Shown here in pieces: positions 1 to 64,000 of a stretch of 64,000 bases of DNA. Within the stretch, counting starts at the first letter, position 1. Every line of letters starts with the position of its first letter. The stretch covers positions 53,727 to 117,726 of the forward strand of contig JAJPJK010000011.1 in the NCBI GenBank assembly GCA_021324265.1, given 5' to 3'. The stretch is from Thermoproteota archaeon. GTDB taxonomy: Archaea > Thermoproteota > Thermoprotei > Gearchaeales > Gearchaeaceae. The notes beneath the pieces are model-generated. The model was not told the origin of the DNA, did no database searches, and saw only the letters and a program-made list of their open reading frames with translations. Both the position numbers and the translations under genes were made by a program.

Positions 1-1
1 A

Positions 2-739
2 GATGAAGATCTTACAGGATACGAAAATATGATGCTTGCTGCAGCACTTTATGGAATACCCAAAAGTGTTGCTAAAGAAAGGACCGAAGAACTCCTAAAA
101 ATGGTTGAGCTAACAAATGCAGCAAATAGGAAGGTTGAAACTTATTCAGGCGGTATGAGAAGGAGATTAGAAATTGCAATGGGCTTAATCAACAGACCTC
201 GCATTTTATTTCTCGATGAACCTACGCTAGGGCTCGATGTCCAAACAAGAGCTGCAATCTGGTCCTACATAATGAAGTTAAAAGAAGAATATAATATGAC
301 TATATTCATGACCACACACTATCTCGAGGAAGCTGATGCTTATTGCGATAGAATTGCAATTATAGATAGAGGGAAAATCTTAAAGATCGGATCGCCTAAG
401 GAGCTGAAAGAGGGGCTTGGTGGAGACATCATAACTATACAGATAGCCAGCAACGCTGAAGACGCAATGAAGATAATATCTGTGCATAATGAAGTAACCG
501 ATGTTAAAGCTGAAAAGAATACTATAAGAATAAAAACGAAGAATGCGAGTGCTTTAGCGCCGGAATTAATAAAAGAGCTTTATCAAAAAGGTATAAATGT
601 GACAAGAATAGAAATTGTACAACCTTCATTAGATGAAGTATACTTGGAATACACAGGAAAGAGCTTAAGAGACGAACAAGTAGACTGGGAAGATATGTTC
701 ACGCTTAGAAGAACGTTAAGAAGAGCAAGGGGAGGTTAA
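2..739 (+). CDS. ABC transporter ATP-binding protein (DrrA/ABC-2 type), 5' end outside the window
   Basis: Signature YSGGMRRRLEIAMGL, Walker B ILFLDEPTLGLD, H-loop TTHYLEEAD. The frame is open upstream of the ATG at 29 to the window edge (DEDLTGYENMM), so the gene is partial. Confidence 0.93.
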   Translation, partial: DEDLTGYENMMLAAALYGIPKSVAKERTEELLKMVELTNAANRKVETYSGGMRRRLEIAMGLINRPRILFLDEPTLGLDVQTRAAIWSYIMKLKEEYNMTIFMTTHYLEEADAYCDRIAIIDRGKILKIGSPKELKEGLGGDIITIQIASNAEDAMKIISVHNEVTDVKAEKNTIRIKTKNASALAPELIKELYQKGINVTRIEIVQPSLDEVYLEYTGKSLRDEQVDWEDMFTLRRTLRRARGG

Positions 740-787
740 GTAATTTTTCCTAAATTTAAATACAGATAATTTGATTTCTAAAATAAT

Positions 788-1627
788 ATGAGTTCATCCA
801 ATGAACGGGTTAAATTAGGAATAAATGATTTTCTTAAAGAAGCATTATTCATTGTTGAAGAAGCTAACAAGAAAAATATTCATTTAAGGATACTAGGAGC
901 GCTGGCAGTATACTTACATATTAGGGATAATCCTACCGCCTTAGGATTGCTTTCAAAGTTGGGTCGTGTTGATAAAGACACCTTATTTACAGACCTTGAT
1001 TTAATGGGATACAGCAAACAGCGTAAAGATGTATCGAAATTCTTTGAACAAATTGGATATTTTCCTGATAGAATGATAAATACTTTATTCGGAAACAAAA
1101 GGATGATCTTTTATCACCCAAAAGGCGATTTCCATGTAGATGTATTCTTCGATAAACTTGAATTTAGTCATGACGTAATTTTTGGTAATGATCCAAGCAA
1201 TGGAAGATTATCGTTGGATTATCCAACTATAAGTTTAACCGATCTCGTTCTAGAGAAAATACAAATTAATAAAATTAATAGAAAAGATTTGGTAGATCTA
1301 CTTCTCATCTTTGCGTCACATGATTTAGTAACTAAAGACACACAAAATCACGAAGAAATAAATGCAGAATACATTGCAAGTATATTGTCAGATGATTGGG
1401 GATTTTGGTATGATGCAGTTAATAATTTGAATAAATTGAAAAATTTTGCAAATAATTTAGGAGAAATTCAGAACGAATACTCTGCATATATTCAAAAAGC
1501 TAACGAAAATATCGATAAACTCCTAAAAATTATTGAAGAAAAGCCTAAATCAAAAAATTGGATAAAAAGATCAAAAGACGGAGTGAATAAACCTTGGTAT
1601 AGGGAAGTGGAAGAAGTAGTAAGATAG
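788..1627 (+). CDS. Nucleotidyltransferase-fold protein (AbiEii-like), hypothetical
   Basis: 279-aa ORF; LGALAVYLH..., TDLDLMGYS and later HVDVFFDKLEF resemble the minimal nucleotidyltransferase pattern. Confidence 0.55.
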   Translation: MSSSNERVKLGINDFLKEALFIVEEANKKNIHLRILGALAVYLHIRDNPTALGLLSKLGRVDKDTLFTDLDLMGYSKQRKDVSKFFEQIGYFPDRMINTLFGNKRMIFYHPKGDFHVDVFFDKLEFSHDVIFGNDPSNGRLSLDYPTISLTDLVLEKIQINKINRKDLVDLLLIFASHDLVTKDTQNHEEINAEYIASILSDDWGFWYDAVNNLNKLKNFANNLGEIQNEYSAYIQKANENIDKLLKIIEEKPKSKNWIKRSKDGVNKPWYREVEEVVR

Positions 1628-1681
1628 TAATAAGAATAAATTATTCTAAAAGTTTTTATATTATATAATTATTTAGGCATT

Positions 1682-3280
1682 ATGGGAGAAAGTTCTAGTT
1701 CTATTTATGTAAGAAAATCTTCTGGTCTTATAAGGACAATATCCGGAAGAAGTGCCTTAATAGCCAATCTGATAGGCATGGGTATACTTGTTAATATATT
1801 TTGGGTATACTATGCATCAGCGCTCTATCCCAATGCTGATCTTCCTTCCACAGTCTTCATAGGCATGGCACTGAATTTATTGGTAGCTTATGCATACTGG
1901 ATGCTTGCCACAGCAATGCCTAGAACAGGAGGAGATTATGTATATGTCAGCAGAATATTCCATCCTGCAGTTGGATTTATGGAAAATTTAATGTTTGTTG
2001 TGTTAATGGTAACATGGGCAGGTCTCTTTCCGCAACTCATAGCTTCACAAGGAATGCAGATGATGTTTGCAAACCTTTACCTCGTTACAGGCAATAGCTA
2101 TTACCTTTCTGTTGCACAATGGCTCACAACTCAGTTCGCTCAGTTTATCATAGGCTTTGTTATCGTTACTTTAGTCATTCTTCTCAATTTTCTACCTGTA
2201 AAATGGATATTCAGAATTGTCACGGCGCTTTTCGTAATACAAGCAATCATCTATGTCTGGTTTGTTGCACAATTAGCCATGATTCCACATGACACGTTTG
2301 TAAGTGACTTCAACCAAAAATTTGGGGCAAACGCGTACCAGCAAGTATTGAATCTTGCAAAAAACAATTATCAGGTAGATTGGACTATAACTGCTGAAGG
2401 TACCTTTATAGGAATAGTTTATACCATGCTCAGCTATATAGGATACGCTAACAGCGCATACTTTGCTGGAGAAGTTAGGGGAGACCCTCGTTCTTCTCAA
2501 GGATTAGCGATATTTGGTTCTCCTATAATATTCTCTGTAATCATTTACATTTTATATTCAGTTATTTACAACACATTTGGACATGATTTCCTCGTAGCAT
2601 CATCAGTACTTTCACTTAATGGTGACCAAGGTTGGATCATGCCTGCCGCACCATCACCTGCACATCTCGTTGCGGTCATATCAAATGATCCGTTTTTCGT
2701 TTCCGTTGTACCTTTTGGCTTAGTACTGACATTCTTTGGATTTGCGCTCATATACTTCTTCGTACCTACAAGAAACATATTCGCATACGCTTTCGATAGA
2801 ATAATACCTACAAAAGTCGCAGAAGTTAATAGATATGGCATTCCATGGGTTGCAGTTCTAATATATGGTGTGATCGCTTACGTCTCTCTGTACCTTACAG
2901 TATACACACAAGTATTCAGCTATCTTTCCTATGCTAACTTCGGTTGGTGGCTATCTGTAGCAATTGTGATGTTCGCTGCCGCCAGCTTCCCATTCCTAAA
3001 GAAAGATATTTTTGAATCTTCGCCAAGAATCGTTAAGAGAAAATTAGGACCTATACCCGTTATAACTCTTGTAGGAATCATAGGTGGAATATTATCACTT
3101 TGGGTTTCTTATTCAACAATATTGCCCTCTTTCACAGGCGCACCGATAAATGCCGTTTATATCCTCTCAATACTATTGGTATACGTTATTGCTTTGCTTA
3201 TCTTCATAATATCCTACTTCATACAAAAAAGAAGAGGAGTACCAATGGAGCTAATAGGCAAAGAGTTACCTCCTACCTAG
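1682..3280 (+). CDS. APC superfamily amino acid permease
   Basis: 532 aa, about 12 hydrophobic segments; MPRTGGDYVYVSRIFHPAVGF is typical of APC permeases. Confidence 0.88.
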   Translation: MGESSSSIYVRKSSGLIRTISGRSALIANLIGMGILVNIFWVYYASALYPNADLPSTVFIGMALNLLVAYAYWMLATAMPRTGGDYVYVSRIFHPAVGFMENLMFVVLMVTWAGLFPQLIASQGMQMMFANLYLVTGNSYYLSVAQWLTTQFAQFIIGFVIVTLVILLNFLPVKWIFRIVTALFVIQAIIYVWFVAQLAMIPHDTFVSDFNQKFGANAYQQVLNLAKNNYQVDWTITAEGTFIGIVYTMLSYIGYANSAYFAGEVRGDPRSSQGLAIFGSPIIFSVIIYILYSVIYNTFGHDFLVASSVLSLNGDQGWIMPAAPSPAHLVAVISNDPFFVSVVPFGLVLTFFGFALIYFFVPTRNIFAYAFDRIIPTKVAEVNRYGIPWVAVLIYGVIAYVSLYLTVYTQVFSYLSYANFGWWLSVAIVMFAAASFPFLKKDIFESSPRIVKRKLGPIPVITLVGIIGGILSLWVSYSTILPSFTGAPINAVYILSILLVYVIALLIFIISYFIQKRRGVPMELIGKELPPT

Positions 3281-4230
3281 CCAGAAGTAAATAAAAAGCC
3301 TTCTAGTTTTTCTGCAGACATGATTAATATTAGACCATTGAGTATTCCTGTTGCATATTCGCTACCCGGATTAAAACAATGCGTTTGTTTAATCTTTGTA
3401 TAACCTTTAGATTCATGAATATGACCATGCAAACCAATAAAAGGCTGGTATTTTTCAATCGCTTTCCTTACAGCAATACTTCCTACATGAGTGAACTCAG
3501 GTTCACCGCCAGGAGTTAGTACAGGTCTTAAATCTTGATCAAGCTTCGGTGCAATGTCGAGGTGAGTATTGAAAGGAGGCACATGAATATTGAAAATCAT
3601 TCTTCTCGCTTCCCTTGCGCTACTTACTAAGGAATCAATTTTAGATTCGAGAATTTCTTCAGGTAAATCACCTGGGAGATTCCAAGGTGTTGGATTCGAG
3701 TAACCCAAGCTGAGCATTTCATGATATTCATCGACCCAAATTATTTTCTCATTAGGATAAATCACGAAATCAGACTCCTTTAGTACTTCTTCACAAACTT
3801 TAGGGTCATCATTGCCTGTATTTATAATGATTTTTGTACCTAAAGGCTTCAGCCTTTCTTCAGCGAGCCTACACCATTCAATCATATTTTCTTTAATTAG
3901 TTCTAGGAAGATTCGATCAAGTTTATCTTTATCCCTTAATAGCTCTTGCCATTCCTCTTTTTCAATGATTATAGGATAATCCCCTTGTGAACGGATTGCT
4001 CTCTTTATCTCAACCAACTTTTCTTCATTTTCTGCCTTCATCACATTTCCCTTAACTTCCGCTTCAAAAGAATTCCCCTTTTTGAAAACCGGCACTAGAG
4101 CTTTACCAGCAATATCCCCTCCTATAATTAACACTTGGGCGCCATATACTTTCGCAGCATTAAGAAATTTGAGGTATAGCTTATCAGAGCCGTGTATATC
4201 TGAGACGAAAAAGATTCTTGTTTTTCCCAT
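3277..4230 (-). CDS. Calcineurin-like metallophosphoesterase
   Basis: FFVSDIHGSD, IIGGDIAG, NTGNDD and GLHGHIHES motifs. Confidence 0.88.
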   Translation of the reverse strand: MGKTRIFFVSDIHGSDKLYLKFLNAAKVYGAQVLIIGGDIAGKALVPVFKKGNSFEAEVKGNVMKAENEEKLVEIKRAIRSQGDYPIIIEKEEWQELLRDKDKLDRIFLELIKENMIEWCRLAEERLKPLGTKIIINTGNDDPKVCEEVLKESDFVIYPNEKIIWVDEYHEMLSLGYSNPTPWNLPGDLPEEILESKIDSLVSSAREARRMIFNIHVPPFNTHLDIAPKLDQDLRPVLTPGGEPEFTHVGSIAVRKAIEKYQPFIGLHGHIHESKGYTKIKQTHCFNPGSEYATGILNGLILIMSAEKLEGFLFTSG

Positions 4231-4300
4231 ATCATGGTTAGTGGTTTTTCAAATAAATATCTAAAATCACGTTGAGATAAGGCAAAGATTTAAATACCTG

Positions 4301-4326
4301 TATCGATATCGATATCGATGTCGATA
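4301..4326. repeat. Short hexanucleotide tandem repeat (TATCGA)n, ~4 units, last imperfect
   Basis: tatcga tatcga tatcga tgtcga ta immediately before the ATG of the ABC permease. Confidence 0.85.
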
Positions 4327-5282
4327 TGTGGAAGTCTAGAATAAGGAAAGTTGTTGAAGATGTGAAAACACTAAAGGATATTAAGAAGGTTGGAAGTAAT
4401 CAACGTTTGATGAAAGAACAACAAAATCTTGGATATTTACACGGGATATGGGCTCTAACAAATAGAGAACTCAAAAAATGGTATAAAGCGCCCGTCATTT
4501 TAATCATTTCATTGATTCAACCTATAGCTTGGCTATTGTTATTCGGAAAGTCTATGAATCTTGGATCGATGTTTTCAAGTTCTGGATTCAATATTCCTGG
4601 CCTTAATATTCCAAAGCAAGTAATCGATCAAATTGCAAACCAGATATTGCTCGAGAGATTCGGAACTACGGACTATTTTTCATATTTGGCAGTTGGAATG
4701 GTAGCATTTATCATGCTCTTTACAGCGATGAGTAGCGGTATGACAATAGTATGGGATAGAAGATTGGGGTTTTTAAATAAGCTATTAACAACACCTATAT
4801 CCAGAGCAACAATTGTTTTCAGTAAAACTCTCTCTTCTGTCCTTAGAGCGCTGACTCAGGCTACAATAGTTTTGATAGTAGCTACTCTCCTCGGTATGCA
4901 ATTCAAGGCTGGTTTTGGAGTCTTAGATTTGTTGCTCTCGTATGCAGCACTTTTCTTAATGGCAATGGGGTTAGCTTCTTTATTCATAATGCTTGCAATT
5001 AGGGCTACGAGTTGGGAATCTCAGATGGCAGTGATGAACTTGCTTAATCTGCCGCTAATGTTTGCTAGCAATGCCTTTTATCCAATTAGCACCATGCCTT
5101 CATGGCTTCAACCTGTAGCTTATATTAACCCTATAACCTATACCAATGATATTTTGAGGCAATTGATGCTTGGAGCTACAGGAATAAAAAGCCTTGCATT
5201 CGATTTCATGTATCTTAGTGCCTTCGGTATATTGTTTACTGCAATTGGAATGATACTTTCCTGGAGATACTTAAGCAAATAA
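4326..5282 (+). CDS. ABC-2 type transporter permease (DrrB-like)
   Basis: 318 aa, six hydrophobic segments; LNLPLMFASNAFYPISTMPSWLQPVAYINPITYTNDILR typical of ABC-2 permeases. Confidence 0.88.
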   Translation: MWKSRIRKVVEDVKTLKDIKKVGSNQRLMKEQQNLGYLHGIWALTNRELKKWYKAPVILIISLIQPIAWLLLFGKSMNLGSMFSSSGFNIPGLNIPKQVIDQIANQILLERFGTTDYFSYLAVGMVAFIMLFTAMSSGMTIVWDRRLGFLNKLLTTPISRATIVFSKTLSSVLRALTQATIVLIVATLLGMQFKAGFGVLDLLLSYAALFLMAMGLASLFIMLAIRATSWESQMAVMNLLNLPLMFASNAFYPISTMPSWLQPVAYINPITYTNDILRQLMLGATGIKSLAFDFMYLSAFGILFTAIGMILSWRYLSK

Positions 5283-6275
5283 TCAAAATAGGAGACGTCT
5301 TTTTCCCTCAGTTCTTATTTTTCTTATAGTTTCTCCATCAATATTTCTAGCATTCAAACCAAATGCTTTGAAAATATCTTTTTCGAAATCATATTCAGTA
5401 TAAATTGAGTTGCGGTTTAGCAACATATTCGCTTCATCCAAGGAGCTCGCATTTAAAACTAATCCTGCTAGTTTATTCATCTCAAATACCTTTACTGGAT
5501 CAAGAAAGAACATTACCGCAGAAGCAGGTGTTACGAATACGTTTCTGGTATTTTTCCTAATTTTAACCTCCCCATATAATCCAAAAAATGCCTCTAACGG
5601 AATTCTGGATGCCTCACTTTCAGCATCTTCTAGGATAAGCTTAACTTTAGATGCTGTATTGAGATCATAACCTTTTATATCGATTAAGCCTCCTCCTCTT
5701 GCTATTTCGCTTACAAGCTTTAGAAAATAATCATGCCCCAATTCTCCGTCACTTCCACATCCTATAACTCCCAGAATGGCATTGATTCCTACTTGCCTTA
5801 ATATGTATAGTGCGGCCAAAGAAATAGCATCTATTAAGGGGCTCATAATAGTCTCTTCATCTCCTCTAGTCATCATATCGCCGCCTGCATCGACTCCAAT
5901 GACTAGATCTATACCTTCTTTCCTGACCAACCCTTCTATACAGTTTGCTAAATGCCTAGGACCTAATCTGTTATTCAACGCATAACCTTTTTGTAAATTT
6001 AAAGATCTGATAACTTTCACCAGCGTGGGAGTCACTATGTTTCCAGCCCTATTGGCGAAAGTATCTGTATTGAGAAGGAAAACACAATCATTGATCCTTA
6101 CTGCATTTCTTAACTCTTCAAAATTGATTGGGCCTGGAACAGGATCTATAACATATCTTTCCCAAATAATTGATCCAATAAGCGTCTCATACCCCAATTT
6201 TCTATAATATTCCATAGCTAACACGCAAGAAATCACATCGCCTGCTCCACCTGCACCAAATATCAAAGCTTTCAT
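5283..6275 (-). CDS. DUF1152 family protein
   Basis: MKALIFGAGGAGDVISCVLA..., IGVDAGGDMMTRGDEETIMSPLIDA, GVIGCGSDGEL. Confidence 0.7.
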   Translation of the reverse strand: MKALIFGAGGAGDVISCVLAMEYYRKLGYETLIGSIIWERYVIDPVPGPINFEELRNAVRINDCVFLLNTDTFANRAGNIVTPTLVKVIRSLNLQKGYALNNRLGPRHLANCIEGLVRKEGIDLVIGVDAGGDMMTRGDEETIMSPLIDAISLAALYILRQVGINAILGVIGCGSDGELGHDYFLKLVSEIARGGGLIDIKGYDLNTASKVKLILEDAESEASRIPLEAFFGLYGEVKIRKNTRNVFVTPASAVMFFLDPVKVFEMNKLAGLVLNASSLDEANMLLNRNSIYTEYDFEKDIFKAFGLNARNIDGETIRKIRTEGKRRLLF

Positions 6276-6281
6276 TGTAAC

Positions 6282-7040
6282 CTAGCCTAGTAACGGGCCA
6301 TATGTAGAGACCCGTCTTGCACCCAATCTAGCTTTTCTATGATCCTCAATAGCTTTTGGATCTACATCATAAATCGCAAAACCTTCCTCATCTTTTGCAG
6401 CACTCGCTATAAACGGAATAACAACATCCTCTTCAATCTGAAAATCTACTACAAAACTATTACCCAAAAAATTCGGGGGTATCAAAGCCAAACTACTTGC
6501 TATATGTACACGATTTTCAAGTGCTCTAGTCATAACATAAAGCTTCCACGGATCAAAGCCTTGTTTTTTAATCCTAGCTGGCGCAAAGATAATTTCTGCT
6601 CCCTTTAATGTCAATATTCTTATGACTTCAGGATATACGAGATCGTGACATATCGAAATCCCTATTTTTATATCCTTGAATCTAAAAACTTCGTAACTGC
6701 TACCAGCTTTTGCAACCTCATTTTCTGCGCCAAAGAGATGGACCTTTTTCTGTTCGCCGATAATCTCTCCATTTTCATCTATTAGAAAGCTACCTATTTC
6801 TATATTATCTCCATTCTCTATATAGTTTCCGCCTGTTATTATACCTATCCCTGATCTCCTTGCCTCCTTCCTTAATTCTTCAAGAATAGGATAGAAGTTA
6901 TAAGAAATTATCCAATGTTCGGGTAAACATGCCAATTCAACTCCATAGCTAGCTGCTTCTTTGATTAACTTTAACGCTCTATTTAAAACTTCTTCTTTAC
7001 TTCCTCGCGAATCAGGTTGAATAAGCGAAATCCTGAGCAT
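6282..7040 (-). CDS. Carbon-nitrogen hydrolase (nitrilase superfamily)
   Basis: Catalytic Glu (CLPEHW), Lys (EQKKVHLF) and Cys (GISICHDLVYPE) motifs. Confidence 0.88.
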   Translation of the reverse strand: MLRISLIQPDSRGSKEEVLNRALKLIKEAASYGVELACLPEHWIISYNFYPILEELRKEARRSGIGIITGGNYIENGDNIEIGSFLIDENGEIIGEQKKVHLFGAENEVAKAGSSYEVFRFKDIKIGISICHDLVYPEVIRILTLKGAEIIFAPARIKKQGFDPWKLYVMTRALENRVHIASSLALIPPNFLGNSFVVDFQIEEDVVIPFIASAAKDEEGFAIYDVDPKAIEDHRKARLGARRVSTYGPLLG

Positions 7041-7051
7041 CGTTCAGTAAA

Positions 7052-7456
7052 TCAACTTTCACTCATATATTTTCTCAGACTAGTTTTCCACTCCTCTGGA
7101 ATCAATACAGGATTACCATGATTATCTACTAATACATCTCTTACATAACCATGAGCGGCAATCCTTCCATCCTCTTTCAGTATTTTATGTCTATAATTGA
7201 TGCTTGTTCTACCAATCTTCTCTATCCATGTGAATATAGAAATATGTTCATCCAAGTTAATCGGTGCCAAATATCTACAGTTTACCTCTGCACAAAGAAA
7301 CTGATATCCTAACCTTTTCAATTCTTTGAATGTAATTTTTGCTTCTTTCAACAATTCTATCCTTGCAATATCGAAGTAAACTAAATAATTTGCATAATAA
7401 ACTATTCCTAATGCATCTGTTTCAGATAACCGTACAGTTAGTTTTAACTCATGCAT
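7052..7456 (-). CDS. Acyl-CoA thioesterase, 4HBT/YbgC-like
   Basis: 134 aa; VRLSETDALGIVYYANYLVYFDIARIELL hot-dog fold motif. Confidence 0.9.
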   Translation of the reverse strand: MHELKLTVRLSETDALGIVYYANYLVYFDIARIELLKEAKITFKELKRLGYQFLCAEVNCRYLAPINLDEHISIFTWIEKIGRTSINYRHKILKEDGRIAAHGYVRDVLVDNHGNPVLIPEEWKTSLRKYMSES

Positions 7457-7644
7457 ATTTTTTCTTATTTTTCCAAAATATTAAACTTGAAACCTAGAGA
7501 TAAGAATATAGAGCTAATGAAGAATATCTATTCCAAAATGGAAATGTATACAAATCATTAATCAATATCTATATATGAATGATTATTATATAAACTATAT
7601 ATTAATAAAAAAATTTATATAATAAAAATTATTCTATATCACAT

Positions 7645-8175
7645 ATGAGAGAAGGAAGCGCTATTTCTAGAGGTATGGCTATAATAATAGCAATAATTGT
7701 AATTGCAGCAGTAGGAGTTGGGGCATATGTTATATACTATTACCCCAGTTCTGATGGACAAACAAACGTTCCAGCAGGAATAAAGATTGGATTATTAACC
7801 CATAGGACAGGAGCCTCATCTCCAACAGGACAAGATATAGAACGTGGTTTCACCTTGGCGGTTGAAGAAATAAACGCTGCAGGAGGTGTCTATGTAGCAC
7901 AGTATAATAAGAACTTAACTCTAATTCCTTACATAGAAGATCAACAAAGTTCACAGCAAGGAACTATTGATGCAGCAAATAAATTAATCAATCAAGATAA
8001 AGTTGACATTATAGTAGGAGGCTTCGGAAGCGCTTTCATATATGCTGCTCAACCTGTGATAGCTCAGACAGGTGTTCCATTTACTCCCGTAACAGGGTTA
8101 AGAAATCTTATAGGAGGAGTTTGCGAATTGACCAGTATGCGCTTCATATCAATAATTAATTTATCTCACGCTTAA
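7645..8175 (+). pseudogene. Truncated branched-chain amino-acid-type ABC substrate-binding protein (LivJ-like)
   Basis: Signal/TM segment then IKIGLLTHRTGASSPTGQDIERGFTLAVEEINAAGGV...; stops at 176 aa after PFTPVTG followed by unrelated residues. Full-length homologues are about 400 aa. Confidence 0.75.
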
Positions 8176-8452
8176 AAACACTCAGCAGACCATCGTCTCC
8201 TCATTAATTTGGAAGCTAATTTTTCATCATTGTGTGTTTTTTAATTAGTATTCGTGATTAATATTTTTAATGGTATTCAAGATAGAGACCTTAATGTAAT
8301 AAAAATTAATAAGTTATCCGAAGCTTAAAAGCAGAATCCCTATAAAAACTATAAATATTATTGATAAAAATTGATAATTTACTGAAGATTTTATAATTCG
8401 TCTATCATAAACTAACTTAAAGAATTTATTGTGTGAATAAGTATTATAGCTT

Positions 8453-9313
8453 ATGCTTGATCCAATAACTCTCCTAGTTGTCTTAATTGCATCAAGCATA
8501 ATCTCAGGGTTACTAGGTTCTTTAACAGGCTTAGGAGGCGCTTCATTCCTTATACCAATATATATAATATTTTTAGGGTTCCCAGCTCAATATGCTACTG
8601 GTGCAAGCTTAGTAGCAACTATTGCAACATCCAGTGGTTCTGCAAGCGCATACGTAAAAGATAGAATAACAAATATAAGAATAGCCATGGGGCTTGAAAT
8701 CGGAACAACGCTCGGAGCAATACTTGGAGCACTGGCAGCTGGATATGCATATTCACATTCTTTGCAATTCTTACTGCTAATAATTCTGGGTTCTTTTTTA
8801 CTATCTCAAGTCTTCTTTCAAATCTCAAGAGGTAGTTCAGAATTGCCTAAACCAATGAGAGCTGATTGGACAACAAAATTTTTCCAACTCAAGGGTGTAT
8901 ATTATGACTATGCTTTGAAAAGAGAAGTAAGCTATTATGGTGTGCGCTGGTGGTTATCAGCGATAATAATGTTCATTGCTGGCTTTTTCTCCGGTTTGCT
9001 AGGTGTAGGAGGTGGCGCATTGAAAGTGTTAGCACTCGATTGGGCGATGAACTTACCAATGAAGGTTAGTACAACAACAAGTAATTTCATGATAGGAGTG
9101 ACCGCAACAACAGGTAGTGCAATATATTGGTCTTTAGGCTTCATACAGCCATTTTTAGCCGGTGCTACAGCGATAGGTGTTTTACTGGGCTCCATGTTAG
9201 GTTCAAAGATACTTTTAAGATTGAGAAATCAGACAGTTAGATACGTATTCGCAGCGCTTCTCGCTTATTTAGGAATTGAATTAATCCTAAGAGGTTTGGG
9301 ATATGGAATTTGA
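8453..9313 (+). CDS. TauE/SafE family sulfite/anion exporter
   Basis: Repeated G-x-GG motifs (GSLTGLGGASFLIP; GLLGVGGGALKV), 8 TM-like segments. Confidence 0.88.
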   Translation: MLDPITLLVVLIASSIISGLLGSLTGLGGASFLIPIYIIFLGFPAQYATGASLVATIATSSGSASAYVKDRITNIRIAMGLEIGTTLGAILGALAAGYAYSHSLQFLLLIILGSFLLSQVFFQISRGSSELPKPMRADWTTKFFQLKGVYYDYALKREVSYYGVRWWLSAIIMFIAGFFSGLLGVGGGALKVLALDWAMNLPMKVSTTTSNFMIGVTATTGSAIYWSLGFIQPFLAGATAIGVLLGSMLGSKILLRLRNQTVRYVFAALLAYLGIELILRGLGYGI

Positions 9314-9668
9314 AGATATTGTGGGATATACATTAAGAATTGGAGTGATCCTATCTATAACTCTTCTCGTCATCGGCATGATATTACTTTACTATACAGG
9401 ATTTAGTAGCGGAGATGATTTTAAAAACATCATTTCTCCAAATTCAACCATTAACAGTAAAAATTTTAAAATATCTCAAATATCCATAAATGCAGTAACA
9501 ATTCTATATTTTGGAATAATTATTCTCATATCTACTCCAATTATAAGAGTTATTGTTGGGATAATACAATTTTATAAAGAAAGAAATATTACATATTTTA
9601 TTATTACACTTATAGTTCTTCTAAATATAATGATCTCTATATTTTTTCTAAACATCAATATGTTGTAA
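9303..9668 (+). CDS. DUF1634-like membrane protein
   Basis: 121 aa, three TM segments, overlaps the TauE/SafE gene; DUF1634 commonly neighbours TauE. Confidence 0.65.
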   Translation: MEFEDIVGYTLRIGVILSITLLVIGMILLYYTGFSSGDDFKNIISPNSTINSKNFKISQISINAVTILYFGIIILISTPIIRVIVGIIQFYKERNITYFIITLIVLLNIMISIFFLNINML

Positions 9669-9705
9669 TGAATAAGAAATTAACTTAATAAAGGTAAACT
9701 CATAT

Positions 9706-11517
9706 TTGAATAGGATGACGAGATATATAATATTGGGAAATGGAATTCTCACGGTTCTCGCAGATTCTACTTACAAATTCAGGGAATTATACTACCCATT
9801 AAGTACGCATAATCACTTGGATTCTAGCAGGATTGGTCTTTTCAAAAATAATGAATTCAGATGGATTCATGATCTCAACCCCTCAATTGAATATCTTGAA
9901 GATACACTAACAAGCAAAGTAAGAGTCTCATTTAACAATTTGGAATTGGAAATCTACGATACCGTTGACTTAGCCTATGAGATTTTAGTGAGAAAAGTAA
10001 ATGCTAAGACAGATTCGGAAACTAGAATATTCTTCACTTGGGATTTCCATATTAATGAAAGCCCAATTGGAGATACCTGTTTATATGATCCTAATGAAAA
10101 TGGCATAATTCACTATAAAAGAGATAAATGGTTTCTTTTTTCTTGCGATCTACCAATATTTCAATACGCAACAGGTTACAAAGAAGAAGAGGGTTATGTT
10201 GGCACTTGGAAAGATTGTGAAGATGGAGAACTATCAGGAAATCCCATTGCTCAAGGCTCGGTAGATTCAGCTATGAGTATAAAAATAAACAGTAATACCA
10301 CCTTTTATTGCTGGCTTGTGTGTGGCAATTGCTATAGTGATTTGAAAAAGAGAAATGAATACGTAAAGAAACGTGGACCTGATAAAATATTAGATAGAAC
10401 AAGCGCTTATTGGAAAGCATGGTTAACGAAAATAAGTGACTTCGACTCATTTACAAAGCGTTCAGCATTAGTTTTAGCTTCTTCCTGGCAGAACAATGGC
10501 GCTATACCAGCCTCTCTTGACACTGATATCTTAAGATTCAATCGTGATACCTATAATTATGTTTGGCATAGAGATGCAGCATTCTGTGCCATTGCTTTTT
10601 CTCTTCTAAATTATCAAGAATATCCTAGGCGGTTATTTACCTTTACTAAACCACTTTTACATAACGGTTTCCTATTTCAAAAGTTCACTGTAGATGGTCA
10701 TTGGGGAAGTACATGGCATCCTTGGCTCATGAAAAAGATCCCTATTCAAGAAGATGAAACTGCTTTAATTTTATATGCGCTTTGGATATACTTCAAAAAA
10801 TTCATGGATATAGAATACATAAAGGAATTATATAGACCGTTTATAAAGTCAATAGCTGACTTTCTAATAGAGTTTACCGATCAAGAGACAGGATTGCCAT
10901 TGCCATCTTATGATCTCTGGGAAGAAAGATATGGCATTCATTTCTACACAGCAGCTACTGTCTATGCAGGATTGAAAAGCGCTTCAAATTTTGCTAGTTT
11001 TTTTGGTGAATATGATTTAGCTAAAAAATACAGCAAAGCTGCCTCGAGATTAAAGGATTCCATGTCTTTATTTTTTAGTGATGGTCATTTCGCGAGGTCT
11101 TTGGTTAATGATAAACTTGATTTGACTGCTGACGCAAGCACGATTTTAGGTGCATTGCTTGTTTACGAACCTAACGATGAAAAAGTAATAGAAAACAGGA
11201 AATACATTGAGGAAAGACTCAATGTTGGAGGTATAGCTAGATACGAAGGCGATTCTTATTTAAAAGAATTTAATATACCCAATGCTTGGTTCATTACTAC
11301 ATGCTGGCTGGCGCAGCAATACATTGCTGAAGGGAATTTAGAGAAGGGTAAAGAATGCATTAAGTGGGTTATAGAAAAATCATTGCCTACAGGATTGATA
11401 CCTGAGCAAATCTCCAAAAATATGCGATACCCCTCTGTATCACCTTTATCATGGAGCCATGCAGAATTGTTAAGGGCCTCTTATTATTTGAGATATGGAT
11501 ATAATAACTTCATTTGA
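9706..11517 (+). CDS. Glycoside hydrolase family 15 (glucoamylase-like)
   Basis: Y NYVWHRDAAF; SLPTGLIPEQ ... SPLSWSHAELLRA, as in GH15 catalytic regions. TTG start. Confidence 0.88.
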   Translation: MNRMTRYIILGNGILTVLADSTYKFRELYYPLSTHNHLDSSRIGLFKNNEFRWIHDLNPSIEYLEDTLTSKVRVSFNNLELEIYDTVDLAYEILVRKVNAKTDSETRIFFTWDFHINESPIGDTCLYDPNENGIIHYKRDKWFLFSCDLPIFQYATGYKEEEGYVGTWKDCEDGELSGNPIAQGSVDSAMSIKINSNTTFYCWLVCGNCYSDLKKRNEYVKKRGPDKILDRTSAYWKAWLTKISDFDSFTKRSALVLASSWQNNGAIPASLDTDILRFNRDTYNYVWHRDAAFCAIAFSLLNYQEYPRRLFTFTKPLLHNGFLFQKFTVDGHWGSTWHPWLMKKIPIQEDETALILYALWIYFKKFMDIEYIKELYRPFIKSIADFLIEFTDQETGLPLPSYDLWEERYGIHFYTAATVYAGLKSASNFASFFGEYDLAKKYSKAASRLKDSMSLFFSDGHFARSLVNDKLDLTADASTILGALLVYEPNDEKVIENRKYIEERLNVGGIARYEGDSYLKEFNIPNAWFITTCWLAQQYIAEGNLEKGKECIKWVIEKSLPTGLIPEQISKNMRYPSVSPLSWSHAELLRASYYLRYGYNNFI

Positions 11518-11521
11518 AAAA

Positions 11522-12595
11522 TTACCAAGTTATTATGGTTTTTATCTCTCCTTTTGGCTTATTTTTAAGATATTCAACAGAATCTTCAGGTTTTAATTTC
11601 TTTGTTATCATCGACTCTAGCACTCCAGGATATTTCGAATTCCAAGAATTTAGATACTCAGCTCCTTCGATGAAGTTTTTTTTCGATGCATTCACAGCAC
11701 CAATTATTGCTATATTACTCTCAACGATATGATTCACATCTTCTGTACTCAGGTTATACTGATCGCCACTTGCAGTACCAAATAGAACTAAGACACCATT
11801 ATTCTTAATCTTCTTTAGTAAAGGGATAAATGCTGAAGGATAACCAGTTGTATCTATCAAAAGATCTATCTCACCTAGCTCATCTTTAGTGGTGTCTATG
11901 AATTTCGCGCCTATAGCTTCTACAACTTTTAATTCAGCTTCGAATGGTTCTCGCTTGTTCATAACAAACACTTCAAAGCCTTTACTTGCAGACATCAATG
12001 CAAATAAAAGCCCAATTGGTCCGCTTCCTAATATTGCAGCATTTCTGCATTCATAGGAAGAATCATTACAATTCCATATCATCCTACGCTGCATTAGCTC
12101 TATTTCTTCGAAAGTTTTCATAATGTTAGAAAGAGGTTCGAGTAAAACACCTACATGTCTCAAACCACTGGGGATCTTAACAAGATTCTCTTCATTATCT
12201 GTGAAATATTCACGCATAGTTCCGTGAAGTCCTCTGATACCAATTTCCCTAAATTTGCCTGTTTCGCAATAATCTTGTCTTCCGATTATACAATTGAAAC
12301 AAGAATTGCAGCCCCTCCTTACGATAGGAACTACTATATCTCCTTTCTTGAACTCGTTAACTGCATCACCAACCTCTTCTACAATTCCCAATGTCTCATG
12401 ACCGAGTACAAGAAAATCATAACCATCTGGGGGCCTTGAAAAAGTCAAAGTGCCGTTTACTATTCCTCTATCGGTTCCACACATTCCATTTTCAAGAGTT
12501 CTAACCAAGACTCCATTTGAACCTACTTTTTCTTTAAAATCGATCTCCTTGAGCCAAACTCCAGCTTTGGGAGGATAAACAATGATAGCTTTCAT
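11522..12595 (-). CDS. gdh: Glucose 1-dehydrogenase, zinc-dependent MDR type
   Basis: NGMCGTDRGIVNG, LGHETLGIVEEVG, CNSCFNCIIGRQDYCETG; adjacent to the gluconate dehydratase/KDG genes. Confidence 0.88.
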   Translation of the reverse strand: MKAIIVYPPKAGVWLKEIDFKEKVGSNGVLVRTLENGMCGTDRGIVNGTLTFSRPPDGYDFLVLGHETLGIVEEVGDAVNEFKKGDIVVPIVRRGCNSCFNCIIGRQDYCETGKFREIGIRGLHGTMREYFTDNEENLVKIPSGLRHVGVLLEPLSNIMKTFEEIELMQRRMIWNCNDSSYECRNAAILGSGPIGLLFALMSASKGFEVFVMNKREPFEAELKVVEAIGAKFIDTTKDELGEIDLLIDTTGYPSAFIPLLKKIKNNGVLVLFGTASGDQYNLSTEDVNHIVESNIAIIGAVNASKKNFIEGAEYLNSWNSKYPGVLESMITKKLKPEDSVEYLKNKPKGEIKTIITW

Positions 12596-12676
12596 TTGTT
12601 GAGAATATTTTAGACAAAATATAAATTTCTAGAGATTAAAATTCAGCCTTAAATTTTAACTGATAGTATTAAACTT

Positions 12677-13861
12677 ATGAAAATAAAAGAGATAGAACCT
12701 TTTCTTTTAAGCTCGATGGAAAAAGGAAGTGCAACGTGGGCTTCCATAATGATCCTTGTAAGAGTAACCACTTCAAATGGTTTGGTCGGTTATGGCGAAG
12801 CGGTTCCAACGATAAGAGCAATATCTGTTTATAATGCAATAAAACAAGTATCCAAGGCATATCTCAATAAAGAGGTTGAAGAAACGGAGAAAAACTATTA
12901 TGAATGGTATAAACAAGACTTTTACCTTGCTAGATCATTCGAATCAGCAACTGCAGTAAGCGCAATTGACATTGCTTGCTGGGATATAATAGGTAAAAAC
13001 TTTGGCGCACCTATCTATAAATTGCTCGGAGAAGAATTTAGAAAAAACATCCCTGTATATGCCAATGGTTGGTATCAAGATTGCGTAACGCCGGAAGAAT
13101 TTTTTGAAAAAGCAAAAATGGTGAAAGAACGCGGCTATAATGCCCTTAAATTTGATCCTTTTGGCAGCTATTTTAACTGGATTGATAAAAAAGGCATAGA
13201 GGAAGCAAAAGCAAGAATAGAAGCTGTTAAAAATGCAATTGGAGAACAAGGTACGCTGTTGATTGAACACCATGGCAGATTCAATGCCAACTCGGCTATA
13301 ATGATAGCAGACATGCTCAAACAATTTCAACCTGGTTTTGTCGAGGAGCCTGTTCACCATGAGGATGTTTTGGGTTTGAGGAAATACAGAAGATTATCTG
13401 AATTAAGGGTAGCGTTAGGAGAAAGACTTATAAGCTTGAGAGAAGCGGCTTTCTATATAAATGAAGGCCTTTGTGACATCCTACAACCTGATATAACAAA
13501 CATAGGCGGTATTACTATAGCCAAAAAAGTATTGAGCATGGCTGAAGCCAATGACATAGAAATAGCATTTCATAATGCCTTTGGCCCAATTCAAAATGCA
13601 GCATCATTGCAGTTAAGCGCAGTAATACCGAATTTATATCTCCTTGAGAGCTTTTATGATTGGTTTCCTCAATGGAAAAGGGATCTCATATTCAATGAGA
13701 CACAGATAAATTCAGGCCATTCAGTTGTACCAAACAAACCGGGCTTAGGAATATCGGTGAATGAAGGACTTATTGAAAAACTAAATGTTGAACCAATTGC
13801 TCTAGCAGTTTCCGAAGAGCCCGTATGGGTTGTCAAAGGTACATGGAAGAATATTAAATGA
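12677..13861 (+). CDS. gnaD: Gluconate dehydratase (enolase superfamily, MR/MLE)
   Basis: [44 protein letters not shown]; followed by KDG aldolase and kinase. Confidence 0.88.
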
Positions 13862-13862
13862 A

Positions 13863-15658
<1,796 letters not shown>

Positions 15659-16198
15659 CTATTTTATTGCTTCAAGTTCAGCTGCAATTTTTCCCAAAGT
15701 TTCTTTGATCCTTTTCAATTCATTTTGCAACGAATTTATTTCTTGCTTTAGTCTAGAATTCTCTTCTTCTAAGGTTCTTATCTTAGCCTCGTTTTCATCC
15801 AAAATTGCTTTGACTCTTTCCTCTGTATAATACCGGTTTACTCGAAGATTTTCGAATTTAAGTTTTCGTTCACGCTCATCATAATATACATCTACAACGA
15901 TCCTTATCACATCGAGCTTATCGACTTTCATTTTATTCACAAGTTCATCGTACAGTAATCTATTCAGTTCTGCTACATCTCTGATTATGATTTCTCTCGG
16001 AACAACTTTTCCCAAAGATACCATCGCTACCCTTCTAAGCTTATCCGCATATCTAGCTGCAATCGTCAAACCTGTACTTAGTTCATATTTATTCGCGCCA
16101 ATGGCAGTAGCACGTGCAGTTATTTGCTGATACTCTTCAGCTCTCTCTATATCTCTATTAATTTGTTCTTCACTTTCCTTAATTTCCCAATCTCCCAT
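15659..16198 (-). CDS. DUF2258-like protein with C-terminal coiled coil
   Basis: LSTGLTIAARYADKLRRVAM...; C-terminus is a heptad-rich helix. Start more likely MGDWEIK at 16198 than 16237. Confidence 0.65.
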   Translation of the reverse strand: MGDWEIKESEEQINRDIERAEEYQQITARATAIGANKYELSTGLTIAARYADKLRRVAMVSLGKVVPREIIIRDVAELNRLLYDELVNKMKVDKLDVIRIVVDVYYDERERKLKFENLRVNRYYTEERVKAILDENEAKIRTLEEENSRLKQEINSLQNELKRIKETLGKIAAELEAIK

Positions 16199-16237
16199 AA
16201 CTATAAAATCAATATTCAAGATATATAGATAAATCAA

Positions 16238-16945
16238 ATGAGCATTGAGGAATTACTCAAATCTAATAATATTGAGGTTATAGTATCAAAAAAGAGAGAT
16301 ATACTCTCTTCGCTCAGAAGCTTAGATAAGAAAGAAAGAGAATATGCATGGAAGGCATTAAGCTTAATCGTGAAATTTTCAAAGGAAAAAATAACAAATA
16401 AAGATAAAATGTTTATTCGATCATTGTTATGGAATAAATATAGAGAGGTTAGAGAAGACGCATGGAGGAATTTGGAGCTTTTCAAATACTTAAATATAAA
16501 AGGTGTCGAAAGAACACTAAACGCGAATTCTGACAAACTAAAATTTTCAGCTTGGGCAAACGTAATAAGCATGATCGAATTAGGCTTTGTCGAGAAAGAT
16601 GATATAATTCAGCTCAGGTATTCTTTTTGGAGATTACTAAAAAGCAGAATTGGAACTATACGTAGGAAATCTTGGAAATTATTCGTTGAATTAGTAGATG
16701 CAGGTATCTTTCTTCCCGCAGACAAAGAAAGATTTAAAGCATATTTATCTCACAAAAAAATGGGGATTCGAATAAATGCTTGGTCAACAGTTCCAAAATT
16801 GCTAGAGAAAAAATTTTTAAATTATGAAGATATCAAAAATGAAATTAAAGAGATAGAATCTATATCTGAGTTAAAAAATAGAATAGGATATAAAGCTAAA
16901 TATATTCTAGATAACATATCTAAAATTATCAAAGATTTTAAATAA
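16238..16945 (+). CDS. HEAT-repeat-like alpha-helical protein, hypothetical
   Basis: Recurring ~38-aa units with R..AW..L pattern (REYAWKALSLI, REDAWRNLELF, KFSAWANVISMI, RRKSWKLFVELV, RINAWSTVPKLL). Confidence 0.6.
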   Translation: MSIEELLKSNNIEVIVSKKRDILSSLRSLDKKEREYAWKALSLIVKFSKEKITNKDKMFIRSLLWNKYREVREDAWRNLELFKYLNIKGVERTLNANSDKLKFSAWANVISMIELGFVEKDDIIQLRYSFWRLLKSRIGTIRRKSWKLFVELVDAGIFLPADKERFKAYLSHKKMGIRINAWSTVPKLLEKKFLNYEDIKNEIKEIESISELKNRIGYKAKYILDNISKIIKDFK

Positions 16946-17012
16946 GAGTATTAAAAGAAAAAATATAGAACGTTTATTAAAAATTTTTATTCCTAAAGAA
17001 TAAATAATTGGT

Positions 17013-18356
17013 ATGGAGGTAATAGACGAAATTGGCGATATTGAGCATTCTTTTGAAGAAAGGTTTGATTATTTCGGAAATAAATCAAGTCCTATTACAA
17101 TTTTTTATCCTAGAAACGATGATGAAGTAGCGAGGATTGTGAAGTTATGCTATGAAAAAAGGATCCCAATTGTTCCTTGGGGTGCAGGTACCAGCCTAAC
17201 AGGGGCCTTATCAGGCAGAGATCACATTGTCATAGATTTATCCAAAATGAACAAGATAATAGAAATAAACGAAATAGATTGGTATGTAAGAGCTCAGGCG
17301 GGCGTAATACTTGCAGACTTGCAAGAAAAAGTAAAGGAAAAAGGGTTCTTCTTCCCACCTGATCCTGCTAGTTATTTCATGTGTACAGTCGGCGGAGCAA
17401 TTGCTGAAAGTTCAGGTGGAATGAAAGGTGTGAAATATGGTTCCTTTAGAGAATGGGTATTAGCGCTTAAAATAGTATTACCAAATGGGAAAATAGTTAA
17501 AATAGGAGAACCGTTGAGAAAGAATAGAGCGGGATACGATCTCGTGCATCTTTTCATTGGTAGTGAGGGTACATTAGGAATTATAACGGAGGCTTGGTTG
17601 AGAATAGTTCCAATTCCCAAAAACAGTATTATGACCATTGCTGCTTTTCCCAGAGATCTTGAAGCCGTTGGTAATATAATCCTTGGATTGAGAAAAAACA
17701 AGATACTGCCTGAATTATCGGAATATCTTGATTATGATGTAATAAAGGCGATGAATAAACACTTGAATGCGAACCTTAAGGAAACTAAGGGAGGGATGTT
17801 GCTCCTTCAGATCGATGAAAGCGATCTTGAAGCGGTAAATAAAATTCTAAAAGATAATTGTGAAGATATAATGATAGCAAATGAAGATGAAGCGATAAGA
17901 TTATATTCGCTTAGAGCTCAGGCTTTAAAAGCTATAAAATCTGAACATGAAAATTTGAGCTTTGCTGAAGATATCGTTGTACCGATTTCGAAACTCCCTG
18001 AGGCCATAAAGAAGTTGGAGGAAATGAGAACTAAATACAATACGAAATTCTATTTGATCTCGCACATCGGCGATGGAAACATGCATCCATGCATCATAGT
18101 AGATGATGAAAAGTCTAGACTCGAATTATTTGAGAAAATTGCAAGAATGGCCATTGAAATGGGAGGTTCAATTTCTGGCGAGCATGGCATTGGTAAGCAA
18201 AAAGCTAAGCTACTCGTTGAACAAATAAGATACAGTAATGGTGAAGAGGTACTTGAGATTATGTACAAAATTAAGAGGATTATTGACGAAAGACAAATAA
18301 TGAATCCAAGAAAATTTGTTGAATTAGCCTATAACGATTTTTGGCAAAAGGCCTGA
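17013..18356 (+). CDS. FAD-linked oxidase, GlcD / D-lactate dehydrogenase family
   Basis: [63 protein letters not shown]. Confidence 0.92.
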
Positions 18357-18466
18357 CAAGATGGATTACGTTGTCAAATTTGTTAGTTTTGGCTTCTATC
18401 ATTTCAGCTCTATACAAAACAAATTCCCATCTTCAAAACATTTGTTAAATCATCAAAAGCTTAGAA

Positions 18467-20242
18467 CTATAAAGGTTTTGGTCGCTGCTTAAAATCTTGC
18501 TTCTTTTCGTAGTAATCCAATAAAGCTAAAACTAAGCCAGCATGAGAGAAAATATGGGGGAAATTGCCCCTCGGTTCTAGACTTAAATGATCCACATGTT
18601 CCCCTAAAAGTAACATATTAGTTGCGCATTGCTTAATTTTCTTTAGGACATTTTCTGCTTGTTTAAGTTCATCCAACCTAACATAAACCCTTGCAAGCCA
18701 ACAGGAGCAGAGCAGAAAAGGATATCTAACCTTGCCCAAAAAGTCATCCTTATATCTAAGCAGCAAACCTGGTGCGACCTGCAACTCGTTTTCTATTCTC
18801 TTCAATGTAGATAAGAAACGAACATCATTTGCTTCGATGAAACCGAAAAGTGGCAATGTAAGAAGAGAAGAATCGACTTCTTTTGAACCATAGTACTTAA
18901 CAAAGGATCTAGTTTCTAGCGAATAACCGTTCTCTAAAACGTCTTTATGTATTTCTTTAGCAATTGCTTTCCATTCCTGAGCTATATCCTTGTAGCCAAG
19001 TTTAATTGCCATACTAGAAGCTCTGTCTAAGGCTACCCAATTCATTACTTTCGTATGTACGAAATGCTCGGTTTTGCCTCGTTCTTCCCAAAGGCTTGTG
19101 CTTTTCTTTCTCCAAGACTCTTTTACCCAATTAACGATTGCCTCTATTGCCCACCAGTTGCGTTGGATATAAAGTTTGTCTTCTGTAAGCATGTAATATT
19201 CGTATAGAGAATTCATGAAACTACCTTCGATGTCCATCTGAATTTGTAGATATGCTGCATTTCCTATCCTTACAGGCCTAGAATTCTTGTATCCGCTAAG
19301 CCATCCTAGCTCTTCCTCTGCAATAGGTTCTGTTCCATCTACAGGATATAAGGGGTGATCAAAAGGCTTAGAGGACGGATCTATTACACTAAAGAGGAAA
19401 TCCAATATTCTTCTCCCATCTATAGTCAAACCAGATCTTATTAACGCTTCAGCAGCATACGTTGCATCCCTAACCCATACGTATCGATAGTCCCAATTTC
19501 TGTTTTGGCCAATGATTTCTGGTAATGAAGTAGTAGGAGCTGCAATTATTCCTCCAGAAGACCTGTAAATTAATGATAGAAGTGTTACCAGTGACCTCTG
19601 GAATATGTCATCGAATATCCCATCTATTTTTTTGACGTCTGACAACCTATCCTCCCAGAAATTCACAAAGACCTGAAAGGCCTCATATGGATCTGCATAG
19701 ACAAAAGATTTGTTACTGAATAAACCATAGCGTAGATCCCTCGTATAAAGCAAAAAGAGATAACCTTTACCTTTATTCATGAAAATTCTAGATTGTGACT
19801 CAATCACGAAATCGCCATTTATTAGTAGCTCCAGCCCTTCTTTGCTATTAAAATTTCTAAATACCATTCCTTTGTCTTTCATCTCCACACCAGGATTTAT
19901 CAACCCCGTTTCAAACAAGGGTTTTATCGTTACTTGGAAAGGAATTTCTGAGTCAAAAATCCTTATAATTGCAGGCAACCCTAACGGTAAAAAGTCTATA
20001 ACCTTTAATTTTCCTTTATTCGTAACAAATTCATGTTCGATCGCAGTTGTATTGCCTATGTAAGAAGACTTAAGCTCAAAGTTTTCGAGGGGCGTTAGCT
20101 CAAAGTAACCTCCCTTTTCTTCATCTAAAATTCTTGAAAACACCGAAGAAGAGTCAAATCTAGGACACGGAAACCAATCTATGCTGGCCTTTCTTTCGAG
20201 GGCCGCCGTATGGCCATTGCTCAACAGTACATAAAAATCCAT
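18467..20242 (-). CDS. Glycoside hydrolase family 15 (glucoamylase/trehalase-like)
   Basis: SNGHTAALERKASIDWFPCPRFDSSSVFSRILD; RNWDYRYVWVRDATYAAEAL; LLGEHVDHL...GNFPHIFSHAGLV. Confidence 0.92.
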   Translation of the reverse strand: MDFYVLLSNGHTAALERKASIDWFPCPRFDSSSVFSRILDEEKGGYFELTPLENFELKSSYIGNTTAIEHEFVTNKGKLKVIDFLPLGLPAIIRIFDSEIPFQVTIKPLFETGLINPGVEMKDKGMVFRNFNSKEGLELLINGDFVIESQSRIFMNKGKGYLFLLYTRDLRYGLFSNKSFVYADPYEAFQVFVNFWEDRLSDVKKIDGIFDDIFQRSLVTLLSLIYRSSGGIIAAPTTSLPEIIGQNRNWDYRYVWVRDATYAAEALIRSGLTIDGRRILDFLFSVIDPSSKPFDHPLYPVDGTEPIAEEELGWLSGYKNSRPVRIGNAAYLQIQMDIEGSFMNSLYEYYMLTEDKLYIQRNWWAIEAIVNWVKESWRKKSTSLWEERGKTEHFVHTKVMNWVALDRASSMAIKLGYKDIAQEWKAIAKEIHKDVLENGYSLETRSFVKYYGSKEVDSSLLTLPLFGFIEANDVRFLSTLKRIENELQVAPGLLLRYKDDFLGKVRYPFLLCSCWLARVYVRLDELKQAENVLKKIKQCATNMLLLGEHVDHLSLEPRGNFPHIFSHAGLVLALLDYYEKKQDFKQRPKPL

Positions 20243-20301
20243 CTTGAAATCAACAAAATATTTCTATATAGCCATTTTTAGTGAAAAATAACGAATCAAT
20301 C

Positions 20302-21372
20302 TTAAACTTCGTAGTTATCAATTTTCGTTACGAGTTCCTCGGTAGAACTATCGAACAAGTAAAGTGGGCCATCGAATAACACTGGTATGAATTCACCTTT
20401 TACTGCAGCAGTTTCTCTTTCAAGGTATAATAGGAGTTCGCTATTTTCAAAGTTCAAATGCAAAATATAGCCACTTCCGAGTTTCTCCTCTCCAGCAAGC
20501 TTTAGTCGTGCAATAGAGGGTTCACCTACTTTTATATCCTGTGGGCGTATGCCTAGGATTATATCGCCTTCAGGCAATCTTGTTTTATCTCTCACTATTA
20601 TGCGTCTTCCAAATACTTTTATGGCATTGTCTTCAACCCTTGCCATGATGAGATTCATCGAAGGAGTACCTATGAAAGTCGCAATAAAGGTATTTTTAGG
20701 CTTTTCATAGAGCTCAGTAGGTGTGCCAATCTGCATAAGAGCCCCCTTATTTATCACTGCAATCCTATCCGCCATCGTCATAGCCTCGATTTGATCATGT
20801 GTTACATAAATCGTAGTAATACCAAGTTGGTCATGAAGTAGCTTTCTCAACTCAAATCTCAATTTAACTCTAAGCTTTGCATCGAGATTGCTCAATGGTT
20901 CGTCCAAAAGAAAGACCTCAGGGTCTCTAACCAAGGCTCTTGCTAATGCAACTCTTTGTTGTTCACCGCCGCTCAACTGATAAGGATATTTGTCTAGAAG
21001 GTGCGTTATGTTCAACAAATTTGCTACTTCTCGCACTTTTGATATGATTTCTTCTTTTTTAACACCCCTCATCTTAAGGGGAAAAGATATGTTATTGAAG
21101 ACATTCATATGCGGATATAATGCATAGTTCTGAAAGACCATTGCTATATTCCTTTTGCTAGGATCGAGTTCATTTACTCTTTGTCCATTTATCAATATCT
21201 CACCGCGATCAGGTTCCTCAAGCCCTGCTATAATCCTGAGCAATGTAGATTTTCCTGATCCTGATGGGCCTAATAAAACGAAGAATTCACCCTTTTCTAT
21301 TCTTATGTTGACATCCTTAAGTACTTCTGTACTTCCAAAGGCTTTTGTTATGTTCTTAAGTTCAACGCTCAT
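20302..21372 (-). CDS. Sugar ABC transporter ATP-binding protein (MalK/UgpC-like)
   Basis: GPSGSGKSTLLRIIAG, LSGGEQQRVALARAL, VFLLDEPLSNLDAKLR, TOBE-like C-terminus. Confidence 0.95.
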   Translation of the reverse strand: MSVELKNITKAFGSTEVLKDVNIRIEKGEFFVLLGPSGSGKSTLLRIIAGLEEPDRGEILINGQRVNELDPSKRNIAMVFQNYALYPHMNVFNNISFPLKMRGVKKEEIISKVREVANLLNITHLLDKYPYQLSGGEQQRVALARALVRDPEVFLLDEPLSNLDAKLRVKLRFELRKLLHDQLGITTIYVTHDQIEAMTMADRIAVINKGALMQIGTPTELYEKPKNTFIATFIGTPSMNLIMARVEDNAIKVFGRRIIVRDKTRLPEGDIILGIRPQDIKVGEPSIARLKLAGEEKLGSGYILHLNFENSELLLYLERETAAVKGEFIPVLFDGPLYLFDSSTEELVTKIDNYEV

Positions 21373-21375
21373 TTT

Positions 21376-22212
21376 TTAACCCTTCGACGCTCTTATTACA
21401 ATGCCTCTTATGAGATATTTATTCAAAACCACAAAAAGCAATATTGTAGGCGCTGATGCAATCAAGCTACCTGCAATTATAGGACCATAATCACTCCATA
21501 TACTTCTACTAAAAGCAAATGATAGACCCACAGGTAGAGTATAGTTTTCTGGTGATCTCAAAAAAACTAAAGGCCCTAAGAAAGCGTTCCATGCTGCTAA
21601 AAAATTGTAGATAGAGATTGCTCCTAAGGCAGGCCTTCCAAGCGGCAATGCTATGTAGAAAAAAGCTTTTAACGGATTTGCACCATCTATTCTAGCCGCT
21701 TCAAAGAGTTCCTTACCTAACGAAAAATAATACTGTCTCATCAAAAAAATACTTGATATATTGGCAGTGCTCAATATTGCAAGACCAAATAAATTATCTA
21801 TGATCCCTAGCTTCACGTATATGATGAAATTTGGAATTAAGGTAACGAAAGGAGGAATCATCAGCAAAGCTAAGAGTGTATTAAATATGAGATCTTTTTT
21901 AGGAAAGTTTAGACTAGCAAAGGCATAGCCGCTCATACTAGCTGTGAGAATGTTTACCAGCACAATTATTCCGCTATAAATTGCGGTGTTAATGATCCAA
22001 GTAGGGAACAAGGATATTTCTACAAGCTTTAGGTAATTGGTAAACGTCATTGGATTAGGAATCCATTGTGGAGGAAAATATGAAGCTTGTTCCCATGTCA
22101 TAAAAGAACCGAACAAAGACCTTATGAAAGGCATAAGATAAACAAGAGCAAAGAATATTAAGACTAGATAAATGCCAGATATCTTTAAAATATTAAACAA
22201 TTTTCTATTCAT
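21376..22212 (-). CDS. Carbohydrate ABC transporter permease (MalG-like)
   Basis: EAA loop ELFEAARIDGANPLKAFFYIALPLGRPAL. Confidence 0.93.
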   Translation of the reverse strand: MNRKLFNILKISGIYLVLIFFALVYLMPFIRSLFGSFMTWEQASYFPPQWIPNPMTFTNYLKLVEISLFPTWIINTAIYSGIIVLVNILTASMSGYAFASLNFPKKDLIFNTLLALLMIPPFVTLIPNFIIYVKLGIIDNLFGLAILSTANISSIFLMRQYYFSLGKELFEAARIDGANPLKAFFYIALPLGRPALGAISIYNFLAAWNAFLGPLVFLRSPENYTLPVGLSFAFSRSIWSDYGPIIAGSLIASAPTILLFVVLNKYLIRGIVIRASKG

Positions 22213-23161
22213 GTCTGTAATACCTCAATTTGTTCTGAACATAGTAACTTAAAGAAAATATCAATAGGAAGAGAATCACAGACTTCGCAGCTGCGTAGCC
22301 ATATCTTAGCTGCAAAAAGGCTGTGTTATAGATATCCAAGGTAATTGTATAACCAGCACCTCCTACACCTCCGCTGCTACCTGCCATCACATAAGAAAGA
22401 TCGAACATCTGCAAAGCACCTATGAGGCCCATGATGACAACATATGCTATAATTGGCTTAAGCAATGGAATAGTGATATGAATCAACCTATTAAGCGAAC
22501 TTGCACCATCTATCTTAGCTGCTTCATAAACCTCCTTAGGTAATGTCTGAAGACCAGATAGAAACGTTACGGAAAAATTGCCACTTGTACCCCATATCGC
22601 TACTAACGATATTGCAGTTAGCAAATATGTTGGGTCATTCAACCAATTTATGCGATAACCTCCAGTGAAAGGAATTATGAAAAAATTAATGAAGCCATCT
22701 TTTTCAAACAACCACATGAAGATTAGAGAGATTATAACAGAGCATGTAGTGGCAGGTAAAAAGTATGCAACTTTGAAAAATTGAGAGCCGCGTATCTTTT
22801 GATTGCCCATTAATGCAAGCATTAGAGCCAAAAATGTTTGTGTAGGCACAACAATGGCAGTATAAACAAGAATGTTCTTGAGGCCATTAAAGAAAGGCGC
22901 CCTGAATTGCAACAAGTTAGGATCGCTGAATAATAAGTTCAATCCCCTCCATAATTCTTGAAAAAGAGCATAGTAGTTACTAAGCCCAACAAATTTCATT
23001 GGTGAAAGGATATCCCAGCTGTAGAAGCTTAACCAAAAAGAAAAGACGGCTGAGAAATAACCGAAGAAGGCGTTCAAGGTGAAGGGATAAATGATGAGAA
23101 GTATAAAAGTTAGGCGTTCAATGTTCTTTTTAGAGGCTAAAATAGCCATAATAAATTTCAA
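22205..23161 (-). CDS. Carbohydrate ABC transporter permease (MalF-like)
   Basis: EAA loop EVYEAAKIDGASSLNRLIHITIPLLKPII; overlaps downstream permease. Confidence 0.93.
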   Translation of the reverse strand: MKFIMAILASKKNIERLTFILLIIYPFTLNAFFGYFSAVFSFWLSFYSWDILSPMKFVGLSNYYALFQELWRGLNLLFSDPNLLQFRAPFFNGLKNILVYTAIVVPTQTFLALMLALMGNQKIRGSQFFKVAYFLPATTCSVIISLIFMWLFEKDGFINFFIIPFTGGYRINWLNDPTYLLTAISLVAIWGTSGNFSVTFLSGLQTLPKEVYEAAKIDGASSLNRLIHITIPLLKPIIAYVVIMGLIGALQMFDLSYVMAGSSGGVGGAGYTITLDIYNTAFLQLRYGYAAAKSVILFLLIFSLSYYVQNKLRYYRHE

Positions 23162-23179
23162 AAAAAATAATATTAATCA

Positions 23180-24490
23180 TTAACTCGAACTGAATTCGCT
23201 AGAGACAGCGTTTTTGAGCTCAGTAAATACTTGATCTGTAGTCAATTTGCCTTGGAATGCAGACAAAAAGATTTGACCAAATTTAGAATCCAAATCTCCA
23301 GTCTTGGAACCGAAGGAAAAGACTTGAACAGCACTATAGCTATTAACCATACTCAGCTCCTTTGCATGACTAGGCCATAAGTTAGGGTCATTGGATAATG
23401 ACTCTATTGATGGAAGAGTTTGACCCATCCCAACAACAAGCGTCTTCTGACCCGTAACTCCTTCAACATATTCTATGAATTTCAAAGCTTCATCTAAATG
23501 TTGGGTATGAGCATTTACAGCAAGAGCTACAGTGTATGCCATTGTAACTCTACCACTGGAGCCTTGAGGCATAGGTGCAATATCCCAATCGACACCATAT
23601 TTGAAGTTCGGAAATGTACCGTTCAAATATGGAATCGTCCAACTCCCTTCAATCGCCATTGCCGCCTTTTGCTTTCCAAATGCCTCTCCATTCCATCCAG
23701 CTCCAACGTCAGCTGGGAGAACAACGTAACTAGCATTCATACCTTGCTGGACTTTGGATATAAAATCACTAATCGCATTCCTTACTTGAGAATTGTCAAA
23801 GTAAGATGCATCACTGGCACTATTAAATGATGGACTTGGTCCACCATTAGACATTATATACGGAACCCATCTGTTAAAGTCAGGTTGTACCACCAAACCA
23901 GCAACGCCAGTTCTATCGTGAATAATTTTAGCATAGTTAAACAGATCACTCCATGTCCAACTACTCGTTGGTGTAGGTACATTGGCTTGGGAGAAAAGAT
24001 CCTTATTATAGAATAGACTTAGAACGGACCAATCCTTCGGTATGCCATATATCTTGCCATCTGAACCCTTAAAAGGTTGAAGTAGAAAAGGATAGAATTG
24101 GTTTATGAAATCTGATGGGAGTTTGTCTCCGATAGGATAAATAAGCCCTTGGCTAATAAATACAGGTGCCCATGAAGAGTCGAGATAGAATACATCCGGT
24201 GCCTTACCTGCTGCGAAACTAGCTAACAAATTCTCAAAGAACATCTGCGATATAACCTCATAATCAATTTTAATGTTAGGATTCGCAGCCTCAAAGTCAT
24301 TTATAATTTTTTGGTAATTAGCCATTTCCGTAGGGCCTGCGCTCCATCCTGCGAAGCTAATGACTACTACATTCGAGGGAGAAGTAGGTCTATACTGCAT
24401 ATATAGCGCAACTGCACCCGCTGCTATTATTACTACTATTACTACAACGACAAGAACCAAAGCAAGCCTACTTATAGCAGAAGTTCTCAT
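23180..24490 (-). CDS. Sugar ABC transporter substrate-binding protein
   Basis: N-terminal TM/signal; FEAANPNIKIDYEVI, AGKAPDVFYLDSSW, GIPKDWSVLSLFYNKDLF. Confidence 0.93.
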   Translation of the reverse strand: MRTSAISRLALVLVVVVIVVIIAAGAVALYMQYRPTSPSNVVVISFAGWSAGPTEMANYQKIINDFEAANPNIKIDYEVISQMFFENLLASFAAGKAPDVFYLDSSWAPVFISQGLIYPIGDKLPSDFINQFYPFLLQPFKGSDGKIYGIPKDWSVLSLFYNKDLFSQANVPTPTSSWTWSDLFNYAKIIHDRTGVAGLVVQPDFNRWVPYIMSNGGPSPSFNSASDASYFDNSQVRNAISDFISKVQQGMNASYVVLPADVGAGWNGEAFGKQKAAMAIEGSWTIPYLNGTFPNFKYGVDWDIAPMPQGSSGRVTMAYTVALAVNAHTQHLDEALKFIEYVEGVTGQKTLVVGMGQTLPSIESLSNDPNLWPSHAKELSMVNSYSAVQVFSFGSKTGDLDSKFGQIFLSAFQGKLTTDQVFTELKNAVSSEFSSS

Positions 24491-24520
24491 ATGAAATTAA
24501 CCTTATAAAAATATATAAAG

Positions 24521-24541
24521 ATTACTACTTAAAGTAGTAAT
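24521..24541. promoter_or_regulatory. 21-bp perfect palindrome, candidate TrmB operator
   Basis: ATTACTACTT-A-AAGTAGTAAT in the divergent intergenic region between the sugar-binding protein gene and the GH130-like gene. Confidence 0.6.
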
Positions 24542-24560
24542 TAATACTAATAATACGCGT

Positions 24561-25574
24561 ATGGAGACGATTAAAAATAAGCTTCGAAGAGCAAAGAAAG
24601 GTATTAGGAAAAATTATTGTAATAACGTATTCGAAAGATTGGCATACATTAAACCTACTTCCTTTGTCATAAACAATTACAACAGAAAAAAACCTTTATC
24701 AGCTTTCAACCCAGGAGCCATACTTAGAAATGATAAGTTAGAGATCTATCCTAGATTCATATTCGAATATTATTGGTACGTTTCTAGTATTGGGAGATTC
24801 CAAATAAACATTAACCAATTGCAACATTTAAATAAAGAAAAAATTGATGCTGAGATTTTACTTTTTCCTAAAGAAGTGTGGGAAATCAGAGGAGTCGAGG
24901 ATCCTAGGGTTTTATTTTCAGGAAAATATTATATACTTTATACAGCTGTTCAGCTCGTTAATGATAGAATCAACCCACTTCAAGCAATAGCAATTTTAGA
25001 TGAAAATTACAAAACGATTAGAAAAACTTATTTGAAAATAAGGCAGAAAAATAGCTATATCACACCGCATTCTTGGAAAGATTCAGCTATTTTAAGGTTT
25101 TTAGATAAACACAATTGCATACTCTTAACCAGACCTAGCTTCGAAACTATTGAGATTTGCTGGACATGCTTAGCCGATCTTGAAAATGGGGAAGTCGAGA
25201 TATCAAGCTTCTTGCCTGTTCTTTGTAAAGAAGATTTTGAATTGAAGGTAGGTTGGTCTACGAATACATTAAAGATTTCATCAAATGAGTATTTGATAGG
25301 CTGGCATGGTTTAGGATTAGATATGGTTTACAGAAACGGCTTAGCGCTCTTGGATGAAAACGGTACCCTTAAAGCTATCACTAATTATTTACTTGAACCT
25401 AACGGGATAAATGAAATTTACGGCGATAGGCCATTTGTAATATTTGGCTGTGGATTAGTTCAAAGAAATAACGAGATATTCTGGATAGGAGGTATTTCTG
25501 ATTACGCTATCGGTATATTTAGGACAGAATTAGATGAAGTTTTTGAAAATATGGTTTGGGTTAACAAGCATTAA
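24561..25574 (+). CDS. GH130-like glycoside phosphorylase/hydrolase (five-bladed beta-propeller)
   Basis: NPGAILRNDKLEIYPRF, WEIRGVEDPRVLFSGKYYILYTAV, GDRPFVIFGCGLV; pattern like GH130. Confidence 0.65.
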   Translation: METIKNKLRRAKKGIRKNYCNNVFERLAYIKPTSFVINNYNRKKPLSAFNPGAILRNDKLEIYPRFIFEYYWYVSSIGRFQININQLQHLNKEKIDAEILLFPKEVWEIRGVEDPRVLFSGKYYILYTAVQLVNDRINPLQAIAILDENYKTIRKTYLKIRQKNSYITPHSWKDSAILRFLDKHNCILLTRPSFETIEICWTCLADLENGEVEISSFLPVLCKEDFELKVGWSTNTLKISSNEYLIGWHGLGLDMVYRNGLALLDENGTLKAITNYLLEPNGINEIYGDRPFVIFGCGLVQRNNEIFWIGGISDYAIGIFRTELDEVFENMVWVNKH

Positions 25575-26602
25575 TCTTGGCATTTTATTGTGATCTTATA
25601 GGCTTCTACATCCTCGATATATGCATTAAGACCTCCTACACTAATTTTAACTCCTTCATTGGTAATGAGATGCAGAGAAGCTATGCTCTTTATATGATTT
25701 TCTTCGAAAGATATTGGAGTACCCTCTATTTTCACTTCTTCCCTTTTTTTAACTGTTTTACCCTCAACAATCAATTTCAATTTACAATTCGAAGCCATTA
25801 AGACTTTAAGATGATCAATTGCTCTAACAAGATTAACATAGACGCCCTCTCTTTTTTCTTTAAATTTTGATGAGAGTAACAATGAGTTCTGTCTTACATA
25901 ACCCAAAAAATACTCGATGAAAAGAGCCTTGAGATGCTCATCTAAAACTTTATACGCGATAGGAAATGGTGTGCCCAATCTAACAACTACCAGTGCATAT
26001 TTCATATCAGGGATGAAAAGGAATGGACCTTTAGTGGGTCTTAGTCTTAGTTCATCCACATTGTCTTTAAATTTTTCAAAAAACTGTTGATCTTCATCAT
26101 ACATGACCACACATATGGAAACATCTTTTTTGTTGAATTTGTTACTTACTTGATTGATAATATCCGAGCTGGCTGCAATGAGTAATTCGTAGTCAGCATC
26201 TTTTATAGACTGTTCAATTAAGGTCATAATTCCCGAATTACTTGAAGTTAGCCAAACCCCTTCTTCTTTAATCGTAATTTTGTTTTTTATACTATCGATA
26301 ATTTTGTTATAAATATTATTTTCTAACAAGAATCGTTTCTCGATGTAATTTTTCAATGCGTACTCAGGGTTTAATGTCACAAATCTCTTCGGCCTACCCT
26401 CGATCACTGCAACAAGGCCCTTTTCCATCAAGCCTTTTATTACATCATATACCCTCGGTTGCGGAATCTCACTTTTACTCGCTATTTCTGTACTTGTTAG
26501 TGTTCCATAAAGCAAGAGTGAAGCATAAGCCCTAGCTTCATATGTTGTTAAACCAAGAGATTTGATGTACTCAACAAGTTCCTCTCTAGATGAATTTATC
26601 AT
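25571..26602 (-). CDS. TrmB family sugar-sensing transcriptional regulator
   Basis: N-terminal winged helix LGLTTYEARAYASLLLYGTLTSTEIASKSEIPQPRVYDVIKGLMEKGLV; long C-terminal sensor domain. Confidence 0.9.
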   Translation of the reverse strand: MINSSREELVEYIKSLGLTTYEARAYASLLLYGTLTSTEIASKSEIPQPRVYDVIKGLMEKGLVAVIEGRPKRFVTLNPEYALKNYIEKRFLLENNIYNKIIDSIKNKITIKEEGVWLTSSNSGIMTLIEQSIKDADYELLIAASSDIINQVSNKFNKKDVSICVVMYDEDQQFFEKFKDNVDELRLRPTKGPFLFIPDMKYALVVVRLGTPFPIAYKVLDEHLKALFIEYFLGYVRQNSLLLSSKFKEKREGVYVNLVRAIDHLKVLMASNCKLKLIVEGKTVKKREEVKIEGTPISFEENHIKSIASLHLITNEGVKISVGGLNAYIEDVEAYKITIKCQD

Positions 26603-26624
26603 TAAATGATTATTGAAAGTGAGC

Positions 26625-28772
26625 TTATTTATCGATTTCAGTCACCGTAAAAGAGTCATTTCTTATATCAATACCGTAATTCTTTCCTCCTATTTTCAAG
26701 TTGAGTTTCATTCTCTTTATTTCTTGAGGCAGCTGGGGATCCATTCTAACCTCACCCTTATCATCCACGTTGATTTTCAATAGACCAAATAATAATGCCA
26801 TCCACAGACCTCCTGCTGAAGCAATATGAAAGCCTTCTTGTGTATTTCCATAAACATTTTCCAAATCAGCATTAGCAACAGTTCTTAGCATTTTATAAGC
26901 TTCATTTACCTTCCCCAAAAAAGCAGCAACCGCAGCGTAAGACGGCAAAGAGAGCGAAGAAGCATGTGTTGTTCTGGGAAAATAATACGCATAATTTTTT
27001 TCCATTTCAGCCTTATTGAATTTTTCTCTAAGTAAAAACATTCCTAATACAACGTCAGCTTGCTTAATGAGTTTGTTAATACCTATTTTATTCTTTATCG
27101 ATTCGTCCAATAAAGCCTCACCTATTACACCATCTGGAACTATGCAATCCTCCAGGAAATCATAACCCTCAAATTCCTCATAGACCCCCCTGTCATTCAG
27201 GGGCAAATATATACTGTTTTTGATTTTTTCCCATTTATCGACGTCATAGAACGAGATATTATCGATGGTGCTTGCATCTTTATGTTTTTCCAACAGCCAT
27301 CTATAGTACTTCACACCAAGTTCTAGATTAAACTTCGCTAATAGATTTGTGTAGAAACTATTATTAACTTTAACATGATATTCGTCAGGCCCAATAACAT
27401 TTTTGATTATATAAACATCTCTGTTTACATCGTATTCCACTCTACTTGCCCAAAATTTCGATGTTTCAAAAATTATATCTAGGCCCTGTTTAAACATGAA
27501 ATCTTCATCTCGAGAAAAACGATAATAAAGTTCTACAGCGTAAGCTACATCTGCAGTAATATGGTGTTCTAAATCACCGGTCTGTATAATAACTTTTCTG
27601 CTCCCGGCCAAGTCTAATGGGACTTCTCTTGGCGTAGCTTCATAACCGTCATCCGCACTTTCCCAGGGATACTGAGCTCCTTTGTATCCATTCATTCTAG
27701 CATTTTCCTTTGCTGAAGCCAATTTTTCATATCTGAAGTTCAATATGGCTTTAGCGGCTTCAGGTTTGAAGAAAAGGTAAAATGGAAAGGCATATATATC
27801 AGAATCCCAAAAGATATGACCCCTATAGCCAAAGCCATGCAGCCCCCTAGCAGGCAACATGAAGACATGAGATTGTTCATTGTAAAGTTGAAGTAGGTGA
27901 AATGTATTGAAGATGACTCCTCTTGCAAAATCCTCATCTCCTTCTATATCCAAACCTATCTCATCCCATTCACGCTTCCAGCCTTCGACGTGCTCTTCAT
28001 AAATTCTGAAGAAATTTGAAAAGGATAAAGCATTTGCCATGCCATTTAAATTTTCCATCGTTGAGCCTATTAGAACGTACTTTACAAGCTCTATTTCTTC
28101 ACCACTTTGAAGATCTATGTAAAAAGATTCACCTAAATTATCTTCTATAAGATCCTCTTTCGCTATACATTTTTTATTTATTTCATCTTTAAGAACATAG
28201 TTTAATATATATTTATTATCATTAGTTTTTAAAGAAACAGATATTGAACCTTCATTTTTTTCTATTTGAGTTATTCTAAATAACTTGATTAAAACCTCTT
28301 CCCTAAAAGATCTATTATAAATATTTGTATCTATAAAGGATCTTAATAACAATTTCCCATTGGCATCAATAGATTTTATCTTAAGTTTCATAGCAAACAA
28401 ATTCTTGTATTTCTTATGTACAAATCTTATAGAACTATATTCAAGAGTCCCTAGCTTAGTTTTCCATCGCAAACGATGACTTAAAGTACCTTCAAATACA
28501 TTTAATATTCGCCGGATGTTTGTTGATTTCGACAGGGTTAACTTCTCTCCTTCAAATAAAAGCTCAATTGGAGTTATTCGAGGAAGATTAACAATCTCTC
28601 TATAAAATATTGGTACGTAACTATAAACCCCCGCTACAATTGTGCCATAATTAGATTTAAGAAGTTCATGTTCTCCTCTAACTGCAAAATAACCGTTTGA
28701 AAGTGTAGCTAAGGTCCCTATTACTTCTTCATTGGTTTGTCTTGAAAGATCGAAAACGTAATGGTCTTTCAT
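26625..28772 (-). CDS. Glycoside hydrolase family 65 (disaccharide phosphorylase-like)
   Basis: RGLHGFGYRGHIFWDSDIYAFPF, GAQYPWESADDGYE, NVIGPDEYHVKVNNSFYTN, TTHASSLSLP. Confidence 0.92.
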   Translation of the reverse strand: MKDHYVFDLSRQTNEEVIGTLATLSNGYFAVRGEHELLKSNYGTIVAGVYSYVPIFYREIVNLPRITPIELLFEGEKLTLSKSTNIRRILNVFEGTLSHRLRWKTKLGTLEYSSIRFVHKKYKNLFAMKLKIKSIDANGKLLLRSFIDTNIYNRSFREEVLIKLFRITQIEKNEGSISVSLKTNDNKYILNYVLKDEINKKCIAKEDLIEDNLGESFYIDLQSGEEIELVKYVLIGSTMENLNGMANALSFSNFFRIYEEHVEGWKREWDEIGLDIEGDEDFARGVIFNTFHLLQLYNEQSHVFMLPARGLHGFGYRGHIFWDSDIYAFPFYLFFKPEAAKAILNFRYEKLASAKENARMNGYKGAQYPWESADDGYEATPREVPLDLAGSRKVIIQTGDLEHHITADVAYAVELYYRFSRDEDFMFKQGLDIIFETSKFWASRVEYDVNRDVYIIKNVIGPDEYHVKVNNSFYTNLLAKFNLELGVKYYRWLLEKHKDASTIDNISFYDVDKWEKIKNSIYLPLNDRGVYEEFEGYDFLEDCIVPDGVIGEALLDESIKNKIGINKLIKQADVVLGMFLLREKFNKAEMEKNYAYYFPRTTHASSLSLPSYAAVAAFLGKVNEAYKMLRTVANADLENVYGNTQEGFHIASAGGLWMALLFGLLKINVDDKGEVRMDPQLPQEIKRMKLNLKIGGKNYGIDIRNDSFTVTEIDK

Positions 28773-29443
28773 TTTAGAATTAGAATATCTCCTAAATCGA
28801 TGCTGCTAAAGTCTTCCACGATGAGATCAGCTCCATATTTCTTCAAACTTCTGTTAAAGCAACCAATTACAATATATCCTAGAGATTTACCAGCAGTAAC
28901 TCCAATTGGTGCATCCTCAAATACGAAGACCGTTTCAATTTTTCCATGCATACGTATTGCTATATCAAACGCTTTACTAAATATTTCCGTCTTAGTTTTG
29001 CCAGCACCACTTACATTGATATCGAATAACTCTGAAACTTTGAGACCTTCTCTTTGGAACAACGCATCAATAAGTGATGGGTCTGAAGCTGATGCCAAAG
29101 CTTGCAAGATTCCTGCATATCTCGACTTTTTCAAAAATTGAAGAACACTGTAATTAAGAGAATATTTTCCCTGCTTTAGTAGGTCAAAGTAAATTTCTGA
29201 TTTTAAGTTGGAAAAGTCTAATATTATTTTTTCTTTGTTAGCTATGTCTTTTAAATGTAACAATTTTTCAAGGATGTTCTTACTTCCTTCATAGTTTGTG
29301 AACCCAGACACAAAATTCTCGTAAAAATCATGATCGAATCCTGTGATACCATATACCTTACACGCTATAGACCAAGCCTCTTCATGAGGAGTATTGGCGA
29401 TGACACCATCAAAATCCCAAATGAATAATTTGGCCATTATCAA
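28769..29443 (-). CDS. HAD-family hydrolase, beta-phosphoglucomutase-like
   Basis: FIWDFDGVIANTPHEEAW, ALASASDPS, VFVFEDAPIGVTAGKSLG; 4-nt overlap with GH65. Start may be ATG at 29437. Confidence 0.85.
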   Translation of the reverse strand: MIMAKLFIWDFDGVIANTPHEEAWSIACKVYGITGFDHDFYENFVSGFTNYEGSKNILEKLLHLKDIANKEKIILDFSNLKSEIYFDLLKQGKYSLNYSVLQFLKKSRYAGILQALASASDPSLIDALFQREGLKVSELFDINVSGAGKTKTEIFSKAFDIAIRMHGKIETVFVFEDAPIGVTAGKSLGYIVIGCFNRSLKKYGADLIVEDFSSIDLGDILILK

Positions 29444-29444
29444 A

Positions 29445-29463
29445 GATACTACTAAAAGTGATA
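29445..29463. promoter_or_regulatory. Degenerate copy of the candidate TrmB operator
   Basis: gatactactaaaagtgata resembles ATTACTACTTAAAGTAGTAAT and sits just upstream of the HAD-GH65-TrmB operon start. Confidence 0.35.
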
Positions 29464-29476
29464 AAAATATTAAGGA

Positions 29477-29722
29477 TTAGTCTTTGAGAAGGGCTCTTCC
29501 GCCTAAGGCAGAAGGCGGTATATTGGGTTTGAACACGGCAATAAAGCCATTCCTTCCATGTTTTCTCATTATTCTACCTTTGTAGATGTTTCCATGTTTA
29601 TCTCGATATTCAACGATTTTTCCAAGCAAGGAATCGTTGACTTTCTCTTCAGGTTGAAGAATCACTTGTGACGGGTAGCTTCTTTTACCACCCAATCTAA
29701 AGTTAACGATAATTAATTTCAT
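29477..29722 (-). CDS. rpl35ae: Large ribosomal subunit protein L35Ae (eL33)
   Basis: 81 aa; NFRLGGKRSYPSQVILQ ... GKIVEYRDKHGNIYKGRIMRKHGRNGFIAVFKPNIPPSALGG. Confidence 0.88.
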   Translation of the reverse strand: MKLIIVNFRLGGKRSYPSQVILQPEEKVNDSLLGKIVEYRDKHGNIYKGRIMRKHGRNGFIAVFKPNIPPSALGGRALLKD

Positions 29723-29750
29723 AAAATAAACTGAAAGAGAGGAATTTTAA

Positions 29751-29840
29751 AAATTTTCCGTAGCGGACAACCTCATCACTGCTCAGACAGTGGGCGTTTC
29801 TTCATTAAGAGTTAATCGGAGAAAAAGGGAAATAATCTTT
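29751..29840 (-). mobile_element. Possible IS605-family tnpB 3'/right-end remnant
   Basis: Minus strand: LTLNEETPTV* followed in another frame by SSDEVVRYGKF, plus hairpin CACTG-TCTGAG-CAGTG. Resembles a TnpB C-terminus and IS605 right-end hairpin; no intact transposase. Confidence 0.35.
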
Positions 29841-29998
29841 TCTAAGGAATCATATAAAAATATTCAAAGAAAAGCTATCATCACATAATGTTCAGTCAAG
29901 ATATAGTTATTCAAAAAGATAACGATCTTCCTATTAAGAATATTTCTGAGATTAATTAGAAGATCTTTGGACTAGATTTTTCTAAGCAGATGATCCAA

Positions 29999-31723
29999 TT
30001 ATAGATTATGGCCAAACAGTTCATCGTAAAGTTTTGGTCTTATAGGCACATTAGTGCTAGGATATAATTCTCTTTTTCTCGTGACGCCCCCTTCAAGATT
30101 CTTACATGAGAGTTCCAACTCTTCTAGAAATTTCTCATCGAGTTGTCCTAATTCGACTTTGGCCTTGGCTAGATCGTAAGCCGCATCATAAGTTGCTTTA
30201 GCCAGCGCACGTCTGTCCATAAATTCAGTCTCATAATTTAACATCATATACCAAGGTTTCTTAGTAAGTAATTCTCTATGTTCCTCCAATGTTCTTGCCA
30301 GAATCTTATAGCCATACTTGTTTGGGTTTTCAAAAGCAAGGCTTCCCGGATCAATAAATGGAGCCAGAGGAGCGACAAAGGCATTGGCTCTATTAGAAGT
30401 AGCCTTGTACAATCCAATATAAAAAGATCCTAAATTAGTCTTAGGTCTTTGATCGGGTAACCCAACCATGAAATAATAATCGACCCTATCGAAGATCGAT
30501 GCGTTCTTCGCGAATTTTAATAAGATGCTGTTGGTATAACGTCTACCGAACTTAATCCTTGTTGTCTCGTCTGGATCTTCAGGAGATATTTGTACCAATA
30601 CCCTTTCCCCTGCTGACCTGTATAGCCTTAATAATTCTTCATTTGGAGGGTAGAAAAACTCGAAAATCAATGGTACATCAGCTCTTTCGTTTCGCAAACT
30701 TATCATCAGTTCTTCAATATATCGCCTACCTAAAGCCTGAAGATCTCCAATGAAAAACACAGGAACTTTTAATCTTTCGATGATCTCTTTGAATTCATCA
30801 AAGACAGCCTTCGGACTCTTAAATCCCAAACAAGTTCGCCTAAAACGCTGATAAGCAAAATTGCTACCGCCACAGGTTATACAATTAAATAGACACCCTT
30901 TGTATGTGATAATACCTACGATCGGATCCTTCAGAAATTCTGCCCAAGGGAGAGCATTTTCAATTCCACTTTGTGCAAATACCCTAGTTATTATATCATA
31001 TTTGGGTCTATATTCATCTAACTTGGCTGGCGCTATTATCGTATTTGCTTTGGGTTCGGGGTTTCTGTAAGCTAAATTTGGAATTTCAGAAACCTTTCTG
31101 TTTTTTGTTATAAATTCGTAGAATTGATAAAAGGCATTTTCAGTTGAGTCTCCCAAGAACAAATAATCTATCCATGGATATTTCTCTAATAATTCATGCC
31201 AATAATAGGTTGTAGAAAGTCCCCCCAGAACCACTGGGGCATCATGGAGTTCTTTAATCAATCTCGCAACCTCGATTGCGCCGTGGGCATGCACCAGCCA
31301 ATGAAGATCTATTGCATATACTTGTGCTTTTATCGACTTTAGGTATTGAATTGCGTCGAAATTTTCATCAAGAAGCATAAGGGCCGCCAGATTAAATATG
31401 CCTGTCTTCACACCACGTTCTTCCAAATAAGTTGCAAGAGAGAAAAATCCAAGAGGATACATATCGAACACTGGCATGGAAGGAACTACATCACTTATAG
31501 GTGATGCGAAAGTGTAGTTCATTTTTCTAAAATCAAAAACACTAGGTGGATGGATAAGAGCAACATCGTACATAGAATAATATAATAATATTCTATTGAT
31601 AAATAATTTATCGATAATATTAAAACCCGTTTCTAAAAATTCTTTCCTAAAACCCCTATCTAACAATTTTTTCAATAAATTATAATAGCTTGACCCTGTT
31701 CTACTACAGCTTCTTGGTGACAA
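29999..31723 (-). CDS. B12-binding-domain radical SAM protein, unknown function
   Basis: Radical SAM CxxxCxxC (YKGCLFNCITCGGS), B12-like N-terminal domain (VALIHPPS..., VVLGGLSTTYYWHELL). Start uncertain; MYDVALIHPP is an alternative. Confidence 0.85.
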   Translation of the reverse strand: MSPRSCSRTGSSYYNLLKKLLDRGFRKEFLETGFNIIDKLFINRILLYYSMYDVALIHPPSVFDFRKMNYTFASPISDVVPSMPVFDMYPLGFFSLATYLEERGVKTGIFNLAALMLLDENFDAIQYLKSIKAQVYAIDLHWLVHAHGAIEVARLIKELHDAPVVLGGLSTTYYWHELLEKYPWIDYLFLGDSTENAFYQFYEFITKNRKVSEIPNLAYRNPEPKANTIIAPAKLDEYRPKYDIITRVFAQSGIENALPWAEFLKDPIVGIITYKGCLFNCITCGGSNFAYQRFRRTCLGFKSPKAVFDEFKEIIERLKVPVFFIGDLQALGRRYIEELMISLRNERADVPLIFEFFYPPNEELLRLYRSAGERVLVQISPEDPDETTRIKFGRRYTNSILLKFAKNASIFDRVDYYFMVGLPDQRPKTNLGSFYIGLYKATSNRANAFVAPLAPFIDPGSLAFENPNKYGYKILARTLEEHRELLTKKPWYMMLNYETEFMDRRALAKATYDAAYDLAKAKVELGQLDEKFLEELELSCKNLEGGVTRKRELYPSTNVPIRPKLYDELFGHNL

Positions 31724-31790
31724 GATACAAACAAAGCCTTAATCAAAGTAGTTCAAGCTGCACTAATATTTCTTAGACCTAATATTACAT

Positions 31791-32135
31791 ATGAGAACTG
31801 TATTATTTCCTGTACTCAATGCACTGGCGGCGCTAGGATTTGTTCTCGTAGATATGATTGCACCACTTCCAACCTTTCTTATTCTCGAAAATCTTGTTTA
31901 CTCGGTGCTTTTTGCAATAACCATAATCCTATATTTCACAAGTTCTCAAAAGGTTAGTTACTTAATGGCCTCGATCATTTCATTATTTATAGCAGGAAGA
32001 ATATCTAGAAGCGTCATATCCAGCGATGGAACACTGCTGGGTCTTTGGCAGGAGCATTTCGTAGCCGTATTGTTACTGTTGATAATCGCTTTCATATCAT
32101 TGTATTCTATACTTAAAGGTTCCTCATCAGGTTAG
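31791..32135 (+). CDS. Small membrane protein, hypothetical
   Basis: 114-aa ORF with 4 hydrophobic segments in an otherwise free slot. Confidence 0.6.
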   Translation: MRTVLFPVLNALAALGFVLVDMIAPLPTFLILENLVYSVLFAITIILYFTSSQKVSYLMASIISLFIAGRISRSVISSDGTLLGLWQEHFVAVLLLLIIAFISLYSILKGSSSG

Positions 32136-32815
32136 ATGATTGGAAGAACACCGCTCAGAATCAATAAAGACAATGCCCATGAGGGAATTGCCAATGCGGC
32201 CCAAACCATTTTATCCCAGTCGAAGATCTTTTTACCGTCTAGAACCCAAAACGGTATTAAATTAAAGGCGGCCAACCATATGTTAATGAAAATACCATAC
32301 GAGGCCAGTAGCACGTAAAAGCCATAAAAATCAGAGGGTATAAGATAAGAGAAGTTACTAATGACAAAGAAAATAAGGGCTAGAATAAGGTTAGTAATTG
32401 GTCCTGCTGCAGAGATCAAACCATTTTCCCTCCTCGAAAGACCATAACCGAATATAGCACCTGCGGGAATAATCACCGTTGCCCCTGGTGCAGCGAATAC
32501 AAACTGACCTAAAGATAGCGCAGCAAACAGAAACGTAAACATCAACCCTTGATAAGATAATCTAAACTCAGCCCAATGACCAAAGTGTCTTGCCATATAT
32601 TTATGGGCTAGCTCATGCAATATGAAACCAGAGCCCACAGCTATCATACTTATGATAAAGAAGATAGCAAAAGCTCTTGGACCGATTCGAACAAAATAAC
32701 CTATAGAGAATACGAATGCAAGACTCAACCAAGCTATGATTAGATGCGTGAGCTCCTCATTACCCCTCCTTCTTCTTATTCTGAAGCTTATCGAGTCTTC
32801 TAGTTCCATTTCCAA
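32132..32815 (-). CDS. Site-2 protease family (M50) metalloprotease
   Basis: HEXXH-type FILHELAHKYMARHFG, NLIPFWVLDGKKIFDW. Confidence 0.88.
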   Translation of the reverse strand: MEMELEDSISFRIRRRRGNEELTHLIIAWLSLAFVFSIGYFVRIGPRAFAIFFIISMIAVGSGFILHELAHKYMARHFGHWAEFRLSYQGLMFTFLFAALSLGQFVFAAPGATVIIPAGAIFGYGLSRRENGLISAAGPITNLILALIFFVISNFSYLIPSDFYGFYVLLASYGIFINIWLAAFNLIPFWVLDGKKIFDWDKMVWAALAIPSWALSLLILSGVLPII

Positions 32816-32861
32816 ATATTATTTAAGCAACTAATATAAAATAATAGTGAGATAAGATTAA

Positions 32862-34037
32862 ATGAAGAGAAATCTTCTTCTGCTACTTAGATTGTTATCC
32901 TTATTAGTATTCATAGGTTTTACATTGTTTATCGTCTCCGTTCCAATCTCAGCCTCATTTTTAAGCATTAAACCCCCCTCAATTAACAACGTTAAAATAG
33001 AGCTTGTCAATGACACACTGATAGCCAATGCTAGCTATTCCATTGTGGATAATGGGTTCTACGACTTACAAGACGTATCTATAAGTGTTGCCCTTTATAC
33101 ATTGAATCATATTTTAATAACAAGCACACAAATAGGCTTTCCTCACGAAGAAATCACCATAAAGGCGCATTCTAGCTATGAGGGTACTATAAGTGTAAAG
33201 TTCAATTTAAATCAACTTACTCAACTCAATGTAATTGAAGAACTCAAGAAAGATAGAGCTGCTTATTTAGAAGTTTCAGCAAGCGGCAGATACGGTTTCG
33301 GACTCTTCGTTTTCAATACCATATATAGCAATAAGTTTTCCTTTGCTTTACCCATTGAAGGGATAAAACTTAGTTTTACAGAGAATCAATCCTTGGGGAT
33401 CACATCCATACAATCTTCCAATAATTATCTTACAATTAAGTTAGCTGCATCTCTAGATTACAACGGCACAATTTCATTAAATCAAACACAAATATCTGGG
33501 TATGCTCTAAACAACAATATAAAAGTTTTTACCTTCAATTCCTCAATTCCAAAATTAGTTCCTGGCAAAAACATTATACTTCTCGAAATGTTTATCCCAG
33601 ACAATAATGTTAAACAGTTGCTTTTTAATGATCTAAAGCTAAAAATTTTTTATCAAATCGAATCAGGCGCATTTTTTATAAGTGATTCTATAGACTATTT
33701 ATGGGAACATCCTCTGAATCTATCTATAAATAATTTTGAGTTTAACTACCTAAATTCAAATAATATAAACTTAGTAGCGACTATTACTTTGAATAACTAT
33801 ATAAATTATGACTTCAATATTACAGCCCAACTAAAGATATTTGATAATTCCAATAATATTATATTAAAAAGCTTAAATTTTAGTTATATAATTAAAGGAT
33901 TAACAAATAATCAGATTGATTTGGAGATGACACTTTCTAATGTTTATCATGGAATGGTGCTGAGATGCGAATTGTATCTTTTAAGTCCTTTCAAGCTCGA
34001 TACTCCAATTGCAGTAGAGACTTTCATTATGCCATGA
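32862..34037 (+). CDS. Secreted/membrane-anchored hypothetical protein
   Basis: N-terminal hydrophobic signal, beta-rich Ser/Asn/Thr-rich ectodomain; ATGA overlap with the downstream glycosidase. Confidence 0.7.
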   Translation: MKRNLLLLLRLLSLLVFIGFTLFIVSVPISASFLSIKPPSINNVKIELVNDTLIANASYSIVDNGFYDLQDVSISVALYTLNHILITSTQIGFPHEEITIKAHSSYEGTISVKFNLNQLTQLNVIEELKKDRAAYLEVSASGRYGFGLFVFNTIYSNKFSFALPIEGIKLSFTENQSLGITSIQSSNNYLTIKLAASLDYNGTISLNQTQISGYALNNNIKVFTFNSSIPKLVPGKNIILLEMFIPDNNVKQLLFNDLKLKIFYQIESGAFFISDSIDYLWEHPLNLSINNFEFNYLNSNNINLVATITLNNYINYDFNITAQLKIFDNSNNIILKSLNFSYIIKGLTNNQIDLEMTLSNVYHGMVLRCELYLLSPFKLDTPIAVETFIMP

Positions 34038-36214
34038 GAAAAAGTTATTTAATCCTTATTCTATTACTCGCTAATTCTTTCCTGATAGTCCCATTGCATG
34101 TTAACGCAGAAAATAACGAAGTTTACAGCTTAGGCATTCACTATCTTTACTCAGGATCAAGCAACTTAGACAATGATTTGACAAAGATTAAGAATGCTGG
34201 GTTCCAAATTATTAGGACGAGCTTCATTTGGAAGCTCATTGAACCATATCCAAATACCTTCAATTTCACATATTATGACGAATTGGTTAACAAAGCCAAT
34301 TCCTTAGGTCTTAGAATAATCGCAATACTTGGTATGGGAACACAGGACATGCTTCCTAGCTGGGTCAATGGAGTTGACGATCCTAACTACATAAATTATC
34401 TATCTCAATATGCAAACGCAGTAGTGAAGCGCTACGCTTCAAAAGTAGAGATTTGGCAGATCGAAAACGAGCTAAATCATGTTGGATTTTATAAATGGAT
34501 TGGTTGGAGAACTGGGAACTGGTCAAATGAAGAAATACACAACATATTGTCTAAGCTTTCACAAATCGTAAGAGAGAATACACAAGACAAAATCATGATA
34601 AATGTTATTGTAGATAATCCTAATTGGCTTTCATTCTTGAAAAGTATAAACGACATAAACTATGATGTTATAGGCCTAGATTATTACCCAAATTACCTAG
34701 ATGACTATGCCAGTGATGCAGGAAGTCCTGCGAAGGGTCTCGATATATATAATTATATTCTTGAAGCTAGGCAGTTTAATAAAGAAATAATTGTCTCAGA
34801 GACCGGGTACTCAACTTATAACAAAATCCATAATGAAGAGAATCAAGCTTTATTTTTGCAAAATATCGTAAAAGGTGCTTTGTTCGCAGGAGTTAAGGAA
34901 GTAATTTTCTATCAATATAAAGATCAAGTAAACGCAAGTGATATCGAAGCCAACTTCGGATTAATATCCTACAACGGAACACCCAAATTAGCTTGGCAAG
35001 CTCTAAAAAATTTAACGCATGCAAACTGGCTTAGAATAGATTCAAGGATAGATGGTGTTTCTCAATCTCTTCCTTTGAACATAGATGGAATAGAGTTGAA
35101 TTCGTCAGCTAGCCTTCTTTTACCTTCATTGACATACTCGATAAAATTCCCATTTCAGTTAAATCTTACAGATCATATAGCCCAGCTATCCGCATTATTT
35201 ATTAACGGAGTTAAGGTCGATACCAATAACGTTTCGCTCAATTTGACACAGGATACAAACATAGAAATCGTATATGAGTCCTTCTTCTTCTTAAAAATAT
35301 TTCTCAATATTAACGGCACGACTATTCAGCTTTCTAACTCCGTAGTCTACGTTAATTCGCAGCCATATAACTATTCCGAATATTTACTCCTCAAAAAAGG
35401 CGTATATAATATTCAACTACCTACTAATTTGACAATTGCAGGAAGGAGATTCGAAATTCTTAACAGTAGCGAATCAATGAACATTACAGGTAATTCAGAA
35501 ATAACTTTCAATGCTTTACCTGTTTATACGCTCAATATCATCGTAATGGGCTGGTTCAACGAACCAAAGTCTGCGACAATATACATAAATGGCAAAAGTT
35601 ATCAATCCTCTAATCTTACACTGTCTCTTAGCCAAGGTATTTATCGTGTTTCTGTAGCAGATATTTATTCTCAGTCGCAGAATGTGACTTTGGACAAAGA
35701 TACAACTATTATATTTTACGTCCCAGAAGAATTAATTCTCGTGCCACTTCTATTCTTTATAGCATTACCATTTTTCTTCGTTGCAAGAGGCATTCCTTCT
35801 TTAAACATAAAGAAATACAGAATAGTTTTGGATTGCATTACAGTAGCGATATTTTATATCATAATTCCTTACTATGGCATCATATTTCTCTCTAGCATCT
35901 TAACCCAAAAGGCCATCATTTTCTATCAGCTCAAAGATCTTTTGATTTTTGGTATACCGATCATAGTTGTTAAAGCTTTGAAGATATTTAAAAAATATGC
36001 ACTAGTACTTGAGGCAATATCGATAATTTTAATCACACTTTATATAATTTTTATCATAGGCAGAGCGATCTACGGTGAGTTCGGAATGTATACAATTCAG
36101 TACCTTAGTTTAACTTTGCAGATCAATATAGCGCCATATGTGCTTCTTGCGACTGTAATAAATGCATTGAGAGGTTTTGTTGGTTTTCTCGGTTTGTATT
36201 ACTCAAGAAAGTGA
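34034..36214 (+). CDS. Secreted TIM-barrel glycosidase-like protein (GH5/GH39/GH42 clan-A like) with C-terminal TM segments
   Basis: Signal MRKSYLILILLLANSFLIVPLHVNA; IRTSFIWKLIEPYPNTFNFTYYDELVNKANSLGLRIIAILGMG, IWQIENELN, IIVSETGYST; multiple TM at C-terminus. Confidence 0.8.
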   Translation: MRKSYLILILLLANSFLIVPLHVNAENNEVYSLGIHYLYSGSSNLDNDLTKIKNAGFQIIRTSFIWKLIEPYPNTFNFTYYDELVNKANSLGLRIIAILGMGTQDMLPSWVNGVDDPNYINYLSQYANAVVKRYASKVEIWQIENELNHVGFYKWIGWRTGNWSNEEIHNILSKLSQIVRENTQDKIMINVIVDNPNWLSFLKSINDINYDVIGLDYYPNYLDDYASDAGSPAKGLDIYNYILEARQFNKEIIVSETGYSTYNKIHNEENQALFLQNIVKGALFAGVKEVIFYQYKDQVNASDIEANFGLISYNGTPKLAWQALKNLTHANWLRIDSRIDGVSQSLPLNIDGIELNSSASLLLPSLTYSIKFPFQLNLTDHIAQLSALFINGVKVDTNNVSLNLTQDTNIEIVYESFFFLKIFLNINGTTIQLSNSVVYVNSQPYNYSEYLLLKKGVYNIQLPTNLTIAGRRFEILNSSESMNITGNSEITFNALPVYTLNIIVMGWFNEPKSATIYINGKSYQSSNLTLSLSQGIYRVSVADIYSQSQNVTLDKDTTIIFYVPEELILVPLLFFIALPFFFVARGIPSLNIKKYRIVLDCITVAIFYIIIPYYGIIFLSSILTQKAIIFYQLKDLLIFGIPIIVVKALKIFKKYALVLEAISIILITLYIIFIIGRAIYGEFGMYTIQYLSLTLQINIAPYVLLATVINALRGFVGFLGLYYSRK

Positions 36215-39015
36215 GCTTTAAGCTACTTTCAAAAGAACTACAGAATATTCTTAGAGAATTGGGATTTGATGAAGAAACAGAGCCGCAAAGGAAAGCGATA
36301 CCTATAATTCTACAGAAAAAGAATGTATTGCTCATATCTCCAACAGGAACAGGTAAAACAGAAGCTGCTCTCTTACCTGTTCTGGATATGATTAAGGAAG
36401 ATAAGTCAAAAGGAATAAAGGTTCTCTATATTACGCCCTTAAAATCTCTGAATAGGAATTTAATGGATAGAATAACGCTCTGGTGCAGTAAATTAGATCT
36501 GAAGGTAGCTGTGAGACACGGCGATACTCCTCCTAGTGAGAGAAGAAAACAGATGCTTCAACCTCCTGATTTGTTAATTACGACGCCAGAAACTTTGCAA
36601 ATATTGCTTGTCAGTAAGAACATGCGTGAGAATATGAAGACTATAAAGCACGTAATAATTGATGAAATCCATGAGCTTGCAGAGAGCAAAAGAGGATCCC
36701 AACTTGCTTTAGGCATAGAGAGATTGAGACTAATCAGTGGAGATTTTCAAATAATCGGCCTATCGGCTACCGTAGGAGAGCCTGAAAAGCTTGCAAAATT
36801 TCTTGTCGGTAATGAAAGAGTATGCGAAATAATACTGGCATATGAGGAAAGAAAGATGAGATTCAAAATATGCTACCCTAGACCAAGCAAGGAGGATTTC
36901 TTACTTAGCGAGAAAATACTCACCTATCCCGAGGCAGCAAGCAGAGTTAGAAAAATCACAGAAGCAATGAGAGGTAAAAAGTCTACTTTAATTTTTACTA
37001 ACACGAGAAGCGAATCAGAAATCCTCGCCAGTAGGATGCGCATGCTGGGGGTAGATATATTTGTGCACCACAGTTCACTTTCAAAAGAAGCTAGAATAAG
37101 CGCAGAATCATCTCTGAAACTCGGTGAAATTAAAGGTATAGTATGCACCTCATCACTTGAACTTGGAATTGACATAGGTAATATCGATTATGTTATACAA
37201 TATAACTCGCCTAGACAGGCAACTAGGCTTGTTCAAAGAATCGGTAGAAGTAGTCATTACTTAGGAGGTGTCGCAGAAGGACTCATTGTAGCTACAACTT
37301 TGGATACTTTTTTAGAATCTTATGTCATCGCAGAAAAGGCTCTAAGAGGGGAATATGAAAGAATAGTAATACCAGAAAAGCCCCTTGATGTGCTGGCCCA
37401 TCAGTTAGTAGGTTATTTACTTGAATATGGAGAAACTAGTATTCAAGATTTCTTGAAACTTGCACAAAGAGCTTATCCTTATAGAGATCTTAGACTTGAT
37501 GAACTAGACAAGGTAGTTGAATTACTTCAAAATCTCAAACCAAAAGGACTGATAAGAAAGGGAGAATTGATCTTAAAGAGCCTAGGTTCATATTACTATT
37601 ATTTTGAGAACCTTAGTATGATTCCAGATCAGGTTCAGTATGCTGTAATCGATTTCGATACTAAGAATTTCATAGGCGTTTTAGATGAGGATTTTATTGC
37701 AGAATTCGGTGAAGAGGGTACAAGATTCATACTAAAAGGTGAAGCTTGGGAGATACTTTTCATTGAGGAAGATAACAAAAGAGTAATATGCAAAAAGGTT
37801 GAAACTGGGTTAGGAGTAGTTCCTACTTGGGTCGGAGAGGAGATACCAGTTGAAAGAGATATTGCTAAAAAAACTGCTGAAATCAGAAAAGAACTTTATG
37901 ATGGCATAGTTAACCTAAATCTCGAATTACTTGATATTGAAGACTTCGAAATAGTGAATTCAATACTTAAAGCAGAGAAAAAGAAAGACATAGAGATACC
38001 TGATCCACACGAACTTCTAATCGAAGAGGACGAGAATGTCATCGTAATAAATTCTAGTAACGGGACTAAAATGAACAGAACATTGAGCAAAGTTCTTTCT
38101 TATGTGATCAACGAAAGATTGAGAAAAAACTTCAGAGTTCATAGCGATGCCTATAGGATCTATATCATATCAAAAGAGATAGAACCAATAGAAGTACTTG
38201 AAATTTTGAAAAAACTCCAGTTCTATGACTTAGATGACTTGATTTCACGAATATTTAATGAGACTGATCCGCTTTTTAGATATAGATTTACGCATGTAGC
38301 TAAGAGATTTGGGATAATAAAAAAAGAGGCTACAATAGATAAGAAAATCATCATAGAGCTTGCGAGGCAGTATAAGGATTCACCGATATATGAGGAAACT
38401 CTCAAAGAACTATTCAGCAAGGATTTAGAAATAGATACGCTTAAAGAATTGATTAAGAAAATATCTAAAAACGAAATTAAGATAAGGATCTCTGCTACTA
38501 TAAGCGAGCTTACTAAAGAGGCACTAAAATATGTACTCATTGAAGCTGGAATACCTTCCAACAAAGATCCTAGCAAGTTTGTTCTAGAAGCATACAAGGT
38601 TCGCTTATATAGCAGAATATTAACGGTCTTTTGCATGGACTGTAAGGAATATGTGGAAGCTAAGTCTTTCGCAAGTATATCTACGTTGGTATGCCCGTTT
38701 TGTGGCTCGAATAAATTAGCTGTTTCTAGAATGGAACCAAGTAGTGTTATAAAGTATCTAAATAACATAATTAAAAATAGCAAAGATGTTAAAGTTCGCA
38801 GACTTTACAAAAAATGGGAAAAAATAGGAGAGCTCATCGCAAAAAAAGGCAAGATAGCTTTCATAGCAGCCGCCTCAAACATAAGCTATAAATCAATTCA
38901 AGAATTAACAACTAAGTTCGATACGGATAATGACGATTTCTATCTTTCATTAATTAAGGAAGAAACAAATAGACTCAACCAAATACTCAAAAGAACATCG
39001 AAGGCCAAACATTAA
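36211..39015 (+). CDS. DEAD/DEAH-box helicase, Lhr-like, with C-terminal zinc ribbon
   Basis: SPTGTGKTEAAL, DEIHELAES, GLSATVG, VQRIGRSSH; CMDC...CPFCGS. GTG start. Confidence 0.92.
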   Translation: MSFKLLSKELQNILRELGFDEETEPQRKAIPIILQKKNVLLISPTGTGKTEAALLPVLDMIKEDKSKGIKVLYITPLKSLNRNLMDRITLWCSKLDLKVAVRHGDTPPSERRKQMLQPPDLLITTPETLQILLVSKNMRENMKTIKHVIIDEIHELAESKRGSQLALGIERLRLISGDFQIIGLSATVGEPEKLAKFLVGNERVCEIILAYEERKMRFKICYPRPSKEDFLLSEKILTYPEAASRVRKITEAMRGKKSTLIFTNTRSESEILASRMRMLGVDIFVHHSSLSKEARISAESSLKLGEIKGIVCTSSLELGIDIGNIDYVIQYNSPRQATRLVQRIGRSSHYLGGVAEGLIVATTLDTFLESYVIAEKALRGEYERIVIPEKPLDVLAHQLVGYLLEYGETSIQDFLKLAQRAYPYRDLRLDELDKVVELLQNLKPKGLIRKGELILKSLGSYYYYFENLSMIPDQVQYAVIDFDTKNFIGVLDEDFIAEFGEEGTRFILKGEAWEILFIEEDNKRVICKKVETGLGVVPTWVGEEIPVERDIAKKTAEIRKELYDGIVNLNLELLDIEDFEIVNSILKAEKKKDIEIPDPHELLIEEDENVIVINSSNGTKMNRTLSKVLSYVINERLRKNFRVHSDAYRIYIISKEIEPIEVLEILKKLQFYDLDDLISRIFNETDPLFRYRFTHVAKRFGIIKKEATIDKKIIIELARQYKDSPIYEETLKELFSKDLEIDTLKELIKKISKNEIKIRISATISELTKEALKYVLIEAGIPSNKDPSKFVLEAYKVRLYSRILTVFCMDCKEYVEAKSFASISTLVCPFCGSNKLAVSRMEPSSVIKYLNNIIKNSKDVKVRRLYKKWEKIGELIAKKGKIAFIAAASNISYKSIQELTTKFDTDNDDFYLSLIKEETNRLNQILKRTSKAKH

Positions 39016-39093
39016 ATAAGTCCTTGAGCATTTAATATTTAAATTTATCGTTTTATTTTTCGTTTTTTAAAGCAACGTTCTTAACCTTGATTT

Positions 39094-39300
39094 ATGCAAA
39101 AAATAGCAATAGATTTATATACTAATCTAAGCGTAAATATCTCAAAGAAAATGGTAACCGCATACTGCGTGAAAGACAAGAAAGTAGTAGAAATAAAGAA
39201 TCCAGTAGAAGTGACCCTAAAGAACGGAAGGCCTGCCGTTAAAGGCACCTGTCCTCATTGCGGCGGTACAGTATTCAGAATAGGAAAACTAAAGAAATAA
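39094..39300 (+). CDS. DUF5679-like zinc-ribbon small protein
   Basis: VTAYCVKDKKVVEIKNPVEVTLKNGRPAVKGTCPHCGGTVFRIGK. Confidence 0.75.
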   Translation: MQKIAIDLYTNLSVNISKKMVTAYCVKDKKVVEIKNPVEVTLKNGRPAVKGTCPHCGGTVFRIGKLKK

Positions 39301-39321
39301 TATAACAAAATTTTTCTTTTT

Positions 39322-39663
39322 TTAATTTTTCTCTGTTCCAACTACTTCTTTTATTGCCTGATCCACGAAACTTTGATCTTTTTTGACATACCATTCAATT
39401 TTTAATGTATCTAATTTCCACTCTATTTTACCTTCTTTTACATCGAAATCAACAAGGATTCTTACAACATCTCCCTTATCCACCTTAAGTTTTTCCACAA
39501 TGATCTTGTACAATGTTTGATTTAGTTGAGCAGCAGCATATGCGACTTCCTCGCTTTTAATTTGACCAGATGTTTGTAGAGGTCTTGTCACGGCAAAAAG
39601 TGTCCTCCTTACCTTGTCAGCATAGGCGCCTGCTATTATTGTACCTATATTTAAAGTTGGCAT
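39322..39663 (-). CDS. DUF2258-like protein
   Basis: LNIGTIIAGAYADKVRRTLFAVTRPL...VDKGDVVRILVDFDV; paralogous to 15659..16198. Confidence 0.68.
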   Translation of the reverse strand: MPTLNIGTIIAGAYADKVRRTLFAVTRPLQTSGQIKSEEVAYAAAQLNQTLYKIIVEKLKVDKGDVVRILVDFDVKEGKIEWKLDTLKIEWYVKKDQSFVDQAIKEVVGTEKN

Positions 39664-39699
39664 ATAATTATATGTCGATATTTATTTAAAAAATTGGAG

Positions 39700-40884
39700 C
39701 TAAATTATTTTGAGACTCTTTCCTACTCTTTCAAAGGCATTCAATGCAAGATCAAGATCTTCCTTCGTATGCGCCGCAGTAACTATTGTCCTTATCCTCG
39801 CTTTGCCTCTAGGCACCATGGGATAATAAATAGGAACTCCAAATATACCCTCTTTGAATAACAATCTACTGAATTCCTTCGTTGTTTTATTTTCTCCAAT
39901 GATTATTGGTGTAATAGGTGTTTCACTTTGGCCTATATCGAAACCCATTTGTCTAAGAGCCTTTTTGAAATATCTCGTATTATCCCATAATCTTACGAAT
40001 AAGCTATTATCTTCCTGAACGAGTTTGATTGCTTCAAGACATGCAGCCGCTATAGGAGGCGGTTGTGAACCTGTGAGCAAATACGGCCTTACTTTATTTC
40101 GAAGATAATCGCATAAGACCTTTTTACCAACTATATAACCTCCAACACAGCCATATGCCTTAGAGAAAGTCCCCATTTCGATATCTACTTTATCCTCCAA
40201 ATGGAAATGATTCGCTATACCTCTTCCATTTTCTCCCAAAACGCCATCTCCATGGGCGTCATCTACATAAAGCATGGCTCCATATTCATCACAAAGCTTA
40301 GCTATTTCAGGCAGAGGAGCGATATCGCCATCCATGCTGAAAACACCGTCAGTAATCACTAATACACGTCTGTATTTTTTTGCTTCGCTTTCAAGGATCT
40401 TCTCCAAGCTCGCAACATCTCTATGACCATAAATTCTCCTTTCAGCTTTACTCAACCTTATGCCATCTATGATACTACCATGATTGAGCTCATCGCTTAC
40501 TATGAGATCGCCTTGATCAGCAAGCTGTGGTATTGAGCCCATATTCGTAGCAAAACCTGATTGAAAAGTAATGCTTGCTTCTTTGTTTTTGTATTTAGCC
40601 ATTTCTGCTTCTAATTCCAGATGGATTTTCATAGTTCCGGCAATAGGCCTTACCGACCCTGAACCAGCACCATACTTTTCAATAGCCTCTATTGCTGCTT
40701 TTTTAAGCCTAGGATGGTTCGCAAGGCCAAGATAATTATTTGAGCAAAGCACAAGTACGCGTTTGCCATTAACAGTTGTCCATGTTTCAGAAGGGCCCTC
40801 AAGTATGTATTCCTCCCATATCAAGTAATCATTTTCCATCTGTTTCAGCGCTTCATACATAAAGTTTAATTTCTCTCTTTCCAC
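39700..40884 (-). CDS. kbl: Glycine C-acetyltransferase (2-amino-3-ketobutyrate CoA ligase)
   Basis: NNYLGLANHPRLKKAA, DDAHGDGVLGENGRG, GTFSKAYGCVGGYI; divergent from tdh. Confidence 0.9.
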   Translation of the reverse strand: MEREKLNFMYEALKQMENDYLIWEEYILEGPSETWTTVNGKRVLVLCSNNYLGLANHPRLKKAAIEAIEKYGAGSGSVRPIAGTMKIHLELEAEMAKYKNKEASITFQSGFATNMGSIPQLADQGDLIVSDELNHGSIIDGIRLSKAERRIYGHRDVASLEKILESEAKKYRRVLVITDGVFSMDGDIAPLPEIAKLCDEYGAMLYVDDAHGDGVLGENGRGIANHFHLEDKVDIEMGTFSKAYGCVGGYIVGKKVLCDYLRNKVRPYLLTGSQPPPIAAACLEAIKLVQEDNSLFVRLWDNTRYFKKALRQMGFDIGQSETPITPIIIGENKTTKEFSRLLFKEGIFGVPIYYPMVPRGKARIRTIVTAAHTKEDLDLALNAFERVGKSLKII

Positions 40885-40933
40885 AGAAAGTATATCCTGA
40901 ACATTTATATTAAGATAAGATTAAGCTATCATA

Positions 40934-41965
40934 ATGAAAGCTATAGCTAAAGTTCATCCTTATCAAGGATTAACTTTTATTGAATCCGAAGAACCAAAAA
41001 TTCAGGAAGAAGATGAAGTCATAGTAGAAGTTATTTCCGCGTCGATTTGTGGCACAGATTTGCATATTTATGATTGGGATGAATGGGCACAAAGAAGGAT
41101 GCAACTACCTAGGATTGTAGGTCATGAAATGGTTGGTAGAGTTGTAAAAACAGGAAAAAATGTAAGAAGCTTAGATATTGGAGATATCGTTGTTGGTGAG
41201 TCCCACATTCCATGCCAAACGTGCTATTATTGCAGAACAGGAAGAATGCATATATGCAAAAATCTCAAACTGCTAGGAATAACAATAGATGGATGCTTTG
41301 CTGAATATTGTAAGACTAAAGAAATAGCCTTATGGAAGCTAGGGAGTAAGGTTAATCCTGAAGATGCATCTACTTTCGAGCCATTAGGAAACGCAGTACA
41401 TTCTATTTTTGAAACGAATCCAGCGAACAAAGATATCCTAGTTTATGGTTGTGGTCCTATTGGACTTGCAACAATTTATTTCTTGAAAAGATTGGGGGCA
41501 AGCAAAGTGATTGGCGTAGATATTTCAGATTATCGTCTTTCGCTAGCAAAGAAGTTCGGAGCTGATAAAGTCGTGAATTCCAAGAGTGAAAATGTCGAAG
41601 AAATTATATATTCAGAACTACCTGAAGGAATAGATATTTTATTTGAAATGTCAGGCTCAAAGGATGGTTTTAGAAAGGGTATCAAGCTTCTAAAATCTGG
41701 TTCAACTGCAGTACTTTTAGGAATACCACGTGGAGACATTGAGTTAAATATTGCTGATGATGTTGTACTTAAAGAAATAAAATTAATAGGTGTATTTGGT
41801 AGGAAAATTTTTGAAACTTGGTATCTTTTAGAAAAATTAATAAACGAATATGGTTTTCCCTTTGAAGAATTCATAACTCATAGATTCAATCTCCTAGAGT
41901 ATGATAAGGCCTTTGAGTTCTTGAAGAAGGGAACTTGTATTAAGGTTGTACTTAAGCCGGATTGA
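40934..41965 (+). CDS. tdh: L-threonine 3-dehydrogenase
   Basis: SASICGTDLHIYDWDEWAQRRMQLPRIVGHEMVGRVV, CQTCYYCRTGRMHICKN. Confidence 0.93.
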   Translation: MKAIAKVHPYQGLTFIESEEPKIQEEDEVIVEVISASICGTDLHIYDWDEWAQRRMQLPRIVGHEMVGRVVKTGKNVRSLDIGDIVVGESHIPCQTCYYCRTGRMHICKNLKLLGITIDGCFAEYCKTKEIALWKLGSKVNPEDASTFEPLGNAVHSIFETNPANKDILVYGCGPIGLATIYFLKRLGASKVIGVDISDYRLSLAKKFGADKVVNSKSENVEEIIYSELPEGIDILFEMSGSKDGFRKGIKLLKSGSTAVLLGIPRGDIELNIADDVVLKEIKLIGVFGRKIFETWYLLEKLINEYGFPFEEFITHRFNLLEYDKAFEFLKKGTCIKVVLKPD

Positions 41966-42364
41966 TCATTCAAAATCTTCTACAGATATTAACTTTGTCA
42001 AATCTCTTAAAGATATCATTCCTACAAACTTATCTTCTTTATTCACAACAGGCAAGTGGCGAACATTATTTTCCCTCATCACCAGCAATGCTTTTTCTAT
42101 GTATTCATCATAACTTATTCTAACTGGATTTTTGGTCATTACTTTCTCAAGCTCTGTATTAAGATTTATTGAATTTGCTACAGCTTTAACTAAATCTCTT
42201 TCTGTGAAGATTCCTAATATTTTATTGTTTTCGTCCACGATCACAATGCTACCTACATTGAACTGAGCCATCTTCCTAGCTGCCTCGTTTATTGATGTCT
42301 TTGGATGAGCCGTAACAAGAATATCATGCCTCATAAAATCCTTTACCAAGTGTCGCGTAACCAT
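41966..42364 (-). CDS. CBS-domain pair protein
   Basis: Two CBS repeats (GSIVIVDENNKILGIFTERDLVKAV; VRHLPVVNKEDKFVGMISLRDLTKLI). Confidence 0.92.
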   Translation of the reverse strand: MVTRHLVKDFMRHDILVTAHPKTSINEAARKMAQFNVGSIVIVDENNKILGIFTERDLVKAVANSINLNTELEKVMTKNPVRISYDEYIEKALLVMRENNVRHLPVVNKEDKFVGMISLRDLTKLISVEDFE

Positions 42365-42402
42365 GAAGATATAACAAAAATTCTTTATTTTAAGATATCG
42401 AA

Positions 42403-43110
42403 GTGAGAAATAAGATAACTAATATTGGTGAGCTAATAAGTTGTAACATTGTAAGGAGATTAAACAGGTTCACTGTTTTAATAAATATTGAAGGAAGAGA
42501 AGAGGCAGCTTGGCTCACAAACACTGGAAGGCTGAAAGAAATCATCTACGAAGGAAATACTGCAGTATGTATTAAGCTGAGTAGCCCAAAGAAATTGAAA
42601 TTCGTTTTGGTCGGAACAAAAGTTGATGAGAATAAATTTACGCTTATAGATACCAGGCTACAAATGAAATGTTTTGAAATTGCTCAGGAAAAAAAGATGA
42701 TAGATTGGCTCCAAGATTACAAACTCAAAAAAAGAAACATAAAACTCGGTAAATCTTTAATCGATTATTACTTCACAGATAATAGCAAAGAATTCTTCAT
42801 TGAGGTGAAATCAGCCGTACTTTTTGACGGTTATCATGCGATGTATCCTGATTGCCCTTCTATTAGAGGTAGAAGACACGTAGAAGATTTAATTGAAGTA
42901 AAAAAGAAGGGTAAAAACGCAGGACTTGTCTTCATTGCGGCACATCCTTTTGCAAGAGCATTTAAACCTTTTGATGCTGGGGACCCTATTCTAGCTCAAC
43001 TAATAAGGAAGGCCTATAAAGAAGGGGTTGAAATCCATGCATTGAAGATGAGTTTGCTTAAAAACGGAGAAATAATTTTGGAAGACCCCGAGCTTGAAAT
43101 TATCTTATGA
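42403..43110 (+). CDS. sfsA: Sugar fermentation stimulation protein homologue
   Basis: AAWLTNTGRLKEII, FIEVKSAVLFDGYHAMYPDCPSIRGRRHVEDL. GTG start. Confidence 0.9.
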   Translation: MRNKITNIGELISCNIVRRLNRFTVLINIEGREEAAWLTNTGRLKEIIYEGNTAVCIKLSSPKKLKFVLVGTKVDENKFTLIDTRLQMKCFEIAQEKKMIDWLQDYKLKKRNIKLGKSLIDYYFTDNSKEFFIEVKSAVLFDGYHAMYPDCPSIRGRRHVEDLIEVKKKGKNAGLVFIAAHPFARAFKPFDAGDPILAQLIRKAYKEGVEIHALKMSLLKNGEIILEDPELEIIL

Positions 43111-44238
43111 AAAGATGTTCGTAGAAGAGAAAATTAAAGGTTCTCCAATTATTACAATGATGAAGCTCATGTTGGGATTTAATCCCTTGATACCCTCCTT
43201 TTTTAATCTGTTCATATTATCCTTGAAGTATAACGAAAAAATTAAATTTCCTTGATAGACAAAAGTTTTACTTTTTCCTGCCTCTAGAATATATCCATTA
43301 CCTTCATGATAGATCTGCTTCAATTCATCTACTCCAATAGAAGACATTCTGCCCAAGGTACCATTAGGTTCAAACATGAAAGCACCTACTATAACACCCT
43401 TCGATGAAGGATTAACTACATTTGAATAGATCAAAAGAAGTTTAAGTTCGATTTGACTGCTCCCATTGTTGGTAAGCGTTATTGAAATTCGCTGGGGATT
43501 TATTGAAGCGTTTGAAATCACAAGATCTCCTCTTAGGGAAGAGATATTTTGAATAGCCTCATATTTAATTTGGATCTTCAGTCCACTCTTCATTATATCA
43601 GGAATTTTATTCTTATTTACATTAACGAGAAAGTTCGAAGGATCATTCGCAACAAAAGCTTTAGCAAACGGTATTAACAAAAAGCTAGTGTTATTCCCCT
43701 CACTTAAAACAACACGCGGAATCATATCTATGAGCAAAGTAGATACAACACCATTCCGTACACTCAAAACTGGATTTATGTCAACTAACAGCTCATTAGA
43801 AGGTGTGAGAGCTGTATAGTTTTGGCCATAGTAAGCCACTGTCGCAGTAATATTTGTAAAACGGATCATATCATAGTCACCATTCTCGATATTGTTCGCA
43901 GCTAGTATTTGTGCAGAATTCACAAGCCCTATCAGCTCTACGCTACCTGAATTATTTATTGATAGCCAGTTATCACCTCCAACTTTATGTAGGAGAACGT
44001 TACCGTACTGTAAGTAAATTGCATTCACGCCCTCTATGGTGATAGGAGGATCAGTTATAGATAATACGAAATTGAAATTGCTAACGCTAGCAATATTCTG
44101 ACTAGGAATTAGGAAAAATTCAAAAACCGCAATCATCAACAATGCGATCAAAAATCCCGAGGTTGCTGATACGACTACTTTGTTCACAAAACTATGATCA
44201 AATAATAAGGTTTTAAAGATATACCATTTTACAACCAT
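43105..44238 (-). CDS. DUF4382-like membrane-anchored extracellular protein
   Basis: N-terminal TM then VLSITDPPITIEGVNAIYLQYGNVLLHKVGGDNWLSINNSGSVELIGL...NGDYDMIRFTNITATV. Confidence 0.6.
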   Translation of the reverse strand: MVVKWYIFKTLLFDHSFVNKVVVSATSGFLIALLMIAVFEFFLIPSQNIASVSNFNFVLSITDPPITIEGVNAIYLQYGNVLLHKVGGDNWLSINNSGSVELIGLVNSAQILAANNIENGDYDMIRFTNITATVAYYGQNYTALTPSNELLVDINPVLSVRNGVVSTLLIDMIPRVVLSEGNNTSFLLIPFAKAFVANDPSNFLVNVNKNKIPDIMKSGLKIQIKYEAIQNISSLRGDLVISNASINPQRISITLTNNGSSQIELKLLLIYSNVVNPSSKGVIVGAFMFEPNGTLGRMSSIGVDELKQIYHEGNGYILEAGKSKTFVYQGNLIFSLYFKDNMNRLKKEGIKGLNPNMSFIIVIIGEPLIFSSTNIFS

Positions 44239-44312
44239 TCAAATATCTTGAACAGCTTATTTGTTGAAGTTTGAAAGAAAGCATTTTAATGATAAATAAA
44301 ATGAATTCTTGA

Positions 44313-44723
44313 ATGGAACTAAGAGGTAAGACATTACAAGTTTATCTTTACCTCCTCAGAAAAGAAGAGGTAGGTGTAAGAGAAGTTCAGCGAGCATTGG
44401 GTTTAAAATCTCCTTCGCTTGCAGAGTATCACCTCAAAAAATTAGAAGAGATGGGTCTTGCTAAAGAACAGTTTGGTAGATATGTTTTAATTAAGGAAGT
44501 GAAGCCAGAATTTGTGAGGGATTTAATAAAGATAGGTGAGATCTTGATACCTAGACTCTTTCTTTTTGCTGCTTTTTACCTTACACTTTCGATTTACTTT
44601 ATTTATATTTTTCTAGTTTCAGGCGAAAACTTTTTCTCAGCCTTGCCATCTATCTTCCTAGCCAGCGCAGGCATTGTATTTCTTATCGAAGGTATAAGAA
44701 ACTACAGAAAGTTTTATTATTAA
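44313..44723 (+). CDS. Membrane-tethered winged-helix DNA-binding protein
   Basis: N-terminal wHTH (VGVREVQRALGLKSPSLAEYHLKKLEEMGLA) followed by two hydrophobic segments. Confidence 0.75.
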   Translation: MELRGKTLQVYLYLLRKEEVGVREVQRALGLKSPSLAEYHLKKLEEMGLAKEQFGRYVLIKEVKPEFVRDLIKIGEILIPRLFLFAAFYLTLSIYFIYIFLVSGENFFSALPSIFLASAGIVFLIEGIRNYRKFYY

Positions 44724-44743
44724 CAGTATATACAATCCACACA

Positions 44744-45790
44744 ATGAGTAAAACAATTAAACTTGCAGTACTTAAAGGAGATGGAATAGGACCTGAAGTT
44801 GTTGATGCAACACTTCGCGTACTCGATGCGGTGCAAGATTCTGTTAAAGGTCTTGAAATAAAGTATGAATTTGCGGATGCAGGATATTACTGCATTGCAA
44901 AGTATGGTACAAATCTTCCTAGAGAGACGATCGAAGTATTAAAGAAAACTGACTGTGTATTAAAGGGACCTATGACTACTCCTGAAGAGGAAGGAGCACC
45001 TCCTAGCGTAGCTGTTCAAATAAGGAAGCTCTTCGATCTTTATGCAAACATAAGACCCGCAAAAGTTTATCCTAGGACTAATCCAATTAGAGAAGACATA
45101 GACTTAGTCATAGTTAGAGAAAATACTGAGGGGCTTTATGCAGGGATTGAGCTTAAGTTGCCAGATGCAGCGGTAGCTATGAGAGTAATAACTAAGAAAG
45201 GTTCAGAAAGGATAGGAAGAATTGCTCTTGAATTGGCGAAAAACAGGAAAAAGCATCTAACCATTGTCCATAAGGCCAATATATTAAGGCTTACAGACGG
45301 GCTATTTAAGAATACGATTTACGAAATAGCAAAAAAAGATTTCCCTGAAGTTCAAGTAGATGACGCACATATCGATATAATGACAGCTAATCTCATTAAA
45401 AGGCCTCATGAATATGATGTCGTTGTTGCAGAAAATATGTTCGGTGATATTCTATCAGATGAAGCGGCACATGTTGCTGGAGGCATTGGATTAGCAGCAG
45501 CTGCGAATATAGGAGAGAATTACGCAATGTTTGAGCCTGTCCATGGGTCAGCACCTAAATATACAGGTAAGAACGTTGTTAATCCTATTGCGACGATTCT
45601 CTCTATGAAGATGATGTTTGAATGGTTCAAGCTAAATAGTGTTGCCAATTTGATAGATAACGCCGTAATCGAAGTTTTAAAAGAAGGCAAGACTTTGACA
45701 TATGATTTAGGAGGTTCTGCAAAGACATATGAAGTGGCAGATAGCATAGCGAAGAAGGTTGGTGAACTGGCAAATTTAATAAAACTGTAA
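44744..45790 (+). CDS. Isocitrate/isopropylmalate dehydrogenase family protein
   Basis: KGDGIGPEVVDATLRVL, VRENTEGLYAGIE, NMFGDILSDEAAHVAGGIGLAAAANIG, FEPVHGSAPKYTGKN. Confidence 0.92.
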   Translation: MSKTIKLAVLKGDGIGPEVVDATLRVLDAVQDSVKGLEIKYEFADAGYYCIAKYGTNLPRETIEVLKKTDCVLKGPMTTPEEEGAPPSVAVQIRKLFDLYANIRPAKVYPRTNPIREDIDLVIVRENTEGLYAGIELKLPDAAVAMRVITKKGSERIGRIALELAKNRKKHLTIVHKANILRLTDGLFKNTIYEIAKKDFPEVQVDDAHIDIMTANLIKRPHEYDVVVAENMFGDILSDEAAHVAGGIGLAAAANIGENYAMFEPVHGSAPKYTGKNVVNPIATILSMKMMFEWFKLNSVANLIDNAVIEVLKEGKTLTYDLGGSAKTYEVADSIAKKVGELANLIKL

Positions 45791-45811
45791 CTAATTAGTA
45801 GCTCATGGAAG

Positions 45812-47299
45812 GTGGACGTTTCTGTTGATATAGAAAAAGTTAGAGAAAATTTTAGAGTTTATAATACTCTTAGCAAGGATATAGAGAGATTTGAACCTAT
45901 AGAAAAGAATAAAGTTAGAATCTATTCCTGTGGTCTAACAGTTAATGACTACATGCATATCGGCCATGCAAGAACATATACAGTTTGGGATGTACTCGTT
46001 CGATACCTTAGGTTTTTGGGATATGAAGTTTTTCACGTTTCAAATATCACTGACATCTCAATCGATGAGAAAATCCTAAAGAGGCTAGAAGAAGAGAAAA
46101 TAAGTTTTCAGCAACTCATTGAGAAATATACAAAGGCATATTTCGAGGATAGAGAAGCACTGGGAATTGAGAGAGCTAACGTACACCCGCTAGCGACTCA
46201 GCATGTACAGGAGATGATTGAATTAATAGAAATACTCTTGAAGAAGGGATATGCATATATCGCTGAGGATGGCGTTTATTTCAGCATTAGAAAATTTCAA
46301 AACTATGGAAAGCTTTCAGGAATTAAGCCTGAAGCTCTAGTAGCAGGAGCGAGTGGTAGAATATCAAAAGACGAATACGACAAAGATTATGTTGGTGATT
46401 TCGCATTATGGAAGATTGCAAAGGAAAAAGAACCCTATTGGTACTCGCCATGGGGAAAAGGAAGACCAGGATGGCATATTGAATGCTCTGCCATGTCTAT
46501 GAAGTATCTCGGTGAGAGTTTCGATATTCATACTGGTGGCGAGGACAATATTTTCCCCCATCATGAAAATGAAATAGCACAAAGCGAAGCTGCGACAGGC
46601 AAAAAGTTTGTTAAATATTGGCTTCACACCAAACATGTGCTTCTGGGAGGCGAAAAGATGTCTAAATCATATAAAAGATTGATTTATTTGAGGGATGCAA
46701 TCGCAAAGTACGGAGCCACGAATCTTAGATTATATTTGTTATCAACTCATTACAGAAAGAAACTCAATTTTGAGGAAAAAGGAATTGAAGAGGCTTCTTT
46801 GATAGTCAATAGATTTACAAAGGCAGTACAGATTACTTTGAAATCTCTCAGAAAAGAGATTAAGAATAAGAATGCCCAAGAGTTGTTAAGTTATTGTATT
46901 GCAAAATTCAATAACTTTCTAGATGCCTTAAATGATGACCTAAATACAACTGCTGCGATCAAGTATCTTGATGATATTTCAAGAAGTATAATCACTTTCG
47001 TTGAAAGTAATGGCTTCGTTCCAAGCGAAATTGCTGAGAATATTATCTACATATTGGATAAAATGGGAGAAATAATATTCGGAGATCTTTATAAAAGAGA
47101 AATTAGATTGGAGCCTACAGCTGAATTCGAGGAGTTCATCGAACATATGATAAAGGAGAGAGATGAACTAAGAAAAGAAGGAAAATATGAAAGCGCAGAT
47201 AAAATAAGGGAAAATCTAAGGAGAATGGGTATAGAAATCGAGGATCTAAGATTTGGAACGATCTGGTACATTAAGAAGAATAGCCTTTACAGGAAATAA
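45812..47299 (+). CDS. cysS: Cysteinyl-tRNA synthetase
   Basis: YSCGLTVNDYMHIGHARTY, GRPGWHIECSAMS, HHENEIAQSEAATGK, GEKMSKSYKRL. Confidence 0.95.
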   Translation: MDVSVDIEKVRENFRVYNTLSKDIERFEPIEKNKVRIYSCGLTVNDYMHIGHARTYTVWDVLVRYLRFLGYEVFHVSNITDISIDEKILKRLEEEKISFQQLIEKYTKAYFEDREALGIERANVHPLATQHVQEMIELIEILLKKGYAYIAEDGVYFSIRKFQNYGKLSGIKPEALVAGASGRISKDEYDKDYVGDFALWKIAKEKEPYWYSPWGKGRPGWHIECSAMSMKYLGESFDIHTGGEDNIFPHHENEIAQSEAATGKKFVKYWLHTKHVLLGGEKMSKSYKRLIYLRDAIAKYGATNLRLYLLSTHYRKKLNFEEKGIEEASLIVNRFTKAVQITLKSLRKEIKNKNAQELLSYCIAKFNNFLDALNDDLNTTAAIKYLDDISRSIITFVESNGFVPSEIAENIIYILDKMGEIIFGDLYKREIRLEPTAEFEEFIEHMIKERDELRKEGKYESADKIRENLRRMGIEIEDLRFGTIWYIKKNSLYRK

Positions 47300-47316
47300 T
47301 CTTATAAATAGTTCGC

Positions 47317-48039
47317 TTGATTTTCTTTGTGGACACTTCTGACGAGCTGAATCAAATTATAGAGCTATCTAAAGCCGTTCTAGAACGAAAAATAGATCCG
47401 CTTAAATTGAATGTTAGAGAACTACTCGAAAAAATAGATGCGATATTTCCAAAGCTAAAAGATATCGAAGAACACCTCAAAGATGTTGAAGCCATGCATG
47501 GTATTGCCAACATTCTACACGAGCAAACGCACGAGCTGAACTATAGATCTGAAATCATGTATCTCTCTCCCGAAGCAATGATTGAAAAGATCAAGAAAAT
47601 GGATCCAATAACACTTGCAAACATCCTTATTCTTTGCTTGAATCCTGTATTATCAACTTCCTATTTAAGTACGGAATCTTTACTGAATGCCATTGAATAT
47701 TGGTATGCAATGAGTAAGAAAAAGGAACAAAAAGAAGAGAGAAGCCCTAATGTAGTAAGTATAAACTTAGAAGAACTGGGTATAATAGGGAAAGAATCTT
47801 TGGCCAAGATAGAAGAACTCGCTAAAGAAATAACATCTAAGACGCCAATAAACTTGAAAGAGATGCTAGCGGGAAAAAGTTATGAAGAAAAAATACAAAC
47901 TTTGTATTTTCTGGCATACCTAATATCAAATGGTTCGTTTATTTTAAAGGAAATCGATGATGAGATTTTCGTAGATAGAGGTAAAAGTTCGTACAAAGGA
48001 TCAATTATCATAGAGGCATCTAAATGGGCGAAAGAGTAA
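47317..48039 (+). CDS. Kleisin-like protein (ScpA/Nse4-like)
   Basis: N-terminal IIELSKAVLERKIDPLKLNVRELLEKI resembles kleisin N-domain; C-terminal wHTH-like SYEEKIQTLYFLAYLISNGSFILKEIDDEIFV; overlaps KITE-like gene. TTG at 47317 or GTG at 47329 as start. Confidence 0.6.
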   Translation: MIFFVDTSDELNQIIELSKAVLERKIDPLKLNVRELLEKIDAIFPKLKDIEEHLKDVEAMHGIANILHEQTHELNYRSEIMYLSPEAMIEKIKKMDPITLANILILCLNPVLSTSYLSTESLLNAIEYWYAMSKKKEQKEERSPNVVSINLEELGIIGKESLAKIEELAKEITSKTPINLKEMLAGKSYEEKIQTLYFLAYLISNGSFILKEIDDEIFVDRGKSSYKGSIIIEASKWAKE

Positions 48040-48593
48040 GTAAACGAAAAGCGACTCTTTTCGAGAAAATGAAAAAAGCGCTACACTTATTGCTTATACA
48101 AAGAAAAAGCATACCTGGTGCAACAGGATACGAGCTGAAAAAATTCGCGGGAAGAAAATATCTTTATGTAATTAAGCTACTAAACAGCGAGTTAGAATCC
48201 TTTGGCCTAAAAATCAAGATAGTGCTACCCGAGGATACTCAAGATTTGAGCAATCCTTCGGAAGATGAATATCTAAGAGCTAGATACTACATTACTTCCA
48301 ATGAGCCTCTCTTAACTACAATTTCAAAAGGTCAGTTCAACATCGAAGAATTGGCTTGCCTTTCTGCTTCATTAACGTTTATAATTGCTAAATCGAACAA
48401 AGCTAATTTAAATGAACTTGAGACGTTGTTAGAGACGAAGATTTCGAAAACAAAATCAAAAAGAATGGTTGAGAAATTCAGAAGACTGGGCTACATCGAG
48501 ATTGATAAAGATAACATTGTAAAACTAGGATGGAGGGCAAAAGCGGAATTGGATATCGAAAGATTGATGAAGCTTCTAGCAATCTACCGTTAA
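48024..48593 (+). CDS. KITE-like winged-helix protein with MAGE/Nse3-like features
   Basis: WHA-like KKALHLLLIQRKSIPGATGYELKKFAGRKYLYVIKLLNSELESFGLKIKIV and C-terminal GWRAKAELDIERLMKLLAIY (compare MAGE WGPRA.AE...LLEFLA). Overlaps the kleisin gene by 16 nt. Confidence 0.55.
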   Translation: MGERVSKRKATLFEKMKKALHLLLIQRKSIPGATGYELKKFAGRKYLYVIKLLNSELESFGLKIKIVLPEDTQDLSNPSEDEYLRARYYITSNEPLLTTISKGQFNIEELACLSASLTFIIAKSNKANLNELETLLETKISKTKSKRMVEKFRRLGYIEIDKDNIVKLGWRAKAELDIERLMKLLAIYR

Positions 48594-48594
48594 A

Positions 48595-50193
48595 TTATGT
48601 CTTTCTATTCAAAACTACAGCTACAATCACTGTTACAGCCAAAGATATAGCTAATGCGACAAGGATTGGATAAACATTTTCTGAAGCAACAAAAGAGGTG
48701 TTTATAAACGATGTAGTGGTCTGAGGCAATAGTATAGTGGTGGTAGTATAGCTAGTTTCGGTCACGGTATATACTTCCAACTCTGGCAATTGATATGAAT
48801 AAACGCTAGGAGGTAAATAACCGTATATTTCACTAAGATTAATCTTAGATTCGGTATCATTAACATCTAAGAAAGCAGCACCGAGCAAGACTTTTGAATC
48901 ATTGTTGTTTATATGAGAATACGCAACTATGATGGCTGGAGAGCTAGCCACAGTTATCTTGAAGTTAGAAGCATTCAGCAGAAATCCTGATCTGTAATAC
49001 ATATCAAAATAGAGTAGAGTAGGTTGAACGTTACTGCCCTGGTATTCTACATTTACTTCTAAGCTTTTAAGCGACTTCTTTATAGCATCGTTTGGAGATT
49101 TCAGAAATAAAGTAATGCTTTCATTACCATTAAGATAGATTTCACTATATGCTGCACCTACAATAAAGATAGGTTTGTTAAGGAAGTCATAAAAGGATGA
49201 TGGTTTCTCATTGCTAATGTTCGATTTGAATGCCATGACCAATATTACATACTCTCCCTGCCTAAGATTTACTGACAGAAGAGGTTTATAGTTACCTATA
49301 TCTAAATAAAATGAACTCGAGATCGTAGAAATTTGTGCATAAAGTAAATCGTATACGCTGAACTGTTTATTCAATATTATATACATATAGGAATAATTAT
49401 ATTGGTTATCAAAATTTGATAGAACCCTAATATTTAATTCTTTAAGATTTCTTTCCGTAGATTGATCAACAATAAAATCATAACTATTGGTAATTTTATC
49501 ACTTCCATAAACAAGAGTAATTTGTGAATGATAATAATCTGGTTTAAGATCACTTAATTTATACTCAAATATATTCTTATAATAACTAAAGTTTATATAT
49601 AATTTATCTAGCTTAAAGAATTTATAATTTGTTAAAAGACCTTGTAACGTGAAATTAATTGTTGCAGTTTGTTTTGCGTTCAAAAAATCCCCGTATATAG
49701 AGGCATATACTACAGCAATTTGATCTTGGTAATACATCTTGCTAGAAGACCACAACTGAATCCTAAACGGCATTACTTTAAAGGTTGTAGTGGCATTTAT
49801 CTCTGGATGGCCTATGATGAATGCCATCAAGATGTAATCCCCAGGCCTAGTTGCTACCCAATAAAATGTTTTGTTCACATAGTTATATGATGGTAGATTC
49901 AGTGTGTATATAGTCATAATAGAAGTAGAATTTAGATTGCTATATGAAAAGTTTCCATTAATATCAGTAATTTTAAAGCCAAAAATCGTATTAGAACTCA
50001 GTGCTAAATTAATATTCTCAGTGTTGTTGTTGAAGAGATATATAGATATAACTACTTGCTCATCAAGCTGATATTGCCCCTTATCTGTAAAAACTTTAAG
50101 AACTAATTGATTAGAAGAAAGCACGAGCGAAAAAGGAATGCAAAGAGTAAGAAGCATTAGCGAGATGATCGGCAACGCCGAATAGTTCTGCAT
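48595..50193 (-). CDS. Secreted hypothetical protein with C-terminal TM anchor
   Basis: Signal peptide, Asn/Ser/Tyr-rich ectodomain, Thr-rich stalk (TVTETSYTTTTILLPQTTTSF), C-terminal TM. Confidence 0.7.
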   Translation of the reverse strand: MQNYSALPIISLMLLTLCIPFSLVLSSNQLVLKVFTDKGQYQLDEQVVISIYLFNNNTENINLALSSNTIFGFKITDINGNFSYSNLNSTSIMTIYTLNLPSYNYVNKTFYWVATRPGDYILMAFIIGHPEINATTTFKVMPFRIQLWSSSKMYYQDQIAVVYASIYGDFLNAKQTATINFTLQGLLTNYKFFKLDKLYINFSYYKNIFEYKLSDLKPDYYHSQITLVYGSDKITNSYDFIVDQSTERNLKELNIRVLSNFDNQYNYSYMYIILNKQFSVYDLLYAQISTISSSFYLDIGNYKPLLSVNLRQGEYVILVMAFKSNISNEKPSSFYDFLNKPIFIVGAAYSEIYLNGNESITLFLKSPNDAIKKSLKSLEVNVEYQGSNVQPTLLYFDMYYRSGFLLNASNFKITVASSPAIIVAYSHINNNDSKVLLGAAFLDVNDTESKINLSEIYGYLPPSVYSYQLPELEVYTVTETSYTTTTILLPQTTTSFINTSFVASENVYPILVALAISLAVTVIVAVVLNRKT

Positions 50194-50263
50194 ACGTGTT
50201 ATAGAAGTGTGTAATTTTTATTTCTAACCTTTTTAATTCTAGAAATACACTCTAGATCATAAA

Positions 50264-51250
50264 ATGGATTCGGCCTACAGCTTGCTATTTTGGTTAACGA
50301 TAATTATTATATCCAGCTATTTCCTTTCCGAAGGCGCTGATAGACTAGGATCAAAAATTGGAAGAAGATTTATGGGAAGGACTGTTTTAGGGATCGCTAC
50401 GACAATGCCGGAAATAGCGATCGTTTTTGCAGCATCTGCTAAAGGATTTCTCGATGTAGGCATTGGAGCAACTTTTGGAAGTAACGTATTAATGATAACA
50501 TTAGGTTTAGCTCTGATGGTGTTGGTCGCTACAACAAGGTTGAGTTTAAATCCCTCAAAAGTCCTCAACGTAGGAAGTTTTAAGTTAGATTTCTATTACT
50601 TGCTTCTAACAGCAGTTATAGCAGTCATAACTTTCATGAATGGTTATGATATATTCGATGCAATTATATTTGCAGCATTGTATTTCGCTTACGTTTATCA
50701 AAGCTACAAAGAATCTATATACGAAAGAGAAAATGAAGAAATTGATGAAAATTTAAGTCTGAAAAAAGTGGTTCTATATTCTGTCTACATCATTGCTGGC
50801 GCTATAGGAATTTTCTTTTCAGCCGGACCTTTCACTGAAGATCTTGAAACTTTTTCTCAAGAAATCGGTGTGCCTGCAGTCATATTATCTCTAATTATCG
50901 CTCCCATAGGAGGAGAAATGCCAGAAAAAATCTCCATGTTCATGCTTGCAAGAAAAGGAGGAAAATCCGTAGAAATCTCTATTGGAAACGTTTTCGGTTC
51001 TAAAATACTTAATAACACTTTATTAGTAACTTTCTTCATCGCAGGCGCTTTAGTTTACGGACATCCTGTCATACCATCGCATCCGCTCTCCTTTACCCTA
51101 ATTGCCTTAACAGGTATAATCACAGCTCTCGCAATGTTAACTTTCGTAGATAAAAAGCTCGATGCAAAGGACGGATTCCTGCTATTATTTATGTATATTG
51201 CAGCCATCCTTGTTCAATATATGTTTGTCGAGTTTAGGTTTTTATCTTGA
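50264..51250 (+). CDS. Sodium/calcium exchanger family (CaCA) membrane protein
   Basis: GIATTMPEIAIVFAASAKGFLDVGIGATFGSNVLMITLGLAL and IAPIGGEMPEKISM...ISIGNVFGSKILNNTLL alpha-repeats. Confidence 0.9.
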   Translation: MDSAYSLLFWLTIIIISSYFLSEGADRLGSKIGRRFMGRTVLGIATTMPEIAIVFAASAKGFLDVGIGATFGSNVLMITLGLALMVLVATTRLSLNPSKVLNVGSFKLDFYYLLLTAVIAVITFMNGYDIFDAIIFAALYFAYVYQSYKESIYERENEEIDENLSLKKVVLYSVYIIAGAIGIFFSAGPFTEDLETFSQEIGVPAVILSLIIAPIGGEMPEKISMFMLARKGGKSVEISIGNVFGSKILNNTLLVTFFIAGALVYGHPVIPSHPLSFTLIALTGIITALAMLTFVDKKLDAKDGFLLLFMYIAAILVQYMFVEFRFLS

Positions 51251-52573
51251 CTACTGACCTGCTATGCTTACATTTTCAACGAGGATGAAGGGGAGTTTAT
51301 AATTGAAAATCCAACGGTAGTCTGAAGATAATTCTTTAATATTGCTCAATAGAGTTCTTAAAGATACCCCTATTCCTGCTTGCAATAACGAATGTTTAAT
51401 TTTACCGTCTTCAACATAGAACCCTTCATTAATCATTCCTGAAAATTCTCCTGTAATGACGTTCGGAGTATCATATGTTGATCTCAGATAAATACCAGTC
51501 TTGATTTGCGAGATGATATCTTCTGATTTCCTATTTCCAAGTTCGAATATTAGATTTCTAGAGCTTATTGTAGGCAAACTCCTAAAACTATTCCTAACCG
51601 CATTACCGGTGCTTTCCTTTCCTTCCTTAGCCGCTGTATAACTATCATACATAAATCCTTTCAAAATACCTTTTTCGATCAATACATTGCGTTGTGAAGG
51701 GCTGCCTTCGCCATCGAAACTTGAGCTACCTAGGCCTCCGCTAAAAGTACCGTCATCAATTACTGTAATATTATCATTGGCTATTTTCTGGTTCAAAGAT
51801 TCACTTAAAAAACTTCTTTTCCTCTGAACAAGATCAGCATTTAATGCAGAGTTCAAAGTTATACAAATTAAATAAAGTGAAGCAACCGGGTCTATAATCA
51901 CAGGATAAGATCCAGAAGGGACCCTTTTCTTATCAAGCCCTTTTAAAGTTAAATTGTGTGCGTTATCCATTGCTTCCTTGATGTTAAGTTCTTTGAATAC
52001 TCTTGATGATGTAAAATCAGAACTACCACTGTATTTATCACCTTCAGCTGCAGCCATTTCAACTGAAAAGCTAGCAAACGTTGAAATCTCATCTCCTTCA
52101 ACACCTAAACTATTGGCTATAGATTCCTCATATACAGCGATCTCTAAATCAGCATTAATAGATTTAATTCTTGAATCAAAATCTCTCATCAATGCATCTT
52201 TTATGATGTTTGAAACAGATTCTTCGTTCAAATTTTCAAAAGATTTATCATAAATTCCTTCAACTTTTCTATATGGTTTCTTAGAAGGAAAAGATATGAA
52301 GTTAGGATCTGGAATGGCAGCTTTTGCAAGTTTTATTGCTCTTTCAACGGCATCTTCAATGTTATTTAGATTAGTCGTATAATAAAAGCCCAACGATTTA
52401 TTTAACACAACTCTTATGGCAATCCCACTATCATTTCTTTTCTCGAACCTCTTCAATTCCTTCTTTCTTATAGCTGCCCTAGTGGAGTCTTCTGAATAAA
52501 AGAAGCACTCAGCTTGCATTGCTCCAAATTTCTCTGCAAGCCTTACTGCTTTTAGACAAATATCAAGACTCAT
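51251..52573 (-). CDS. TldD/PmbA family protease subunit (TldE/PmbA-like)
   Basis: AAIRKKELKRFEKRNDSGIAIRVV, PVIIDPVASLYLI, FDGEGSPSQRNVLIEKGILKGFMYDSYTA. Confidence 0.88.
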   Translation of the reverse strand: MSLDICLKAVRLAEKFGAMQAECFFYSEDSTRAAIRKKELKRFEKRNDSGIAIRVVLNKSLGFYYTTNLNNIEDAVERAIKLAKAAIPDPNFISFPSKKPYRKVEGIYDKSFENLNEESVSNIIKDALMRDFDSRIKSINADLEIAVYEESIANSLGVEGDEISTFASFSVEMAAAEGDKYSGSSDFTSSRVFKELNIKEAMDNAHNLTLKGLDKKRVPSGSYPVIIDPVASLYLICITLNSALNADLVQRKRSFLSESLNQKIANDNITVIDDGTFSGGLGSSSFDGEGSPSQRNVLIEKGILKGFMYDSYTAAKEGKESTGNAVRNSFRSLPTISSRNLIFELGNRKSEDIISQIKTGIYLRSTYDTPNVITGEFSGMINEGFYVEDGKIKHSLLQAGIGVSLRTLLSNIKELSSDYRWIFNYKLPFILVENVSIAGQ

Positions 52574-53958
52574 TCTACTCCACCAACTACAATACCTTTA
52601 ACTCTGAGATGCGGCCCGCCATCGCCTACTCTTACCCATTGACCATCTTTACCGCAATTCCCTATACTCTTTATCTCTAAATCCTTACCTACTAGATCAA
52701 TGTTTTTCAAAGTTTCCAAAATCACGCCACTAAGGGAAAGATCCCTTAAAGGTACAGTTACTTCTCCTTTTTCTATCAAATAACCGCTTTCACACTTGAA
52801 CGTGAACTGACCATTATTAGGCAAAACATAACCATATTCAAAACCTTTAGCATATATGCCCAGTTCTATATCTTCTATAAGCTCATCGAAGCTAGCATCA
52901 CCTTTCTCGAAATATATATTGCTCATTCTAACCAAAGGAGGATTTAAATAAGAATCCGCTCTTGCTGCGCCGTTATTAGAAAAACCTAGAATAGAACTTG
53001 TTTCAATGTTGTGCAAGTATTCATTCAATACCCCATTCTTAATTATATATCTAGGTTTAGCAGCCACACCTTCATCATCATAGACATATGAGCCATAACA
53101 GCGTTCCAATAGCGGGTTATCAACTATTGAAACAACATCATTGGCAATCTTCTCACCCAATCTTCCCTCGAGAACTGAGTTTTTCTCTACTACTCCATCT
53201 GCTTCGGATGGATGACCTATTCCTTCATGTGCAAAAACTCCTACAAGAATAGGATCCATGATACATGTATATGTCCCAGCTTTAACACTCTTTGCACTTA
53301 ATTGCTCAATAGCCTTCCTTGCACTTTTAATTCCAAGTTCTGAAACACCGAAATCTTCCAATATCTCAAAGCCCCCTGTACCCCCTATTGCACTATAACC
53401 TCTTCCACGTTTCCCACTCTCAAAAGATATAGCTAAGGCATTAGCGCTTATGTATATTTCCTCTTTCTCTACAAAAGTTCCAATTGAGTTATAGATCTCG
53501 ACAATATCTCTATTTTCGTTATAACGCACAGTTTCGCTCTTTATCTTTGAATCATAATTCCTAATGGATTGATCTAGACTTTTCACCAAATTGAGCTTCT
53601 CCTCTATAGATACCTCCTCAAAATCTTTTCTTATGTATGTTTTTACCTTAGCCTTGTACGCTTTCAAATCTTTAAGATTATATGATTCTTTTATAAGATG
53701 AGAGCTTGACTTGGCTATTTTAAAGGCTCTATTCATTGCTTCTTTCAATTGTTCATAACTGCCCACAGATGTAGAGGCAAAACCCCATGCTCCTTTTATA
53801 TAAACTCTTACCGAATACCCTTCATCTTCGTTAGAAGCAAAATATCGAAGATTTCCATCTACAAAGGTTATCGATGTATCCCTAGATTTTACATGCCTTA
53901 TTTCAGCGAAATCAGCGCCTAGTTTTAGACCAAAATCAAGCACGCTATCAATATCCAT
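52570..53958 (-). CDS. tldD: TldD metalloprotease
   Basis: HEGIGHPSEADGV (HExxxH), DDEGVAAKPRYIIKNGVLNEYLHN; ATGA-type overlap with PmbA-like gene. Confidence 0.92.
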   Translation of the reverse strand: MDIDSVLDFGLKLGADFAEIRHVKSRDTSITFVDGNLRYFASNEDEGYSVRVYIKGAWGFASTSVGSYEQLKEAMNRAFKIAKSSSHLIKESYNLKDLKAYKAKVKTYIRKDFEEVSIEEKLNLVKSLDQSIRNYDSKIKSETVRYNENRDIVEIYNSIGTFVEKEEIYISANALAISFESGKRGRGYSAIGGTGGFEILEDFGVSELGIKSARKAIEQLSAKSVKAGTYTCIMDPILVGVFAHEGIGHPSEADGVVEKNSVLEGRLGEKIANDVVSIVDNPLLERCYGSYVYDDEGVAAKPRYIIKNGVLNEYLHNIETSSILGFSNNGAARADSYLNPPLVRMSNIYFEKGDASFDELIEDIELGIYAKGFEYGYVLPNNGQFTFKCESGYLIEKGEVTVPLRDLSLSGVILETLKNIDLVGKDLEIKSIGNCGKDGQWVRVGDGGPHLRVKGIVVGGVE

Positions 53959-53964
53959 AGGAAA

Positions 53965-55278
53965 TTATTGAGTAAGTGCTTTTATATTAAGCGAAAACTC
54001 TAGCGTTGCTGAGATTAGTTTCTGTATATCTGAATCGCTGTGTGCATAAGATATTGCGCCTAAATGAGTTGGAAGAAAGAATATATTATGATAGGTCATG
54101 AGATAAAGATAATAGAAATGTTGAGTTTTCTTATCGCAGAGCCTTTCATCTTCAACACTTTTAATAACATCAACCTCGCTCGTGAGAAAATGCGTAAGCA
54201 ATATTGAACCTATTCCAGTAGTTTGGGTATCAATTCCAGCTTCGGCGAAAACTTTGTCAATGCCTTTTCTCGCAATTTCTCCCAAACTATTTATCTTAGA
54301 GTAAATCGACTCAGCATTCTCAATGAGGTACTTAACAGTTAAGTATCCAGCTTTCATCGAAATGGGATTTGCAGAAAATGTTCCACCACCTATTCTAGTT
54401 GAATCCTTTCTTTGAGGGTTTGCCATTTCCATTATTTCAGATTTCCCTGCAACAGCTCCTACGGGAAATCCTCCGCCAATTATTTTGCCCATAGTAAGGA
54501 GATCGGCTTCTATACCGTAATATTGCTGAGCCCCTCCAAGCCCGAGTCTAAAGCCTGTGATGACTTCATCAAATACAAGCAAAGATCCATTCTTTTCCGT
54601 GTCTTCTCTTATGATTCTAAGGAATTCTTTATCTGCAGGCAATCCGCCGCCTGCCCCCATGACAGGCTCTATGATCACACAGGCTAGATCATTTTTTATT
54701 CCTTTGAATGTCTGCTCAAAAGAGCTTATGTCGTTAAATTTGAAGGTAGAAATATACTTTGTTTCCTCTTCAAGAATGCCGCTTGTTTCTTTATTCCAAA
54801 CATTTTTGATGAGATTTGAATTATATCCATGCCAGCCTCCAGAAACTTTCATAATATATCTCCTCTTCGTATATGCCCTTGCAAGCCTTGTAGCATACAT
54901 AGTAGCTTCTGAACCTGAATTACAGAATCTGATTTTCTCAGCATTTGGAACAACCTTTTTTATTAATTCAGCAAGCTCCAAGGCATAGGGATTTGGTGCG
55001 CCTAGAATGGTACCATGTTTGACTTGTTCACTTATCTCATTCATAATGAAATCCGGAGAATGACCTAAAATAAGGCTAGCATGACCTTGCCAGTAATCAG
55101 TATACTCATTTTCATCAACATCCCATACTTTGTTGGCCTTCCCTCGTTTGAGAAACAATGGATATGGCTCATAAAATCTGATATCATGGTTTACGCCATT
55201 GACGAAAATATTCTTAGCTCTTTCAAACATCTCCTTAGAAGTAGGTGTTTTCCTCTTGTAATCTTCAAAAAGCTTCAT
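53965..55278 (-). CDS. Class III aminotransferase, glutamate-1-semialdehyde aminomutase-like
   Basis: RFCNSGSEATMYATRLARAYTKRRYIMKVSGGWHGYN, LLVFDEVITGFR, MGKIIGGGFPVGAVAG. Start more likely MKLFEDYK at 55278. Confidence 0.88.
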   Translation of the reverse strand: MKLFEDYKRKTPTSKEMFERAKNIFVNGVNHDIRFYEPYPLFLKRGKANKVWDVDENEYTDYWQGHASLILGHSPDFIMNEISEQVKHGTILGAPNPYALELAELIKKVVPNAEKIRFCNSGSEATMYATRLARAYTKRRYIMKVSGGWHGYNSNLIKNVWNKETSGILEEETKYISTFKFNDISSFEQTFKGIKNDLACVIIEPVMGAGGGLPADKEFLRIIREDTEKNGSLLVFDEVITGFRLGLGGAQQYYGIEADLLTMGKIIGGGFPVGAVAGKSEIMEMANPQRKDSTRIGGGTFSANPISMKAGYLTVKYLIENAESIYSKINSLGEIARKGIDKVFAEAGIDTQTTGIGSILLTHFLTSEVDVIKSVEDERLCDKKTQHFYYLYLMTYHNIFFLPTHLGAISYAHSDSDIQKLISATLEFSLNIKALTQ

Positions 55279-55314
55279 CCTTAATCTTATAAACATAAAA
55301 CTTAAAAAGTTAGT

Positions 55315-55746
55315 ATGGAAGAAGGACAAAAAGAATTAAATAGAAGCTTAGTAATCTCTTTCATACTCAATTCCTTCTTTTGTGTAGCAATGCTTTTTTA
55401 TGGAGCTTCATCAATCATAGGGGGCGATCTTAGCCCATTAGGAATAGGTGCACTGGTACTAGGAGCTTTCTTGGGTATAATGCTTAGAAACGTTTATAGA
55501 AATATAACTGAGAATGCAAAAGAAAAGATACAAGCAAATCTGAACCTAATGGGAACAGTCAATACCATCGTTTCTATAATCTTATTCGCGCTTGTCTTAG
55601 CAAGCATAATATTACAATATTATCTTCAACCTGACGTTGGCTTAGACCTTATTGTTCTTTATGCATTATATTATAGCGCACTTCTTTTAGGTCTAGGTTT
55701 ATTCGCGGGCTTATATACATTGAGAAGTTCTAGAGCCATTCTATAA
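55315..55746 (+). CDS. Small membrane protein, hypothetical
   Basis: 143 aa, 4 hydrophobic segments; no competing ORF. Confidence 0.65.
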   Translation: MEEGQKELNRSLVISFILNSFFCVAMLFYGASSIIGGDLSPLGIGALVLGAFLGIMLRNVYRNITENAKEKIQANLNLMGTVNTIVSIILFALVLASIILQYYLQPDVGLDLIVLYALYYSALLLGLGLFAGLYTLRSSRAIL

Positions 55747-55780
55747 ACTTATAAATAGGCCTAAAGTAAAGATTGAATCG

Positions 55781-56938
55781 GTGATACAAAGGGTCATTTA
55801 CATACTATCTGCTGTAATCTTCTTGCTTATGATAGGAAGTTCGATGACAACCCCCATAATGCCTATTTTCCTTTCATACCTTGGAGCAGGAGAAATTCTT
55901 ATAGGATTCGTGATTTCACTTTACGGTTTAGTAAGGGCACCTCTTAATATACCCCTTAGCTTTATGCTTGCAAAGAAAAACCCATTCAAATCGGCTTTTT
56001 CAGGTCTAGTTTTAGTTGTATTAGCTGCGCTAATCATGGGAACATCCTTAAGCCCAATACAGGTTGCAATTGGAAAGGTAATTGAGGGTCTAGGTATAAT
56101 TCTATACGTCATATCAGCGCTAAGATTACTGGCAGAATATTCACCGATAGAAGAAAGAGGTGGTACAATGGGGATATATACCGCATCTCTTTTGCTTGGC
56201 TCTGCAGCAGGCCCGCTAATTGGAGGTTTCATCGCAGAGCATTTCGGTGAAAGGAATGTATTTTTTACGTATGCATGTATGGCTGGATTGACTTCTTCAA
56301 TTCTCTATTTTACAGGGAAAACTGTAAAATATTCAAACTCTTATCCTCAGTACTCAACACGCAATATCCGCGAGAGTCTAAAGAATAAGGATATCTTACT
56401 AGCAAGTTATGTTATCTCTAGCTTTTTCATAGTTAGAATTGCGTTAATGAACGTCATTATGCCTCTGATTCTTTACAATAACTACGGATTAAAGGAATCT
56501 ATAATAGGAACAATAATATCTTCATTCTGGTTCATAACAACAATACCCAACATTATTGGTGGAAAGCTAGGCGATAGAATTGGAAGAAAATTCACTTTAT
56601 CCCTATGTTTGAGCGGATCTTCGGCAGCGCTTTTTGCAATGTACTTCACGAGAGATTTAATACAGCTTATCGTAGTTCTAATGTGTTTAGCAGTTTCTAC
56701 AGGCATCTCTGGACCAATGAGTGCAATAATCATAGATCTATCCAAGAGAGAAGAACTCCCAATTTCATTAGGAGTTTACAGAACATTTGTAGATTTTAGT
56801 TTCTTTGCTGGTCCTTCGTTAGGTGGTTATCTACTCGATCTTCTCGGAGCAAATAATATAATATATTTCATTCTCTCAGGTTACTTGATTTGTTCACTGG
56901 TGCTATTACACTTCGTAAATGAAAAGAAGAATTACTAA
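55781..56938 (+). CDS. Major facilitator superfamily transporter
   Basis: 12 TM-like segments; GGKLGDRIGRKFTL, GLVRAPLNIPLSFMLAKK. GTG start. Confidence 0.9.
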   Translation: MIQRVIYILSAVIFLLMIGSSMTTPIMPIFLSYLGAGEILIGFVISLYGLVRAPLNIPLSFMLAKKNPFKSAFSGLVLVVLAALIMGTSLSPIQVAIGKVIEGLGIILYVISALRLLAEYSPIEERGGTMGIYTASLLLGSAAGPLIGGFIAEHFGERNVFFTYACMAGLTSSILYFTGKTVKYSNSYPQYSTRNIRESLKNKDILLASYVISSFFIVRIALMNVIMPLILYNNYGLKESIIGTIISSFWFITTIPNIIGGKLGDRIGRKFTLSLCLSGSSAALFAMYFTRDLIQLIVVLMCLAVSTGISGPMSAIIIDLSKREELPISLGVYRTFVDFSFFAGPSLGGYLLDLLGANNIIYFILSGYLICSLVLLHFVNEKKNY

Positions 56939-57132
56939 TGTGCCTCTTTCATATGCCTTCTATAATTCTTTCTACCTTGAATCCTTGCACCGCACTTCCT
57001 ACATATGAAGGTTCTTGGACCCTTACTACTAATCATTATATGAACAGGAGGAGGGGTCCTACAGGCTGCTACATGTATTTGGTAATAACTTGCTTTCAGC
57101 CTTCTTCTACAGCTTGGGCAAACTCGTCTCAT
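56935..57132 (-). CDS. Small tandem zinc-finger protein
   Basis: CPSC-X11-H-X3-C followed by CRKC-X12-H-X4-H C2H2 finger; 65 aa. Confidence 0.75.
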   Translation of the reverse strand: MRRVCPSCRRRLKASYYQIHVAACRTPPPVHIMISSKGPRTFICRKCGARIQGRKNYRRHMKEAH

Positions 57133-57206
57133 CTTGAAATCTTAATTCTAGACACTTAAAAATCTTCTCTTAAAAATTATTACGCAAAGATAACAAATCT
57201 TATCTT

Positions 57207-58076
57207 GTGAAATTCGGCGTCTCGATTCTTCATACTGGTCAATGGGCCTCCAAAGAAGCTATAGAAAAGACAGCTGAGCAAGCTGAAAGATTGGAGTTCA
57301 ATTCCATATGGGTCTCAGACCACATAATTACACCGACAAGCTATGGGAAAAGTTATGGTTATATCTACGAATCAATTGTAACACTCTCATACTTGGCATC
57401 TCTTACAGAAAATGTCATACTAGGAAGTTCAGTCATAGTACTTCCTATAAGAGACCCTGTTATTTTAGCAAAACAGCTTGCAAGCTTAGATTTACTGAGC
57501 CAAGGTAGGTTGATTGTGGGTTTTGGCTCAGGATGGTTGAAAGAAGAATTCGAATTTTTAGGTAAAGAGTTCATTAATAGAGGAAAAATCATGGACGAAT
57601 GGATAATGACAATAAAGAGATTATGGAGCAGCGAAAGAATAGTTTGGGAAGGAAAAGAAATGATGTTTGAACCAAAGCCTTTACAAAAAGGAGGCCCAAA
57701 AATAATAATAGGAGGAAATTCTAAAAAGGCGATAATAAGAGCATGTAAGTTAGGAGATGGTTGGAATCCAGTAGGTATTTCTCCCAAGATCTTATCAAAA
57801 AAGATTGCTTTTATGAGGAAGATGAGCAATAATTACAGGAAGTTAATTTTCCTGAGAATAGGATGCCTACCGGATATAGAGAATGCATACAAAACAAAGA
57901 AGAGCGACTATAATTATTACCTTAGCGGATCACTCAGAGCCATTGCTGAAGACCTTGAAAAATATAATGAGCTAGGAGTAGACCATCTAATTGCATACTT
58001 CGGAGCTGTTAATTTGGAAAATTACTTAGAGCGTATGAGAAAATTTAAGGATATCATGAGATCATTCCAAAACTAA
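57207..58076 (+). CDS. LLM-class flavin/F420-dependent oxidoreductase
   Basis: SIWVSDHIITP, VILGSSVIVLPIRDPVILAKQLASLDLLSQGRLIVGFGSGWLKEEF. Confidence 0.92.
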   Translation: MKFGVSILHTGQWASKEAIEKTAEQAERLEFNSIWVSDHIITPTSYGKSYGYIYESIVTLSYLASLTENVILGSSVIVLPIRDPVILAKQLASLDLLSQGRLIVGFGSGWLKEEFEFLGKEFINRGKIMDEWIMTIKRLWSSERIVWEGKEMMFEPKPLQKGGPKIIIGGNSKKAIIRACKLGDGWNPVGISPKILSKKIAFMRKMSNNYRKLIFLRIGCLPDIENAYKTKKSDYNYYLSGSLRAIAEDLEKYNELGVDHLIAYFGAVNLENYLERMRKFKDIMRSFQN

Positions 58077-59785
58077 ATACTTCCAACACCACTAATTCCT
58101 CCTTGCTTTGCAACTATTATGATATTGCTATCTTTGAAATATTGAATCATTGGATCAGGCGTTATGAAGATGTATTGAATATCAGGATTATCCTTCGGCA
58201 AACTGGATAGCAGGATTGATACGCGCTCCTTGTTTATAGGGTCCATATGCACATCAAATTCATCCACGGCTCTAATGGATGATTTCATGTATTGTTGACA
58301 TGCAAGTAAAAATGCGATGATCGTTGCGGTTCTTTCTCCGCCACTTTGTGAGAAAGAATTGAGAAGTACAGGCGAAGTACCTCTAAATCCCACACTTATT
58401 TCTAATGATGCTTTTTCAATGTCGTCAGCATTTTTAAGGGCCACAAAACCTATACCGTCAATTTTTGAAATGACTGATCGAAAAATTTCATCAACTTTAG
58501 TTACAGCATCAACTATAATGTTAGTCCATAACTGCATCCTCTGTTTCAGTTCTTCTTTAGTTTTTTCTTTATTCTCCTCTATTTCTTTTATCTTAGCCTT
58601 TAATTCTTCATATTGCTTTAGATAATTGTTATAATTAATGGGAATCTCTTCATTGATCTCGCCAAGGCTTTTCAGCTCCGCTTGTAAGTCCCTCAGTTCA
58701 GATTCGATTTCTTGAATTGTCCTTCTGACTTCCACTTTTTCGACCTTCTTCTTCTGTTCAAGCTTTTTAAAATCTTCTTCTGCTTCCTCTAACAAACTTA
58801 ACTTATTTTTCAGTTCGGAATTCAGAATTTCTAGGATGTATGAATTGACAGCCAAACTCGCCTTGAAGTCAGAATATTCTTCAATCTTTTTAATGATTTC
58901 ATTGAAAACAAAAGCTTTCTTAAGCTCATCCAGTATCATATCTTTCAATTCGTTAACCTTATTTTTCAAATATGATATCTCAGAATTAACTTTATTTCTC
59001 TTATCATAAATATAATTTATTTCTTCTCTTAACTTTTCAACTTTCTTTTTTAACTCATTATAATTAGCCCAAAACAATTCATTTTTTAATGAAGAAATTG
59101 TTTCGATTAATTTTATTTTTCTCTCATATTTCTGATATAAATTTTTCCAATATTTTAAGTTGATTTCAATATTCTTCAAAGATTGATAAACCCCTTGAGA
59201 CCCCTTTTCAATGTCGCTAAGCTTGCCTATCGAGTTTAAAACATGCCTTCTATAATCTCCTATACCTACTGCCTCCTCAAAAAGCCTAAGCCTCTCTATA
59301 GGATCCTTGGTTATGAATTCTTCAATCATGTTCTGGTGCATTATTATGAGTTCGTTATCAGGATTGATACCCAATCTCTTAAGCATTCTTTGAAGCTGAA
59401 ACTTCTCTATAACTTCTTGATTGAATTCGAACCAGTAATTTCCGTCCTTCCTAATTACCCTGGTAATCATCACTTGGTCTAAACTTGAGCTTGGAAAGGG
59501 TCTTTTGCCTTTGATAGGGCTATTATCCATAATTAAAGAAACACGAGCAGCTTCTTCTCCATAAGTAATCAAATCTGAAAGTTTTCTTGATCGTTCGGTA
59601 TAACTCTGCCCCAGTGCTACTGAGATGCCTATTAAGATGCTAGACTTCCCGCTTCCATTGGGACCTGTTATTAAATTGACTCCTTTCTTCAAAGGTATTC
59701 TCGAATATTTATGAGAAAGAAAATTTTCTAATATGATTTCTTTTATATACGTGCTCAAACCTAGTAAAGATATTAGTTTATCCAA
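58073..59785 (-). CDS. Short SMC-family ATPase with SMC5/SMC6-like motifs
   Basis: ENFLSHKYSRIPLKKGVNLITGPNGSGKSSILIGISVALG, SFSQSGGERTATIIAFLLACQ, RAVDEFDVHMDPINKERV, IQYIFITP; central coiled coil ~230 aa. TTG start at 59785, or TTG at 59758. Confidence 0.85.
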   Translation of the reverse strand: MDKLISLLGLSTYIKEIILENFLSHKYSRIPLKKGVNLITGPNGSGKSSILIGISVALGQSYTERSRKLSDLITYGEEAARVSLIMDNSPIKGKRPFPSSSLDQVMITRVIRKDGNYWFEFNQEVIEKFQLQRMLKRLGINPDNELIIMHQNMIEEFITKDPIERLRLFEEAVGIGDYRRHVLNSIGKLSDIEKGSQGVYQSLKNIEINLKYWKNLYQKYERKIKLIETISSLKNELFWANYNELKKKVEKLREEINYIYDKRNKVNSEISYLKNKVNELKDMILDELKKAFVFNEIIKKIEEYSDFKASLAVNSYILEILNSELKNKLSLLEEAEEDFKKLEQKKKVEKVEVRRTIQEIESELRDLQAELKSLGEINEEIPINYNNYLKQYEELKAKIKEIEENKEKTKEELKQRMQLWTNIIVDAVTKVDEIFRSVISKIDGIGFVALKNADDIEKASLEISVGFRGTSPVLLNSFSQSGGERTATIIAFLLACQQYMKSSIRAVDEFDVHMDPINKERVSILLSSLPKDNPDIQYIFITPDPMIQYFKDSNIIIVAKQGGISGVGSI

Positions 59786-59798
59786 ATAAAATTTACCG

Positions 59799-60479
59799 AT
59801 GGTACTTTCAGCTAAAGTCTTTTTGGTTGAACAAGAAATGAGTTTGGAAGAGATAAGAAAGAAACTAAAAGATTATAGAACTGAAAGAATTGAGGAACAT
59901 GAAGGCAAGCCAATAAAACTTGAAACGAAGATTGAGGATATTTTTTTAAAAGACGATGTCCTTTCTGGACTATACTCAAATGACTTTGTCATCTATGTGA
60001 ATCAACATGGTCTCCTCAATCCTATTATAAAAACATATGATGCACAATTTAGATTCATAAAAGGTAGTAAGCTTTTTTTAGTCATATTTGAAAAGAAAAG
60101 ACTCGCTAACTACATTGCCAATGAATTAAGTAAAATTCTTTTTATAAAGTCAGGCAAGATAACTGAAATTCGAATCGATCCACAAATAATGCAAAAACAT
60201 CACGAGGAAAATAGAGAAAATACAAAGGTAATTTTTTTCGATGACATAAAAATTCCAAGTATAGAGAAGCTATCGCTATACGGTGAAAAACTTGCAGATA
60301 CTGAACTTTATCATGAATACCTCAAGCAGGGCAAAATATGGTATCTTGTTTATGTATCCAAGATAACTGGTAAAACAGTAGGTCTTACTAGAAATGGAAT
60401 TATCGTACATTTCGATAAAATCTCTTTAGAAGATTTCTTTGCTTTCATAAAAAATGAAATCCTAAAGCTAGTTTCATGA
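59799..60479 (+). CDS. Hypothetical protein, divergent from the SMC-like gene
   Basis: 226-aa ORF, ATG start, 13 nt from the SMC-like start; no family recognised. Confidence 0.7.
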   Translation: MVLSAKVFLVEQEMSLEEIRKKLKDYRTERIEEHEGKPIKLETKIEDIFLKDDVLSGLYSNDFVIYVNQHGLLNPIIKTYDAQFRFIKGSKLFLVIFEKKRLANYIANELSKILFIKSGKITEIRIDPQIMQKHHEENRENTKVIFFDDIKIPSIEKLSLYGEKLADTELYHEYLKQGKIWYLVYVSKITGKTVGLTRNGIIVHFDKISLEDFFAFIKNEILKLVS

Positions 60480-60989
60480 ATTAAATATTGAACGAATCCT
60501 TTCATCTATTCGCTTGGATTTTATATATTCAGCAACCTTCATAGGAACAAGTTTTTCCCATTCTTGTCCTTTGGATATCGCTTCCCTTATTTTAGTAGCT
60601 TCGTATATTTCTCTATCAAAGAAAGGAATGTTCCTAATCTCATAACCTGCCTCTTTGAAAAGGAGCCTCGTAAGATTATCATTTGAAAAGACAACTTTAA
60701 AGTTTGGACAATATTGTTTGACGACCGAAACCCATTGACTATGAAGTCCAACATCAGGAACAGCGACAACTATTACTCGATCTAAAAGTCCATCCAATCT
60801 TAGTTGGCTCCAGATACATTCAATTCTTTCGCCTACAGTGAGAGGATTTTCCTTTGTATGGCTATATTGTGCTGAGCCTATAGCCAAAACTACCTGTTCA
60901 AACTGACTCAGTATCCATCTAAGCGCCTGATAGTGCCCATTATGGAAAGGTTGAAATCTTCCTATATATAGTGCCCTATCTGGATCCAT
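60474..60989 (-). CDS. nadM: Nicotinamide-nucleotide adenylyltransferase
   Basis: YIGRFQPFHNGHYQALRWILSQFEQVVLAIGSAQYSHTKENPLTVGER (HxGH nucleotidyltransferase). Confidence 0.93.
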   Translation of the reverse strand: MDPDRALYIGRFQPFHNGHYQALRWILSQFEQVVLAIGSAQYSHTKENPLTVGERIECIWSQLRLDGLLDRVIVVAVPDVGLHSQWVSVVKQYCPNFKVVFSNDNLTRLLFKEAGYEIRNIPFFDREIYEATKIREAISKGQEWEKLVPMKVAEYIKSKRIDERIRSIFNS

Positions 60990-61021
60990 TGATATATATA
61001 AAAAAGATAAATTAAAACTAA

Positions 61022-61666
61022 TTAGGCTCTTTCAAGTAAAAGATTGCTTCCTTTAATCCTAGATCTATGAACCTCGTTATCACCTAGCAGCTCCTTGATC
61101 TCTTTATATCTATTTCTGAGCGTGGCTTCAGTTATGAAAGCTTTTGCAGCAATTTCCTTCTGAGTAATGGCGATCCTTAACTTTTTACAAGCATAATATA
61201 CGGCTGCAGCAGCAATACTTACTGGATTCCTACCGGCCACCAATCCCTTTTCTTTAGCGTCTTCTACGATCTGTATTGCTCTTTCCTTAACTTTCTCACC
61301 TAACCCAAGGAGGTCTACGAGCCTTTCTACATATTTGTTAACTGAAGGCTTAGAAATTTTCCTAATCTTCTGAGTAATCGTCGAATAAATCAAGAGCGCT
61401 CTCTTCATCTCTTTTTTATTTAACCCCATGGCATAGCATATCTCCTTTAAAAGAATCGGATATCCTTGCTCTTTGCAGGCAAGATAAAGGATAGAAGCCG
61501 CAAACGCTTTTGGTGAAAATTTCCTACCCAATTTCTTTCCTATAATTTCTTGAGCCATTGTAAGAGCCTCGTTCAAAGTAGAATAGGGAAGCTGAAGCTT
61601 CTCTATTCCTTTAGTAAGTTCTTTGGCAAGAATGATGGCTTTCTCTTTGGTAGTTAATCTTTGCAT
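61022..61666 (-). CDS. TFIIB-like protein lacking the N-terminal zinc ribbon
   Basis: Two cyclin-like repeats and C-terminal HTH (NPVSIAAAAVYYACKKLRIAITQKEIAAKAFITEATLRNRYKEIKELL), no CxxC ribbon. Confidence 0.85.
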   Translation of the reverse strand: MQRLTTKEKAIILAKELTKGIEKLQLPYSTLNEALTMAQEIIGKKLGRKFSPKAFAASILYLACKEQGYPILLKEICYAMGLNKKEMKRALLIYSTITQKIRKISKPSVNKYVERLVDLLGLGEKVKERAIQIVEDAKEKGLVAGRNPVSIAAAAVYYACKKLRIAITQKEIAAKAFITEATLRNRYKEIKELLGDNEVHRSRIKGSNLLLERA

Positions 61667-61667
61667 A

Positions 61668-62627
61668 TCACTCTTCTGGTAACCCTGTTATGTTCAGCTT
61701 TGACATCAACTCCTTAAACCTATTCCTAACAGTTACTTCGGTAACATTCGCTGCCTTGGCCACATCCTTTTGAGTAATCTTCTCACCTTGAAGCGTAGCA
61801 GCTATGTAAACTGCTGCCGCAGCTAAACCTGCGGGATCCTTGCCGGCAGTTAACCCGCGATCCTTTGCCTTCATGATAATATCTTTGGCCATAGGATAAA
61901 CTGTAGGTTTGATATTGAGCATATGAATTAGCCTCTCAATGAAATCTACTGGATCTGCGATATCGACCCTAATATTTGCATCTTTGATTAGAAATCTATA
62001 ACATCTCGCAATATCCTTCCTATCGCTAACTTCCGTATACTTAGCGAACTCATCAAGTGTGATAGGTATCTTAAGTCTCCTACAGGCAGCATATAAAGCT
62101 GCAGCAACTACACTATTTATAGACCTCCCCTTTACAAGCCCTTTATTTATAGCAGTCTTGTATATGAGGAATGCCTCATCTCTTACATTTTGAGGTAAGC
62201 CTATTTTGCTCGCCAATCTGTCCAACTCTTCAACAGCTTGAACTAAGTTTCTCTCTACACTAGAGCTTATACTCACCTTATGCCACTTCCTGAGCCTTAT
62301 CATATCAAATCTTTGCTTCGTGCTTAACTTTCTTCCAAAAGCATCCTTACCACTCCAGTCTATTGTAGCAGAGGTTGCTGATGGAGTAACAAGTGAAGGT
62401 TTGACGGGAGGTCCAGTTCTGCTTCTCCTTTCCTTTTCTTCAGCAGTAAACGCTCTCCAATCGGGCCCTCTATCAAGCCTATTCACTGAAACAACTGAGC
62501 CGCAGTCTACACATGCTATCTCTCCTCTATCATAACTGAAAAAGAGCCTCTTACTTCCGCAATATGGGCATACCTCAGGTTCAGCAGAAACAATCTCTAT
62601 GTCTTTTTTAGCAGATGTTTCAGACAT
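61668..62627 (-). CDS. tfb: Transcription initiation factor TFIIB
   Basis: CPYCGSKRLFFSYDRGEIACVDCGSVV ribbon, GPDWRAFTAEEKERRSRTGPP reader, two cyclin repeats. Confidence 0.95.
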   Translation of the reverse strand: MSETSAKKDIEIVSAEPEVCPYCGSKRLFFSYDRGEIACVDCGSVVSVNRLDRGPDWRAFTAEEKERRSRTGPPVKPSLVTPSATSATIDWSGKDAFGRKLSTKQRFDMIRLRKWHKVSISSSVERNLVQAVEELDRLASKIGLPQNVRDEAFLIYKTAINKGLVKGRSINSVVAAALYAACRRLKIPITLDEFAKYTEVSDRKDIARCYRFLIKDANIRVDIADPVDFIERLIHMLNIKPTVYPMAKDIIMKAKDRGLTAGKDPAGLAAAAVYIAATLQGEKITQKDVAKAANVTEVTVRNRFKELMSKLNITGLPEE

Positions 62628-62746
62628 AGCTTAGCACCTCCATTTCTACTCCATCTAATATATAAATTTTTTGGTCCACCATCAATTTTATCCATGAAAA
62701 ATTTGCATATTTAAAAAGGTTTATAAATAGAAAAACTTAAAAGGCT

Positions 62747-63532
62747 ATGCATAGTATGAGAGCTAAAATGGGTCGATTCATAATATTTTCTCTTCTCCTG
62801 ATTGGATTGATTATAGGAAGCCAAATTCATGAAGCCAAAGCCTACTCTGTGAGTTTCGATAGTGAGCTTGCATCCCTTATAATTAAACAACTACCTAATG
62901 AGTGGTATTTCAGTTTTAGCGGCTATGAAACAAGTATAAACTCAGGCATAGCATCTGCTTCAGATATAAACGTCACGCTTTATTATACACCGAAGAATGC
63001 TTCAGGCCCGTTGATCTATGATGCACAATTAGCATATAACGATATGGTAGCCCAATTGAATAAGAGTGATATAAAAAGTGCAGCAGTAGCATTTGGTAGA
63101 CTTGTGGGATATTCGGTTTATCTATCAAACCCCTTTAGAACAACTGACATGAAAAATTCAACCCTCGCACAATCCTTCGAGGCCATGATCGTTGATTCGG
63201 ATATAAATGACATTTCTATATACAAGAATATTACAGTTAGCGATGTTCCTACCGCTTTGGCCAGTATAGGTATAAAGGCAGTAAATCTAGCGAGCATATT
63301 GAACAAGACGGCCATTTCAAAGGAACAAAGAGATGAAAATTATACAAAGTTCATTTCAATAATGCTGAGCTACACTGCAAGTGTCATCTATGCACTTTTA
63401 ACCAAGGCAATAAATCAACACAGTATAGATGTCTCACAAAGAAACCTTTACTACCTCATCGCTTTAACAGGAGTAATTTTAGTTTTGGTCATATTTGCAA
63501 ATAGGAAAAGGTTAAAACCTATAAGAAGGTAA
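62747..63532 (+). CDS. Secreted hypothetical protein with C-terminal TM
   Basis: N-terminal signal, C-terminal LIALTGVILVLVIFANRKRLKPIRR. Confidence 0.7.
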   Translation: MHSMRAKMGRFIIFSLLLIGLIIGSQIHEAKAYSVSFDSELASLIIKQLPNEWYFSFSGYETSINSGIASASDINVTLYYTPKNASGPLIYDAQLAYNDMVAQLNKSDIKSAAVAFGRLVGYSVYLSNPFRTTDMKNSTLAQSFEAMIVDSDINDISIYKNITVSDVPTALASIGIKAVNLASILNKTAISKEQRDENYTKFISIMLSYTASVIYALLTKAINQHSIDVSQRNLYYLIALTGVILVLVIFANRKRLKPIRR

Positions 63533-63548
63533 CTAGAATAATATTTTT

Positions 63549-63621
63549 AGCTCGGTGGGGTAGCGGTCAATCCTGTTGGGCTCTGGACCCAAAGACGTGG
63601 GTTCGAATCCCACCCGAGCTA
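63549..63621 (+). tRNA. tRNA-Gln (anticodon CTG)
   Basis: Acceptor AGCTCGG/CCGAGCT, anticodon arm TTGGG-CTCTGGA-CCCAA (CTG), T arm GTGGG-TTCGAAT-CCCAC, discriminator A, no encoded CCA. Confidence 0.92.
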
Positions 63622-63998
63622 CTTTTCCAAAATAAATAAGCTAGACATGCTAAAACCATGAAATCTCTGGCAATGGCGAGCATAGTAGGTAATGATAGAT
63701 AACTCAACACGCCACCTATTTCATCAGATGGATAGTAGCCGAAAAGCGCTAGCCCAAGTTCCTTATATCTAAACCATGTGAGTATGACTAGAGCATTCAA
63801 TAAATCAAATGAATAGACTAATGCAAATGGAATTATTTGAAACATAAGTAAAAAAGGTAAAAACATCAGTTCTAACTGCGGTGGATGATAGTAGCTGGAA
63901 AAGATGAATGATGCCAGAATCAGCCCAATAAACTCGATAAGTCTATCTGGGTATTGCTTTTTAGAGGTAACGAATAATGACAAGAAAATGAAGATGAA
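63567..63998 (-). CDS. Multi-TM membrane protein, partial (5' end beyond the window)
   Basis: Hydrophobic ORF open to the window edge (upstream codons read FIFIF); last ~18 codons (SSSGGIRTHVFGSRAQQD) are antisense to tRNA-Gln. Confidence 0.6.
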   Translation of the reverse strand, partial: FIFIFLSLFVTSKKQYPDRLIEFIGLILASFIFSSYYHPPQLELMFLPFLLMFQIIPFALVYSFDLLNALVILTWFRYKELGLALFGYYPSDEIGGVLSYLSLPTMLAIARDFMVLACLAYLFWKSSSGGIRTHVFGSRAQQD

Positions 63999-64000
63999 CA

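Follow-up and report, generated by a model that had tools for sequence, protein, structure and literature searches.

Candidate kleisin and KITE partners of a hinge-less mini-SMC in Thermoproteota: a putative prokaryotic SMC5/6-type complex

A published tree unites archaeal SMC proteins termed 'SMC5/6-related' with SMC5 and SMC6 at 100% bootstrap, and the text of that paper makes no mention of a kleisin, ScpA or ScpB (PMC9389158). The archaeal Smc complex has been reported without a KITE subunit, and surveys have reported smc, scpA and scpB to be missing from Crenarchaeota (PMC7055376). A search of the open-access literature in PMC, with preprints outside its scope, gave no description of a kleisin, KITE, operon or partners for the mini-SMC treated here; a prior account of the kleisin or the KITE could exist in a preprint or a subscription paper. 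The archaeal SMC class is already known, and what is added here is the kleisin, the KITE, the operon and the neighbours.

The gene pair and the mini-SMC

The window, i.e. the whole stretch of 64,000 nucleotides that was analysed, carries the following features of the proposed complex.

47301-47310, + strand: putative TATA-like element CTTATAAATA before the kleisin gene, identified from the motif only
47317-48039, + strand: kleisin gene, predicted Nse4-type, 240 aa, start TTG as called
48024-48593, + strand: KITE gene, predicted tandem winged-helix protein of Nse1/Nse3 type, 189 aa, start ATG, no RING
58073-59785, - strand: mini-SMC ATPase, SMC5/6-related, with Walker A at residue 41, signature at 481 and Walker B at 508

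The coordinates given in the first-pass annotation, two open reading frames downstream of cysS with an overlap of 16 nt (48024-48039), were borne out. The first frame begins 17 nt past cysS. The kleisins of the two nearest relatives begin near the equivalent of about residue 5 in the window kleisin, and the TATA-like element is situated approximately 20-28 nt 5' of a GTG at 47329. Because of this element and the start sites of the nearest relatives, the kleisin probably starts at GTG 47329 (residue 5) and not at the called TTG 47317. Genome-typical codon usage was observed only in the called frames of the two genes. Both proteins are conserved at 61 loci, which represent 37-38 families or lineages, and the pair is therefore not a product of chance. 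A TldD/PmbA-type metallopeptidase pair (51251-53958, - strand) lies in the interval that separates kleisin and KITE from the SMC gene.

An SMC5/6-like ATPase had been placed about 10 kb from the pair, and it was located 9.5 kb away on the opposite strand. Members of this mini-SMC family are 555-692 aa in length, typically about 570 aa. Since about 255 residues separate the two head halves, the arms can be estimated at roughly 110 residues. An SMC_hinge domain was found in none of 12 members and a CxxC zinc hook in none of 20. A Trp is present at the midpoint of the arm in 11 of 12 members, the window copy not among them, and this residue is, speculatively, a candidate tip contact. One SMC5/6-like gene was found per genome, second matches being halves of the same gene.

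The mini-SMC family profile gave the highest scores for yeast Smc5 (198 bits) and Smc6 (189 bits), followed by canonical Smc (158 bits), Smc2 (129 bits) and Rad50 (51 bits). The order was reversed for a control profile of canonical archaeal SMC, with 535 bits for Smc, 334 for Smc3, 329 for Smc4 and 67 for Smc5. In a head-domain tree with yeast Smc5 as its single eukaryotic sequence, this protein grouped with the mini-SMCs of archaea and away from both Rad50 and canonical SMC (UFBoot 99). The mini-SMCs found here are very probably the same proteins as the 'SMC5/6-related' SMCs of PMC9389158. Another short-SMC variant, of only about 795-828 aa, was observed in Aenigmarchaeota (L096:6992-9478 and L100:6992-9379); these proteins group with canonical SMC in the tree, and a ScpA-like kleisin is found near one of them.

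Identity of the kleisin and the KITE

Searches with the window kleisin and KITE as single sequences against Pfam, NCBIfam and PDB gave nothing useful, and homology was assigned from family profiles and structural models. A PHROGs search was not informative. The AlphaFold2 model of the kleisin, with a low pTM of 0.41, consists of an N-terminal helical domain (residues ~7-80), a low-confidence middle and a C-terminal winged helix (~159-221), so that both the kleisin-like N-domain and the C-terminal winged helix previously read from the sequence are visible. Pfam Nse4_C was matched by 8 of 24 family members (best 5.6e-9). The family profile matched yeast Nse4 (2.2e-6), the ScpA C-domain (5e-4) and EID3, a human NSE4 paralog (0.007), in the PDB. 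Foldseek placed yeast Nse4 first (1.1e-4), followed by cohesin kleisin and ScpA. By Pfam, PDB profile and predicted fold the window kleisin is of the Nse4 type.

Tandem winged helices, as expected for the second frame, are visible in the AlphaFold2 model of the KITE (pLDDT 82.7). The top three Foldseek matches were Nse1 (9.1e-6), chain A of the Nse1-Nse3-Nse4 complex (4.6e-5) and MAGE-G1 (5.9e-5), with further matches to KITE chains of yeast Smc5/6 (about 2e-3 to 7e-3), ScpB (8e-3) and MukE (2.6e-2). Some KITE family members matched Pfam SMC_Nse1 at 0.002, and one of 25 gave a weak match to Pfam MAGE (E 0.17). A weak PDB match of the KITE profile to Nse1 was gone once the profile was enlarged to 25 sequences, and a choice between Nse1 and MAGE therefore cannot be made by sequence alone. 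A GWR..E motif is invariant across the family (W170, R171, E175). No RING match was found in the KITE, which stops just past the second winged helix. The earlier suggestion of a MAGE/Nse3-like subunit holds in part: the Nse1/Nse3-like folds and the GWR..E motif are real, but the specific assignment to MAGE/Nse3 is based on this motif and the one Pfam MAGE match, and Nse1 is the better match. The model thus places the KITE in the Nse1/Nse3 type, with MAGE not favoured over Nse1 and with weak sequence homology to either. The second winged helix also has a weak match to the NCBIfam Sul12a chromatin protein (E 1.6e-6, 28 bits compared to a cut-off of 150), hinting at a possible kinship between Sul12a-like proteins and KITE winged helices.

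Linkage, distribution and recurrent neighbours

The KITE homolog of relatives directly follows a kleisin-family gene, itself directly after an SMC gene of about 575 aa, and the SMC of the window is the ortholog of the SMC heading these operons (E about 1e-130). The SMC>kleisin>KITE run is present in assemblies of Thermofilales, Methanomethylicota, Bathyarchaeota, Methanodesulfokora and Nitrososphaeria. In the window genome the three genes do not form one run, the SMC lying 9.5 kb away on the other strand, and in one genome of the same family the SMC is found on a different contig.

Distribution was studied in an evenly drawn sample of 251 Thermoproteota genomes. The SMC was detected in 115 genomes and the KITE in 114; 112 had both (Fisher p 3.6e-65), which answers the question of phylogenetic co-occurrence raised in the first-pass annotation. 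This p-value overstates independence because the sampled genomes are related. Same-strand SMC>(kleisin)>KITE order was observed in 97 of the 112, with a median SMC-KITE spacing of 812 nt. A locus search of 28 genomes from other archaeal groups, a sample taken outside Asgard, recovered both positive controls and no KITE. A mini-SMC together with a hinge SMC was found in 47 of the 251 genomes, a mini-SMC only in 68 and a hinge SMC only in 50. The occurrence of the mini-SMC complex is independent of canonical SMC.

These distributions bear on whether the pair could be the ordinary ScpA/ScpB of a canonical condensin, its likeness to SMC5/6 being incidental. Such a reading has support in the hhalign comparison of the kleisin with archaeal ScpA (97%, E 1.2e-10, 190 columns), in the second place of ScpA C-domains after Nse4 among the PDB matches and in the presence of ScpB within the KITE fold matches. 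Nse4 nevertheless scored better than ScpA, and Nse1 better than ScpB. The pair adjoins the mini-SMC in relatives and not a canonical SMC, and the SMC hinge was undetected in 68 of the 115 mini-SMC genomes. The first-pass annotation would have been refuted by a canonical long SMC elsewhere in the genome with the pair as its ScpA/ScpB, and this was looked for: neither ScpA (PF02616) nor the SMC hinge (PF06470) was found in the window genome, which is 95% complete, and its other SMC-superfamily protein is Rad50. An ordinary ScpAB pair is considered highly improbable. Operon linkage, co-occurrence, the Nse4 profiles and the Nse1/Nse3 folds instead support the original proposal that the two proteins are partners of an SMC5/6-type SMC.

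The mini-SMC is short, as is coalescin, and it could be asked whether it is a kleisin-free coalescin/ASRP or a Rad50 relative, with the pair representing winged-helix chromatin proteins linked by chance; the weak Sul12a match of the KITE (E 1.6e-6) would fit chromatin proteins. Chance is excluded by the operon and the co-occurrence, and the mini-SMCs have no zinc hook, a trait of ASRP and Rad50 (PMC9389158). Rad50 also scored far below Smc5 and Smc6 with the mini-SMC profile. This explanation is regarded as extremely improbable.

Clustering of the neighbours at the loci read identified only two further widely recurrent families besides SMC, kleisin and KITE. Both are present in the window.

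36211-39015, + strand: Lhr-type DEAD helicase, of a family that elsewhere repeatedly lies next to the KITE gene in convergent orientation
59799-60479, + strand: uncharacterised family of about 228 aa, encoded next to the SMC gene in divergent orientation

The Lhr-type helicase family recurs near the KITE in 19 families. In 28 of 56 loci it lies at most 1.3 kb from the KITE, convergent and usually abutting; many of the mini-SMC loci have no Lhr neighbour. A passage in PMC7437997 attributes to archaeal Lhr a preference for fork structures and a supposed activity in DNA repair. The gene neighbourhood suggests a functional link between Lhr and the SMC complex. An alternative explanation could be shared regulation, and the Lhr helicases form a multi-gene family. 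Genes of the 228-aa family are oriented divergently to the SMC at many loci. The family was found in 113 of the 251 Thermoproteota genomes, including 101 of the 115 genomes with the SMC (Fisher p 4e-40), even where the two are unlinked. One genus, of a family that is probably Thermofilaceae, has a diverged form but no SMC. No Pfam or PDB match was obtained for this family, which is a candidate fourth subunit or regulator.

The neighbours are also of relevance to a third possibility, namely that the SMC and its partners form a defence system akin to Wadjet, MksBEFG or Lamassu instead of a chromosomal housekeeping complex. The SMC head matched the PADLOC models LmuB (1e-24) and mad3 (3.5e-31), scores that are expected because any SMC-superfamily head would give them. 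In PADLOC the kleisin matched nothing, and the KITE matched JukA just marginally (0.0067). Among the neighbours scanned at the locus, none was recognised as a JetD/MksG-type nuclease; the recurrent neighbours are the Lhr helicase and the 228-aa family, and the genes are single copy with a stable order in dozens of families. A defence role is accordingly thought very unlikely.

Proposed complex and comparison with known systems

With high probability, the two proteins serve as kleisin and KITE in a prokaryotic complex of SMC5/6 type, with the mini-SMC at 58073-59785 as its motor. Composition, folds, operon linkage and co-inheritance were established by comparison; assembly and function are proposals. 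Two identical mini-SMC chains would join at the tips of their short coiled-coil arms, and ATP would bring the heads together as in the SMC5/6 precedent. The kleisin could then close the ring by holding the neck of one SMC through its N-domain and the head of the second SMC through its C-terminal winged helix. One or two KITE copies on the kleisin middle may push DNA against the joined heads, similar to Nse1-Nse3-Nse4 on Smc5/6. The complex would use ATP to clamp DNA or to translocate along it, possibly at replication forks or repair sites, a role pointed to by the recurrence of Lhr as a neighbour. Chromosome organisation may be an added role in genomes without canonical SMC, the window genome included.

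A bolder proposal, to which we give an even chance, is that of a complete prokaryotic SMC5/6, composed of a hinge-less homodimeric mini-SMC, an Nse4-like kleisin and an Nse1/3-like KITE together with Lhr and the 228-aa subunit, ancestral in Thermoproteota and near the ancestor of eukaryotic SMC5/6. If true, crenarchaeal lineages hitherto described as being without any SMC-kleisin complex would have one, and only this one. For the archaeal 'SMC5/6-related' proteins, previously orphan ATPases only, the present results provide candidates for the non-SMC subunits, and the three-gene set makes the origin of eukaryotic SMC5/6 experimentally approachable. The results also qualify two published statements, namely that Crenarchaeota are without an Smc complex and that no KITE belongs to the Smc complexes of archaea (PMC7055376). 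A hinge-less SMC, if functioning, would furthermore be a test of the requirement for arms and hinge in DNA clamping or loop extrusion.

Several described systems resemble the proposed complex. Wadjet (JetABCD) and MksBEFG likewise consist of SMC, kleisin and KITE, but they are defence loci with a nuclease and a patchy distribution. Coalescin ClsN and the ASRPs are likewise short SMC-superfamily proteins of crenarchaea; the ASRPs differ by their zinc hook, and no kleisin is known for them. Smc-ScpAB, the condensin of bacteria and archaea, has the same SMC-kleisin-KITE plan, and its ScpA is a distant homolog of the kleisin described here; it differs by its long hinge SMC and by the ScpA Pfam family. 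Eukaryotic SMC5/6 is a heterodimer of two distinct SMC paralogs with long arms and a hinge domain, whereas one SMC gene is found here, for a presumed homodimer of about 570 aa chains without hinge or zinc hook. Eukaryotic Nse1 bears a RING, and the single KITE gene found here does not encode one. Because of the one SMC gene, the short arms, the missing hinge and the one KITE without RING, the archaeal complex is described as SMC5/6-type and is not filed as an SMC5/6 complex. The features common to both are heads of the SMC5/6 branch, a kleisin of Nse4 type and a tandem winged-helix KITE of Nse1/Nse3 type.
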